Of a stretch of DNA of 50,758 nucleotides, positions 1 through 50,758 are shown piece after piece. The DNA comes from Caldifarciminota bacterium (lineage in GTDB: Bacteria > Hydrothermota > Tepidihabitantia > SM23-42). The position numbers and the translations under genes are program-made. The notes under the pieces are model-generated. The model searched no databases. It saw nothing but the letters and a program-made list of their open reading frames with translations, and had not been told where the DNA came from. Location: positions 2,120,086 through 2,170,843 of the forward strand of contig CP070686.1 in the NCBI GenBank assembly GCA_020353055.1, read 5' to 3'. Numbering within the stretch: position 1 is the first letter of the stretch; every line of letters begins with the position of its first letter.

Positions 1-2795
1 GACGGCACCGGCTCACCAATCGCTAAATCAAAATCCAACGTATCAACATACAAACCAGCCACCACCACCAGCTCACAAGCCACCAACACCCCATACGGCG
101 CCGAAGCACTCGCCGTCACCGTAAACGGATCCGAAGCATTGCTGCCACTGCTGCCCGGATTGATCGTACCAAAACTACCGGAATTGTCGTTAATCGTGAT
201 CAGTGGCGAACTCGTCATCAGTGTAGCGTTAATATTTGAGGCCGTCGCGCCACCCTCGTTTTCCAAAGTCACAACAATATCCGCTGTTTCCCCAGGATCC
301 AAGATACCGTTGCCAGAAACAGAATATTGCTGGCAGGTGAGAGCCGGCGAGTAGACCGTGAGGCTGAACTGCGACACCCACGTCGAGTCGTTATTATCAT
401 TGCACGTGAGTGTGAATAGTATCGTATTATTGTTCGGACACGAAGAAGAAATCGCCACATCGAAACCATCTGCTCCAGTATACGCAGAATCGTTGGCTGC
501 GATGTTTCCGAAACCCTTCAGAGTATCGGAAAGTGTAGCATATGAATTCTCAGTACTTATGATACCGTTGATACCGTTGCCCTGACTCTGCCCCCAATTC
601 ATCACCCAGACCGGCAGTTGTGCCGATTCACCAGGGTTAAGCTGGCCATTATTATTGCCACCGGGAGATGGATCGCTGATCGCGCAATTCAAGTATGTAA
701 CATATGCGTAATTCGTGGATTGAACAATTAGAGAATCCTCAAAAGGATAGTGATTCTGCGCGGTAACCGTGATGTCCATCGCACCGGGTGAATTCGGGTA
801 GACGCTCAGCGTCACCAGACCGGCCGAGTTCGTATATCCACTTGCGTAAGCCTCTTCCCCCTTCAGAAGGCAAACAAGTGCGTTGTTCACAGGGCTACCG
901 TTGCTGGTCACGACCACGTTCACGTTCTGGGATCCCAGAGGAATCGCAGAAGGAAAGTTGACCGTCAGGTTCTCTGGCACGTCAGTCCACACCGGCATCT
1001 CGGGATCGCCGAGCAGGTTCAATTCATAAAGACACCAGCGGGTCATGTCATATTGATATCCTGAATCCGCGTAATAAACCCAGGCATCTTTGGATACCGA
1101 GTGCGCTTCGCCAATATGGAACATATCCGCCTCTATGACATTATAGTAGAACGCCGTATCAATTCTCTCGGAGGGTCCGGGTACGTAACCGATACCGCTG
1201 ACATAAGCACCCCAGCCGTAACGTGAATTCATCAGTGCGGCAACGAGCCCGCCGCCCACTCGGTTCACCAGATGTTCGGCAAAGCAATCACCTCCGGGGA
1301 CAAGATCCCAACCGCCGCACATGCAGCCGATCGAATTCGCTATACCCTGACGATCACCGTTCACTAAATTGTCAGCGTCGGTCGAGTTAAGATATGGTGT
1401 GCCCATATAAATACCGTGCTCATTACCATGACCTACCCAGTGTCCCATGCCATAACCGACATTCATCGAATCGATCATTCTCTGACGGCTAAGTGTCCCA
1501 TTCCGCTCATACAATTTTGCATCTACCCAACCACTCGGTGTAAGCCTGGCCAGCGAATCCTGTAACGGGCGTTCATCATAACTCGACCAGAGTATTGCCG
1601 TCGGTAATAGCATCTTCCTCAGATAGTCGGTCGGCGGGTTCTTCTCGTACGTGAAGACCTTATTGACGAAGTTCTGTGCCATCGCAACATTATACACCGA
1701 AGCACGGCCAACATGAACATCTGCGTACATATCAACGCTGTCGCTGAGCTGTCCGTACACATGGTTTCCATTGAAATCCCAGTTACCATCGAGGTCAGCA
1801 TAATATAGGTCACTGGGGATGGTGTCATCACGACCTGCAGTCGAGTAAGTGTAGTAATATGTCATCCTTGCCGGAACGATATTTTGACCGCTGGTCATCT
1901 GATCACCCGAACCGCCGAGAAGGAAATATATGGTGCCCCAGTTGTCTTTCGCGTCTTCGATGAAAGTCCTTATCTTCTCCTGTAAATCATAACCCGAATA
2001 ATTGCTGTTTATCCAACTGACTTCGACGACGGTTGCCGGGATACCCTTCTTCGTTTTCCACTCAGCAAAACGTTCAAAGACAGTATCCAGAGGCGGTGCG
2101 CTGATTACTACATACTCGAAATAACCCGGAGGCACGGTTGCGGGCCTCAGGTTCTTCTCGACAAAAGGCGCGAATCGCAACACGTCCTCGGGATTAACGA
2201 CGATCGTACGCACCGAATTAGCGAAAACATCTCTCTGCCGGTCAGTGGCTATTGAATTTCGAACCTGGTTCTCGCGATATTCTATCTCATATGTAATGCT
2301 TGTCGCCATTTGAAGTTTCTTCTGCGCGGGTATGTAGCGCACCGGAAATACCTCCACATGAGCGATGCGGAAACCATTCATGTTACCGGTACCGCCGTTT
2401 TTGACCGTGCTTTCTGGATAGGGTCGGTTCCACGAATAGATGTCAGGATCGGGCGGGAACACTTCCGGTTCAAAGGTCCTGCCAGGCATCGGCAGCGGCA
2501 CGTCAGGCTGCGCCGGAACAACATTGAAGGTGCCCGGAATATCCTGCCAGTCTTCTGCAATCACCCTCACATTAACAAGTAACGCACCAGCAGGAATGAC
2601 ATATTTATGTATAACGCGTGGCATGCGCGGAGCGCCCGGATGCACCAGCACCGGATGACCTTTAATTTCAACGACATCCTGCCCGTTCACCCTGTACGTC
2701 ATCAAATCCTGCATTGAAAACGTCGTTGTTTTCGTCATCGTACCGGCAAACAGCGGCATGACCACACATATCAAAACAAAAAGAGATCTCTTCAT
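1..2795 (-). CDS. Gingipain-like cysteine protease (peptidase C25), 3' end outside window
   Basis: Secreted cysteine endopeptidase. About 931 codons are open from the ATG at 2795 to the window edge, so the C-terminus is missing. The start has a strong ribosome site (GGGGAGG) and an N-terminal signal peptide (MKRSLFVLICVVMPLFAG). A propeptide-like region is followed by the C25 domain: catalytic His456 in GHGNEHGIYMG and catalytic Cys491 in SIGCMCGGWD, then DCFAEHLVNR, which matches the conserved FAE segment after the gingipain catalytic Cys. After about residue 600 come Ig-like/CARDB-like beta repeats rich in Asn, Gly and Ser, as in other FCB C25 proteins. A C-terminal sorting domain is expected beyond the edge but cannot be seen. 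It lies 51 bp downstream of the M14 carboxypeptidase on the same strand, so the two may be co-transcribed. Confidence 0.9.
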   Translation of the reverse strand, partial: MKRSLFVLICVVMPLFAGTMTKTTTFSMQDLMTYRVNGQDVVEIKGHPVLVHPGAPRMPRVIHKYVIPAGALLVNVRVIAEDWQDIPGTFNVVPAQPDVPLPMPGRTFEPEVFPPDPDIYSWNRPYPESTVKNGGTGNMNGFRIAHVEVFPVRYIPAQKKLQMATSITYEIEYRENQVRNSIATDRQRDVFANSVRTIVVNPEDVLRFAPFVEKNLRPATVPPGYFEYVVISAPPLDTVFERFAEWKTKKGIPATVVEVSWINSNYSGYDLQEKIRTFIEDAKDNWGTIYFLLGGSGDQMTSGQNIVPARMTYYYTYSTAGRDDTIPSDLYYADLDGNWDFNGNHVYGQLSDSVDMYADVHVGRASVYNVAMAQNFVNKVFTYEKNPPTDYLRKMLLPTAILWSSYDERPLQDSLARLTPSGWVDAKLYERNGTLSRQRMIDSMNVGYGMGHWVGHGNEHGIYMGTPYLNSTDADNLVNGDRQGIANSIGCMCGGWDLVPGGDCFAEHLVNRVGGGLVAALMNSRYGWGAYVSGIGYVPGPSERIDTAFYYNVIEADMFHIGEAHSVSKDAWVYYADSGYQYDMTRWCLYELNLLGDPEMPVWTDVPENLTVNFPSAIPLGSQNVNVVVTSNGSPVNNALVCLLKGEEAYASGYTNSAGLVTLSVYPNSPGAMDITVTAQNHYPFEDSLIVQSTNYAYVTYLNCAISDPSPGGNNNGQLNPGESAQLPVWVMNWGQSQGNGINGIISTENSYATLSDTLKGFGNIAANDSAYTGADGFDVAISSSCPNNNTILFTLTCNDNNDSTWVSQFSLTVYSPALTCQQYSVSGNGILDPGETADIVVTLENEGGATASNINATLMTSSPLITINDNSGSFGTINPGSSGSNASDPFTVTASASAPYGVLVACELVVVAGLYVDTLDFDLAIGEPVP

Positions 2796-2846
2796 CTTAC
2801 CTCCCCCTTGAGGGTTATGTATCGCATATTACAAAATCGCATAAAA

Positions 2847-5084
2847 CTATCTCATGATTACTGCTTTGACCACCAGTTTTGTATCATCGGCGGTAAAGCG
2901 CAAGAAATAGATCCCGTTCGGAACCATACTTCCATTTTCGTCGCGGCAATCCCAGATGACAGATGAGGGATGTCCCACATCAGATAACCTTCCTGACAAA
3001 TCCGTCACGAGCCGCCCCGAAGAGTCATAGATACGCAAACTCACATTCCTGGATCCATGGTTCAAGGTATAGTTGATCTGTACACGGTCCGTGCTGGGAT
3101 TCTGGACCAGGACGATGGAAGGTGTTATTCGCAGCAGCCCGGCAACATCGCCTTCATCGATATCGAGCGAAACCTCGGCACGGGCAAGACACGAGTAAGC
3201 TCCCCAGCCCCAACTTGTGTTGCTACCGCGAACCAGATAGAAAAATTCTCCGCCTGCATGATCAGTGAAAGTATAAAGCGTATCGTCAATACTGGATGAC
3301 ACCGTATCCACAGCACCAAAAAGACATACCGGATAAATATCATCAACATAGAATCCGCTATTGAGTATCGAACCGTCGGTCATTGCCCTAAACCTGATAT
3401 ACAATGAGGTACCAGCCCAATCCTCGAGTGAATACGCCTTCCGTGTCCACCCGCCTGAACTGCCGTTGAACCGCGTGGTGTCGAGATTATACCATTCCAG
3501 GGTATTCTCGGAAACCTCAACTACTGCGGCATCATAGTTTGTTTCCAGGTCATACCAGCACCAGAAAGTGACCGAGTCCCCAGCCTCAACAAGATAGGGA
3601 TGCAAGGTCTGCACGGCGTTATTCATGTTGTCATAGCTCCGTGAGAAAAGACTAAAGGTACCAGAATGAACCTGTGTCGTATCCAGAATGAAACCATCCA
3701 GAAACCACCGGTCAGCACCGTTTTCCAGATCGTCCTCGACGATCGAAGGACCGTTAAGCTCTAACAACTCCCAGTGGGTCGGATGATTATCCCCCGGGTT
3801 TCGCGCACTCCAGGCAACAGTGTAGTTAGAGCCTACATTACCCGGTTCATAAACGTCCGGCGGCGGAACGACGGCTTCGAGCAGCAAGACTATCGAATCG
3901 CAAAATCCTGCCAGGTATTTTAAAGCCTTGAAATTCTGGTGCACCATTTGGTCGAGCTGGGAGACAGGCTGGTACTGCGAAGTCCCCAATTCAGTTGTGA
4001 AGGATAGCATGGAAACGCCTCCTACCCAATGGGACCAGCTGTAGAACCAGTCGACGCTTGAGCCGCTCACCGGGTAGATCGCAGAGTAGATCGGACCGGA
4101 ATCGTAGGTACCGCCGTACAGGCGCTGCACCTGATCGGCCATATAGTCACCCACCTGTCCGTGTAGCAAAGAGTCCGGTAATCCTTCATCCGTCCATCCC
4201 CACGGCCACATAATAACTTCGCCCGAACTATGATATGACATATATGCATTGACGATATGCTCCTCAACGAAATACGTCAAGGAACGTATTTCATCGCCCG
4301 AACCCGCATATGCACCACAGAACGTGGTATAACTTGGCCGGTGCGATGCCTGACCTTCGTCAACCGCACCCCAGTCACCTTCAATATCCGGCGAACATCC
4401 CCGGTAGTTACGATTAGGATCATTCCCGATAGAACCAGCGAAAGGCTCACGGTTTTTCCGCCAATAGTAGCCCGCCGGGTAGTCATACAGATATCCGTCG
4501 ACGTTTATGACCGGGAAGCAATAGATTTCGGTGTTGTCGACGATCTCGGTGATTTCGCTGACCGAACCATACGCACTTAACATAGAATCAACAAAGAACA
4601 TGATGACCGGTACGCATGCCCATTCGTTGGAATGATGGGTGCCATCGATCAAGAAACCCGGTTCGTCAGCCTCTTCGAGATACGGATTATCAGATATCTT
4701 AATGCCGTAGATCCAGTTGCCATTCTGAGTCGTTATCGGCAGGGAATCAAATTTGCATAGAGAAGGGTAATCCTGGGCCAACTGCCTCAGGCTGTCCTCA
4801 ATTTCGGCGTAAGAAAGATATTCGGCACGAACGCGCTCTTTCGCAGCCGCCAGGTCATGTTCGATTATTTCATAATAGAGCCCCGAGCCTGATATTCTAT
4901 TGAAACCATCGCTGTCGACTACCAGATCGTAGTATTCTCCTGCCCTCGCTCCAACAATACTGAAATCATATTTAATCGAAACCTTTTCCATATCATGCCA
5001 CGTGGGTGCGTATACGCGCACGACCATTTCCTGAGCAGATGCCCATACGGTCAGAATTATGAATAGAAAAAAAATTCTTCGCAT
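2847..5084 (-). CDS. Secreted zinc carboxypeptidase (peptidase M14) with C-terminal FlgD/sorting-type domain
   Basis: Metallo-carboxypeptidase, 745 aa, predicted exported (signal peptide MRRIFFLFIILTVWASA). Zinc ligands are visible as H151 and E154 in THHSNEW and H285 in YHSSGE; the catalytic Glu is E365 in TTELGTSQ. The conserved NVDGY and YWRKNR segments (193-211) and SVDWFY (343-348) are also typical of M14. Residues about 430-640 form a jelly-roll/MAM-like beta region, and the last 90 residues (RIYDSSGRLV ... NGIYFLRFTADD) are a FlgD-Ig/type IX sorting-like domain, suggesting cell-surface or extracellular delivery. The ATG at 5084 is preceded by AAGGAG. It probably works with the adjacent gingipain in extracellular protein digestion (inference from context). 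Confidence 0.93.
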   Translation of the reverse strand: MRRIFFLFIILTVWASAQEMVVRVYAPTWHDMEKVSIKYDFSIVGARAGEYYDLVVDSDGFNRISGSGLYYEIIEHDLAAAKERVRAEYLSYAEIEDSLRQLAQDYPSLCKFDSLPITTQNGNWIYGIKISDNPYLEEADEPGFLIDGTHHSNEWACVPVIMFFVDSMLSAYGSVSEITEIVDNTEIYCFPVINVDGYLYDYPAGYYWRKNREPFAGSIGNDPNRNYRGCSPDIEGDWGAVDEGQASHRPSYTTFCGAYAGSGDEIRSLTYFVEEHIVNAYMSYHSSGEVIMWPWGWTDEGLPDSLLHGQVGDYMADQVQRLYGGTYDSGPIYSAIYPVSGSSVDWFYSWSHWVGGVSMLSFTTELGTSQYQPVSQLDQMVHQNFKALKYLAGFCDSIVLLLEAVVPPPDVYEPGNVGSNYTVAWSARNPGDNHPTHWELLELNGPSIVEDDLENGADRWFLDGFILDTTQVHSGTFSLFSRSYDNMNNAVQTLHPYLVEAGDSVTFWCWYDLETNYDAAVVEVSENTLEWYNLDTTRFNGSSGGWTRKAYSLEDWAGTSLYIRFRAMTDGSILNSGFYVDDIYPVCLFGAVDTVSSSIDDTLYTFTDHAGGEFFYLVRGSNTSWGWGAYSCLARAEVSLDIDEGDVAGLLRITPSIVLVQNPSTDRVQINYTLNHGSRNVSLRIYDSSGRLVTDLSGRLSDVGHPSSVIWDCRDENGSMVPNGIYFLRFTADDTKLVVKAVIMR

Positions 5085-5178
5085 TCATGCTCCTTATTTG
5101 AGAATTCTAATTTTCTTAGTTTTAAAACTGCCAACGAATCCGGTCAGTCAATGCCCCGGAATTCGATTTACTATCTTC

Positions 5179-5892
5179 CTAAATAACTTCGCCTATACGG
5201 CTCATACGGATCGATCTCCATTCCCAAAACTTGAAGACTTCGAAGAAATTCGAAACCTCACCGCCTGGATCAAAAGAAAAATATATAAACAGTGGTCTAC
5301 CCTTCAGATATTTCTTGTGTAGAGGCCCCCAAAATCTTGAATCCGCCGAATTGTCCCGGTTATCCCCCATGGCAAAAATGCAATCTTTGGGTACGACAAC
5401 CGGTCCGAAGTTATCACGCACCTGGTAGCCGATCAAGTCGGCAAGCTCCGCCTTTTCCCACTTGTTTTGATAAAGACGGCCTTCAGCAACGACGCCCCGT
5501 ATCACATTACGATCCGTATGGCGGACATACGGCTCTTCTACCTCTATTCCATTCACATAAAGAGCCTTGTCGATCAACTGAACCGTATCATTTTCGACGG
5601 CAACACAACGCTTTACGAAATCCTTGTTCTCGAAAGGATACCTGAATACCACTATTTCGCCGCGCTGTGGCATCCGCCCCGGTATCAATGGAATCTGTTG
5701 CGTTGTCAGCGGTATTGGAATCTTAACGCCATAAATGAATCTGTTAACGAGAAGAGCGTCTCCGATAAGCAGCGTCTTCTCCATAGATGCAGTAGGAATA
5801 ACATACGCTTCGACGAATATCGCACGCAGGATCAAAACAACAATTATTACGGTGGCCCACGTGTAAATTTCCCGCTTCAGTTTTGCCTTCAC
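5179..5892 (-). CDS. lepB: Signal peptidase I
   Basis: Cleaves signal peptides from Sec-exported preproteins at the inner membrane. 237 aa with one N-terminal membrane segment (about 10-28). Catalytic Ser36 lies in PTASMEKTLLIGD and the general base Lys94 in DFVKRCVAVE; the C-terminal box MGDNRDNSADSRFWG is also present. The start is GTG at 5892, since no in-frame ATG keeps the membrane anchor. A TTGACT/TATAAT promoter ends only 7 nt upstream of this GTG, so the mRNA may be leaderless. It sits just upstream of two secreted hydrolases that would be its clients. Confidence 0.95.
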   Translation of the reverse strand: MKAKLKREIYTWATVIIVVLILRAIFVEAYVIPTASMEKTLLIGDALLVNRFIYGVKIPIPLTTQQIPLIPGRMPQRGEIVVFRYPFENKDFVKRCVAVENDTVQLIDKALYVNGIEVEEPYVRHTDRNVIRGVVAEGRLYQNKWEKAELADLIGYQVRDNFGPVVVPKDCIFAMGDNRDNSADSRFWGPLHKKYLKGRPLFIYFSFDPGGEVSNFFEVFKFWEWRSIRMSRIGEVI

Positions 5893-5899
5893 GGCATTA

Positions 5900-5927
5900 A
5901 TTATAATGGCACAAACTTAAAAGTCAA
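5900..5927 (-). promoter_or_regulatory. lepB promoter
   Basis: Reading on the minus strand: TTGACT (5927-5922), 16-bp spacer, TATAAT (5905-5900). The GTG start is at 5892, leaving 7 nt, so transcription should begin at or next to the start codon. Confidence 0.7.
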
Positions 5928-5984
5928 CAGTTTGAATACTCACAATATCAGAAGCCTAGAACTCGAGATATTAAGGAGATGAGA

Positions 5985-6050
5985 AACGGAACGATAGTAA
6001 CGGAATTAGCGATACTAATGAGAATAACGAACCCAACGAAATTAACGATA
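5985..6050 (+). repeat. Degenerate 9-bp-period AACG repeat
   Basis: Successive 9-mers share an AACG-type core: AACGGAACG, ATAGTAACG, GAATTAGCG, ATACTAATG, AGAATAACG, AACCCAACG, AAATTAACG. It lies between lepB and the tRNA gene, with no ORF. Related blocks occur at 11111-11160 (inverted), 16322-16392 and 47795-47850. Confidence 0.6.
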
Positions 6051-6086
6051 TGTGTATCACGTATACGCACGCTGTCGAGAGGACTC

Positions 6087-6114
6087 TTGACTTGAAGATG
6101 ATTCTCGCTACAAT
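6087..6114 (+). promoter_or_regulatory. tRNA-Val promoter
   Basis: TTGACT (6087-6092), 16-bp spacer, TACAAT (6109-6114). The mature tRNA begins 17 nt downstream of the -10 box, so a short 5' leader would be removed by RNase P. Confidence 0.65.
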
Positions 6115-6131
6115 ACTCCATGTTTGAATGT

Positions 6132-6207
6132 GGGCGGTTAGCTCAGCCTTGGTTAGAGCGTCTGCTTGACATGCAGGAGGTCACCCGTTCAAGTCGGGTA
6201 CCGCCCA
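6132..6207 (+). tRNA. tRNA-Val (anticodon GAC)
   Basis: Full cloverleaf: acceptor stem GGGCGGT (6132-6138) pairs with ACCGCCC (6200-6206), D stem GCTC/GAGC, anticodon stem TCTGC/GCAGG (one T-G pair) around loop TTGACAT giving anticodon GAC, T arm ACCCG-TTCAAGT-CGGGT, discriminator A at 6207. CCA is not encoded. Confidence 0.96.
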
Positions 6208-6262
6208 TTCCAGAAAATACTCGACATTACCTGCGCTCAGAGTCGGTCAAAGAAAGGTCGTC

Positions 6263-6970
6263 ATGGATAACACGCTGGATCTCCTCTTAAAGATCCAAAG
6301 TCTGAACGATGAATTGGAAGACGCCAAAGCGCAGTTAAAACAAATACCCCAAGAGATTGTAAAACTTGAGAAACAAATCAGCACCAGAGAAGAAGACCTG
6401 AAAAATGCCGAGACCCGCATTCTCGACCTTAAGAAAACATACAAACTCAAAGAAATTGAGATAGCAGATAACGAAGAAAAGATTAAGAAACTGAATACCC
6501 AGACTTTTGCGGTAAAGACGAACGAGGAATACCGTGCCATACTCAACGAGGTTGATTTCTTGAAACAAAAAAATAAGGAAATTGAAGATGAAATGCTCGG
6601 TCTCATGGAGGAAGAGGAAAAACTCAAGAATTCGATAGACGCAATACGATCTCAAACAAAAGAATTCACGGACACGGCGCAGGGCAGGATCGCCGGCATG
6701 AAAAAGAAAACCGAATCGCTGGACGAACAACAGAAGTTGGCAAAAGCAACACTCGATGATGACTTAGCAAAACTTCCCGATGACACAAGAGAACTATACA
6801 AGCGAATCACAAAGGTGCGCGACAAGGCAGTCTGTGCCATAGTCGACAACACCTGCACCGGATGCTATGCAAACCTTACGCATCAATTTCTCAACGAACT
6901 CAAGAAGCGTAACAAGATACTGTTGTGCGAAACCTGTGGCCGAATTCTTGTTTATACTACTCCCGATTAA
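6263..6970 (+). CDS. Coiled-coil zinc-ribbon protein (COG1579 / zf-RING_7 family)
   Basis: 235 aa. Residues 1-175 are almost entirely heptad-like Lys/Glu-rich coiled coil. The C-terminus is a C4 zinc ribbon with C198, C201, C222 and C225 (CTGC ... CETCG). This is the architecture of the widespread COG1579 family, a presumed nucleic-acid or ribosome-associated protein whose role is not well settled. It starts at ATG 6263 after AGAAAGG, and is followed 6 bp later by an RNase HI-like gene, an arrangement common for this family, suggesting a shared transcript. Confidence 0.9.
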   Translation: MDNTLDLLLKIQSLNDELEDAKAQLKQIPQEIVKLEKQISTREEDLKNAETRILDLKKTYKLKEIEIADNEEKIKKLNTQTFAVKTNEEYRAILNEVDFLKQKNKEIEDEMLGLMEEEEKLKNSIDAIRSQTKEFTDTAQGRIAGMKKKTESLDEQQKLAKATLDDDLAKLPDDTRELYKRITKVRDKAVCAIVDNTCTGCYANLTHQFLNELKKRNKILLCETCGRILVYTTPD

Positions 6971-6976
6971 TAGTCC

Positions 6977-7435
6977 ATGGCTGTACAAAAAGAGCCGCGA
7001 TACTGTATATATGTGGATGGTTCTTCACGGGGCAATCCCGGACCGGCAGGCGTCGGCGTCGCTGTATTCGAAGCGGAAAAAGAGGACCCATCCACTGAAA
7101 TATCAAAATATATAGGCCTCACCACAAACAACGTTGCGGAATACGAAGCAGTCATCCATGCAATAAAATGGATGACGGAATCTGGTGTACGGCAAGCCAC
7201 TGTAAAACTCGATTCGGAATTGGTATATAAACAATTGACGGGCAAATATCGTATAAAATCTCCACACATCAAGCTGCTTATAAAAAGGATAAACACACTC
7301 AAATCACAGATCGACGAAGTGATCTTCGTCCTCATCCCACGCGAAGAAAACAAACGGGCGAACCGTCTCGCGCAGAAGGCATCAAAGAAAATCAAGGTTA
7401 AGCATCAAAAGTTCAAACAACTACCTTTGTCGTAA
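6977..7435 (+). CDS. RNase HI-like (type 1) protein
   Basis: 152 aa, RNase H fold expected to cleave RNA in RNA-DNA hybrids. Visible motifs: YVDGSSRGNPGPAG (first Asp), NNVAEYEAVIHA (Glu), KLDSELV (Asp), then IPREENKRANRLAQKAS. In most relatives the last motif reads ..AD.LA; here the Asp position is Asn (RANRLA), so one of the four acidic active-site residues is replaced. It belongs to the shorter RNase HI branch without an HBD domain. The ATG follows the zinc-ribbon gene by 6 bp, and its stop is one base before the ktrB start. Confidence 0.88.
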   Translation: MAVQKEPRYCIYVDGSSRGNPGPAGVGVAVFEAEKEDPSTEISKYIGLTTNNVAEYEAVIHAIKWMTESGVRQATVKLDSELVYKQLTGKYRIKSPHIKLLIKRINTLKSQIDEVIFVLIPREENKRANRLAQKASKKIKVKHQKFKQLPLS

Positions 7436-7436
7436 T

Positions 7437-8786
7437 ATGTTTGGCAAACGCGAAATAAACGCACCAAGAATCCTCATCGGCGGATATCTTGGCATAATTG
7501 CGATCGGCACAGTGCTCCTTTTGCTGCCAGCATCGACTCGAAATGGAATCAGCTTCATCGACTCCCTCTTCACCGCTTCCTCCGCTCTCTGCGTTACCGG
7601 GCTCATCGTCAAGAACACGGCACTTGATTTTACCCTTTTCGGTAAGTGTGTACTGCTAAGTCTTATCCAGATCGGCGGGCTGGGTTACATGACCCTCTCC
7701 ACAACTTTTTTCTTCTTCATCGGCCGCAAGATATCCTTGCGTGACCGTTTACTTTTCAAGGAATCGATTAATTTGCTCACCTACGAAAATTTACGCCGTT
7801 TCGCCTGGCGAGTATTCAGGATCACGATAGTCGTCGAATTAGTAGGAACAGTACTGCTATACTCGGTATTCATCCAGAGGTTCAACGCACCGACCGCACT
7901 TGGACACGCTTTTTTTCACGCGGTCTCTGCTTTCTGCAATGCGGGATTCTCGACATTCTCCGAAAACATGGCGCTTTTTTCCTCCTCTGTCTCGGCCCCT
8001 TTAGTAGTATCCCTGCTGTTCATTTTCGGCGGGATCGGATTCGTCGTGATATCGGATTTGTACACCACGCTGGTGAAAAGGGCAAAAAAGAAACTCGCTC
8101 TGCATACGACCATCGTATTGAGAACAACGCTCGTCCTCATTATCATAGGAACGGCGTTCATCTTTCTGATCGAATACGACCGCAGTCTCGCGGGGCTATC
8201 CTTTCTTCAGAAACTGCTCCGGGCTTTCTTCCAGGCCGTCACACCAAGAACGGCAGGCTTCAACACACTCAACGTAGCGCTTTTCTCACCCGTGACTATC
8301 GCACTTCTAATGCTGTTCATGTTCATTGGCGCCTCTCCCGGTGGAACGGGCGGCGGGATAAAAACAACGACGTTTGTGCTTCTTTTCAGATGGGCAAAAG
8401 ATCTGATGCTGGGCAGATACGGAAAGGATGTAACTGCTTTGAAGAGCAGGATTCCTATTGAGCAGGCTTTCCGTGCCTTCTTGATCTTTATATTATCCGG
8501 CTCAACGATCGTTGTTGCTTTCTTCCTCATCCTGCTGATCGACAATCCTACCCCGCTCAAAGCTCTGTTCGAAGTCTTCTCGGCTTTCGGGACGGTCGGA
8601 CTTTCCCTGGGCTCATCCATTAACCCGTTCTGTAGTTTTTCTCATGATCTTTCCGCGCTGGGCAAGTTAATCATAATAGGCACTCTCATTGCAGGGAGGG
8701 TTGGTACAATCACCCTTGGCAGCGCGATCCTCAAACCGCATCCTCTTGAATACGCATACCCTGAAGAACCAATTGTGGTTGGCTGA
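7437..8786 (+). CDS. ktrB: Trk/Ktr-type potassium transporter membrane subunit
   Basis: 449 aa polytopic inner-membrane protein with four pore repeats whose filter segments are recognisable: SALCVTGL, SAFCNAGFS, TPRTAGFNT and SAFGTVGLSLG. Length and motifs fit KtrB/TrkH K+ (or Na+/K+) uptake channels. A regulatory RCK subunit (KtrA/TrkA) would normally partner it but is not in this window. The ATG starts 1 nt after the preceding stop, so translation is probably coupled. Confidence 0.93.
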   Translation: MFGKREINAPRILIGGYLGIIAIGTVLLLLPASTRNGISFIDSLFTASSALCVTGLIVKNTALDFTLFGKCVLLSLIQIGGLGYMTLSTTFFFFIGRKISLRDRLLFKESINLLTYENLRRFAWRVFRITIVVELVGTVLLYSVFIQRFNAPTALGHAFFHAVSAFCNAGFSTFSENMALFSSSVSAPLVVSLLFIFGGIGFVVISDLYTTLVKRAKKKLALHTTIVLRTTLVLIIIGTAFIFLIEYDRSLAGLSFLQKLLRAFFQAVTPRTAGFNTLNVALFSPVTIALLMLFMFIGASPGGTGGGIKTTTFVLLFRWAKDLMLGRYGKDVTALKSRIPIEQAFRAFLIFILSGSTIVVAFFLILLIDNPTPLKALFEVFSAFGTVGLSLGSSINPFCSFSHDLSALGKLIIIGTLIAGRVGTITLGSAILKPHPLEYAYPEEPIVVG

Positions 8787-8787
8787 T

Positions 8788-10317
8788 TTGAAGCGCAAAG
8801 AATTTTCATCAGCGGCTTACCTGCTCGAAAATGCCAGAATCGTTGATTTCAAGAACGCAAACGTTGAATCGTGTGCATTGCTCATCGAGGCTGGTATGAT
8901 CAGGAAAAAATTCACCGGGAATGGTTCACGCCCGAGGGAAATCCGCAAACTCAACTTGCACGGCAAGTACGTAATACCCGGATTCATTGACGGACATACT
9001 CATCTCATCCCAGAAGGCATTAAGATGCAGCAGCTTGACCTAAGTCGGTGCCGTTCACTGGAAGACTGCCTGAAAAAAATACGCGCCGATCTGAAAAAAC
9101 AAGATATCGTCTTCGCCTCCAATTGGGATGAAGCTTCATGGCGTGCTTCTGATTCGAAAGGACTCAAGCGACACACGCTCGATAGACTATCGAGGAAAAA
9201 ACCAATAATCATGCGGCGTATTTGCGGCCACTATGCGGTCGTCAATACAGCAGCACTGCGGCATATCCCTGAGAACCGGAGGATCGTCGATCGCAGCAGC
9301 GGAATCCTCTACGAAGACGCCGCGCTCAACCTCAATGATTTTTTTCCACCGACCGACGAGATGTTGGAAGAAGCTGTCTCACTCGCAGAAAAAAAAGCAC
9401 TGCGTCTTGGTATAACGTCGGTTCACGAAATATCTAAACCAAGATATTTCCGCGTGCTGCAGAAAAAAAGAAAGGAACTAAAGATCAGGTATGCAATATA
9501 CTTAACAGAGCGCTATCATGAACATGTACTAGAAACGGGATTGAGGACAGGATACGGCGACGATTGGCTCAGATTTGAGGGAACAAAGGTTTTCGTCGAT
9601 GGTTCGATCGGAGCACGCACCGCTGCCCTTACCAAACCCTATGAAGGTACACACAGGCGAGGTAATATACTCGTGCCAACAAGCCGGTTGAAATGGTTCG
9701 TGGACACCGCCGAATCATCTGGAATACAATTAATGCTACACTCAATAGGTGACCGCACTACCAAAATTGCCCTGCGTATTCTGAAGGAACGCGTTGCCCA
9801 GGGGAACCCTTTGAGGCATCGTATCGAGCATCTCGAAATGCTCAGTGACGAATCCGTTGCCGAGATGGGACGGATGAAAATAATCGCATCAATGCAGCCA
9901 AATTTCGTGCGACGCTGGCAGAATCCAGGGGGCATGTACGAGAAGGTTCTGGGTCAGCGATATATTGGAATGAACCGTTTCCGCTCGTTGCTGCTCAGGC
10001 GGGTACGATTACTTTTCGGTTCCGACTGTATGCCGCTCGGCCCGCTCTACGGACTCCGGGGCGCTATATCACACCCGTCCGAAAAGGAACGGTTGAGCAT
10101 TGCCCAAGGCCTCACAATGTATACCGAATCCGGGGCTTTCGCCACGTTTGAAGAAGAAAAGAAAGGCAAGTTGGAACAGGGATATCTTGCCGACCTCGTG
10201 GTACTGAATGGAAACCCCCTCGAAAGAGAAAACCTCGCCGTTTTGGAGATTCAGATGGTCATCGTCGGCGGCGAAATTGTATACGGCACTAATCCTAAAA
10301 CGTGGGGGCGAAGATGA
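8788..10317 (+). CDS. YtcJ-like metal-dependent amidohydrolase
   Basis: About 510 aa, TIM-barrel amidohydrolase of the COG1574/YtcJ group; substrate unknown. Metal-binding motifs: DGHTHL (HxH), LHSIGD, HRIEHLE and FGSDCMPLGP. The N-terminal beta-sandwich strand (AYLLENARIVDF) and the C-terminal dihydroorotase-like tail (LEQGYLADLVVLNGNPL) are both present. There is no ATG upstream of the conserved region; in-frame TTG codons lie at 8773, 8779 and 8788, and I chose 8788, directly after the ktrB stop. An open stretch back to 8689 overlaps ktrB and is probably not translated. The stop overlaps the next start (ATGA). Confidence 0.85.
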   Translation: MKRKEFSSAAYLLENARIVDFKNANVESCALLIEAGMIRKKFTGNGSRPREIRKLNLHGKYVIPGFIDGHTHLIPEGIKMQQLDLSRCRSLEDCLKKIRADLKKQDIVFASNWDEASWRASDSKGLKRHTLDRLSRKKPIIMRRICGHYAVVNTAALRHIPENRRIVDRSSGILYEDAALNLNDFFPPTDEMLEEAVSLAEKKALRLGITSVHEISKPRYFRVLQKKRKELKIRYAIYLTERYHEHVLETGLRTGYGDDWLRFEGTKVFVDGSIGARTAALTKPYEGTHRRGNILVPTSRLKWFVDTAESSGIQLMLHSIGDRTTKIALRILKERVAQGNPLRHRIEHLEMLSDESVAEMGRMKIIASMQPNFVRRWQNPGGMYEKVLGQRYIGMNRFRSLLLRRVRLLFGSDCMPLGPLYGLRGAISHPSEKERLSIAQGLTMYTESGAFATFEEEKKGKLEQGYLADLVVLNGNPLERENLAVLEIQMVIVGGEIVYGTNPKTWGRR

Positions 10318-11102
10318 AAAAGATTCTCTGGATATTCTCGAAAGCATACAAGAAATTCAATACCGACCGTTGCCCATTGCTCGCATCTGCCCTTGTGCAT
10401 GCAACTACTTTCAGCCTTTTCCCCCTCTTACTTGGTTTACTTTCTCTATCACTCTTTATCCTCGGCTCTTCGGAAGGAATCATCGAAAGAATCATGCCGG
10501 TCATAAAGCAGGTTTTCCCGGTCGGCATCGATGAAATAGTAAGAAACATAACAGCGATCAGACAAACCTCAATTGCGATCGCGGTGATCGGTTTCATCGG
10601 CTTCATGTGGGCATCGGCCAGCATGTTCAGAGCGATCGAGTCAACCCTGAATGTCATCTGGAGGGTAAAAAAGGACCGGCCATTCTTCCGTAAGAGCGCG
10701 ATCACAATAGGTTCATCGTTTCTCGTCTTCATCGGGTTATTCGCGTCTTTTGGGATTACTATCTGGGGAAGTGCGGTCGGCGCGACCGGTGTTGCACGAT
10801 TCCTCCCGGAGATAAGTTTCGTTGGCAGCATCGTACTCTTCGGACTCATCTTCAAAATCTTTCCAAACCGCCGGGTACGTTGGAGAGAAGCTTACTTCGG
10901 CGCAGTATTTACGGGTATGTTCTGGGAAATCGCGAAATATCTATTTTCAATATATATCATCAGGGTGGTCGATTACTCAAAACTCTACGGCTCCCTGTCG
11001 GCTATCATCATATTGTTTTTGTGGCTGTACTATTCTGCCTATATCTTCCTCTTCGGCGCCGAACTTTCGTACGTGTATGCACGCCGGAAGCATTTGAAAT
11101 GA
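10314..11102 (+). CDS. YihY/BrkB family inner-membrane protein (UPF0761)
   Basis: 262 aa with about six membrane helices. The N-terminal signature CPLLASALVHATTFSLFPLLLG and the C-terminal SLSAIIILFLWLYYSAYIFLFGAELSYVY are typical of the YihY/BrkB family (envelope integrity proteins, once misannotated as RNase BN). ATG 10314 overlaps the preceding stop as ATGA, with a G-rich stretch upstream; a GTG four codons earlier is possible but less likely. Confidence 0.9.
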   Translation: MKKILWIFSKAYKKFNTDRCPLLASALVHATTFSLFPLLLGLLSLSLFILGSSEGIIERIMPVIKQVFPVGIDEIVRNITAIRQTSIAIAVIGFIGFMWASASMFRAIESTLNVIWRVKKDRPFFRKSAITIGSSFLVFIGLFASFGITIWGSAVGATGVARFLPEISFVGSIVLFGLIFKIFPNRRVRWREAYFGAVFTGMFWEIAKYLFSIYIIRVVDYSKLYGSLSAIIILFLWLYYSAYIFLFGAELSYVYARRKHLK

Positions 11103-11110
11103 TGACAGAC

Positions 11111-11160
11111 CGTTAGTACGTTAGTATCGTTAGTTCCGTTAATATCGCTAGTATTGCTAA
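11111..11160 (-). repeat. Degenerate 9-bp-period AACG repeat, inverted copy
   Basis: Reverse strand reads TAGCAATAC, TAGCGATAT, TAACGGAAC, TAACGATAC, TAACG..., the same 9-bp rhythm as at 5985-6050. The rest of this gap to 11349 is T/C-rich on the plus strand with no ORF; its complement contains GGATGAGAAG, also seen beside the other repeat blocks. Confidence 0.55.
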
Positions 11161-11349
11161 AACAATGATACTGGATGCAGGATATACATTAATATCGTGA
11201 CTTATCTAAAGTTCTCGACTTCGCACCCTCGCAATTTCTGCCGCATCAAGCTTCTCATCCTCTGAACATCTAATCTTCTCCGCTTCATGTCTTGTCAGTT
11301 TCTCATTTTCTTAACTTCTTGTCTTCTTACTTTCGTCGTATCTTCCCCC

Positions 11350-11377
11350 TTGACAGATTCTTTATTGTGGTTATAAT
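11350..11377 (+). promoter_or_regulatory. nrdR-nrdD promoter
   Basis: TTGACA (11350-11355), 16-bp spacer, TATAAT (11372-11377). Start site expected near 11384, inside the NrdR-box region, so the operon is probably autorepressed. Confidence 0.8.
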
Positions 11378-11402
11378 AACGTTGTGACTCTATATATAGT
11401 GT
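11355..11402 (+). promoter_or_regulatory. Pair of NrdR boxes
   Basis: Box 1 at 11387-11402 is ACTCTATATATAGTGT, 15 of 16 positions matching the remembered consensus ACACWATATATWGTGT. A weaker box at 11355-11370 matches 11 of 16 and lies 32 bp upstream centre to centre, the usual three-turn NrdR spacing. The weak box fills the -35/-10 spacer and the strong one covers the start site. Confidence 0.75.
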
Positions 11403-11417
11403 CTTTGGGGGTGAAGA

Positions 11418-11894
11418 ATGAAATGTCCGAGATGCGGCAAAGACAGTGACCGTGTTCTCGAGACAAGAACTTCTCAAGCAGGGTCGGTCGTGCGGAGAAG
11501 AAGAGAATGCACAAAATGCCGTTTCAGGTTTACGACATATGAGACGGTCGAACGGGTCCCTCTCGTCGTGATTAAACGTGACCGGACAAGAGAACCCTAT
11601 GACCGGGCCAAGCTCTTAAATGGCATCGCGACAGCCTGTCGCAAGAGACCCGTAGCCGCAGAAAGAATAGAATCGATTGTAAATGATATTGAAGATATTT
11701 TGTCTGACCGATACCAGACAGAAATACGGTCTTCTGATATCGGCAGAATGGTCTTGGATCGCTTGCTGGAAATTGATGAGGTGAGTTATGTGCGTTTTGC
11801 CTCGGTCTACAGAAAATTCACAAACATCGACAAATTTGCCAACGAGTTGAAGAAGATTAAAAAGGAGCGAAGATGGAGGAAAAAACAACGGTAA
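11418..11894 (+). CDS. nrdR: Transcriptional repressor NrdR
   Basis: 158 aa. N-terminal zinc ribbon (C3, C6, C31, C34), then an ATP-cone (about 49-139) that senses ATP/dATP. It represses ribonucleotide reductase genes by binding paired NrdR boxes. ATG follows GGGGGTGAAG. The 3' end overlaps nrdD by 22 bp, giving coupled translation, and NrdR boxes overlap its own promoter, which fits direct control of this operon. Confidence 0.97.
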   Translation: MKCPRCGKDSDRVLETRTSQAGSVVRRRRECTKCRFRFTTYETVERVPLVVIKRDRTREPYDRAKLLNGIATACRKRPVAAERIESIVNDIEDILSDRYQTEIRSSDIGRMVLDRLLEIDEVSYVRFASVYRKFTNIDKFANELKKIKKERRWRKKQR

Positions 11895-14299
11895 GAATTG
11901 GCATCTCCGAAGAGATCCCACGAGAGAATATTTTCCACGATGTGAAGAAAAGAGACGGGAAAGTAGTCACCTTCGATAAATCAAAAATATCAAACGCCAT
12001 CTACCTCGCGGCAAAAGCCGTGGGCGGTGAAGACAAAACGCTGGCAGACAAGCTGGCCAATGAGGTGGTCCTCTTTTTGTACACGAAAAAGGGTAATGCC
12101 ACACCGGACGTCGAGGAGATTCAGGATGCAGTTGAAAAAGTGCTGATCGAGAATGGACATGCGCGTACCGCAAAGGCTTATATTCTATATCGAAAGCAAC
12201 GTGAAATCCTGCGCAAGAAGAAATTGCTGCTCAGTAAACCTGAGGAAAGGGAAACAACCGATTACGCGTTGTTTGTCCGTACCTCAGACGATGATTTCGT
12301 GGCATGGGACCGTGAACGAATAATAAAAGCACTGGAAAATGAAACAGGGCTCGAGCGTAATCTGGCGGAAAAAATATCCGAAGAAACGGAAGAAACCATC
12401 CTTAATTCAAATGTTCATCTGGTTAGCTCTTCGCTCATTCGCGAAATCGTAAACGTCAAACTGATCGAGCACGGATTGGAAAATTCACGTTTGCGCCATA
12501 TGCGCCTTGGCATACCCTTGTACGATGCGGATAAAATAATCTTGTTTGCAAACCGCGAGAATGCTAATATCCCGCATAATCCCGAAGCGACCAACATGAC
12601 CATCGCCGAGACAGTAAAAAAACAATACATGTTATCCGAGGTGTTCAGCCGGGATGTGGCCGACGCCCACATACGCGGCGACATTCACCTGCATGACCTC
12701 GGCTTTGGCGACCGTCCTTATTGTTCAGGCCAGTCGCTGGAATATGTTAAGAAGTTCGGTTTGAATTTACCGAACGCCCTGTCAATCGCCCGGCCTGCCA
12801 GACATCCGGACACGTTACTGGCTCATATGGTGAAGTTCTCGGCTGCCCTGCAGGGACATTTTGCCGGGGCAATCGGTTGGGATGCCATAAATATTTTCTT
12901 CGCTCCTTTTTTAACCGGCATGTCCGACCGTGACATCCATCAACTCGCACAAATGATGATTTTCGAATATTCGCAGCAGTCGGTGGCGCGAGGTGGTCAG
13001 GCAATATTCTCCGATCTAAATCTCTACTGGGAGATCCCGAAGCACTTCCGCGATGTACCTGCCATCGGGCCGGGTGGTGAATATACCGGTAAGAAATACG
13101 GGGATTATGCAGAGGATGCGCAAAGATTCGTTTGGGCATTATTCGACGTATATATGGATGGTGACGGAACCGGGCGTCCGTTCTTCTTCCCCAAACCCCT
13201 GGTTCATATCACCGAAGATTTCTTCACGACTCCTGGTTATGAGGATTTTCTCAATCACATTTCCGATGTATCGTCCAAGCGAGGCAACACTTATTACGTC
13301 TTCGACCGCGGTCAGACGGCAAAAATATCCGAGTGTTGCCGGCTTTCTTTCAAACTCGAGGAAAGCGATCTGAGAGACGCCCACACGCCGTGGAAAATGC
13401 GCTATACTGCCCTGCAGAACGTCACGCTCAACCTGCCGCGCGCGGCCTTGCTGGCGAATGGAGACGACCAGCAGTTATATAAACAACTCGACGAATTACT
13501 GCAACTCGTTGTCAAAGCCCATAAACAGAAAAAGGCTTTTGTCGAGAAACTGGTTTCACTGAAGAGTGAAGGTCCCCTTGCTCTTTTAACCATGGAACGC
13601 GACGGTGAACCATATCTCAGGCTCTATCGCGCAACATTTCTGGTTGGCCTTCTCGGATTGAACGAACTCGTCCAGTACCATACAGGAAAGGAATTACATG
13701 AGGATGAGAAAGCCTTCCGTTTTGGACTAAAGATCCTTTCATATCTCTATTTACGTATCAGAGAGCTGTCAAAATCTCACGATATCAGGCTGGTAATGGA
13801 GCAAACCCCGGCCGAGTCGGCCGCTCATCGTCTTGCCCGCCTCGACCTCGAGCATTTTACCGACCGGGCCGACGGAATCGTCAAGGGAAACCCGGCAAGT
13901 AATTCAGTTTATTACACCAATTCGACCTACCTCAATGTTGGTACGTCGATCGACCCGATCACAAGGGTACAGCTTGAGGGCAAATTCCACGATCTCATAG
14001 AAGCCGGTGCCCTTACGCACATCTGGCTTGGCGAAACACAGCCGTCCAAGGAATCCGTGGCGAACTTTGTGGTCAAAACATTCCGTAACTCCCGGAATGC
14101 TCAAATCGCTTTCTCCCCGGAATTCACGACCTGCAATAACTGTTTCAAAACGGCACGCGGCCTTAAGAGCCAGTGTCCGCATTGCAGCAGCGAGAATGTC
14201 GATCACATCACCCGGGTAACTGGATACTTCACAAAAGTATCCGGATGGAACAAAGGAAAGAAAGCCGAGTTGAAGGATCGTTACCGTTCGAAAATATAA
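11873..14299 (+). CDS. nrdD: Anaerobic (class III) ribonucleoside-triphosphate reductase
   Basis: Makes deoxyribonucleotides under anoxic conditions using a glycyl radical. 808 aa. An ATP-cone occupies about residues 22-115, with a second cone-like segment at about 127-220, followed by the catalytic barrel. The C-terminus carries the zinc site C754, C757, C768, C771 and the glycyl-radical loop RVTGYF, radical Gly784. ATG 11873 is preceded by AAGGAG. The activating radical-SAM enzyme NrdG is not adjacent and not elsewhere in the window. A hairpin terminator follows. Confidence 0.97.
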   Translation: MEEKTTVRIGISEEIPRENIFHDVKKRDGKVVTFDKSKISNAIYLAAKAVGGEDKTLADKLANEVVLFLYTKKGNATPDVEEIQDAVEKVLIENGHARTAKAYILYRKQREILRKKKLLLSKPEERETTDYALFVRTSDDDFVAWDRERIIKALENETGLERNLAEKISEETEETILNSNVHLVSSSLIREIVNVKLIEHGLENSRLRHMRLGIPLYDADKIILFANRENANIPHNPEATNMTIAETVKKQYMLSEVFSRDVADAHIRGDIHLHDLGFGDRPYCSGQSLEYVKKFGLNLPNALSIARPARHPDTLLAHMVKFSAALQGHFAGAIGWDAINIFFAPFLTGMSDRDIHQLAQMMIFEYSQQSVARGGQAIFSDLNLYWEIPKHFRDVPAIGPGGEYTGKKYGDYAEDAQRFVWALFDVYMDGDGTGRPFFFPKPLVHITEDFFTTPGYEDFLNHISDVSSKRGNTYYVFDRGQTAKISECCRLSFKLEESDLRDAHTPWKMRYTALQNVTLNLPRAALLANGDDQQLYKQLDELLQLVVKAHKQKKAFVEKLVSLKSEGPLALLTMERDGEPYLRLYRATFLVGLLGLNELVQYHTGKELHEDEKAFRFGLKILSYLYLRIRELSKSHDIRLVMEQTPAESAAHRLARLDLEHFTDRADGIVKGNPASNSVYYTNSTYLNVGTSIDPITRVQLEGKFHDLIEAGALTHIWLGETQPSKESVANFVVKTFRNSRNAQIAFSPEFTTCNNCFKTARGLKSQCPHCSSENVDHITRVTGYFTKVSGWNKGKKAELKDRYRSKI

Positions 14300-14318
14300 A
14301 TGCAATTTACTGGGCATT

Positions 14319-14342
14319 GGGGCATTAACCGATGCCCCTTTT
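14319..14342 (+). terminator. Rho-independent terminator after nrdD
   Basis: GGGGCAT (14319-14325) pairs with ATGCCCC (14332-14338) around a 6-nt loop, followed by TTTT. It sits 20 nt after the nrdD stop. Confidence 0.85.
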
Positions 14343-14376
14343 CGTTCAAATAGTCATAGTAAAATAGCCTAATCAC

Positions 14377-15762
14377 ATGCCCGCGGCATACAGTAGACCT
14401 GTATTCAAGCAACTCATAAAACTCGCCTGGCCGGTCGTGCTGGCCTTCATGATGCAGACCAGCTACAATCTGGTTGACATATTCTGGGTTGGTAAACTCG
14501 GTGCGACGGCAATAGCGTCGGTGTCGCTGGCCGGTAATTTCTTCTATATAATTCTCGCTCTGGGTCAGGTTATCGGTTCCGGCACCGTGGCGCTTGTGGC
14601 ACATTCGTTCGGAGCCCGGTCAATTGACCGGGCAAACAGTATCGCAAAACAATCACTGCTCCTGGCCTTCATCCTCTCTATTGTCATTGGCACACTGGCA
14701 TTTGCGTACTCGAAACAAATAATGTATTTCCTCGGCGGTCGGGATACCGTACTCACGCTGTCCACAGGATACCTTCGTATCGTGTCAATCGGTTTTTTCT
14801 TTCAGCTACTCTCCTTCAGTATTAACTACATATTCCGCGGCGCCGGCGACATGAAAATACCGATGTATATAATGCTTATTGCCACGATCATCAATTTGAT
14901 GCTCGACCCGCTGCTGATCCTTGGTATTGGATTCTTTCCGCGACTCGAAGTGCAAGGAGCTGCCGTCGCCACGGCAATTGCGAAGTTCGTAAGTTTCGTC
15001 GTGGGTTTCCTGATCCTCACTAAGGGACGCTCGGGAATAAAGATGAATTTTCACACAACCTGGAAACTGGAAGGTGCAATCGTAAGAAAAATTTTCGGTG
15101 TCGGTATTCCAGTAGGGATATCCTACGGACTAATGGCAACCAGCATCATGGTCGTATTCGGTATTGTTGCCGCCTTCAGCGAACATGCCCTCGCCGCGTT
15201 GGGAATCGGAAGCCGTATTTTCCAGTTTGCGAGTCTGCCTGTCGTCGGCATCGGTATTGCCACCACGACCATCGTAGGACAGAATCTGGGCGCGCGCGAC
15301 GCCAGGGGAGCAATGCAAACCGGTAATACGGCGTTGGGTTTGAGCTGCGTGATTATGATCGCTTTCATAATGCTGTTCATGGCCAACGCGCGCGGGTTAA
15401 TCGCACTGTTCACCCAGAGCGTACCGACCATCGAGCACGGGATCGAATTCATCAGGATTGTATCGTTTTACCTGATTTTTGTGGGTATCACCACGAGCCT
15501 GACCGGCGTTTTTCGCGGTGCTGGTTACACCATCCCTCCCATGATCGCCGGGATATTGAAAGTCTCTCTACTCTACATCCTTGCCTCGTCACTTTCTCGC
15601 ACAATGCATGCTGGAGTGACCGGCGTTTGGTGGGCAATGCTTATCGCTTATGGTCTTGAAAGCCTCGTCATGGTGCTGTGGTATAGAAAAGGAACATGGC
15701 GCGCAAAGGGACTCGCGCTTCTCAAGGGACTGGCGCCCGCACGACGGACATTGTCAGAATAA
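14377..15762 (+). CDS. MATE family multidrug/Na+ antiporter
   Basis: 461 aa inner-membrane transporter with about 12 helices in two pseudo-repeats. The N-terminal half begins LIKLAWPVVLAFMMQTSYNLVDIFWVGKLG, and the second half repeats the fold around GVGIPVGISYGLM; both match MatE domains. There is no clear ribosome site before ATG 14377; a TAAAAT box lies 11 nt upstream, without a good -35. The 3' end overlaps the convergent PAP2 gene by 9 bp. Substrate cannot be told from sequence. Confidence 0.92.
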   Translation: MPAAYSRPVFKQLIKLAWPVVLAFMMQTSYNLVDIFWVGKLGATAIASVSLAGNFFYIILALGQVIGSGTVALVAHSFGARSIDRANSIAKQSLLLAFILSIVIGTLAFAYSKQIMYFLGGRDTVLTLSTGYLRIVSIGFFFQLLSFSINYIFRGAGDMKIPMYIMLIATIINLMLDPLLILGIGFFPRLEVQGAAVATAIAKFVSFVVGFLILTKGRSGIKMNFHTTWKLEGAIVRKIFGVGIPVGISYGLMATSIMVVFGIVAAFSEHALAALGIGSRIFQFASLPVVGIGIATTTIVGQNLGARDARGAMQTGNTALGLSCVIMIAFIMLFMANARGLIALFTQSVPTIEHGIEFIRIVSFYLIFVGITTSLTGVFRGAGYTIPPMIAGILKVSLLYILASSLSRTMHAGVTGVWWAMLIAYGLESLVMVLWYRKGTWRAKGLALLKGLAPARRTLSE

Positions 15763-16254
15763 CTTAACGGCAAGAAATCCAACCGCCATTCCTAGAGCCG
15801 CGCCGCCCAGAACATCGGTGGGGTAATGTTTTCCCAGGTAGATCCTTGAAAAACCGACAAGCGTGGCATATACGAACATCGGAATCCGTAACTTAGGATT
15901 ATGGTGTGAATATATCACGGCCTGGGTGAATGCAAAGGTGGTATGCCCTGAAGGAAAAGATGAATCTATTCGATCCGTATCCTCCTCCGGCCGTTCGCGA
16001 TTGATTAACAACTTAAGAGAGATGACCGTGGCAACATCACCAATAAAACCCGCAAAGCCGGTGCGTGCTATATCTTTCTTGTCGTACAGATAGAGACCGA
16101 CGGGAGGTAAGGCATCCAGGCCAGGGTAAGAGATGATTTCTACACCCTGCATTACATACTTCACTGGTTTTGCTTGCCAGTTCTGACTTATCGTCTCGTA
16201 GATATTCTGTTCGCAACTACTGAGTGCCTGACAGCAGAGAACTAGCAGCAACAT
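15754..16254 (-). CDS. PAP2-family phosphatase, possible lipoprotein
   Basis: 166 aa. Carries the three phosphatase motifs KLLINRERP, PSGHT and SRIYLGKHYPTDV, typical of membrane phosphatidic acid phosphatases or lipid (undecaprenyl) pyrophosphate phosphatases. The N-terminus (MLLLVLCCQALSSC) ends in LSSC, a possible lipobox, and would place the active site in the periplasm. A promoter ends 6 nt before ATG 16254, so the transcript is probably leaderless. Confidence 0.87.
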   Translation of the reverse strand: MLLLVLCCQALSSCEQNIYETISQNWQAKPVKYVMQGVEIISYPGLDALPPVGLYLYDKKDIARTGFAGFIGDVATVISLKLLINRERPEEDTDRIDSSFPSGHTTFAFTQAVIYSHHNPKLRIPMFVYATLVGFSRIYLGKHYPTDVLGGAALGMAVGFLAVKLF

Positions 16255-16260
16255 ACCATC

Positions 16261-16288
16261 ATTCTACAGCTGTATAATACGTTGTCAA
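16261..16288 (-). promoter_or_regulatory. Promoter of the PAP2 gene
   Basis: Minus strand TTGACA (16288-16283), 16-bp spacer, TAGAAT (16266-16261), then 6 nt to the ATG. Confidence 0.65.
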
Positions 16289-16321
16289 GAACGCACCCTA
16301 AGAATCGGTGCAAAAAAGAGC

Positions 16322-16392
16322 ATAAGAAGATGAGAGGACCGGAACTTGAGCACCGAAACGAAAACAACGAAATTAACGCAAATAACGTTTCT
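16322..16392 (+). repeat. Dispersed intergenic repeat, copy A
   Basis: Contains CGGAACTTGAGCACCG followed by 9-bp-period AACG units and AATAACGTTTCT. The same three elements occur in order at 47795-47850. The remaining gap (16393-16501) has no evident gene. Confidence 0.65.
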
Positions 16393-16501
16393 CAAATTCG
16401 CATTTCACCACGAATTCTGCCCGAACTTCTGCGTCGGTTGCAGAATTCAACGTGCCGAGAGGAATTCGAAATCGGTTTTGGGCATAAGTCCATTACGTCT
16501 C

Positions 16502-16529
16502 TTGACACCTACTGTATTTCCTGTATAAT
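16502..16529 (+). promoter_or_regulatory. Promoter of the small basic protein gene
   Basis: TTGACA (16502-16507), 16-bp spacer, TATAAT (16524-16529); both hexamers are perfect consensus, implying strong expression. Confidence 0.8.
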
Positions 16530-16559
16530 TCATCCGACGGATCTTAAGGAGGTCAGACA

Positions 16560-16655
16560 ATGCCTTGCGGCAGAAAGCGAAAACGAAAGAAGATTAAAAA
16601 ACATAAACTAAAGAAAAGACGAAAAAGGGATCGTCACAAGAAGAAGTTAAGATAA
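16560..16655 (+). CDS. Very small basic protein of the AURKAIP1/COX24 (mS38, bS22-like) type
   Basis: 31 codons, starting MPCGRKRKRKKIKKHKLKKR and ending RHKKKLR; about two thirds Lys/Arg. It closely resembles from memory the short Bacteroidetes proteins annotated AURKAIP1/COX24-domain, whose relatives are the mitochondrial small-subunit protein mS38 and mycobacterial bS22. A ribosomal role is therefore likely but inferred. Support for a real gene: perfect-consensus promoter, strong AAGGAGG ribosome site 8 nt before the ATG, and almost pure Lys/Arg codons with no frame decay. It is convergent with lpxA, 2 bp apart. Confidence 0.85.
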   Translation: MPCGRKRKRKKIKKHKLKKRRKRDRHKKKLR

Positions 16656-16657
16656 AA

Positions 16658-17452
16658 CTACGACAGAGATTTGTTCTCTGATACAGCGCCGGTATCTTCC
16701 TTCAGGAGGATACCGCGCTTTGACGTTTTGATGAATTCAAGAAACTCGTGTGCTTGACACGAGTTTCTTTTTTCGAGTATCTCTCTGCATTGACCAAAAT
16801 TGTGATCTGAACGGTAGACTAGTCTCATGATATGTTTGACTTCTTCAATTTCTTCCCATGAAAAAAGATTGCGGAGGAGGCCGGTAGTGTTCAGCCCGCA
16901 GACCTTCGCAACGTTACCGCTCGCCAGGAGAAAAGGCGGTAGATCTTTGTTCAGATAGGATTTTGCGCCAAGCATCGCATACTTACCGACGCGGCAAAAC
17001 TGATGGATACCGGCATGACCGCCGATGTATGCGAAATCACCGATCTCTACATAGCCGCCCAGCTGTGCAATACTCGATATCACCACGTGGTTTCCAATCA
17101 TATTGTTGTGAGCAACATGAACGTAAGTCATGATGAAATTATGATTGCCGATGAGGGTTCTGTTACCGTCGCCCGTTGCTCTCGAAATTGTCGCGTATTC
17201 CCTGATCACGTTATTGTCACCGATAATGCAGTGAGACCGTTCACCTTTGAAATGATAGTCCTGAGGATCTACCCCGATCTGAGCGCCAGCGCTAATGACA
17301 TTATTCTTCCCGATTACAGTACCACTGCGTATTATGACGTGGCTACCGATCCGGGTCTGACTCCCGATGACAACATCATCCTCAATGATCGAATACGGAC
17401 CGACGACCACAGTCGTATCGATCTTCGCTTTGCTGCTGATCAAAAAATCCAT
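16658..17452 (-). CDS. lpxA: UDP-N-acetylglucosamine acyltransferase
   Basis: First step of lipid A synthesis: transfers an R-3-hydroxyacyl chain from ACP to UDP-GlcNAc. 264 aa from ATG 17452, whose N-terminus (MDFLISSKAKIDTTVVVGPY) aligns with the usual LpxA start; an in-frame start at 17506 would overlap fabZ by 50 bp. Left-handed beta-helix hexapeptides run through residue 190. Catalytic-type His is in VHVAHNNMIGN, and GGHAGIHQFCRVGKYAMLGA is characteristic. Last gene of the operon; fabZ ends 4 bp upstream, a classic lipid A pairing. Confidence 0.95.
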   Translation of the reverse strand: MDFLISSKAKIDTTVVVGPYSIIEDDVVIGSQTRIGSHVIIRSGTVIGKNNVISAGAQIGVDPQDYHFKGERSHCIIGDNNVIREYATISRATGDGNRTLIGNHNFIMTYVHVAHNNMIGNHVVISSIAQLGGYVEIGDFAYIGGHAGIHQFCRVGKYAMLGAKSYLNKDLPPFLLASGNVAKVCGLNTTGLLRNLFSWEEIEEVKHIMRLVYRSDHNFGQCREILEKRNSCQAHEFLEFIKTSKRGILLKEDTGAVSENKSLS

Positions 17453-17456
17453 TGCC

Positions 17457-17873
17457 TCATTCTCTGATCCCGGCAAGTATCGTGGCTTCGCAGGCAAGTA
17501 TGTCATTCACCTTTGCCGTGCCGGTGATTTTCACAACTTTACCGCGATCTTGAACCAACCTGACCTCCAGAATGAGTGTATCCCCGGGTTTCACGATCTT
17601 TCTAAATCTCACTTTGTCGATCGCCATGAACAAAGGAATCGCATTCCTACGGCTGCGCAATAACATCACTCCTCCTGCCTGCGCGATCGCTTCGACCATT
17701 AGAACTCCAGGCATTATCGGTTCACCGGGAAAATGACCAGTGAAGAAATACTCATCCTCCTTTACGTTTTTTTTCGCCAGGATCCTGTCATTGGAAATTT
17801 CCAATACTTCGTCAACGAACAAGAATGGCGGACGATGTGGCAAGATCGCCTTTATCCCTTCAATGTCCATCAT
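17457..17873 (-). CDS. fabZ: 3-hydroxyacyl-ACP dehydratase FabZ
   Basis: Dehydrates 3-hydroxyacyl-ACP in fatty acid synthesis, competing with LpxA for the same substrate. 138 aa, hot-dog fold, with H47 in GHFPGEPIMPGV and E61 in MVEAIAQAGG. The ATG is preceded by AAGGAGAGG. Full length for the family. Confidence 0.96.
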   Translation of the reverse strand: MMDIEGIKAILPHRPPFLFVDEVLEISNDRILAKKNVKEDEYFFTGHFPGEPIMPGVLMVEAIAQAGGVMLLRSRRNAIPLFMAIDKVRFRKIVKPGDTLILEVRLVQDRGKVVKITGTAKVNDILACEATILAGIRE

Positions 17874-17900
17874 TGTCCTCTCCTTGCTGTTATTGAATTT

Positions 17901-18746
17901 CTACGGACTGACACTCTTGTAATCCCGCAGCAACTCTACCTCCCTCTGACCGCAGCCACACTTGCCAATCTGCAGTCCGGAACGGCGATGGCCATGACAA
18001 TCGGAGCCGCCTGTCATCAAAAGGCCCTTGTTTGAAGCCATCATCAGCAGTTGCTGCTGACATGCGACCGAATGATCCGGGTGCCACACTTCAATACCAG
18101 CCGCCCCATCTTCAATCAAACTGGTAATGAGATCGGTATCTCCGTAGATGCCTGGATGCGCGATTACCGCGATACCTTTCCACTCTTCGATTTTTTGTAG
18201 TAAATCTTTGGGCGCGATACTCATTTTAGGCTCGTAGTACGGAGAATGATAGCTCAAGAAACGCACGAATGCTTCTCTCGTTGATTGAACATAACCATGC
18301 TCACGCAATGCCTCTGCAATGTGAGGCCTGCCCAATGCGCTGTTCTTTGCGAGTTCCTTCATACGATCGAAATCAAGTTTGATACCGTCGCGTGAGAGCC
18401 TCTCGACGATCTTCTTTGCCCTTTTTACGCGGTGTTCACGAAGGGTTCCCAGATATTCCAGAAGACCGGAATTTTCATGATCGATGTAGTAGGCCAGAAT
18501 ATGTATATCGACCAATCCGATATTTGAACTCATCTCAACCGAAGGTATAACATTTATTCCCAAATCACCGGCCTCCTTCAGTTCATCTATTGCCATCAAG
18601 GAATCGTGATCAGTGATGGCAATTGTCTTCAGATCTATTTCTTGACAATACTGGACAATCTCTGAAGGAGCGAGCAGCCCGTCCGAGCAGTTCGAATGTA
18701 TGTGAAGGTCTGCGTACTTATGGTTTTCGGGGTAATTTGAGGTCAA
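17901..18746 (-). CDS. PHP-domain phosphoesterase (TrpH/RNase AM-like)
   Basis: 281 aa. Metal ligands in DLHIHSNCSDG (H15, H17, D22), ITDHDSL, PSVEMSS, VIAHPG and GGSDCHGHRR are all present, giving the trinuclear-metal PHP active site. Best match by motif is the COG0613 group, which includes nucleoside 3',5'-bisphosphate phosphatase/5'-3' exoribonuclease. Substrate here is not known. Its ATG overlaps the preceding ATPase stop by 4 nt. Confidence 0.9.
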   Translation of the reverse strand: MTSNYPENHKYADLHIHSNCSDGLLAPSEIVQYCQEIDLKTIAITDHDSLMAIDELKEAGDLGINVIPSVEMSSNIGLVDIHILAYYIDHENSGLLEYLGTLREHRVKRAKKIVERLSRDGIKLDFDRMKELAKNSALGRPHIAEALREHGYVQSTREAFVRFLSYHSPYYEPKMSIAPKDLLQKIEEWKGIAVIAHPGIYGDTDLITSLIEDGAAGIEVWHPDHSVACQQQLLMMASNKGLLMTGGSDCHGHRRSGLQIGKCGCGQREVELLRDYKSVSP

Positions 18747-19567
18747 GATTCCTTTGTCAAAAGACCGAGATCCTGTACAGTATCATCGATAATTTTCACA
18801 TCAATTACCTGCCTTTTCAGGAGAAAACCTTCGAGCAGGGCATTATCGCAAATCGCATTTATCGTTCTCGGGTTGCCTTTCGAATAGAGATAGATCGCTT
18901 TCAGTGCCTCCTCATCGAATAGATTCCGCATGCCACCTGCGACACGGAGTCGATGTAGTATATAATCGTAAGTTGCCTCCTCATCGAGTGTATCCAGAAC
19001 ACAGCGGATCGCGATACGCTGGTAAAGAGGAGGATCGAGCTTCAAATAATCTTCAGTGTCAGGCAATCCAAAGAGAATGAAATTCAATAACTTGCCCCGC
19101 TCTGATTCGAGATTCAACAACCCGCGAATTTCCTCCATGATCTCTTTACTACGTAACATATTGGCTTCATCGATCAATATCACCACTTTCTTCCTTCTCT
19201 TCGCGAATTCGAGAAGACGATGGTACACCGCAGTTATTATTTCGATTTTGTCATCAGATTCATCGCCCGCCTCTAACATCAAGGCAATCTTCTTCAGAAA
19301 CCAGAGTGAAGTTATTTCTGAATGTATGATCACAAGCAACGTTGCCTCGACCTGCTGGTCAATCAACTGATCTAACAGGCGCCGGGACAGCGTGGTCTTG
19401 CCGGTCCCGATTGCCCCCACTAAAAGGGCAAGACCTTTTTCAGTCTCTACCGCATGGGACAGTTTGAGTAACGCCTTCGAGTGTTGCGGCGAGTCATAAT
19501 AGAATTTATCATCAGCCGCAAAACTAAAGGGATGTTCTCTTAGATTGTAGAATGATTCGTAACCCAT
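18743..19567 (-). CDS. ExeA/GspA-like AAA ATPase, copy 1
   Basis: 274 aa ATPase of the ExeA/MshM group, which acts in assembly of secretion or pilus complexes. Walker A GAIGTGKT (51-58), Walker B VVILIDEA (D133, E134), and an arginine-containing sensor region QRIAIRC. The N-terminal signature GYESFYNLREHPFSF and SPQHSKALLKL is typical. There is no C-terminal peptidoglycan-binding domain. It is clearly paralogous to the gene at 21380-22201 (same length, shared N-terminus and Walker regions) and has no obvious ribosome site. Confidence 0.9.
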   Translation of the reverse strand: MGYESFYNLREHPFSFAADDKFYYDSPQHSKALLKLSHAVETEKGLALLVGAIGTGKTTLSRRLLDQLIDQQVEATLLVIIHSEITSLWFLKKIALMLEAGDESDDKIEIITAVYHRLLEFAKRRKKVVILIDEANMLRSKEIMEEIRGLLNLESERGKLLNFILFGLPDTEDYLKLDPPLYQRIAIRCVLDTLDEEATYDYILHRLRVAGGMRNLFDEEALKAIYLYSKGNPRTINAICDNALLEGFLLKRQVIDVKIIDDTVQDLGLLTKES

Positions 19568-19574
19568 GAATATG

Positions 19575-21380
19575 TCACAGGTAAGTAATCTTAGACTTTT
19601 TGTCGGCTTTGTGTTCTATTGAAGCACTTTTATCCTGCAAACTGCCTCCTGACGCATTCTTGCGTCTTTTTTCTAATTCATCGGTGACTTTTTGCTTTAA
19701 CTGTAGTATCTTCTCATTCAACGCTGGAACTTTCTTGTCTATGCCGTAGGCATTGACATAGGATTTGAGCGCGTTTTTCAAATCATTTTTTTTCTCGTAA
19801 CAGTTACCTAACAGGAAATGAATACCGAAATATTCTTTATTATTATGTCCCTCAACTCCTAACCCTTCATTCAAAACACGGATCGCATCGTCTGCCTTGT
19901 CATAGTCGAGATAAGAAGCTCCTATCATCTCGAAGGCCTTAAGCCTGAGTTTGTCATCCTTTGCCGCGATCTCCAATTCCTCAATGGCTTCCTGGAACAG
20001 ACCCATGCCCTTATAGGCAACACCTAGGTCATAGTGTGACGTGTAATCTCCCTCACCGATCGACTCAAACACCTCGCGTCTGAATTCGGAAACCAGTTCC
20101 TCAATGCTCTGCATTGTCTGGGCTTTCGCTTCGGTCTGCTCAATCCGTAGAACCTCACCCAAATCAACAGCACCTGAGGCTTTCTCCATTGTACGAACGG
20201 GTTCAAGTGGACCGACCCGCTCTTTGGCCACCGGGTTATCCGGGTCGATACGCAATACATCTCGGTAAACCTTCTTTGCCTCGCTCTTCGCTTCACGCCG
20301 GTTCAACGCGTCCGCCAGTTCAAGCATGAAAGCCACCTGCTGGTCGCTATCCTTCCGCATACGTGCAATTTCAACGAGATGCTGCCGAGATTTTAAATCG
20401 AAGGGCCTCAATTCGGAGATCTTCTTATTCAGACTTAGAGCCTTATCATAATCCTTACCGCGCCAGGCCGATTCTTCGGCATCGCGGAAACAATCGATCG
20501 CCTCTTCAGTCGAATCGAGCTTCAGGTATAACTCACCCAGTTCTATCGTCTTGTCAATTTCAGATAACTTCTCGGTTACCTCGACCCCGACCGTTGTATC
20601 CCGTTCTTCATCCTTCAACAACTCTGCGACCTCTGGCGAAACGATGTCTTCGATCGAAATCTTGTCCTCAGTTTTTTGCTTTTTCTCTACAGGTTCTATT
20701 TCCTCCAGATGAACAGATTCTTCAATCTCCGCGACTTTCTCCCCTGTTTTCTCCTCGATCACTTCTTCAGGTTTATCCTGCGAAACTTCGGGGACGACTT
20801 CTGCCTTCTCTTTTTCTTCAAGCACCGTCTCTTTGAATTTCTCGTGTTGAGTTTCGATCTCCTTCGCCTTTTCCAGCAATTCAGTCCCACGATCCTTCTT
20901 ACCGACCTGCTCGTAGATAGCCGATATTGTTTTAAGTATCCTTGCGTTATTGGGAACGAGTTCCCTGATCATATCATAGGTCTTCAGAGCGGTATCGAGA
21001 TCATTCGCTCTTCGTTTCCGGTCAGCGTATTCCAGCAGGTAATTTGCCGCCTCACCTCGCTGATCCAATTCCTTATGCAATTCACCCAGAAGTCCATAGA
21101 CCTCGGTACGATTCTTGTCAAACCTCAGGATTTTCTTGCAGAGGGCAATTGCATTGGGGAAGTAGGTTTCTTCCTTAAAAACACGGGCTCCCTTCTCATA
21201 GGTGTTCAACGCGTTTTTCTGCTGGTTCACCTTGAGATACAGATCACCCAATTTGTTATACAGAGAGCCTTCGCTCGGAAATTCTGAAACAGCATTCTCG
21301 AGCTCCTCAATGGCCTCATTGAACGAGCCCTTGGCCTCTAATTCGGCAATCTTTCTTTTTAGATCAACTAACTCCGCCAT
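19575..21380 (-). CDS. TPR-repeat protein, copy 1
   Basis: 601 aa, no signal peptide or membrane helix. TPR units fill about 1-170 (e.g. GSLYNKLGDLYLKVNQQKNA) and about 265-570, separated by a Glu/Lys-rich linker around 180-260. Tail Lys-rich (KRRKNASGGSLQDK). Likely a scaffold for the ATPases on each side. Its start overlaps the stop of the upstream ATPase (TAATG). No enzymatic domain seen. Confidence 0.88.
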   Translation of the reverse strand: MAELVDLKRKIAELEAKGSFNEAIEELENAVSEFPSEGSLYNKLGDLYLKVNQQKNALNTYEKGARVFKEETYFPNAIALCKKILRFDKNRTEVYGLLGELHKELDQRGEAANYLLEYADRKRRANDLDTALKTYDMIRELVPNNARILKTISAIYEQVGKKDRGTELLEKAKEIETQHEKFKETVLEEKEKAEVVPEVSQDKPEEVIEEKTGEKVAEIEESVHLEEIEPVEKKQKTEDKISIEDIVSPEVAELLKDEERDTTVGVEVTEKLSEIDKTIELGELYLKLDSTEEAIDCFRDAEESAWRGKDYDKALSLNKKISELRPFDLKSRQHLVEIARMRKDSDQQVAFMLELADALNRREAKSEAKKVYRDVLRIDPDNPVAKERVGPLEPVRTMEKASGAVDLGEVLRIEQTEAKAQTMQSIEELVSEFRREVFESIGEGDYTSHYDLGVAYKGMGLFQEAIEELEIAAKDDKLRLKAFEMIGASYLDYDKADDAIRVLNEGLGVEGHNNKEYFGIHFLLGNCYEKKNDLKNALKSYVNAYGIDKKVPALNEKILQLKQKVTDELEKRRKNASGGSLQDKSASIEHKADKKSKITYL

Positions 21381-22201
21381 TATTCAAACTTCAAACCGAG
21401 GTTGCTTACCACCCTTTCGATCAGAACCTCATCAATTTCCTGTTTATTATTCAAGTAACCTTCCAACAACGCATTATCACAGATAATATTTACTAAACGT
21501 GGTCTACCTTCTGAATACCGGCAGATCAGATCCACAGCACGAGCGCTAAAGATCTCGTATTCACTACCCGCTACGTTGAGACGGTGAGCAATATAAGACC
21601 TCACCGTATCACTGCCCATCGATTTCAGCCTGATCTTCACTGCAATACGCTGATGCAAAGCGCGATTTGACGAAATGAAATTCTCAAGGTCCGGCAACCC
21701 ACTGAGAATGAATGATAAAAGCCTGGTATCTCCGATTTCAAGATTCAGAAGACCCCTTATTTCTTCGAGCACACTGGGGTTATCTATCTTATTCGCCTCA
21801 TCGATGATGATCACCGTCTTTTCATTACGATGATAGATCTCGTTGAGCCGTCGCGAGATACGTGCTATTATTTCGGTGGTTGAATCACTGAGATCCCGCA
21901 AACCAATGAGATTCGCAATCCTTGTATAAAGCCATGCGGGAGAGAATTCGGAGTGTGTCAAAACGATCAAACCGATCTGGTATTTGCCCATCGAGTATAA
22001 CTCGTTGAGTATCTTGCGCGAAAGTGTTGTCTTGCCTGTCCCGATATCTCCCAGCAACACCGCCAAACCGCGCGCGCCCCTTGCCGCATGGAGCAAATAT
22101 TCCCGCGCAAGTGCGTGTTGGGGAGAATTGAAATAGAATTTCGGATCAGGATGGTTGGCAAACGGTTCTAACTTGAATCGATAAAACTCTTGATATCCCA
22201 A
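21380..22201 (-). CDS. ExeA/GspA-like AAA ATPase, copy 2
   Basis: 273 aa, with N-terminus GYQEFYRFKLEPFANHPD, Walker A GDIGTGKT (51-58), Walker B TVIIIDEANK (D134, E135), and QRIAVKIRL sensor segment. Same architecture as the copy at 18743-19567. Preceded by an AGGAGG ribosome site, translationally coupled to the next TPR gene. Confidence 0.9.
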   Translation of the reverse strand: MGYQEFYRFKLEPFANHPDPKFYFNSPQHALAREYLLHAARGARGLAVLLGDIGTGKTTLSRKILNELYSMGKYQIGLIVLTHSEFSPAWLYTRIANLIGLRDLSDSTTEIIARISRRLNEIYHRNEKTVIIIDEANKIDNPSVLEEIRGLLNLEIGDTRLLSFILSGLPDLENFISSNRALHQRIAVKIRLKSMGSDTVRSYIAHRLNVAGSEYEIFSARAVDLICRYSEGRPRLVNIICDNALLEGYLNNKQEIDEVLIERVVSNLGLKFE

Positions 22202-22217
22202 TCAACCTCCTAATGGA

Positions 22218-24155
22218 TTAGAGAAACGATATATTCTCGCCTCTCTGCTCGTACGGCTCTTCTTCTTCAGGCTCAGTACCGGCTTCTTGATCCCTCTCTT
22301 CAGGCGCCTCAACCGGTTCCTCTGGTCTGATAATATCAGGTTCCTCTGGTTTCTGCTCGACGCTTGAAACTGGTTCCTCCTCGATCACAGGCTCAATCTT
22401 TGCCGCAGGCCGATGCGTGACGCTCGTGCCACCGAGAAGCTCATACATCTCCTTGACATCCTTGTAATCCGGCTCCGATGACATGATGTGTTCAATCTCC
22501 CTCAATGCGTTCTCGAAATCCCCCATCCCTTCGTAAGCGGACGCAAGAAGGTAACGCAATTCAATTTTTTCACTCTGAGGGATGTCCTCGAGAAGAATGG
22601 CCGGGCCTACCGTCTTTATCGCTTCACTATACTTGCCAAGTTTGATCATTGCCGCACCGGTTATTTCCAGAGATAACGGCCAGGTATGTTTGTTTATTTT
22701 CAACTCTCGCGCATGGGTAAGCGCTGTTTCATAGAGCTCGGCAGCAAAGGCCTGTTGCGCAAGTTCCAATCGCTTGCCTACATCCTCCTCGTCCCATCTG
22801 ATATTTCCGCGGAATTCGTCGAATTCGGTAGCCACTTCAAAACTCGGCGCGGGCGGCGCTTCCATTTCTTTCAGCAGGAATTCTATATCGGCGATCTGGC
22901 CTTCCATGGTCGGGGGCTCCTCTGCCGGGGGTTCTACTGGTTCGGTTTCCTTCTCTCTCTGCGCACGGTCAACGTAATTCTCTACTTCACGGATGAGATC
23001 ATCGAAAATGCCTGCGCCAGGCTCAGACGTTTCAGCCGTCTCTTCATCCTCGGCAGCGCTATCAGCGTGTGCTGGTTCCTCGACACCAACTGTTTCCGGC
23101 GTTTCGACGTCCTGCGGCTTCGGTTCCTGAGCGGCGAACTCGTCAGCCGAGCCGACACGCTCCTGCACTTCGGCAACGACCTCTCCAGCCGCCTCGACAC
23201 GTTCTGGTTCCTCTGAAACAACCGGTTCCGGGATTTCTGCTTCAGGCGCTTCGGTTTCTTTTGATTCCGTGGGTTCTTCGACCGCCTGTGGTGGCATTTC
23301 CGACAAATCGATTTCCCTTTCTTCAACCTTCTCTTCAGGACCGGTGCCGGTCAACGCCTGTAGTTCCCTCAGCTTGTCAAAAGCCGCCTCATTACTTGGG
23401 TCGATTTCAACGATACGGTTCAGTACATTGATTGCTTCGAGGGGTTCACCCTGCTCGACGAGATCACTCACTGCTTTGTTGAATTCAACAAGCGCTTCGT
23501 CCTTAGAACCTATTTCGTAGAGAAGATTCCCCAATTCAACCCGGCTCTTAGGATCCAAGCCTTCGTCGCCGCCATCGGTCTGAGGAAGCAAGCGGTTTAT
23601 TTCATCCAGTATACTTTTTTCGTTTTTCTCGGTAGCCACGGATTTCAGCCGGTTCAATTCTTCTTCCGCCTGCTCAGTGCGATTCATCGCTCGAAGGATA
23701 CGCACATAAGACAATCCCAGCCGCAAATTTTCCGGCTGTAACTCGACGATCTTGCGCAAGCCGGTAATGAATGTGGTTTCATCCTTATTATCGATCGCCG
23801 AAGAACAAAGATCGATCATTTTCTGTATGCCTTGATTGGGAAGGCCTGCCTGTCTATAGAGCTGCGACAGATGGACATACCGGTCACTATTTGCTCGCTC
23901 GATTTTCGCCACTTTTTCAAGACATATAATTGCTTCAAGTTGCTGGTCATTCTCGGCATATATCGCCGCTGCCTGTTCGTAGCGCGTAACTGCATCCTCC
24001 CTCTTACCCATTCGCTGAGCAAGATCGGCCGAGAGCTCCAGGGCCCTTGCTGAATTCGGGCTCTCATGAAGCACGCGGCGCAAGAGAACCTGCGCTTTCT
24101 CGAGCTGTCCTTCCTGCATGTAGCTTTTACTCTTTTCTAAGAAGTCAATTTCCAT
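22218..24155 (-). CDS. TPR-repeat protein with acidic Pro/Glu linker, copy 2
   Basis: 645 aa, cytoplasmic by appearance. N-terminal TPR block (1-265), a long low-complexity linker rich in Glu, Pro, Ala and Val (about 270-405), a second TPR block (about 425-575) and another acidic tail. First gene of the seven-gene operon, with promoter at 24200-24173 and GAAGG before the ATG. Its order with the downstream ATPase repeats in the next two genes. Confidence 0.88.
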   Translation of the reverse strand: MEIDFLEKSKSYMQEGQLEKAQVLLRRVLHESPNSARALELSADLAQRMGKREDAVTRYEQAAAIYAENDQQLEAIICLEKVAKIERANSDRYVHLSQLYRQAGLPNQGIQKMIDLCSSAIDNKDETTFITGLRKIVELQPENLRLGLSYVRILRAMNRTEQAEEELNRLKSVATEKNEKSILDEINRLLPQTDGGDEGLDPKSRVELGNLLYEIGSKDEALVEFNKAVSDLVEQGEPLEAINVLNRIVEIDPSNEAAFDKLRELQALTGTGPEEKVEEREIDLSEMPPQAVEEPTESKETEAPEAEIPEPVVSEEPERVEAAGEVVAEVQERVGSADEFAAQEPKPQDVETPETVGVEEPAHADSAAEDEETAETSEPGAGIFDDLIREVENYVDRAQREKETEPVEPPAEEPPTMEGQIADIEFLLKEMEAPPAPSFEVATEFDEFRGNIRWDEEDVGKRLELAQQAFAAELYETALTHARELKINKHTWPLSLEITGAAMIKLGKYSEAIKTVGPAILLEDIPQSEKIELRYLLASAYEGMGDFENALREIEHIMSSEPDYKDVKEMYELLGGTSVTHRPAAKIEPVIEEEPVSSVEQKPEEPDIIRPEEPVEAPEERDQEAGTEPEEEEPYEQRGENISFL

Positions 24156-24172
24156 GTATAGCCTTCGCCAAA

Positions 24173-24200
24173 ATTATAATTGATTTCAAAAAGTTGTCAA
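24173..24200 (-). promoter_or_regulatory. Promoter of the TPR-ExeA-PHP-fabZ-lpxA operon
   Basis: Minus strand TTGACA (24200-24195), 16-bp spacer, TATAAT (24178-24173); it overlaps the last codons of ftcD. It is the only strong promoter I see upstream of all seven genes. Confidence 0.75.
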
Positions 24201-25691
24201 GAATATTTTCTCGATTTCTCTAAACATTTTCTCTTCCTGTTTGGTCAATGAATCCACCGTAGTATTCGTTGATGTATTAAACTCGTCGTCAGTTATTGAC
24301 TTGAGATTTATCAACACGTTCAGTCGAGCACCGATAAACCCGCTGTGCAGAGCATGAAGTGCGACGCCAACGTCCGAGATAGCACTCTTCAACCCTTTTT
24401 GTGCTAGTGTCTTGGCATAAGGATAGACGAGCAGGATCTTCTTGCATACCTCGAGCGGTACCTCAGCAGCATTCTTCAAGCCATTCTGTATCGCCGCCTC
24501 TTTCGCCTTTTTCTCATCCGGCGACTCATCCGGCAGTTTAAATGCGGACATTACTGCGTCAAACGCTTGTTTGTCTTTTTCAATGTACTTGTAGAAATCG
24601 TACATCTCAAGCTTTAGATGACCGTGAAAGTCCTTGAGTTCAGCATCTTTCGTCTTTCTTACGGTTATTCCCGTAACCATAGCCAGCAACCCTGCACCGA
24701 GTGCCGCCTCAAGCGCCGCAACACTGCCCCCACCCGGTGTCGGCCTGGACAGTGCCAGATCATTAAGAAATTCAAGGATCGACTGTTTGCCTGCTTTACC
24801 GCGCAAACGGTACTCGAGAATTTGATTCTCATTAAAGCGGTCCAACTGTAGAAAGTACCGGGCGGTATCGATCAAAGCCTGTTCAGGAACCAGCCCGACG
24901 ATCTCTGATTCCCTGATGCGCACGCCGTATCGTTCGGCTTCACGTCGCGCCATTTCAAAAACCCGGAACAGAGGTGTTTTCGTGTACTCGGTCATATTGA
25001 TTGAAACCTGGGCAATACCTTCATCCTTAAGTTCAAAACCCAGTGCCTTACAATACCGGAAGCCGCCACTCATGAACCTTATCGCCTTGGCGACCTTCTG
25101 GGCAATGTCAACGTCGGAAGTATTCAGATTGAGGTTGAAGGCAATGAGCGGGAACCGGGCTCCTACCACCGTGGCTCCGGCCGTAGGATGTATCTTGGGT
25201 TCACCAAAATCCGGTCTGCGGTCTGGGTTGGTCTCGATCTCGTCGCGCAGGCCTTCGAATTCACCCCGTCTTATATTCGCAAGATTCTGGCGGTCCGGTC
25301 TGGTTGCCGCCGCCTCGTATAGGTAAACTGGAATCTTCAGTTCATCGGCTATCCTTTTCCCCAGACGTTTTGCCAGTTCAACACACTCCCGCGTTGTAGC
25401 GTTACTTATCGGCACGAAAGGTATTACATCGGTCGCGCCCATGCGAGGGTGTTCACCCTTGTGTTTTGTCAAATCGATCAATTCCGAAGCCTTCTTCGCG
25501 CCCTTGAAAGCGGCTTCGAGCACGGCCTCGGGTTCGCCGACAAATGTCACAACCGCGCGGTTGTGGCTTGCATCCATCTCGCGGTCGAGTAACTCAACAC
25601 CGGCGCTTTCTATCTCACCAATAATCTGATTGAGTTTTTCCTCGTCGCGTCCTTCACTGAAGTTAGGAATACACTCAATTATTTTTTCCAT
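24186..25691 (-). CDS. ftcD: Glutamate formimidoyltransferase / formimidoyl-THF cyclodeaminase fusion
   Basis: Bifunctional 501-aa enzyme: transfers the formimino group of formiminoglutamate to tetrahydrofolate, then deaminates it to methenyl-THF. Residues 1-180 and 181-295 are the two transferase subdomains (ECIPNFSEGRD start; HNRAVVTFVG; HPRMGATDVIPF); residues 310-501 are the cyclodeaminase domain (LSRPTPGGGSVAALEAALGAGL). The fused form is the vertebrate-like arrangement, also found in some bacteria. The start overlaps the end of hutI by 17 bp, so they form one transcript. Confidence 0.95.
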   Translation of the reverse strand: MEKIIECIPNFSEGRDEEKLNQIIGEIESAGVELLDREMDASHNRAVVTFVGEPEAVLEAAFKGAKKASELIDLTKHKGEHPRMGATDVIPFVPISNATTRECVELAKRLGKRIADELKIPVYLYEAAATRPDRQNLANIRRGEFEGLRDEIETNPDRRPDFGEPKIHPTAGATVVGARFPLIAFNLNLNTSDVDIAQKVAKAIRFMSGGFRYCKALGFELKDEGIAQVSINMTEYTKTPLFRVFEMARREAERYGVRIRESEIVGLVPEQALIDTARYFLQLDRFNENQILEYRLRGKAGKQSILEFLNDLALSRPTPGGGSVAALEAALGAGLLAMVTGITVRKTKDAELKDFHGHLKLEMYDFYKYIEKDKQAFDAVMSAFKLPDESPDEKKAKEAAIQNGLKNAAEVPLEVCKKILLVYPYAKTLAQKGLKSAISDVGVALHALHSGFIGARLNVLINLKSITDDEFNTSTNTTVDSLTKQEEKMFREIEKIFLTTF

Positions 25692-26871
25692 AAATTACCT
25701 TCCCTTTCTTAACAGTACACTTAACCATATCCTCCCCAAATTCGTAGGGAATCTTCCTATAATCATCCACATCAAGCAAGACCAGATCAGCCTGTTTTCC
25801 TTCTTCGATACTACCAACACGGTCGAATATCCCGAGCGCCCGGGCACCATGTTTTGTCGCGCCGAGCAGGGCTTCCTCAACATACATACCATAAGCAAGG
25901 CAGGCAAGCGAAATAATCTTCAACATCGAATAAATCATACATGACCCGGGATTGAAATCGCTCGCGATGGCGACCCCTGATTTCGTCGACCGGAACGCCG
26001 TCATGTTCGGTTTACGCGAAAGCCGCAGAAATAACGACGTACCGGGGAGTAGAGTGGGCACGACACCCGCCTTTTTCAGCGCTGTGATATCGCGTTTTGT
26101 CGAGACGAGGAGGTGATCCGCTGACTTACAACCAAGTTTTGCGGCAACAAGTGCCCCGCCTATGTTGGCGAATTCGTCAGTGTGAATCTTGATTGCGAAT
26201 CCATAGTCCTTGGCAGCCGATAATATTTGCTCGCTTTCCTTCTTGCTGAAAGCGATATCGTCGCAGAATACATCGCAGAAAGCAGCCAACCTCTTTCTCG
26301 CCACGTAGGGAATCATTTTCTCAACCACCAGCTTGACGAATTCATCACGTTTCATCCTTGCCGGCACCGTGTGTACGAGGAACGTAGGAATGACTTCGAT
26401 CGGCGCACGCCGCTTCAGCCGATTGATGACCCGTAACATCTTGTATTCGACCTCGGGCATCAAACCATAGCCACTTTTCACTTCGACGGTTGTCGTGCCA
26501 TGTCTTACTATCTTCCTCAATCGCTGCTGCCCCAGCTCATAGAGTTCATCCTCGCTTGCTTTTGTGGTATGCTTCACCGTACTTGCGATCCCACCTCCAG
26601 CCTTCGCGATTGCCTCGTACTTGACACCCCGTATGCGCATCGCAAATTCGCCCTCGCGACTCCCACCAAAGACCAGATGGGTATGCGAATCAACAAAACC
26701 CGGGCAGACGACGCATCCTTTTGCGTCGATGATGCGGTGATGTGCCTCGGCGTTGATCGACCCGACCTTTGCGATTATACCTTTCTCAATAAGAATTGAC
26801 CGATTTTTGACTACACCAATACCGCGCTTCATTGTGAGAATTTGAGTAGCATTAGAGAGCAAAACGGACAT
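25675..26871 (-). CDS. hutI: Imidazolonepropionase
   Basis: Hydrolyses imidazolone-5-propionate to formiminoglutamate, directly feeding the downstream FtcD. About 398 aa from ATG 26871. Metal and substrate motifs: SHTHLVFGGSREGEF, KSGYGL, IHTDEF, SADHLL and ASDFNPGS. I chose ATG 26871 over an upstream TTG because the latter lies inside the -35 box. A promoter ends 5 nt before the ATG, so translation is probably leaderless. hutH and hutU are not in the window. Confidence 0.95.
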   Translation of the reverse strand: MSVLLSNATQILTMKRGIGVVKNRSILIEKGIIAKVGSINAEAHHRIIDAKGCVVCPGFVDSHTHLVFGGSREGEFAMRIRGVKYEAIAKAGGGIASTVKHTTKASEDELYELGQQRLRKIVRHGTTTVEVKSGYGLMPEVEYKMLRVINRLKRRAPIEVIPTFLVHTVPARMKRDEFVKLVVEKMIPYVARKRLAAFCDVFCDDIAFSKKESEQILSAAKDYGFAIKIHTDEFANIGGALVAAKLGCKSADHLLVSTKRDITALKKAGVVPTLLPGTSLFLRLSRKPNMTAFRSTKSGVAIASDFNPGSCMIYSMLKIISLACLAYGMYVEEALLGATKHGARALGIFDRVGSIEEGKQADLVLLDVDDYRKIPYEFGEDMVKCTVKKGKVIYGKNN

Positions 26872-26876
26872 CAAAT

Positions 26877-26904
26877 ATTTTACCCTATTTTCCTTTTGTG
26901 TCAA
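26877..26904 (-). promoter_or_regulatory. hutI-ftcD promoter
   Basis: Minus strand TTGACA (26904-26899), 16-bp spacer, TAAAAT (26882-26877), then 5 nt to ATG. Confidence 0.7.
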
Positions 26905-27001
26905 TGATTAGAAAGAAAAATCAGTGGTAGAAGAAACAAGGAAAAGGTGTTTGAGGTTGTTTGCTTCGGGATTCCTTGTACTCTCTAGGATCTAGTCCTT
27001 A

Positions 27002-27988
27002 CTATCTTTGGAGTGGCTCGCTTTTCCAGACTATCCTGCCGGCTCTATTCACATAAGCGCGGTTTTTCAGGGTATCCAGCACCATGGCTAAACCACCTGA
27101 GAAATGGCCCACGAGTTCAAATTGTAGCGGTATGACTACCCTGCCTGATTTATCTATATAGCCCCATCTGTCACCAACCTTAACTGCAGACAAACCCTCG
27201 AAGAAACCATATGCCAGGTCGAATTTCGGTTCTATCGCCAATTCGCCATCAGTGTCTATGAAACCCCACTTCTCGCCAATCCTGACCGGCGCGAGGCTGT
27301 CGGAGAACGTCCCGGCGAAATCAAATTGTAGTGCAATGATCATCTTCCCCTTCTGGTCGATGAAACCCCATTTGCCATCCACAAAAACAGGAGCACGTCC
27401 TTCAGAAAACATGCCCACGGCGTCGAATTGAGGCTCTATTTTAACTTCTCCAGTCTGATCAACATAACCCCAGCCGGCGCTGTCCCGGAAAGCTGCCAGG
27501 CCCTCGGAAAAGGTGAGCGGAATGTCGAATGCCGCAGCGATGACCATCTCACCATTCTTATCGATACAGCCCCATTTTTCCTCGGTCCGAACAGCAGCGA
27601 GGCCCTCGGAAAACGCACGCACGGCAGTGTATTTGGGCTCTACCACGAAATTTCCAAGCGTATCGATAAATCCCCATTTCATTCCGACTCTCGCGTCCGC
27701 CTTACCTTCGGAAAAGAAGCTACTATGGTCGAACTGCGGTTCAATAATTACCTCACCTTTCTCGTCCATGTAACCCCACTTCCAATCCTTCTCAAAGGCC
27801 ACGCGCCCCTCGGAAAACCGACCAGCCCGGTCCAGCTGCGGTTCTATCACAACCTTGCCATTGTTGTCTATGTACCCAATCTTCTGATCAACCATGATTG
27901 GAAACAACTTTGAATCGTTACCTCCTCCAGAACCGCCGCAAGACAGCACGCATATTGCTGCAAGACAAAACGGAAGTATTTTTTTCAC
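27002..27988 (-). CDS. WG-repeat lipoprotein
   Basis: 328 aa from a GTG at 27988 that follows AAGGAG; the resulting N-terminus (KKILPFCLAAICVLSC) is a lipoprotein signal with Cys in LSC. The mature part is about nine WG repeats of about 35 residues (WGYMD/WGFID ... EPQFD ... FSEGLA), the first and last degenerate. WG-repeat proteins form beta-propeller-like or solenoid structures of unknown function. Expected at the periplasmic face of a membrane. Confidence 0.9.
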   Translation of the reverse strand: MKKILPFCLAAICVLSCGGSGGGNDSKLFPIMVDQKIGYIDNNGKVVIEPQLDRAGRFSEGRVAFEKDWKWGYMDEKGEVIIEPQFDHSSFFSEGKADARVGMKWGFIDTLGNFVVEPKYTAVRAFSEGLAAVRTEEKWGCIDKNGEMVIAAAFDIPLTFSEGLAAFRDSAGWGYVDQTGEVKIEPQFDAVGMFSEGRAPVFVDGKWGFIDQKGKMIIALQFDFAGTFSDSLAPVRIGEKWGFIDTDGELAIEPKFDLAYGFFEGLSAVKVGDRWGYIDKSGRVVIPLQFELVGHFSGGLAMVLDTLKNRAYVNRAGRIVWKSEPLQR

Positions 27989-28119
27989 AAACACTCCTTT
28001 TTCTGCTGAAAATTGTTTATCAGAACTTTGAACAAGCCGTATGAACACGTGAATAATACTACAACCACCAACTATATCGTGAGGTGTATAATGAAACGAT
28101 AACTAGTAGTATGTTCATG

Positions 28120-28872
28120 CTACTTACGAGCCACGCAAATGAGTATGTCGCTTTCCTTTTTGTTATATGGCTCGAACTTGTATGAACCGTAGAACCTTAT
28201 CTTTCTATAACCGGCCAACTGAAGTAATTTAGTATAATCGTCCTTCAGCAAAATCTGTGCATAGTCAACCGACCAGACCTTGAGTTCTGGTTTCTGCTTG
28301 TCCTGTCGTATATCCAGAATATTATAGCGCGCGCCCCGCTCCCGATAGTCGATCGCGAAAAGCCGCGTGAACTCTTTCTGGCTCGTATTGAGTATGAATC
28401 TGGGTTTCATCTTCCACTGTTTGTCGGTAGTGCCCTGTGTGATTATCAATATGCCGTTTTCGCGCAATACGCGCTGCATGCTCAGGAATGCCCTGATCAC
28501 CTCTTTTTTGTCCGGCATGTGAAGTATGGAACTAGAAAGACATGCAACTGCATCAAATTTCCGCTTAAAATGTTTGTGTAACGATCGGTAATCGACTTTA
28601 TGTAACGGGATGTTGATATTCAAACTTTTTAGGTTCTTCCTTGCCCTCGCCAGCATCGACGCGGATATGTCCGAACCGGTGACTTCGCAACCCAACGAGT
28701 AGAAGAGATGGACGTCATGGCCGGTACCACATGCACAATCGATCACCGAATGGATATTGTTCTCGATAAAGACTTTTTGAAAGAAAACACGATAGTTCGT
28801 TTTATGTTCCCCGAATTTATCGTGGAACAAATCGTAACGTTCGGCAAAACCCTTGTATGCATCTTTAACCAT
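28120..28872 (-). CDS. Class I SAM-dependent methyltransferase
   Basis: 250 aa. Rossmann motif I is VIDCACGTGHDV, then GSDISASMLARARKN (motif II) and VACLSSSILHM (motif IV). Substrate unknown. ATG 28872 is preceded by TGGAGC and a TATAAT 14 nt further upstream. Confidence 0.88.
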   Translation of the reverse strand: MVKDAYKGFAERYDLFHDKFGEHKTNYRVFFQKVFIENNIHSVIDCACGTGHDVHLFYSLGCEVTGSDISASMLARARKNLKSLNINIPLHKVDYRSLHKHFKRKFDAVACLSSSILHMPDKKEVIRAFLSMQRVLRENGILIITQGTTDKQWKMKPRFILNTSQKEFTRLFAIDYRERGARYNILDIRQDKQKPELKVWSVDYAQILLKDDYTKLLQLAGYRKIRFYGSYKFEPYNKKESDILICVARK

Positions 28873-29015
28873 TATGGCAGCTCCAGATTATATGACACTG
28901 ATTTAAGCGAAACTGAGTGAAATTGTCCAGAATATCGTATATTTTGATGCTATGGAAACGAAACACTTGAATATTATATCCAGATTCGGACAAAAGTCAA
29001 CCGGGTATGTAAGGC

Positions 29016-29043
29016 TTGACATGTACGCGTTTATCGTGATAAT
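29016..29043 (+). promoter_or_regulatory. Promoter of the selenoprotein gene
   Basis: TTGACA (29016-29021), 16-bp spacer, GATAAT (29038-29043). Predicts a leader of about 105 nt that begins just before the hairpin at 29055. Confidence 0.65.
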
Positions 29044-29054
29044 AATACTAGTTC

Positions 29055-29092
29055 TTTTCGTTCGAAGGGGGGTTCTGACACTCGAACGAAAA
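29055..29092 (+). other. Hairpin at the 5' end of the predicted leader
   Basis: TTTTCGTTCGA (29055-29065) pairs perfectly with TCGAACGAAAA (29082-29092) around a 16-nt loop containing GGGGGG. It would form at the very 5' end of the mRNA and could stabilise it or be regulatory. Confidence 0.6.
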
Positions 29093-29155
29093 AATCATTT
29101 GTGCGAGTATTAAAGCAATGATATTATGGGTCGCACCCTCAAAGAAGGAGGTAAT

Positions 29156-30184
29156 ATGGGGAAATTATCACTTGGTGTAATGATGACTTTGCTGGTGCTC
29201 GGTTTACTCAGCGGTACTTACGCTGCCCAACGGGTCGTCATGATGGAAGAAGCCTACTGGAGTGGCTGACCAACCTGCCCTTATGCCAGCAGTCTGCTGG
29301 ACACAATCTCTATGCTTGATTATCCTGACCAGACCGCCCTCGTGGAGTATCACTCGGCCACGGGTGATTTTGGATTTCTTCAGGAAGCACGAGACCGCGT
29401 CTACAATTACTACATTTTTTACGGATATCCATCACTTTTCGCCGACGGTGTTGATCTCTGGCCGATAAGTACTTGGAGACCGTGGCTCACGAATCGCATG
29501 ACACAACCCTCGCCGATTACGCTAAATATTACAGGTGGCTATGATCCGGTAACTAAAAACGGTATGGTAACCGCCTCTTTCCAGAATGATTCTTCGAGCG
29601 CCATTACGGCGCGTGTCTATTTTGTCATAACCGAGGACAGCCTTTACCACCTCGACCCTAACGGCCATGAGTGGCACAACAAACTGGCACGTGATTTTCT
29701 GCCGGACGAAACCGGTGAAGTGATAACCATCGATGTGGGGCAAACCGAGGACGTGAGCCGCAACTTCACGATCGATGCCGCCTGGGATGAGGATTTCTGT
29801 ACCATAGTAACCTGGATTCAGGTAGATGCTCCCTCGCGCGAGGGACTTCAGGCCGGTAAGATAAAAATAACGGATCTCGTCGGGATCGAAGAGCTCGTCG
29901 TCAACAAAATAGAAAAATCCGTCATTACATTGGTCAATAATCCATGTTCTGCAAATAATATCCGATTCCTTATCGAACTTCCCCAGGGTACAGCATATGG
30001 GCTTGAGATATTTGATGTTCTGGGACGAAACGTAGAGAGTTACGCTGGAACTACATCGAGTGGCCGGGAAATAATGCAATTAGAACTTAGCGCCGCTGAC
30101 CGCAAACGTGTGAGTGCCGGTGTATATCTATATCGGTTCACCAGTAAGACGGAGACAGCAACGGGTAAGATCATAGTAAAGTAA
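29156..30184 (+). CDS. Putative secreted thioredoxin-fold selenoprotein (Omp28-like) with C-terminal sorting domain
   Basis: 343 codons including an in-frame TGA at codon 38 (29267-29269). ATG 29156 follows AAGGAGG. Residues 1-23 are a signal peptide (MGKLSLGVMMTLLVLGLLSG). Next comes EEAYWSG-Sec-PTCPYA: TGA occupies the first position of a CxxC redox motif, Cys41 is the second. The thioredoxin cis-proline is visible at P92 (YGYPSLFADG). An Ig-like region follows, and residues about 280-342 form a type IX-type sorting domain (LEIFDVLGRNV ... AGVYLYRFTS). The frame remains open and well coded for 305 codons after the TGA. Starting at ATG 29312 instead would remove both signal peptide and active site. 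Alternative: a nonsense mutation TGC to TGA. Role likely disulfide or peroxide redox chemistry outside the cytoplasm. Confidence 0.8.
29267..29300 (+). promoter_or_regulatory. Candidate bacterial SECIS element
   Basis: The in-frame TGA (29267-29269) is followed after 22 nt by apical loop GTC (29292-29294), closed by a perfect 6-bp stem CCAGCA (29286-29291) / TGCTGG (29295-29300). Loop sequence and spacing fit the general bacterial SECIS model (short G-U loop about 16-37 nt from UGA), and GCAGUCUGC resembles the E. coli fdhF apex as I remember it. Confidence 0.6.
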
Positions 30185-30195
30185 TATTCAAAGCA

Positions 30196-30328
30196 TGGGG
30201 TCGGGTCTTGACTATTGATAAAATGGTCTACGTGACCAGCACGCATGCAATAACAATGCTAGTTTCGAAAATCGGCCACGGCATTATGAAAATGCTGTAG
30301 GTTTGTCAATACTTAAGACCTGACCCCA
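30196..30328. repeat. 133-bp element bounded by imperfect 25-bp inverted repeats
   Basis: Left end starts TGGGGTCGGGTCTTGACTAT; the right end, read in reverse, starts TGGGGTCAGGTCTTAAGTAT; 21 of 25 positions match. Related single ends appear near 35082 and 43570. Looks like a REP/MITE-type pair. It separates the selenoprotein gene from the next gene; no ORF inside. Confidence 0.65.
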
Positions 30329-30395
30329 ACTGCCGAACTTGATTCGTTCCATAGTTTATGTATACTGAGAGACAAACAAATGTGAGGAGGAACAC

Positions 30396-30983
30396 ATGAA
30401 ACACGCATCGCTATTAATAATCATCGCAATCTTCACGATCTCACCACTGCTTGCGCAAACAACTGATGAAGCGCCGGAGAGAACGCCGGCACCTTCTGAC
30501 GCCGAAGAGCTGAAGAGTGTAAGCAGACTCCCTGAAGCCGCAAAAGAGGCAAGGGAAGCAGGCACCGAAGAAGACGAAATACAGAATGTAGTAAAAGGCG
30601 TACAAGAAAAGAAACTTTCTCCCGAGGAAGGCGCGAACACCATACGAATTATGGAAGAAAACTCGGCTGAAGGAGCGTCAAATAGGGGGATATCGGACTT
30701 TGTGGTCGAGCAGAAGGCAAAAGGCGTCCACGGTGAAGACCTCGGACAAGCGGTGAGAACCGAACTGCAAGCCCGGCATCGCGTCAGAGTTGAGGAAGGT
30801 GAAGGGAAAACGGAACGAAAGGAAGAGCGTGAAGGGCAGGAAGCCGAAGTAGAAAGGGAAAGCGCGGAGAAAACGAAATCTGAAACCAAGGCACCCGACG
30901 AAGGCGACCAGAAGCAGAAGGACATGAAGAAGAAACCAGATGAAGAACAGCCCGCGTCAAAAGGAAAAGGTAAGGGAAAATAG
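30396..30983 (+). CDS. Exported low-complexity Glu/Lys-rich protein of unknown function
   Basis: 195 aa. Signal peptide MKHASLLIIIAIFTISPLLAQ, then a folded-looking segment (about 40-125) with two similar EE-x(6)-V pieces, then a highly charged Glu/Lys/Arg tail from about 128 ending in KGKGKGK. No family recognised. ATG is preceded by GAGGAGG. The long antisense reading frame is a composition artefact. Confidence 0.75.
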   Translation: MKHASLLIIIAIFTISPLLAQTTDEAPERTPAPSDAEELKSVSRLPEAAKEAREAGTEEDEIQNVVKGVQEKKLSPEEGANTIRIMEENSAEGASNRGISDFVVEQKAKGVHGEDLGQAVRTELQARHRVRVEEGEGKTERKEEREGQEAEVERESAEKTKSETKAPDEGDQKQKDMKKKPDEEQPASKGKGKGK

Positions 30984-31013
30984 AAAATAGCATTAAATTA
31001 ACAAGGGGAAATA

Positions 31014-31298
31014 ATGATTAAGAAGATCTTTCTTATCGTCGCCATCGTCGTCCTGGTCGTGATTGGCTGTGCAAATGGAAATGAAGAAAAAGCAATCGAC
31101 CAGAAAACATTAGATAAGGTTGCGAAAATCGCTGCAATGGTTGAAATCGATGAAACAAAAGCACTCGAAATGCTGGAAACGGAAAAAATGAGTGTTGATA
31201 AGTACAAAGAAATAATCACGGCGATTACACTCGATGCAAAAGCAACAGATAAATTTGTCGAGATGAAGAAAAACTACATGGAGCAGTACACGAAGTAA
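31014..31298 (+). CDS. Small lipoprotein of unknown function
   Basis: 94 aa. Lipoprotein signal MIKKIFLIVAIVVLVVIGC with Cys19 as lipidation site, followed by a helical, charged domain of about 70 residues. AAGGGG upstream of ATG. Probably co-transcribed with the preceding gene, 30 bp away. Function not recognised. Confidence 0.8.
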   Translation: MIKKIFLIVAIVVLVVIGCANGNEEKAIDQKTLDKVAKIAAMVEIDETKALEMLETEKMSVDKYKEIITAITLDAKATDKFVEMKKNYMEQYTK

Positions 31299-31330
31299 CT
31301 GCACAACGAAGCACAGTCTGACATTTCACA

Positions 31331-31368
31331 ACAGAGGAAGGTACGGTGCAAACCTCACCTTCCCCTGT
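31331..31368. terminator. Stem-loop between convergent genes
   Basis: ACAGAGGAAGGT pairs with ACCTTCCCCTGT (11 of 12) around a 14-nt loop. There is no T-run on either side, so it may be a bidirectional transcription barrier rather than a classic terminator. Confidence 0.4.
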
Positions 31369-31384
31369 TCTGGCCGTGTTGTCA

Positions 31385-32005
31385 CTATCTTGACACTGCA
31401 GACAGCGCAACTCCCGCCGCAATCATAATGACCCCGGCCAACCGATTCTGCACCTTCCAGTATTTTCTTGAATCAAACCAGTGACTCACCCGGTCTGCGA
31501 GCATCGTGTAGAATACCAGTACCGCAGCAGCGATTACTACGCTGGTGCCTGCCATGATCATCAATTGTGTATTTTCATCGTGCGTTTGAACAACGAATTG
31601 AGGAAGAAGCGCCGCGTAGTAGAGAATCGCCTTCGGATTCGTACCACAAACAACAAAACCATCGATCAATGCCTTACGCGCTGTCGCTGAGCTCACCCGT
31701 CCATGAATGCCCAGTTGCGGTCGGCCCGCGGTCCACTGGCGATAACCAAGATATACAAGATAAATAGCACCAGCAATTTTCAACCCCTGAAAAAAGACAG
31801 CGGATTGCTCGAGAATTCTACTCACCCCGAAAAGCACGACGACAACCTGAAGACAATTGGCAGCGAGTTGTCCGAGTATTGTTGGCAGGGTCCCCCGCGC
31901 TCCATGTCTAATGGCGTGGCCAATCGTGAAACAAACAGACGGACCTGGGATCAGACCGAAAACGAAAGATGCACCCACGAAAGATAACCACACAGGTAAA
32001 TACAT
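31385..32005 (-). CDS. LysE/RhtB family amino-acid exporter
   Basis: 206 aa, about six membrane helices. N-terminal signature FVGASFVFGLIPGPSVCFTIGHAIRHGARG is diagnostic of the family; KALIDGFVVCGTNPKAILYYAALLPQF also matches. AGGAGG before ATG. A 14-bp palindrome lies 16 nt upstream, between it and the marR gene, predicting control by that regulator. Substrate not determinable. Confidence 0.92.
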   Translation of the reverse strand: MYLPVWLSFVGASFVFGLIPGPSVCFTIGHAIRHGARGTLPTILGQLAANCLQVVVVLFGVSRILEQSAVFFQGLKIAGAIYLVYLGYRQWTAGRPQLGIHGRVSSATARKALIDGFVVCGTNPKAILYYAALLPQFVVQTHDENTQLMIMAGTSVVIAAAVLVFYTMLADRVSHWFDSRKYWKVQNRLAGVIMIAAGVALSAVSR

Positions 32006-32021
32006 CTTATCCTCCTTATTG

Positions 32022-32035
32022 GTTTGACGTCAAAC
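32022..32035. promoter_or_regulatory. Operator palindrome upstream of lysE-type gene
   Basis: GTTTGACGTCAAAC is a perfect 14-bp palindrome. Its core TTTGA-N2-TCAAA matches the palindrome in the marR promoter, pointing to the same DNA-binding protein. Confidence 0.7.
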
Positions 32036-32059
32036 TATATTCGTAAAAAATTTCCACAC

Positions 32060-32482
32060 TTAAAAGTTATTCAGCATTTGCACAATACCACGCACGATAT
32101 TCTCTCGTTCCTTTTGCGAAAATCCGCGGAACGCCGTGGCGATCAAGCGCTGGGAAATCTCGTCAAAAACACTTTCCAGTGATCTTCCCTTAGCGGTCAA
32201 ACATAGATATGTTATTCTGTTATCGTCAGGATCCTTCTCTTTCACGACGTACCCCGCACGCATCAGTTTGTTCACGAGCGCAGTGACGGTCGATTTATCC
32301 CTTCCTATCCGCTCTGCGATTTCCTTCATGGGAACCCTATCTTTCTTGAATAAAGTACTCATGATACCGCCGTGCGAAGGAACCAAACCCGTAATCTTCT
32401 TCTTGTTCAATTCCCTGATAATAAATTCATAAGCCCTGTCCCGTACTCGGGCGATCAAGGCAATAACATGATCCGTCTTCAT
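32060..32482 (-). CDS. MarR family transcriptional regulator
   Basis: 140 aa from ATG 32482. Winged helix-turn-helix: PMKEIAERIGRDKSTVTALVNKLMRAGYVVKEKDPDDNRI, with the conserved DxR of the wing (DDNR). It probably represses itself and the adjacent exporter via matching palindromes. An in-frame TTG at 32506 lies inside the promoter and is rejected. The ATG is 6 nt after TATAAT, so the message is probably leaderless. Confidence 0.92.
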   Translation of the reverse strand: MKTDHVIALIARVRDRAYEFIIRELNKKKITGLVPSHGGIMSTLFKKDRVPMKEIAERIGRDKSTVTALVNKLMRAGYVVKEKDPDDNRITYLCLTAKGRSLESVFDEISQRLIATAFRGFSQKERENIVRGIVQMLNNF

Positions 32483-32488
32483 CCCCGT

Positions 32489-32517
32489 ATTATACTTTGA
32501 TATCAAACCTTTGTCAA
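32489..32517 (-). promoter_or_regulatory. marR promoter with operator in its spacer
   Basis: Minus strand TTGACA (32517-32512), 17-bp spacer, TATAAT (32494-32489). Palindrome TTTGATATCAAA (32496-32507) lies wholly inside the spacer, a position where bound repressor would block RNA polymerase. Confidence 0.8.
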
Positions 32518-32603
32518 GGGGGTTTGGGGACTATATACCGCATTGACTTCACCCTCTATCTATCATAATATTCAACAGCAATCTGTATGAGGAAGACAAG
32601 TCC

Positions 32604-33188
32604 ATGAAGAAAATAACAACTGCGCTCCTCATGGTTTTTTTACCTGTCTTTGCGGCTGAGTACTGCGTTGGTATTATTAGCCATACTGGATTGGCCCCGA
32701 GCCGGTGGGGCTCTCTAACATCCAATGAACCGGCATATCAATTAGGCTTGGGCATCAATATTTGGCTCACGAAGAAAGTCGGAATCCACACCGCCCTCCA
32801 ATATGCCTGGTACCATTATGATTACGATTCCATCACACTTGAATGGAGTTGCGGCAATCTACTTCTTCCCGTTGATGTAATGTACGGCATTCCTATCGGC
32901 AATAATAAAATCGTCATCGGCGCAGGGTTAGCGATCTGCAAACGGCTGGACGTAAGAGGAAGCGTCGGCTTCATAACGCCGATAGACATTCCCGATGGTC
33001 TTCTGGAGACGAACATCGGGCCCGAGCTAATGGTCGGCATGGAACTTAATGTTCAAAGTATCTGTCTGCTCCCCTCTATCAGATATGCATACGCCCTTGA
33101 TGGACCAAGCAATACATACTGGGATCGCGGCGAGGAAACATCTCATCACTACATACTACTCGGGTTCGCTATGATGGTCCGCCTGTAA
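32604..33188 (+). CDS. Predicted outer-membrane beta-barrel protein
   Basis: 194 aa. Signal peptide MKKITTALLMVFLPVFAAE, then alternating amphipathic beta-strands rich in Tyr/Gly (LGLGINIWLTKKVGIHTALQ, IVIGAGLAI, LLPSIRYAY) and a terminal strand HHYILLGFAMMVRL, consistent with a small OmpA/OprF-like barrel. No specific family recognised. Confidence 0.75.
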   Translation: MKKITTALLMVFLPVFAAEYCVGIISHTGLAPSRWGSLTSNEPAYQLGLGINIWLTKKVGIHTALQYAWYHYDYDSITLEWSCGNLLLPVDVMYGIPIGNNKIVIGAGLAICKRLDVRGSVGFITPIDIPDGLLETNIGPELMVGMELNVQSICLLPSIRYAYALDGPSNTYWDRGEETSHHYILLGFAMMVRL

Positions 33189-33203
33189 CCCTCCGTTCAC
33201 AAA

Positions 33204-33761
33204 ATGCTAAAAAACTTACCAATTGTCACTGGAGAAATAATCATTAATGAATTGACGTTAGAAGATTTAGATTATCTCTATAGCTTTTTGAACCTGAAAG
33301 AAATCAAAGAGTTTCTTCCTGATAGATACGAAACAAGAGAAGAACTCAGAAAGGTCTTAGAATGGTTGATCACCAATTACCGTAGAGACAAAAGTGAGAT
33401 CATTAGAATCAGTCTCGGCGTAAGGTTGAAGGAAGAGAATAAGTTGATTGGATGGGTTACTTACGGACCATTGCCATATGATGAAAAACTGAAAGAGATC
33501 GCATTTGCAATTAATCCAGCGTATTGGAATAAAGGTTATGCCACGACAGCAGGAAGAGCATTCTTGAAATGGTTATCTGAGAACATAACAGAGGATGACA
33601 TATTTGCAGAAGTGAACCCAAAGAACTACGGATCAAGACGCGTCCTGGAAAAATTGGGGATGGAGAAGATCAAACAGGATATAAGAACAAAAGGCGATGT
33701 CACCGAAGATGTGTGGATATACAAACTACAACGAGGTAAAAATCGCACGATTAAAGGCTAA
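33204..33761 (+). CDS. GNAT family N-acetyltransferase (RimJ/RimL-like)
   Basis: 185 aa. Fold segments seen: ELTLEDLDYLYSFL, GWVTYGPLP, EIAFAINPAYWNKGYATTAGRAFLKW (acetyl-CoA binding motif A) and NYGSRRVLEKLGMEK. Substrate unknown. No ribosome site before the ATG, 16 bp after the preceding stop. Base composition is more A/T-rich than its neighbours, perhaps an acquired gene. Confidence 0.87.
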   Translation: MLKNLPIVTGEIIINELTLEDLDYLYSFLNLKEIKEFLPDRYETREELRKVLEWLITNYRRDKSEIIRISLGVRLKEENKLIGWVTYGPLPYDEKLKEIAFAINPAYWNKGYATTAGRAFLKWLSENITEDDIFAEVNPKNYGSRRVLEKLGMEKIKQDIRTKGDVTEDVWIYKLQRGKNRTIKG

Positions 33762-33779
33762 ACAAAGCTGCGCACCATG

Positions 33780-33807
33780 TTGACAATATTCTTTTGTAAC
33801 CTATAAT
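33780..33807 (+). promoter_or_regulatory. Promoter of the HAD gene
   Basis: TTGACA (33780-33785), 16-bp spacer, TATAAT (33802-33807), then 6 nt to the GTG start at 33814. Confidence 0.75.
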
Positions 33808-33813
33808 GCAAAA

Positions 33814-34437
33814 GTGAAGAAGTATCATGCAATAATCTTTGACTGCGGCGGTGTTATCTTTGATTTTTCACCAACAAACGTATTCAAACACTGGGCGGTG
33901 AAGAGCGGCAAAGACGCCAATTCATTAGAGCATAAATTCGAATTCAGCGAAACATACGACAAATTTGAGAGAGGAGAAATTCATGCTTCATTATTCAGGA
34001 AACATACTTTGAAGATGCTCGGTATCGAAATCGATGATGAAGATTTTGATAACGGATGGAATTGCTTATATGGGGATATTGTTCCTGGTATCGAAAAGTT
34101 GCTCCGGGATCTGAAACAACACTACCGGCTGGTTGCCCTGACAAACACCAATGAAATACACGCGAGGAGGTGGCGCGTTGTGTGCGCACCTCTTCTCCAC
34201 CATTTCGAAAAAGTATTCAGTTCTCATAAAATTCATGCGCGAAAGCCCGAGCGTAAAGCATACGAGATAGTCCTGGAATACCTCAACTTGGCTCCTGATG
34301 AAGTAATATTCCTGGATGACAATCCCCAATTCGTCAGGGCGGCGGCGGACATGCACATAAAGAGTATTCAGGTAATATCGTTCAAGCAAATGGTCGAAGA
34401 ACTAAGGAAACTTGATGTAGTATTCAGTAGTTCCTAA
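33814..34437 (+). CDS. HAD-family hydrolase (YihX-like)
   Basis: 207 aa. Motif I FDCGGVIFDF has the nucleophile Asp10 but Gly in place of the second Asp of DxD, as in YihX-like sugar phosphatases/dehalogenase relatives. Motif II VALTNTNE, motif III Lys in HARKPERKAYE, motif IV IFLDDNPQFV. The start is GTG 33814; the ATG 8 nt earlier is out of frame and closes at once. The position of the promoter predicts a leaderless GTG mRNA. Confidence 0.88.
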   Translation: MKKYHAIIFDCGGVIFDFSPTNVFKHWAVKSGKDANSLEHKFEFSETYDKFERGEIHASLFRKHTLKMLGIEIDDEDFDNGWNCLYGDIVPGIEKLLRDLKQHYRLVALTNTNEIHARRWRVVCAPLLHHFEKVFSSHKIHARKPERKAYEIVLEYLNLAPDEVIFLDDNPQFVRAAADMHIKSIQVISFKQMVEELRKLDVVFSSS

Positions 34438-34448
34438 TTGTCAATCAC

Positions 34449-35033
34449 TTAGAATTTGTACGATATCCCTGCATTGATCATAATACCACCGGACTGAAAA
34501 TCCTCGCCGGCCAGATAGGCTTGATGGCGGGTATAGTCCAACTCCACATAATCTGGAATGGAAAGTCTTGCATACTCGTACCCTATTTCGGCAAATGGCT
34601 TTGTCCGCTCAGTAACCTTGAATCTCAAGCCCAAGCAAGGGTGTAGGCCAAAGCGAAGATTCTTCACGAAAAGATCGTAGGTGTCATAGTGCAACGTAAT
34701 ACCCAATCTGCCGTACGGATATACAAATTCTAACGGAAAGGCCTTTTCCAAACCAAGCGTGAACCAATGGCCTCGTACATACTCATCTCCATACGGGTCA
34801 GCAACGTTGAACGAGAACCGCTGAAATCTAATAAATGCACTGATATTGTTACTGACCGCCGCCATACTCACATCAATACCATAAGTGAATACACTACTCT
34901 TATCAAAATAACTCTTCAAAATAGCGCCTGTCGGATGAAATCCACCAATATCGAGGCCTATGCTGTAATCAAAAGCAGCGCCATTTACCGTAACCGGGAG
35001 ACAAAACAGCAATGCCGCCAACATATTTTTCAT
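34449..35033 (-). CDS. Predicted outer-membrane beta-barrel protein
   Basis: 194 aa from ATG 35033, chosen because it gives a signal peptide (MKNMLAALLFCLPVTVNG) and follows AGGAAGAG; an open stretch upstream to 35195 is likely noncoding. Repeated amphipathic strands and the C-terminal GGIMINAGISYKF (terminal Phe) are typical of barrels. Similar in size to 32604-33188 but not obviously homologous. Confidence 0.75.
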   Translation of the reverse strand: MKNMLAALLFCLPVTVNGAAFDYSIGLDIGGFHPTGAILKSYFDKSSVFTYGIDVSMAAVSNNISAFIRFQRFSFNVADPYGDEYVRGHWFTLGLEKAFPLEFVYPYGRLGITLHYDTYDLFVKNLRFGLHPCLGLRFKVTERTKPFAEIGYEYARLSIPDYVELDYTRHQAYLAGEDFQSGGIMINAGISYKF

Positions 35034-35059
35034 TATACTCTTCCTGCAACCTCCGTGAA

Positions 35060-35087
35060 AGAATATTCTGCGCCGCAGTCCTGTCAA
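35060..35087 (-). promoter_or_regulatory. Promoter of the barrel gene, -35 inside a REP-like end
   Basis: Minus strand TTGACA (35087-35082), 16-bp spacer, TATTCT (35065-35060). The -35 lies in GAGTCAGGTCTTGACA, related to the ends of the 30196-30328 element. Confidence 0.5.
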
Positions 35088-35122
35088 GACCTGACTCCAC
35101 TTACCGTACATCACACGCGACA

Positions 35123-35150
35123 TTGACATTGCGTTACGGCGTGTTACAAT
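35123..35150 (+). promoter_or_regulatory. Promoter of the VOC gene
   Basis: TTGACA (35123-35128), 16-bp spacer, TACAAT (35145-35150), 5 nt before ATG 35156. Confidence 0.65.
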
Positions 35151-35155
35151 TATCC

Positions 35156-35551
35156 ATGAAAAAGGCAGCAATGAATTTAAAACTGATCTACCCAATAATC
35201 CTCGCAGGAGATTATGAGAAACTGGTAGATTGGTATATCAAGACGTTTGATTTGAGAATCAAATATAAGTTTGAAGGTGAAGAGAACTATACCGTATTAG
35301 AACACTCGGGTCAGGCCGTGGTAGGCATCGCCATTGCACATGAAATGGGTGTAAAACCAACTGCTCCGCGCAATAACACCGCCATAATTCAATTCTCCGT
35401 TTCCGATATCAAGGGGCTGTTCGAAAGAGTCAGAGAAGCAGGTGGTAAAATCCTGTTTGGCCCTTCTACAGATGAAGAAGAGGGATATCTGTACGGCGGA
35501 CTGCTTGATATCGAAGGAAACCAGATCTGGGTCGTTGAAGAGAAAGAATAA
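35156..35551 (+). CDS. VOC superfamily (glyoxalase/bleomycin-resistance type) protein
   Basis: 131 aa, a single VOC module of paired beta-alpha-beta-beta-beta units: YPIILAGDYEKLVDWYIKTF, YTVLEHSGQAVVGIAIA, IQFSVSDIKGLFERVREAGGKIL and GGLLDIEGNQIWVVEE (metal-site Glu). Activity unknown. Two starts are possible: ATG 35156, placed at the predicted transcription start, or ATG 35171 with an AAGG ribosome site. Confidence 0.85.
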   Translation: MKKAAMNLKLIYPIILAGDYEKLVDWYIKTFDLRIKYKFEGEENYTVLEHSGQAVVGIAIAHEMGVKPTAPRNNTAIIQFSVSDIKGLFERVREAGGKILFGPSTDEEEGYLYGGLLDIEGNQIWVVEEKE

Positions 35552-35566
35552 GAATACTCCGTCTGC

Positions 35567-36316
35567 TCAAGACTTTGATTTGACACAAACAAAAGATGGT
35601 GAGTCGAACGTGTTGGCACCCTTGGGGTATTCTGTTACCCTGAACCCTGCCTTGCGTAACAGATCTCTCCAAACATCCACCGTGAAAGTTCCACAAACGT
35701 GGAAGTCATGCTCTATTCTCAATTTACCATTCTCCCGAATCAAGTAGATCATCATTGCCTCGAATGTATCATCAGCCGGATCCGGGTCGTAGTTGTTTTC
35801 AATGAAAGTTACTTCCATGTTGTCTGTTTTAGAAACCGTACTCTCTGTCTTGTTCTGCACGAGGTCTTCTTTGCAGAATTCTGCATAACAGATCATGACA
35901 CCGCCGGGATGCAAATGCTCGAATGCACCCTGGAATGTCCTCAGCAGATCTTCAGCACTTGTAATATAGGCAATACCGTCATTCATGTAAATTGCGTCAA
36001 ACTGGCGCTTTAGATCAAAATACCTCATGTCGGCCAGGTAGAAATTGCATTCCGGATTTAGTCTTTTCGCGTTTTCCAGCATCGCCTTGCTGATATCCAA
36101 ACCATAAGCGTCAAAATGTTTCTTGAAATGGAAGAGATTTTTGCCACCGCCGCACGTTATGTCCAGCAGAGTGTTCACTTCAATTTGGGCATGCCGTTTG
36201 ATGAGATCGACAGCCGTCTCACTTTCTTCTTTGTATTCCTCAACACTTCCCCACAAAGGCCACAGCCACGCAAGATCATTATACAGACGGTGCATACGCT
36301 TGTCCCTATCATTCAC
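35567..36316 (-). CDS. Class I SAM-dependent methyltransferase
   Basis: 249 aa. Motif I LLDITCGGGKNLFHF, motif II YGLDISKAMLENAKRL, motif IV FDAIYMNDGIAY, post-motif HPGGVMICYAEF. Substrate unknown; distant from the methyltransferase at 28120-28872. Start is GTG 36316, 6 nt downstream of TATAAT. Confidence 0.87.
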   Translation of the reverse strand: MNDRDKRMHRLYNDLAWLWPLWGSVEEYKEESETAVDLIKRHAQIEVNTLLDITCGGGKNLFHFKKHFDAYGLDISKAMLENAKRLNPECNFYLADMRYFDLKRQFDAIYMNDGIAYITSAEDLLRTFQGAFEHLHPGGVMICYAEFCKEDLVQNKTESTVSKTDNMEVTFIENNYDPDPADDTFEAMMIYLIRENGKLRIEHDFHVCGTFTVDVWRDLLRKAGFRVTEYPKGANTFDSPSFVCVKSKS

Positions 36317-36322
36317 GAACCC

Positions 36323-36350
36323 ATTATATCCGCTCGCGTTTAAGCGTCAA
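36323..36350 (-). promoter_or_regulatory. Promoter of the methyltransferase gene
   Basis: Minus strand TTGACG (36350-36345), 16-bp spacer, TATAAT (36328-36323), then 6 nt to GTG. Confidence 0.7.
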
Positions 36351-36368
36351 GAAACCCATGACGATGAC

Positions 36369-36393
36369 GGGGACGGAGGTTGACTTTTTGGCA
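36369..36393 (+). repeat. REP-like element, solo copy
   Basis: Begins GGGGACGGAGGTTGAC and continues CTTTTTGGCA. Identical to the element at the 3' end of the transposase gene (40782). Confidence 0.75.
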
Positions 36394-36499
36394 TCAATCG
36401 GTGTTTTGTCAGTACTATCGGTTGATATATCGCCTGACATACCGAGATTGCCAAATGGCTCTGCCCCTCGTAATGACCCTCTGCGCAGGGATGAGATGG

Positions 36500-36527
36500 T
36501 TGACAAGGCTATGACCACAAATACAAT
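36500..36527 (+). promoter_or_regulatory. Promoter of the radical SAM gene
   Basis: TTGACA (36500-36505), 16-bp spacer, TACAAT (36522-36527), with an AAGGA ribosome site before ATG 36546. Confidence 0.7.
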
Positions 36528-36545
36528 GAAAATAAGGAATCCATC

Positions 36546-37448
36546 ATGCTACAAGGCGTACATTTCCTTCTCACCTATATGTGCAACTTTGAATGTGACC
36601 ATTGCTTCGTTTACAGTGGGCCCAGTGCTCCAGGCACATTCACCCTGAATCAAATAAAAGACGTGATTGACGAAATGACCAATATCGACACCGCAGAGTG
36701 GGTGTATTTTGAGGGTGGCGAACCGTTTCTATTTTATCCCATAATGATCGAAGGCGTAAAAATCGCCCGTGACCAGGGATTCAGAGTAGGTATTGTTACG
36801 AACTCATACTTTGCCACGACAAAGGAAGATGCTGAAATCTGGCTAAAACCTCTGGTCGCATTGGGCATATCTATTCTCAGCGTGAGTGACGATCCGCTTC
36901 ACCATGGAGACGAGAAAGAAAGCCCGGCAAAACGCCTAATTGCCGCTGCAAGGAGAGTCGGAATGCCGGCCAGTTCAATTTGCATTGAAAAACCTGTTGC
37001 CGGAGTATCTACAGACAGTACGCAAGAAAAAGGCGAACCTGTAATCGGTGGCGACACAATGCTCCGGGGAAGGGCAGTTGAGAAATTGCTCGAAGGTCTT
37101 CCGAAAAAATCATGGAAAACATTCACCGAGTGCCCTCACGAGGAACTCGTAGTTCCTAAGCGAATACATGTCGACCCTTATGGTAACACCCATATTTGCC
37201 AGGGGTTGAGCATGGGAAACATATGGGAAGTACCTTTGTCAGAGCTGGACAAGAAATATGACGCTAACTTGCACCCTATCTGCGGACCGCTGATCAAAGG
37301 TGGACCTGCTCAATTGGCAAAAACATACGATGTCAAACACGAAGATGCATACGTCGATGCCTGCCACTTCTGCTACCTTGTACGCAAATCCCTCATCGGC
37401 AAATTTCCGCAGTTCCTTGCCCCACGACAAGTCTATGGGTTAGAATAA
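36546..37448 (+). CDS. Radical SAM protein with SPASM-like C-terminus
   Basis: 300 aa. The cluster motif CNFECDHC gives C13, C17, C20. SAM-binding GGEP follows at EGGEPFLF. The C-terminal part has further cysteines (ECPHEE, HICQGLSMGN, PICGPL, CHFCYLVR), suggesting an auxiliary iron-sulfur cluster, as in SPASM or twitch-domain peptide-modifying enzymes. No precursor peptide gene is evident nearby. Substrate unknown. Confidence 0.9.
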   Translation: MLQGVHFLLTYMCNFECDHCFVYSGPSAPGTFTLNQIKDVIDEMTNIDTAEWVYFEGGEPFLFYPIMIEGVKIARDQGFRVGIVTNSYFATTKEDAEIWLKPLVALGISILSVSDDPLHHGDEKESPAKRLIAAARRVGMPASSICIEKPVAGVSTDSTQEKGEPVIGGDTMLRGRAVEKLLEGLPKKSWKTFTECPHEELVVPKRIHVDPYGNTHICQGLSMGNIWEVPLSELDKKYDANLHPICGPLIKGGPAQLAKTYDVKHEDAYVDACHFCYLVRKSLIGKFPQFLAPRQVYGLE

Positions 37449-37591
37449 AAAGTGTGGCGTTAAATCTTCACAATTCACAAAGTCGACGCAGCTGATATTC
37501 CAGGCGGGATTTATTTCTCGATGCGCTGCGCTCATTCGAAGGAAAAACCGTTTCTTCGGAACGCCTCGACACGACTACGGTCGCCGCTTAG

Positions 37592-38248
37592 CTATACTTC
37601 ATCCTTCAATATCGCCTCGCCCTTGGTGAACCACGAAATACCAAAGAACAGAACAGCAAAGGCCTCCAGCCAGTATACAGGATTGAGCGGCTCAAAAACC
37701 GAGGCTACTGAATCGGGCAGAATTATGTAGACAGCGATCAACAGTATACAAATGGCCATCGCATAACCGCATGACTTGTAGACCCTGTTCCTCTGTATCT
37801 TTCTCCTTGAAGGCGGCTTGTCCGGATTCGTCTTAGTAAACAGGAAGAGTGAGAAATAAATAAGCGTCAGAAAGAACAGCGCGGCAAATGCCAGGTGAAT
37901 GTAGCCGATTATGTGATCAGTGTTTGTGGCTCCGACATCGGGTGTGCAGGGAAATAAGGCTACCCCGATCGCGAATATGCAACAGAGATTGCCGGCAAGG
38001 TTATCAGAACGTTCGTAACCTCGGTATGTAAGCAGGAAGAAGCCGATAGCAAACAGAATGCCGACGAACACATCGTGCATACCTGTATGGTAGTAAGCGC
38101 TGACAGAACTCTGAGGACCGGTGTTGAAGACTATCAATGCACCTATCGCCAAGATGAAAGGAAACAAGATCCCCAAGAGCCCAATGATTCTTCTGAGCTC
38201 CAGATAAGAAAAGACCAACGTTGTGTCACTTCCTAATCCTTTATTCAT
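37592..38248 (-). CDS. DUF998-like integral membrane protein
   Basis: 218 aa with about six membrane helices. Segments GPQSSVSAYYHTGMHDVFVGILFA and GYIHLAFAALFF resemble DUF998/frag1-like membrane proteins. GGAGGATATAC precedes ATG 38248. Function unknown. The 143-bp gap on its 3' side holds no evident gene. Confidence 0.8.
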   Translation of the reverse strand: MNKGLGSDTTLVFSYLELRRIIGLLGILFPFILAIGALIVFNTGPQSSVSAYYHTGMHDVFVGILFAIGFFLLTYRGYERSDNLAGNLCCIFAIGVALFPCTPDVGATNTDHIIGYIHLAFAALFFLTLIYFSLFLFTKTNPDKPPSRRKIQRNRVYKSCGYAMAICILLIAVYIILPDSVASVFEPLNPVYWLEAFAVLFFGISWFTKGEAILKDEV

Positions 38249-38475
38249 GTATATCCTCCTTTCAGAAATCCCAGAATTTTTTGAATCTACTATTCAATCA
38301 CAAATGTTACCCAGATAATATCAGCTTTGTTTCAGCATGATTCTCTCGGAATTTTCCTGCGAGGGCAATAACCTTCGTATTGCTTGTATGTATTGATATC
38401 TATGATTCTCATCATTCCTTTTTTTTCTGGATGCCAGTTGACGCCATAGCGCGGAAATTCAAGCATCATTTAGCC

Positions 38476-39078
38476 TCAATCTTTTGATACCGATTTTTCT
38501 ATCCAATCACGAAGACGTCTTCCCATTTTTCGTGCTTCGCCTTTTGCAGCGTTCCATACAAACCACGTAACTAATCCACCAAATAGCCCTCCTATCTCTA
38601 CATAGGATTCGTAGATGAGTAAACGTACTCCCGCTTGCGGAGTATCCCTTATCTCCCAAGACCCTTCTATTCTCTTCATGTCGCCAGAAATTTTCCTCCA
38701 CTTTAATAGCGATCCTGGTGCTTCATACAGACGGTGCAGAACAAAGTGATATTCCTTGAATACGTGGTTCCAAAATTCAACAATTGCACCATTATCGTCT
38801 TGTTCAAGAACCTTGATACTGTCTAATCCTTCGAAGATTTCGGGGTAGTTCTCATAGTCCGTAAGTACCTCCCAAATTAGCTTTCTAGACGCGGCAACCG
38901 TAAACATTGCCCGGACACCTCGCAACCCTTCTTTCGTCTCTACACCCTCCACCATCACCTCACCATCTAGAAGCCTATTCCAATCTACTTCTGCATCTTT
39001 ATACGAAGTGAGGTTGTAGGACGCTGTACATAATCTGGCAGTGACGATCAACATCAGACACACGACGACTTTGCACAT
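38476..39078 (-). CDS. Exported SRPBCC/START-like lipid-binding protein
   Basis: 200 aa from ATG 39078 (GGGAGGA upstream). Signal peptide CKVVVCLMLIVTARLCTAS. The START/polyketide-cyclase fold is indicated by RAMFTVAASRKLIWEVLTDYENYPEIFEGLDSI and GSWEIRDTPQAGVRLLIYESYVEIGG. Probably binds a hydrophobic ligand in the periplasm. A C-terminal hydrophobic stretch (GGLFGGLVTWFVW) may contact membrane. Confidence 0.82.
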   Translation of the reverse strand: MCKVVVCLMLIVTARLCTASYNLTSYKDAEVDWNRLLDGEVMVEGVETKEGLRGVRAMFTVAASRKLIWEVLTDYENYPEIFEGLDSIKVLEQDDNGAIVEFWNHVFKEYHFVLHRLYEAPGSLLKWRKISGDMKRIEGSWEIRDTPQAGVRLLIYESYVEIGGLFGGLVTWFVWNAAKGEARKMGRRLRDWIEKSVSKD

Positions 39079-39179
39079 GGATCCTCCCTTCATGATGCGA
39101 TAGGTAACCACATACCGAAACGTAACTCACTGTATCAAAACAGCCAACTGCACGTGAAAAAGCTCTTCGCAGGGCAATG

Positions 39180-39205
39180 GGGGACGGAGGTTGACTTTTT
39201 GGCAC
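39180..39205 (+). repeat. REP-like element beside the chimeric pseudogene
   Basis: GGGGACGGAGGTTGAC core followed by CTTTTTGGCAC, the same as at 40782. It abuts a relic of a transposase 3' end. Confidence 0.8.
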
Positions 39206-39213
39206 TATTCTTC

Positions 39214-39393
39214 CTAAGTACCGACCTCTCGAACGCCTTTGGCTCTCATACATATTTTCCCCAACGTAGTGCTGCCAATATGTTCAATTGTGATAATTAT
39301 ATCCTTGATCTGTTTTTCAATAGCCTGGCGTAAACCTTTAAATTGCCCGGACCACTCATAATTATAATCAACAATTCTTACAGGTCTTTTCAT
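39214..39393 (-). pseudogene. Chimeric remnant: GrpB-family N-terminus fused to transposase C-terminus
   Basis: A 59-codon frame reading MKRPVRIVDYNYEWSGQFKG and then IEHIGSTT, the conserved start of GrpB/UPF0157 nucleotidyltransferase-like proteins, followed directly by LGKICMRAKGVREVGT, which matches the last residues of the transposase at 40807 (LGKMYKRAKCVREVGI). The GrpB body is missing. Most simply, a REP transposase copy inserted and was later deleted, leaving its tail. Probably nonfunctional. Confidence 0.75.
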
Positions 39394-39560
39394 TACAAGC
39401 GCTTCAATGTGCTTTGCTGCTTATCATTTTGTTAAAAGCAATCAATTTTCGAATACCGCTCCTGAAATAATTCTCCGAAAATTTACCTAAGAATTTACTT
39501 CTCATTTTCATGACGGCATAACAATGTCTGATATCTCCAATACAGAAACATCACGGGGTT

Positions 39561-40688
39561 TTATTTGCTTGCTATCCCCCGCACCTCGGTATCGAGCCAC
39601 TCCTGGGCAAATGAGTATACTTCTTCAGTAAAACCATGTCCAGCTGTGAATTTCTTGAAAATACATTTGATACCTGCTTCTATCATTGCTTTCTCGATTC
39701 TTTCAGAGTACGCTATTTCAAGGACTTCATCTTCAGTACCATGGGCAAGGTACACGTGCATATTGTTTTTCTTGAGACCTTCCAGGATTTCTTCAGTGAG
39801 ATAAAAATCATGAATGTACGGAGCATAGGCAAAAAATGATTCAACCAATTCTGGATGTAATGCAGCGCATGCAATGGAAAAGAATGCACCCTGACTATGT
39901 CCGAGAAGGAAAATCTTATCTCCGGCAATGCGGTACTGTTTTTTTACATCGGCAATGCATGTGAAAATCCAATCCACGGTCAGATTCTCAATGAGTGGGT
40001 AGTATGATTTATCCTCGTCGAAATCATATGGAGGATATCCGCTCCACCCTTCCTGTTGATTCTCAATGAAGACATCAACAAACGGGTACGAATAACGCGG
40101 TGCGATATAGATAATATCTTCACGACCCAGCTGGTCTGCTACTATACCGTGACCTATTTCCGTGGAGCCCCTGCCATGCAGGATTACGCATAATGGATAG
40201 TCCTTTTTGGATTCATCATAATTGGGTGGCACCATTACAATATAGGTACCAAGACTTTTCATCTCATGATAATGTCGCTTGAGGTCCTTTGGCTGCGTTT
40301 CAACCTTTCGATCACCCAGAGTGATTATAAGTCTTTTTATTTTACTATTCCTCATTATTGTAAGCGTCAATTCCTCGCCGACTCCACTTTGGTTTAACCA
40401 TTCCTGAAGACCTTGTTTATCAATCTCCTGACCATTAACTTCAATTAGCGTATCATCAACCTTGAGACCTGCTCGATCAGCAGGACCGCCAGGAAAAATA
40501 TATGTTAAAACAACAACCTCTTTGTCACCGATGGTGGAAACAGAGTAATCAATTCCCCAGAAGCCTTTAACAAAGGGTTCTTCCTTTTCTTCTTGTTCAT
40601 CACAATAAGCACGTGTTGGAATAGCAATTATCTGTATAAGTGTCACTATAATAATGACACACAAATGTCTATTGAAAATCTTCATCAT
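39561..40688 (-). CDS. Exported PDZ-domain alpha/beta hydrolase (esterase/PHB-depolymerase-like)
   Basis: 375 aa. Signal peptide to about 28 (VIIIVTLIQIIAIPTRAYC). PDZ domain about 45-125 (GGPADRAGLKVDDTLIEVNG). Alpha/beta hydrolase from about 145: oxyanion region LHGRGS, nucleophile S265 in GHSQGAF, D320 in HGTEDEV, H351 in AGHGF; full triad. The PDZ-hydrolase combination suggests peptide- or membrane-recruited esterase activity in the periplasm. ATG 40688 or 40685; the latter has better spacing from GGAGGT. Confidence 0.87.
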   Translation of the reverse strand: MMKIFNRHLCVIIIVTLIQIIAIPTRAYCDEQEEKEEPFVKGFWGIDYSVSTIGDKEVVVLTYIFPGGPADRAGLKVDDTLIEVNGQEIDKQGLQEWLNQSGVGEELTLTIMRNSKIKRLIITLGDRKVETQPKDLKRHYHEMKSLGTYIVMVPPNYDESKKDYPLCVILHGRGSTEIGHGIVADQLGREDIIYIAPRYSYPFVDVFIENQQEGWSGYPPYDFDEDKSYYPLIENLTVDWIFTCIADVKKQYRIAGDKIFLLGHSQGAFFSIACAALHPELVESFFAYAPYIHDFYLTEEILEGLKKNNMHVYLAHGTEDEVLEIAYSERIEKAMIEAGIKCIFKKFTAGHGFTEEVYSFAQEWLDTEVRGIASK

Positions 40689-40703
40689 ACCTCCTTTGAT
40701 GAT

Positions 40704-40731
40704 AATATATCTTGGGTGAATTCAGTGTCAA
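40704..40731 (-). promoter_or_regulatory. Promoter of the PDZ-hydrolase gene
   Basis: Minus strand TTGACA (40731-40726), 16-bp spacer, TATATT (40709-40704). Confidence 0.6.
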
Positions 40732-40757
40732 CCCATGAAGAACTACAGTTTCGAGCC

Positions 40758-40785
40758 GATGGCCGATGGGGGATGGCCGATGGGG
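40758..40785 (+). repeat. Two perfect 14-bp tandem units
   Basis: GATGGCCGATGGGG repeated twice, its last G bases running into the REP-like element at 40782. Confidence 0.7.
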
Positions 40786-40807
40786 ACGGAGGTTGACTTT
40801 TTGGCAC
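40782..40807 (+). repeat. REP-like element at the transposase 3' end
   Basis: GGGGACGGAGGTTGAC core followed by CTTTTTGGCAC, ending on the first base of the transposase stop codon. An inverted partner lies at 41741-41765. Confidence 0.8.
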
Positions 40808-41721
40808 TAGTTTTCCTTGATACCGACCTCTCGAACACATTTGGCTCTCTTATACATTTTCCCCAACGATGAATATCTTAATGGCTTAAAAAGCGGTAAT
40901 TTCATAACCTCACGGTATTTCAGACCGGCACGATCTCTCAATAAAACCAAGAGCTTACGCCTCAAGCGCTTAGAGAGATGAGCGCAAGGATCAATTGAAT
41001 CTATGCGTATCCCTTCGGCCTTCTCAAACTCAGCAATAACCGTCTCTGGTGATTCAAACGAATAATCGTCCTTCCTCCTGCGTGATGAATCACCAGCGGT
41101 TTTCCGACGATTAAATTGACGTTCGACGTCATCGACAAAACCCTCATCACCCAGTAGCAACCCAAAACGACTACTGCACAAAGGTAATTCCTGACCCGTC
41201 CACGCGCATAACTTTGAGCGTAAGTCCTCGAGATCATGGAATAGACCTTCAGCATACTTACTATCAAGCCAAACTTCAGAGATACCGCTGAAATAGTAAT
41301 TAATACTCGACCATCTGTAAGCAAACGGGTTCTTCACCAAACGTGCACGCAATGGATTCAGTAAAACGTACAAAAATGCCATACTAAGGTATGCATCATT
41401 TTGTATCAATGACGATCTATAACGATCCTGAAAAACGTATCCCCTACCACCATATTTGTGTCGGTAGTACAAACCATAATTTCCGTTGAGCTGGCGCATA
41501 AAATCAGACAGCCGACCCGAAGTATTCTGCACAATTAAGTGATAGTGATTTCTCATCAGACAGAAAGCAATCACGCGGATCCGCTTAGTAGTTGCACCAT
41601 CAGCCACCAATCTCAAAAAGTATTTCTTATCACCACGCCCGGCAAGAATGGGTTCACCATTCAAGCCGCGATTCATCACATGATGCCAGGCACCCTTGAA
41701 TGTTACCCGTGATCTCCTCAT
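40807..41721 (-). CDS. REP-associated tyrosine transposase (Y1/HUH, RAYT)
   Basis: 304 aa. HUH motif H59-Y-H61 in CLMRNHYHLIVQ, upstream GAWHHVMNRG, then GGRGYVFQDRYRS and NDAYLSMAFLYVLLNPLRARLVKNP with the probable catalytic Tyr111. The C-terminal extension is family-typical for longer RAYTs. Single-strand DNA nickase expected to act on REP hairpins; the gene is bracketed by inverted copies of the REP-like element, and solo copies lie within 5 kb. Apparently intact. Confidence 0.92.
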   Translation of the reverse strand: MRRSRVTFKGAWHHVMNRGLNGEPILAGRGDKKYFLRLVADGATTKRIRVIAFCLMRNHYHLIVQNTSGRLSDFMRQLNGNYGLYYRHKYGGRGYVFQDRYRSSLIQNDAYLSMAFLYVLLNPLRARLVKNPFAYRWSSINYYFSGISEVWLDSKYAEGLFHDLEDLRSKLCAWTGQELPLCSSRFGLLLGDEGFVDDVERQFNRRKTAGDSSRRRKDDYSFESPETVIAEFEKAEGIRIDSIDPCAHLSKRLRRKLLVLLRDRAGLKYREVMKLPLFKPLRYSSLGKMYKRAKCVREVGIKEN

Positions 41722-41740
41722 ACAATCACCATCGCATTAT

Positions 41741-41765
41741 TGTCAAAAAGTCAACCTCCGTCCCC
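41741..41765 (-). repeat. REP-like element at the transposase 5' side, inverted
   Basis: Reverse strand reads GGGGACGGAGGTTGAC then TTTTTGACA; 23 or 24 of 25 positions match the 40782 copy. It sits 19 bp upstream of the transposase start. Confidence 0.78.
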
Positions 41766-41831
41766 GGCCCCCCCGAATACAATCACTGTAATCTATTTGT
41801 TATCTCCGTAATCTAAGCGGTTGTGACCGAG

Positions 41832-43373
41832 TCACAACCGCTGCCAGACGTTCTTGTCCAGACTCCGGTACTGAATCGCTTCGGCGATGTGGTGGATCTT
41901 GATGTTATCTTCACCGTCGAGGTCGGCAATGGTGCGGGCGACTTTTAACACCTTATCATAGGCGCGTGCCGAAAGACCGAAGCGCTCGATCGCGGTCTTG
42001 AGCAAGGACTGCGCCTCGCCGTCGATCACGCAATGTTTTCTGATGTCTTTTGACCCCAGATGCGCGTTGCAGTAGATGTTTTTCTTGCCTTCGTACCGCG
42101 CAAGCTGATCCTCGCGCGCCTTGTTGACGCGGGTACGAATATCCAGTGACGATTCACCAGGGGCAGTCGATTTCAGTTCATCGTATTTCAAGGCCGGCAC
42201 CTCGATGTGGATGTCGATCCGGTCGAGTAACGGCCCGGAAATCTTTGCGTGATAGCGCTGGATCGCGGCCGGTGTGCATCTACATTCATGATAGGGATCG
42301 GTAAAATAACCGCACGGACATGGATTCATTGCCGCGGCGAGCATGAAGCGCGCCGGATAAGTCAGGGTTATCTTTGCGCGGCCGATCGTCACCTGTCCGT
42401 CCTCAATGGGCTGGCGCAAGACTTCCAACACATTCTTGTGGAACTCGGGCATCTCATCGAGGAACAACACGCCGTTGTGCGCGAGTGATACTTCACCCGG
42501 TTTGGGCACGTGGCCGCCGCCGATTATGCCTGCATCAGATATCGTGTGATGGGGTGAGCGGAACGGCCGCGTGCCGAGCAGCGGGTCGCCGGATTGGAGG
42601 ATGCCGGCAACCGAATGGATCTTGGTCGTTTCCAGCGCCTCTTCCAAGGTCATGCGGGGGAGGATCGTGACCATGCGCCGCGCGAGCATGGTCTTACCCG
42701 TACCGGGCGGTCCGATCATAAGGATGTTATGGCCGCCGGCCGCGGCGATCTCCAGAGCGCGCTTAGCATGATGCTGTCCCTTGACCTCGGCAAAATCGAC
42801 CGTGTACTGTGATGCCGCATCGAAGATCTCTTCGCGATCCACAACAGTCGGCTGCACTTCCATCTCGCCGTTCAGAAATGCCACGACTTCGATCAGGTTG
42901 TCAAACCCATAGACACTCATACCATCGACGATCGCTGCTTCACGGGCGTTTACCCTCGGCAGAATGAGACCGTCGAGTTTATTTTGTTTTGTCGCGAGGG
43001 AAAGAGAAATCGCGCCTTTGATCGGGCGAAGCGAACCATCAAGCGATAGTTCACCCAGAATCGTGTAGCGCTTCAAACCCTCGCTCCGTACGCTCTGGCA
43101 TGCACCCAGAATACCGACCGCGATCGGCAGGTCAAAACTGGAACCCTCTTTCTTAATATCGGCCGGCGCAAGATTGACCGTGATCTTCTTACCAGGAAAA
43201 CGGAACCCCGCGTTCTTAATCGCTGCGAAAACCCGGTCTTTTGATTCCTTGACCGCGTTATCGGGAAGTCCGACCGTGGTAAATGCAGGAAGACCTCTTG
43301 ATATATCAACTTCGACATCTACAAGATAACCCTCGATACCAAATGTAGCACATGATAATACTTTTGACAACAT
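41832..43373 (-). CDS. comM: YifB/ComM-type Mg-chelatase-like AAA ATPase
   Basis: 513 aa from ATG 43373 (MLSKVLSCATFGIEGYLVDVE, the usual family start). N-terminal ChlI-like domain (VGLPDNAVKESKDRV, INLAPADIKKEGSSFDLPIA-type segment), AAA module with GPPGTGKT and LFLDEMPEF, then PCPCGY cysteines and a C-terminal helical domain (RAYDKVLKVARTIADLDG). ComM homologues drive branch migration in natural transformation. A promoter lies 7 nt upstream of ATG; an in-frame TTG at 43409 lies in its -35 and is rejected. Confidence 0.93.
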   Translation of the reverse strand: MLSKVLSCATFGIEGYLVDVEVDISRGLPAFTTVGLPDNAVKESKDRVFAAIKNAGFRFPGKKITVNLAPADIKKEGSSFDLPIAVGILGACQSVRSEGLKRYTILGELSLDGSLRPIKGAISLSLATKQNKLDGLILPRVNAREAAIVDGMSVYGFDNLIEVVAFLNGEMEVQPTVVDREEIFDAASQYTVDFAEVKGQHHAKRALEIAAAGGHNILMIGPPGTGKTMLARRMVTILPRMTLEEALETTKIHSVAGILQSGDPLLGTRPFRSPHHTISDAGIIGGGHVPKPGEVSLAHNGVLFLDEMPEFHKNVLEVLRQPIEDGQVTIGRAKITLTYPARFMLAAAMNPCPCGYFTDPYHECRCTPAAIQRYHAKISGPLLDRIDIHIEVPALKYDELKSTAPGESSLDIRTRVNKAREDQLARYEGKKNIYCNAHLGSKDIRKHCVIDGEAQSLLKTAIERFGLSARAYDKVLKVARTIADLDGEDNIKIHHIAEAIQYRSLDKNVWQRL

Positions 43374-43380
43374 GACAATG

Positions 43381-43409
43381 AGTATAGATGCTACACAAAT
43401 GACTGTCAA
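43381..43409 (-). promoter_or_regulatory. comM promoter
   Basis: Minus strand TTGACA (43409-43404), 17-bp spacer, TATACT (43386-43381), 7 nt before ATG. The -35 and spacer are duplicated in the downstream copy at 43591. Confidence 0.65.
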
Positions 43410-43794
43410 TCACAGGACCCACCCACTTCTTCGCAAAAGTGACGGCAATCTCTACCCCTCTACTTTACTGACGATTATCGATATCTTCTTGAACAGAAAG
43501 ATTAATTCTGAGTGTAGTATGTCAACTGCATGGATGTCAGATACACCTGTAATTTTGTCAATAGTCATGACTTGACCCCGGGCCGTTCTAGATGCTACAC
43601 AAATGACTGTCAATCGCCGAACACGCTCACATTTTCGCAAAAGCGACGATAATCTCAACATCAATTTCTAATGATAGACATCAAAAAGAGTTTCTCTAGA
43701 ATACAACATGCCTTCGACCTTGGTATGTTCACGGTGTCACCGCCAAGCAATCGTGTAATTCCATAAATAGTAGATAACTGACCCCGGGCCGTCT
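43387..43794. repeat. Two diverged tandem copies of a 200-bp unit
   Basis: Copy 1 at 43387-43586 and copy 2 at 43591-43794 each start GATGCTACACAAATGACTGT and each end TGACCCCGGGCCGT; internal similarity is patchy (TTCGCAAAAG; GTAATT near the end). This explains most of the 470-bp gap between comM and the transglutaminase gene; no gene seen inside. Confidence 0.75.
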
Positions 43795-43796
43795 CC

Positions 43797-43824
43797 TTGA
43801 CTCGCGTGCGCAACTGGGTATAAT
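43797..43824 (+). promoter_or_regulatory. Promoter of the transglutaminase-ABC operon
   Basis: TTGACT (43797-43802), 16-bp spacer, TATAAT (43819-43824), followed by AAGGAG near 43845. Confidence 0.75.
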
Positions 43825-43850
43825 AGCCAAAGGAACAATCAAAAGGAGCA

Positions 43851-45317
43851 ATGATGAAAAAGATATTCGGATATTTGGTCGTGGCGGCGATCTTGATCGT
43901 CACGGTCGTCCTACTTCTGCAAATAAGAAAACCCGTTAACGCAGAGTTTGTGCCTGAGGCGCATAAATCAACTGGCGAGAGCCGCGAGGAATGGGCAGGC
44001 ATCTTCATTCAGGGTGAACGGATCGGTTATTCTTTTACGAAGATCTCGCGCGACGATGTTGGGCTCACGGTGGAAAACATCACGCGCATGACAATCGTCA
44101 TGATGAACCAGACCCGGTCGCTTACAACTCATGTATTCGCGCACACGGACAAGGATTACACCCTCAAGGACTATTCGCTGGAACTTCGCAATGGCGGTCA
44201 TCAGCGCGTCGAGGGAAAGATCACGGGGCAGCAATTAGATTTAACTTCATACAGTCAGGGTAGAGAGTACAAGCAAACATTGACCCTGAAGGAAAAGCCA
44301 TATTTCCCGGACGCAATAGAAGAAGTTATAAAGAGCAAGAACCTGAAGGTCGACGAGGAGATCGCCATACCCTATTTTGACCCGACGACTCAATCATCAT
44401 CCACCGCTCGCATAAAGATGCTCGGCCAAGAGCAAGTTGATGTGCTCGGCGAAACGAAAACCGGAACCAGGGTGGAGTTGAGTTTCATGGGAATCAGTTC
44501 GATACTATGGCTCGATGCGGATTATCAACTAATAAAGGAATCATCACCGGCCATGGGATTGGAGATTATTCCATTGTCAAAAGATCAAGCGCTGGCCGAG
44601 ATATCTCCGGACAAGGCTTTTGATCTGATCACTTTTTTCTCGGTAAAATTAGATCCACCCACACCAGACCCCACGACCCTGTCGTATCTAAAAGTGGAGA
44701 TGCAGGATATCACCACAGAGGATCTTGACTTGCAGGACGACTACCAGGAACTCCTAAGCGAGAGCCCGATCGTCGTAGCATCCACCCTGCCCCAGATAGC
44801 GACTCTGCCCGACCTTACCCTGCCAATTGAACACAAAGAGAGTTTTCTCGAGCCATCGGCTTACATACAGTGCACTGACCCGTTGATCATCAACAAGGCG
44901 AAAGAACTGATAGGCGATGAAACGGACGCAACCGCTGCCGTGTTAAAACTCACAAGCGGCGTCTATAATCTCCTCGAGAAGAATCCCACTGCCTCACTAC
45001 CATCGGCACTCGATGTGCTGCAGATGAAAAAAGGCGACTGCAATGAACATGCGATCCTCTTCACGGCACTGGCGCGGGCAGCCGGCATCCCGACGAAGAT
45101 CTACGTGGGACTGGTCAACCTCAATGGTTATGCCTATTATTACCATGCCTGGTGCGCTGTTTGGCTGGGTAAATGGGTGCCAGTAGACCCGACATTCAAT
45201 CAGTTCCCCGCAGACGTTGGTCATTTGAAGCTGAAGGAAGGAGAAATCGCCGAACAGGCGGGCGTCCTCAAAGTGGTGGGCAAGCTAAAGATAAAAACTC
45301 TGGAATACACAGAATAA
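43851..45317 (+). CDS. Membrane-anchored transglutaminase-like protein
   Basis: 488 aa. One N-terminal membrane segment or signal (IFGYLVVAAILIVTVVLLL), a large beta-rich region (about 40-330), and a transglutaminase-like domain with triad C397 (KKGDCNEH), H432 (YYHAWCAV), D446 (VPVDPTFNQ). Family members act as proteases or amide-modifying enzymes on the outside of the membrane. ATG 43854 gives better ribosome-site spacing than 43851. It is 13 bp upstream of an ABC ATPase, so the three genes probably form an operon. Confidence 0.88.
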   Translation: MMKKIFGYLVVAAILIVTVVLLLQIRKPVNAEFVPEAHKSTGESREEWAGIFIQGERIGYSFTKISRDDVGLTVENITRMTIVMMNQTRSLTTHVFAHTDKDYTLKDYSLELRNGGHQRVEGKITGQQLDLTSYSQGREYKQTLTLKEKPYFPDAIEEVIKSKNLKVDEEIAIPYFDPTTQSSSTARIKMLGQEQVDVLGETKTGTRVELSFMGISSILWLDADYQLIKESSPAMGLEIIPLSKDQALAEISPDKAFDLITFFSVKLDPPTPDPTTLSYLKVEMQDITTEDLDLQDDYQELLSESPIVVASTLPQIATLPDLTLPIEHKESFLEPSAYIQCTDPLIINKAKELIGDETDATAAVLKLTSGVYNLLEKNPTASLPSALDVLQMKKGDCNEHAILFTALARAAGIPTKIYVGLVNLNGYAYYYHAWCAVWLGKWVPVDPTFNQFPADVGHLKLKEGEIAEQAGVLKVVGKLKIKTLEYTE

Positions 45318-45330
45318 TCCTGGCCACACC

Positions 45331-46065
45331 ATGAACAGATTAGTAATTAAGAATCTCAAGAAGAAATTCAACAACACGTGGGCGCTTGAAGGTCTAAATC
45401 TTCAACTAAACCAGGGAGAAATATTCGTGCTGCTTGGTCCAAATGGCGCGGGGAAAACAACGACGCTGAAATTAATCGCCGGTTTACTTCGTCCCACCGA
45501 AGGCGAAATAGTAATCGAAGGAACCAATCTCAACGATGATCCGATCAAAGCGAAATCATATCTGGGATACGTGCCGGATGAGCCTTTCATTTATAACAAA
45601 CTCACCGGCCGTGAATTCATCAATTTCGTCGCCGGAATATACAATGTCAGCAAGCAGAACTACGAAACCCGCCTAACCGAATTGATGGAAACGTTTGACA
45701 TTGGAACCTGGGTTGACGAATTGTCGGAAAGTTACTCCCACGGCATGAAGCAACGCGTGATCATGTGTCAATTGCTTCTGCATAATCCCAACCTGGTTCT
45801 GATCGACGAGCCGCTCGTCGGGTTGGATCCTAAAACGAGCAAAACGGTACGCGAACTCTTCGTTAGACTCAAAGAAGAGGGTAAAACGCTGTTCATTTCG
45901 ACGCACACGCTTTCGTTTGCCCGTGAAGTCGCCACCAAGATCGGCATCATCAACCGCGGTGAACTAAAATTCATTGGTGATATAGAAGAATTGTCAAGGA
46001 TCTCGGGTAAGAAAGACATCGAGGACATATATTTGAAGTTGTCTGCAGACAACGGAATCGTCTAG
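45331..46065 (+). CDS. ABC transporter ATP-binding protein (ABC-2 exporter type)
   Basis: 244 aa. Walker A GPNGAGKT (36-43), Walker B LVLIDEPLVGLDPK, switch His in FISTHTLSFA. The signature motif reads YSHGMKQR instead of LSGGQ, common in this exporter subgroup. Pairs with the permease that follows. Substrate unknown. Confidence 0.94.
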   Translation: MNRLVIKNLKKKFNNTWALEGLNLQLNQGEIFVLLGPNGAGKTTTLKLIAGLLRPTEGEIVIEGTNLNDDPIKAKSYLGYVPDEPFIYNKLTGREFINFVAGIYNVSKQNYETRLTELMETFDIGTWVDELSESYSHGMKQRVIMCQLLLHNPNLVLIDEPLVGLDPKTSKTVRELFVRLKEEGKTLFISTHTLSFAREVATKIGIINRGELKFIGDIEELSRISGKKDIEDIYLKLSADNGIV

Positions 46066-46070
46066 CGCTA

Positions 46071-46094
46071 GACGGTAACGATGCCCGTACCGTC
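46071..46094 (+). other. Intercistronic hairpin
   Basis: GACGGTA (46071-46077) pairs with TACCGTC (46088-46094) around a 10-nt loop, between ATPase and permease genes. No T-run, so it may tune expression or decay rather than terminate. Confidence 0.45.
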
Positions 46095-46129
46095 CATGGG
46101 TTACATATGATACAGACATTCAAGGCTAT

Positions 46130-47782
46130 ATGAATGATTTCTTGTTGATATTACGCGTGCGCGCCCGGATGTTTTTCGCCTCTATCAGGTCGCTCAGCGC
46201 GATCAGGGCGGTGTCCTTCGTTTTTGTCATCGCCTGTTTTGTGCTGGGCGCTTATTACATTTTCATCAGAGTCTTTGGCTATCTAATGAGCGTCGAGGTC
46301 ATCGGCCCCGGACTTCTTGACCGGCTGATAGAAATGGCGCTTTTCGTGTTCTTCATCATGCTTCTTTTCAGTAACGTCATCACGTCTTTTTCAACTTTCT
46401 ACAACAGCCGGGAACTCGACTTCCTTTTCTCTTTACCAGTACCTCCTACCTCAATATACCTGGCCAAACTCTTCGAGAATTGCCTCTATGCCTCGTGGGC
46501 AACGCTTACCATTGCCTTCCCCCTCATCATCGCATACGGCGTAAGGATAGGCGCACCCATCCTCTATTACCCGCTCTCAATCGCCAGCATCGTAATATAT
46601 CTATTCATTCCGGCCGCAGTTGCATCCATGCTGATCGCAATACTGCTGCGCATCTTTCCAAAACTCGGGGCACGCGAAGTGATAATGATCTCAATCGCCT
46701 TTATCCTTGGCTTGACCTATCTGTATATCAAGATCAATAATCCCGGCTTGTTGAAGATCTTCGAAACTGAAAACGAACAGACCCTGCTGCTCTTTGCCGC
46801 CCAGCTGACAACGGTCGGCGGGGTCTATGTACCCTCAACATGGCTCAGCAACATACTGAGAGGCTTCAGCGATGGCTCGGCAGATTGGACATTCAGTTTT
46901 CTGCTACTTTCCTTTGTTAGCCTGAGTACTGTTTTGATATCCTTTCTCATCGCAAAAGCATGCTATGTACGCTCCTGGCTGTCGACCGGCGAACATGCGA
47001 GCAAAAGAAGCAGGCGCAAATCGCTGCTGTTCCACCCGCAACGACAAGTGGCAAGAACCATCCTGTTCAAAGACCTGCTCGTCTTCGTGCGTGAACCAAC
47101 GCAGTGGGTTCAACTCTCGATCTTTCTTATCCTGCTTGCCGTGTATGTTTTTTCGTTGCGCAAGACTCCAATCTATTTTGTTTTTCCACTCTGGCGGACA
47201 ATCGTAGCATTCGCCAATTTTGCCTATATAAGCTTTGTCCTTGCCACCCTGGGAGTCCGTTTCATGTTTCCCACCATGAGCCTTGAACGCGCAGGCATTT
47301 GGTTCATCGGGTCAGCACCCATCTCTTTCAAGAAAGTACTTCTGGTCAAATACTTCTTCAATCTAGTGACCGCAGTCGTGATCATTGAGGTTTTGCTCTT
47401 ATCAGCAAATCTCTTTATTCGAGTTGGCAGGGGTCTCTACTTTCTGTTGCCGATAATCGGTCTCTTCGTTGCCGCTTCGCTTGTTTCGATCAATCTCGGG
47501 TTAGGCAGTCGATTCCCCCATTTTCACGAAGACAATCCATCACGTATCGCGGCCGGTAGTGGAGGCATCATAACCGCCTTGATCAGCATCGCCTATGTCG
47601 GGATCTCGATTGTTATTCTGGCGACGCCGGCTTACAATTACCTGTCGCATACCTTCATGAGAATGCCGGTGAATTACCTTCTGGTTTATTCGGGGTTTGC
47701 CTTTTTTGTATTGTTCAACATCTTCACGATAATCGTGCCGTTGCGCATTGGCATAAAATCGCTGGAACGCAGGGACTACTAA
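46130..47782 (+). CDS. ABC transporter permease
   Basis: 550 aa, about 12 membrane helices in two halves, with a cytosolic, basic loop near 290-310 (SKRSRRKSLLFHPQRQVART). The ELDFLFSLPVPPTSIYLAKLFEN segment is typical of large ABC-2-like permeases in two-gene exporters. It lies 64 bp after the ATPase gene. No ribosome site is obvious before ATG 46130. Confidence 0.87.
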   Translation: MNDFLLILRVRARMFFASIRSLSAIRAVSFVFVIACFVLGAYYIFIRVFGYLMSVEVIGPGLLDRLIEMALFVFFIMLLFSNVITSFSTFYNSRELDFLFSLPVPPTSIYLAKLFENCLYASWATLTIAFPLIIAYGVRIGAPILYYPLSIASIVIYLFIPAAVASMLIAILLRIFPKLGAREVIMISIAFILGLTYLYIKINNPGLLKIFETENEQTLLLFAAQLTTVGGVYVPSTWLSNILRGFSDGSADWTFSFLLLSFVSLSTVLISFLIAKACYVRSWLSTGEHASKRSRRKSLLFHPQRQVARTILFKDLLVFVREPTQWVQLSIFLILLAVYVFSLRKTPIYFVFPLWRTIVAFANFAYISFVLATLGVRFMFPTMSLERAGIWFIGSAPISFKKVLLVKYFFNLVTAVVIIEVLLLSANLFIRVGRGLYFLLPIIGLFVAASLVSINLGLGSRFPHFHEDNPSRIAAGSGGIITALISIAYVGISIVILATPAYNYLSHTFMRMPVNYLLVYSGFAFFVLFNIFTIIVPLRIGIKSLERRDY

Positions 47783-47794
47783 TAACAGAGAATT

Positions 47795-47850
47795 TAAGAG
47801 GATGAGAAGATCGGAACTTGAGCACCGGAATTAACGGGAATAACGTTTCT
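47795..47850 (+). repeat. Dispersed intergenic repeat, copy B, extending into ispH
   Basis: Shares CGGAACTTGAGCACCG and AATAACGTTTCT with 16322-16392. Its last 20 bp form the final codons of ispH on the opposite strand (KKRYSR and stop). Confidence 0.65.
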
Positions 47851-48679
47851 TTTTCTTCGGATACATCCGTCTTATGCTCTTCACGACCTCATCGACCTGC
47901 TGCTTGGGTGTCGATGCCCCGGCTGTGATCCCAACGCTCTTCGCGCCCTTGAACCAAGACCGCTTCAATTCATTGCCCGATTCGATGTGATGGGACCGGC
48001 GCAGTTTTTTGCAGAGTTGATACAACCTTGTAGTATTGGCGCTGTTCTTCCCTCCGACCACTATCATGACATCTGCCTTTTTTGCAAGCTTGGTGGCTTC
48101 GTTGATCCGAACCGCGGTCTCGCGGCAAATCGTATTGTATATCTTCATTTCTATCACATTTGGCATTAAATCGGCTACCGCATCGTTGAATCTCTCCTGG
48201 TTCAACGTGGTCTGGGGTACTACACCAATCTTTCTCTTACCGATCTTGTGTCGATCATTGTATATTGTCGCATGCCTTCCTGCGTAACCCAATAATCCTC
48301 TAACCTCCGGATGATCTTTCTCGCCGACGATCACGACGTAGTAGCCCTCATCGATCAGTTTCTGTACATATCGCTGTGCCCGACGCACGCGCGGACATGT
48401 AGCATCGATCACTTCGCAATTCTTTGATTTGAGTTTCTTCAAGACATCTGGCGCGACACCATGAGACCGGATGATTATTGCTTCATTTTTTCTCGTGCCA
48501 TCAATCTTTTCTGTCGGACGAATCCCTCGTTTCTTCAAATCTTCCACGGCCAAGCGATTGTGTATAAGCGGACCCAGCGAATATACGGCTTCTGCTTCGT
48601 TCGCAGCTTCGAGGGCCATCTTGATCGCTCGCTTCACACCGAAGCAGAATCCGCCATGTTTTGCACGGTATATTTTCAT
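47831..48679 (-). CDS. ispH: 4-hydroxy-3-methylbut-2-enyl diphosphate reductase
   Basis: Last step of the MEP isoprenoid pathway, giving IPP and DMAPP. 282 aa with iron-sulfur cysteines C12 (GGFCFGVKRAI), C95 (DATCPRVRR) and C185 (NTICRETA); also RSHGVAP, DHPEVRGLLG, VGGKNSANT and VGITAGASTP. The start overlaps plsC by 4 nt. The C-terminal KKKKRYSR is encoded by a dispersed repeat. Confidence 0.96.
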   Translation of the reverse strand: MKIYRAKHGGFCFGVKRAIKMALEAANEAEAVYSLGPLIHNRLAVEDLKKRGIRPTEKIDGTRKNEAIIIRSHGVAPDVLKKLKSKNCEVIDATCPRVRRAQRYVQKLIDEGYYVVIVGEKDHPEVRGLLGYAGRHATIYNDRHKIGKRKIGVVPQTTLNQERFNDAVADLMPNVIEMKIYNTICRETAVRINEATKLAKKADVMIVVGGKNSANTTRLYQLCKKLRRSHHIESGNELKRSWFKGAKSVGITAGASTPKQQVDEVVKSIRRMYPKKKKRYSR

Positions 48680-49254
48680 TTTAATTTAAGCACTTCTTCT
48701 CTGATGCGCTCAGAAAATCGTGCAAAATCTTTCCGAGTTTTCTTGTAGCCGTGCGGGTGGATCAATTTTCCGAATTTTATCTTGAGTTCATTGAATCTCA
48801 ATACGAGAGATACAACACGTTTGTTGGAATTCGTAATATAAATCGGAATCACCGGCACCTCAAAATTTATCGCGAGATAACCTACGCCCTGATGAAATGG
48901 CAGCATTTCTTTTTTACGCGATCGCGTTCCTTCAGGGAAGATGACTACCGCATTTCCTCTACGCAGTAATCTGATCGCCTTTCTCACACCACCCGTGCCT
49001 TCAAGGGATATCGCGTTGTATTTATCGATTAACCAAGCGAAAAATTTCGAGCCGGTGAACAATCCGGGCTTGGCAAGAAAGTGTATCTCGCGGAAAGCAG
49101 TTACGCCGACCAGCGGTGGGTCAAGGAAGGAAACATGATTGGGAGCCAGAATCACCGGACCCTTTTTTGGCACACGGCCCTCGATCTGCACCCCGGTCAG
49201 GGCCTTGAAGAGAGGATAAATGAAGATCCAGGCCAAAAACCACTTGATTCTCAT
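48676..49254 (-). CDS. plsC: 1-acyl-sn-glycerol-3-phosphate acyltransferase
   Basis: Makes phosphatidic acid for membrane lipids. 192 aa. Acyltransferase motifs H40-x4-D45 (NHVSFLDPP), FPEGTRSRKKE and VPVIPIYI. N-terminal membrane-associated helix. ATG 49254 lies 8 nt after TATAAT and has no ribosome site. Translationally coupled to ispH. Confidence 0.94.
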   Translation of the reverse strand: MRIKWFLAWIFIYPLFKALTGVQIEGRVPKKGPVILAPNHVSFLDPPLVGVTAFREIHFLAKPGLFTGSKFFAWLIDKYNAISLEGTGGVRKAIRLLRRGNAVVIFPEGTRSRKKEMLPFHQGVGYLAINFEVPVIPIYITNSNKRVVSLVLRFNELKIKFGKLIHPHGYKKTRKDFARFSERIREEVLKLK

Positions 49255-49262
49255 ATATGTAA

Positions 49263-49290
49263 ATTATAACCTGCAAATCGTTGATTTCAA
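49263..49290 (-). promoter_or_regulatory. plsC-ispH promoter
   Basis: Minus strand TTGAAA (49290-49285), 16-bp spacer, TATAAT (49268-49263), 8 nt before ATG. Confidence 0.65.
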
Positions 49291-49348
49291 GATATTTGTT
49301 CGATCGCAGCGCACTTTTGATCCCCAGAAAAGAGGCTTTTTCAAGTAC

Positions 49349-49376
49349 TTGACAAGGACAGTTTTTACATTATAAT
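49349..49376 (+). promoter_or_regulatory. Promoter of the Kelch-repeat gene
   Basis: TTGACA (49349-49354), 16-bp spacer, TATAAT (49371-49376); both boxes are consensus. Gives a leader of about 130 nt. Confidence 0.8.
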
Positions 49377-49417
49377 AATGCACTACTGAAGTAAACAAAA
49401 TCTCGTATAGAAAGGAG

Positions 49418-49503
49418 GTGGTGGCAAGAGCGATAATCTGATGGACTGGGTTTTTTGGGATAGAAATCCAGACCCAAATCAACCATATCCCTATCTCAGT
49501 TAG
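49418..49503 (+). other. Leader with two possible mini-ORFs
   Basis: AAAGGAGG precedes GTG 49418, a 7-codon frame ending in TGA at 49439-49441; that stop overlaps ATG 49441 (TGATG), which opens MDWVFWDRNPDPNQPYPYLS and closes with TAG at 49501-49503, inside the ribosome site of the Kelch gene. Could be translational coupling or a leader-peptide control; GGGATA/TATCCC pairing is also possible. Unproven. Confidence 0.4.
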
Positions 49504-49511
49504 GAGGAATA

Positions 49512-50758
49512 ATGAAGAAAATCTTTGTATTAATGATATGCCTGATGGTGACGCCAATGCTATTTGCATCGAAAGCCGACTCCCATACACCCGATCTCAG
49601 AATAGAAGAAATAAGACATACTGACAATCCGGCGGACGTCAGTGCCACGCCTGCGGTCCGGCACCAAACATATAAGGGCACGCCGACGGGCCGTCAGACC
49701 TGGGAGACCTACGCAGCAATGCCTACGGCATTGTACTACAACGCCTCTGCGTACTGCAATGGAGTCGCGTACAACCTGGGCGGGTATACAACTGTCGGCG
49801 TCAATACGATCTATGCATTCGACTGTGGTACAGAAACATGGTCAACAGTCGGCACGACATTGAATCACACGATCTACAGACACGCCGCGGCGACCGTCAA
49901 TGGCAAAATATATGTAATCGGCGGGTCTGACGGTACCACTAGCTATTCGACCTGGAACCAGGAATTCGATCCAGTGGCTGTTACAGTCACTGACCGCGCA
50001 CCATTACCAGTGGGACGTTACTTCCTGGGTGCCGTTGCCTGGCGGGATACCCTTATCTATGTTTTAGGTGGACAAGGAACGACATATTACAACCGTGTCG
50101 ATATCTATGACCCTGCAACCAACACCTGGACGACCGGTACGAATATGCCGATCACGAATCGTTCCTTTGCCTGCGGCATTTCGGGTGACACCATATACAC
50201 GGCGGGTGGCTACTCTGCGGCATACATTTCTGATTGCTACATGGGTGTGATCAATCCTTCAGATCCTACAAGCATCACCTGGACCCAGATTGACGACATC
50301 CCGCTTGGCACATCGGGTATAGCAGGTCGTTCGCGCGTGCAGGGTGCATGCGTCAACGGCTATTTCTACTTTACGGGTGGCGATGACCACGGTTCGGCAA
50401 ATCCTGCGTATGACTGCTGGTATTATGATCCGGTCAGTACAGACTGGGTTCAGATGCCGAACAAACCCACACCGATCAGCAATTCACAATGCGCCGTTGC
50501 TGCACCTGCACTGGATAACGGCACATTCCTTTGCACCGGTGGTTACAACGTTGCGACAAGCTCAGCCACAGCCAACACCGAGGGTCTGATCGATCTTGGT
50601 GGCGGCGGTGTTGCTACGTTCTGGGATTTTGAGGATGGATGGCAGGGTTGGACGCATACGAGTGCATTAACTTTCCCGGCTGCTTGGGATGTTGTGCAGA
50701 CCACTTATGCGGGTGGTCCATACTGGACGTATCAACCGCCGCCTAATGCTGGTGATAG
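49512..50758 (+). CDS. Secreted Kelch-repeat protein, 3' end outside window
   Basis: At least 415 codons, open at the edge. Signal peptide MKKIFVLMICLMVTPMLFAS. From about residue 65, Kelch-type blades recur: SAYCNGVAYNLGGYTT, ATVNGKIYVIGGSDG, VAWRDTLIYVLGGQGT, ISGDTIYTAGGYS, VNGYFYFTGGDDH, each with the double Gly and downstream Trp/Tyr, giving a beta-propeller. After about 370 a new domain starts (TFWDFEDGWQGWTH), like jelly-roll modules of FCB secreted proteins. AGGAGG precedes ATG 49512. Probably surface or extracellular. Confidence 0.88.
   Translation, partial: MKKIFVLMICLMVTPMLFASKADSHTPDLRIEEIRHTDNPADVSATPAVRHQTYKGTPTGRQTWETYAAMPTALYYNASAYCNGVAYNLGGYTTVGVNTIYAFDCGTETWSTVGTTLNHTIYRHAAATVNGKIYVIGGSDGTTSYSTWNQEFDPVAVTVTDRAPLPVGRYFLGAVAWRDTLIYVLGGQGTTYYNRVDIYDPATNTWTTGTNMPITNRSFACGISGDTIYTAGGYSAAYISDCYMGVINPSDPTSITWTQIDDIPLGTSGIAGRSRVQGACVNGYFYFTGGDDHGSANPAYDCWYYDPVSTDWVQMPNKPTPISNSQCAVAAPALDNGTFLCTGGYNVATSSATANTEGLIDLGGGGVATFWDFEDGWQGWTHTSALTFPAAWDVVQTTYAGGPYWTYQPPPNAGD

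Follow-up and report, generated by a model that had tools for sequence, protein, structure and literature searches.

A gene of an uncultured bacterial phylum, Caldifarciminota (formerly WOR-3), very probably encodes an exported selenoprotein. Its product is predicted to be a UxxC thiol-disulfide oxidoreductase that carries selenocysteine (Sec) at codon 38, leaves the cell through the type IX secretion system (T9SS), and shares the layout of HBP35 from Porphyromonas gingivalis. The gene lies in a window of 50,758 nucleotides, the whole stretch of DNA analyzed here, which corresponds to positions 2120086-2170843 of the single contig that makes up the 2.69 Mb genome. In the proposed mechanism, SelB and the Sec-tRNA would read the UGA at codon 38, guided by a hairpin just downstream, and the signal peptide would export the product. 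The type IX secretion system would then recognize the C-terminal domain, and the product would cross the outer membrane. Once it has left the cytoplasm, the protein would act as a thiol-disulfide oxidoreductase whose nucleophile comes from the U-P-T-C motif in its thioredoxin-like domain, a motif comparable to the CxxC of surface-located HBP35.

Gene and domain organization

Direct translation of the frame with TGA read as U gives a protein of 342 amino acids with a single internal TGA, set in the context AYWSG-U-PTCPY (Table 1). A first-pass annotation, made from the letters alone, had described one frame broken only by a TGA at codon 38 in SG-TGA-PTC, and translation confirms this. It was also right that the frame stays open beyond the TGA, but its count of 305 codons should read 304 sense codons plus the stop. 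Without read-through, the longest open reading frame is 29312-30184 (290 amino acids, from the ATG at 29312), the same truncated product that it had anticipated from standard annotation. Inspection by eye indicates a hydrophobic, signal-peptide-like N-terminus ending in ...GTYA-AQ. Three further proposals, an Omp28-like protein, a C-terminal sorting domain, and a thioredoxin cis-proline, agree with the above-cut-off matches to PF11551 and TIGR04183 and with a cis-Pro-like GYP (P92) that is nearly invariant in relatives.

Table 1. Coordinates of the gene, its predicted elements, and its paralogues (plain numbers refer to the window; G000:C1 refers to the contig of the source genome)
Feature	Position	Strand	Basis
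Selenoprotein gene (predicted)	29156..30184	+	translation; frame conserved in orthologues, dN/dS about 0.1 past TGA
Shine-Dalgarno AAGGAGGT	29145..29152	+	3 nt 5' of ATG; read directly; strong
Predicted Sec-type signal peptide, residues 1-23	29156..29224	+	sequence inspection, by eye
UGA codon, residue 38, putatively selenocysteine	29267..29269	+	TGA/Cys at homologous places; Sec machinery of the genome
Putative resolving Cys of UxxC, residue 41	29276..29278	+	invariant in 40-member alignment A4
bSECIS-type hairpin	29284..29302	+	published bSECIS rule; covariation in 75 relatives
Omp28 domain, residues 81-223	29396..29824	+	PF11551, 40.6 bits, cut-off 34.9
Pro92, candidate thioredoxin cis-proline (GYPSLFADG)	29429..29431	+	nearly invariant in relatives
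T9SS type A sorting domain, residues 262-342	29939..30181	+	TIGR04183, 39 bits, curated cut-off 23
TGA paralogues L020/L022	G000:C1:1476003-1478121	-	tandem pair
TGA paralogue L021	G000:C1:924533-925252	-	longer fusion, Cleaved Adhesin domain
TGA paralogue L023	G000:C1:2181563-2182246	+	longer fusion, long C-terminal extension

A nearby gene (27002-28048, minus strand) encodes a WG-repeat protein with eight PF14903 stretches and is conserved in relatives. The next gene downstream (30396-30983, plus strand) has a signal-peptide-like start and keeps its position in several relatives; a Pfam search with it gave no match.

Selenocysteine machinery and the use of TGA

The source genome encodes a complete set of the four Sec components searched for. 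The tRNA-Sec (selC) scores 75 bits, over the cut-off, and has the anticodon TCA, while SelA, SelB, and SelD score 550.8, 346.3, and 317.5 bits. The first-pass annotation had proposed this search, naming an absence of the machinery as evidence against its reading, and all four of selA, selB, selC, and selD are present. They lie together at 448-463 kb, whereas the window spans 2120-2171 kb, which explains its correct remark that the window itself holds no sel genes. SelD (L016, G000:C1:461771-462676, minus strand) is itself a selenoprotein, with its own in-frame TGA in the motif KCAGUASK.

Some candidate phyla reassign TGA, and read-through in a sequence does not by itself identify the residue inserted. 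The codon might thus specify Trp, Gly, or Cys through a reassigned code or a suppressor tRNA, or might simply be leaky. Within the window, TGA is the ordinary stop of 6 of the 24 clear genes, so a global reassignment is rejected. A more restricted form of this reading is opposed by the presence of SelA, SelB, selC, and SelD, by Cys as the alternating residue among relatives, by the tracking of SelB by TGA forms, and by a covarying bSECIS-type hairpin; taken as a whole, decoding as a residue other than Sec is very improbable. A scan of the window for further TGA-interrupted frames returned many chance cases and, judged by eye, nothing comparable.

Conservation of codon 38 among relatives

A search for homologues across the class, covering 65 genomes, yielded 130 homologous places spanning codon 38. 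At the aligned codon, 94 of these places have TGA (a count of 93 to which the misaligned case L127 is added) and 34 have Cys (TGC or TGT), while the remaining 2 have neither, so that Cys occupies 34 of the 36 places without TGA. In homologues from the other classes of the phylum, too, this codon is TGA or Cys only. The Cys/Sec alternation that the first-pass annotation had suggested looking for is therefore present.

The nearest named relative, 82% identical, was found in a contig scan that returned one near relative: CP070802.1, a metagenome-assembled genome (MAG) of candidate division WOR-3, phylum Caldifarciminota, in which the flanking gene order is retained. A search of viral contigs for relatives found none. 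A pseudogene or a sequencing error, with the TGA a true nonsense mutation or a miscalled TGC, would look like exactly such a lone in-frame stop, and the nearest named relative is itself a MAG. Against this, TGA occupies this very codon in 94 copies of the gene, drawn from many genomes; orthologues with 57-82% identity are among them. Because orthologues in several independent genomes share it, its occurrence exceeds chance.

Selection on the gene points the same way. Among same-genus orthologues, all of which keep the TGA, dN/dS is 0.07-0.12 over the whole gene and, where estimable, 0.06-0.11 after the TGA, with synonymous sites near saturation in more distant pairs. The codons past the TGA are thus under purifying selection (dN/dS about 0.1), in a frame with no other stop. 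The first-pass annotation had named TGC in close relatives, or other disruptions there, as signs against its proposal; codon 38 in these relatives is TGA, and the orthologues are without further disruption. Given the conserved TGA in independent genomes and the purifying selection downstream, a pseudogene or sequencing error is rejected as vanishingly improbable.

Sec decoding is also consistent with the distribution of the machinery. In a per-genome table compiled by hand, the TGA form occurs in 45 of the 48 genomes with SelB over the cut-off (3 lack it) and in 4 of the 17 with SelB not over the cut-off (13 lack it). Fisher's exact test gives p = 6.5e-8 across the 65 genomes, a value that ignores kinship and overstates independence because the genomes are related. 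The four genomes with the TGA form and no SelB over the cut-off are fragmented assemblies, 53-90% complete. In families f3-f5, no SelB exceeds the cut-off, and no TGA form occurs among the matches listed or fetched. Together, these lines of sequence evidence strongly support Sec decoding at codon 38; the sel genes, the TGA in relatives, the selection downstream, and the Cys/Sec alternation all favor the selenoprotein proposed at first pass.

A bSECIS-type hairpin downstream of the UGA

The published bSECIS rule specifies a 4-16 bp stem, a 3-9 nt loop with a G within the first two loop positions, a distance of 16-37 nt from the UGA, and a minimum free energy of at most -7.5 kcal/mol (PMC13188914). 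The window gene fits this rule with a 6 bp stem, the loop GUC, a spacing of 22 nt, and -8.9 kcal/mol. The core of the hairpin, CCAGCA-GUC-UGCUGG, occupies 29286-29300, and its apical loop lies 22 nt past the UGA. The rule is fitted by 65 of the 75 TGA genes of clade A, the clade of the window protein, versus 15% of synonymous recodings, and by 18 of the 19 TGA genes of clade B, the mixed group described below, versus 21%; overall, 83 of 94 TGA genes fit, against 15-21% of recodings. Genes with Cys at this position fit in 11 of 34 cases, nearer to background.

Covariation adds to this picture. In a 75-sequence alignment (A1), columns 24 and 30, each a third codon position, form a stem pair that reads CG in 35 sequences, UA in 33, and UG in 6, and columns 21 and 33 show a paired change in 3 sequences. 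The covariation score is 0.253 versus 0.145 in shuffled alignments, with 0 of 500 shuffles reaching the real value, although the shuffles ignore relatedness; slid versions reach at most 0.164. The signal came only from comparing relatives, as the region folded as a single sequence is unexceptional (z = 0.09). The RNAalifold consensus is weak (-0.57 kcal/mol), probably because loops of 3 nt and 5 nt are mixed, and an Rfam search gave no match.

Predicted thioredoxin-like fold and relation to HBP35

No variation is seen at U38, C41, H66, D97, and G98 across the 40-member alignment. In profile comparisons, P92 aligns with the Pro of the clade B motif G-x-P-T, which in turn aligns with a thioredoxin. 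Compared with each other, the clade A and clade B profiles match along 233 columns with a probability of 100, and the clade B profile matches the thioredoxin 1fo5 and HBP35 (5y1a). A profile search also found the Omp28 structure 2r2c (E = 0.0037), whereas phmmer with the single window protein against the PDB found nothing. An AlphaFold model built from 2 sequences only reached a pLDDT of 37.5, too poor to be informative, and the predicted thioredoxin fold therefore rests on the profile matches.

HBP35 (PDB 5y1a), an exported protein of similar length, resembles the window protein in combining a thioredoxin motif with a C-terminal T9SS domain. The likeness is distant, with a clade B profile match of E = 1.9e-4, and HBP35 differs in having Cys at the active site, in binding hemin, and in belonging to a different phylum. 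Recombinant HBP35 reduces insulin in a manner dependent on C48 and C51 (PMC2907840). This likeness, together with SprA, PorU, and the sorting domain, suggests that the window protein is most likely an extracytoplasmic, probably surface-located, thiol-disulfide oxidoreductase, an activity predicted from relatives.

Predicted type IX export

Domain matches support a T9SS route for the window protein. The sorting domain is present in 39 of the 40 clade members. The T9SS components searched, SprA and PorU, both have homologues above their cut-offs in the source genome (390 and 447 bits). The first-pass annotation had ventured that the protein is perhaps sorted to the surface, and the T9SS type A domain and these two homologues strengthen that suggestion.

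Alternatively, Sec may be inserted while the protein stays periplasmic, with a C-terminal domain that does not function as a T9SS signal in these bacteria. In favor of this reading, the bit score of the sorting-domain match is modest, and the search for T9SS components covered SprA and PorU. Weighing against a periplasmic location are the near-universal presence of the domain in the clade, the SprA and PorU matches, the dozens of further matches to this type of C-terminal domain elsewhere in the genome, and the precedent of HBP35, which has the same layout and reaches the surface through the Por system/T9SS (PMC3120885). A purely periplasmic protein is accordingly unlikely, and export across the outer membrane remains the preferred reading. 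The dozens of matches to this domain type across G000:C1 suggest a large set of T9SS cargo in the uncultured phylum. A literature search for the combination of selenium and type IX secretion returned nothing relevant; the predicted protein would tie the two together.

Relation to known Omp28-type and UxxC selenoproteins

The proposed kind of protein has a precedent. GOS_C, an Omp28-related selenoprotein with a thioredoxin-like fold and a UxxC motif, was reported in 2008 by Zhang and Gladyshev (PMC2398784) and is catalogued under NF045500 in a 2026 review (PMC13188914); the NCBIfam name of this model is "Omp28-related selenoprotein". The window protein is likewise Omp28-related, with a predicted thioredoxin-like fold and a predicted Sec in UxxC, and its homology to NF045500 extends over residues 24-241. 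It scores 49.6 bits, however, where the model cut-off is 200, and a search of 147 phylum genomes gave no match over the cut-off. Since the protein scores so far under a cut-off that no phylum genome exceeds, it is best described from its sequence as a UxxC Omp28-type selenoprotein outside NF045500 as curated. Its clade is separate, T9SS-tagged, and set apart by model score. The first-pass annotation had called the protein a probable new selenoprotein; the Sec reading stands, and the newness must be qualified because Omp28-related selenoproteins of the GOS_C/NF045500 kind were already described, with novelty limited to a distinct clade.

The Omp28 outer membrane lipoprotein (NF033782, PF11551, PDB 2r2c) shares the Omp28 domain, and all 40 clade members match NF033782. 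Clade members match this model no less well than NF045500, with best E values of 4.3e-21 and 8.1e-17, respectively. The window protein nevertheless scores 27.2 bits against the NF033782 cut-off of 150, its signal peptide is without a lipobox Cys, and its predicted Sec comes first in the CxxC motif. The UxxC thioredoxin, DsbG-like, and TlpA-like selenoproteins similarly have Sec in place of the attacking Cys of a CxxC-type motif (PMC13188914), but they belong to other families, whereas the window protein combines a predicted thioredoxin-like part with Omp28 and T9SS sorting domains.

Clades, paralogues, and Sec/Cys history

In a tree of 128 sequences, computed with TGA positions masked and Cys left in, the window protein falls in clade A (n = 75; support 100/95), in which all 75 members have Sec. 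Elsewhere in the tree, Sec and Cys occur side by side, and at least five state changes are required over the whole tree. Clade A, always Sec and spread over many genera, thus offers, against a sister group that switches between Sec and Cys, a natural test of selenium retention at active sites. Because standard gene calling would truncate such genes at the TGA, a predicted group of exported selenoproteins, spread across a lineage of this uncultured phylum, would stay hidden.

The source genome has five TGA members of the family, of which four fall in clade A and the fifth in the mixed clade B. On balance, we lean towards regarding clade A as a repeatedly duplicated set of selenium-dependent, cell-surface T9SS oxidoreductases in which Cys is never found and which are lost, not converted to Cys, once the Sec machinery is gone. 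The idea of loss rather than conversion is suggested by genome G044: no SelB exceeds the cut-off there and the matches listed include no TGA form, whereas both are present in G042 and G043, genomes of the same genus. Within clade B, the long Omp28 proteins at loci L093-L136 show switching between Sec and Cys.
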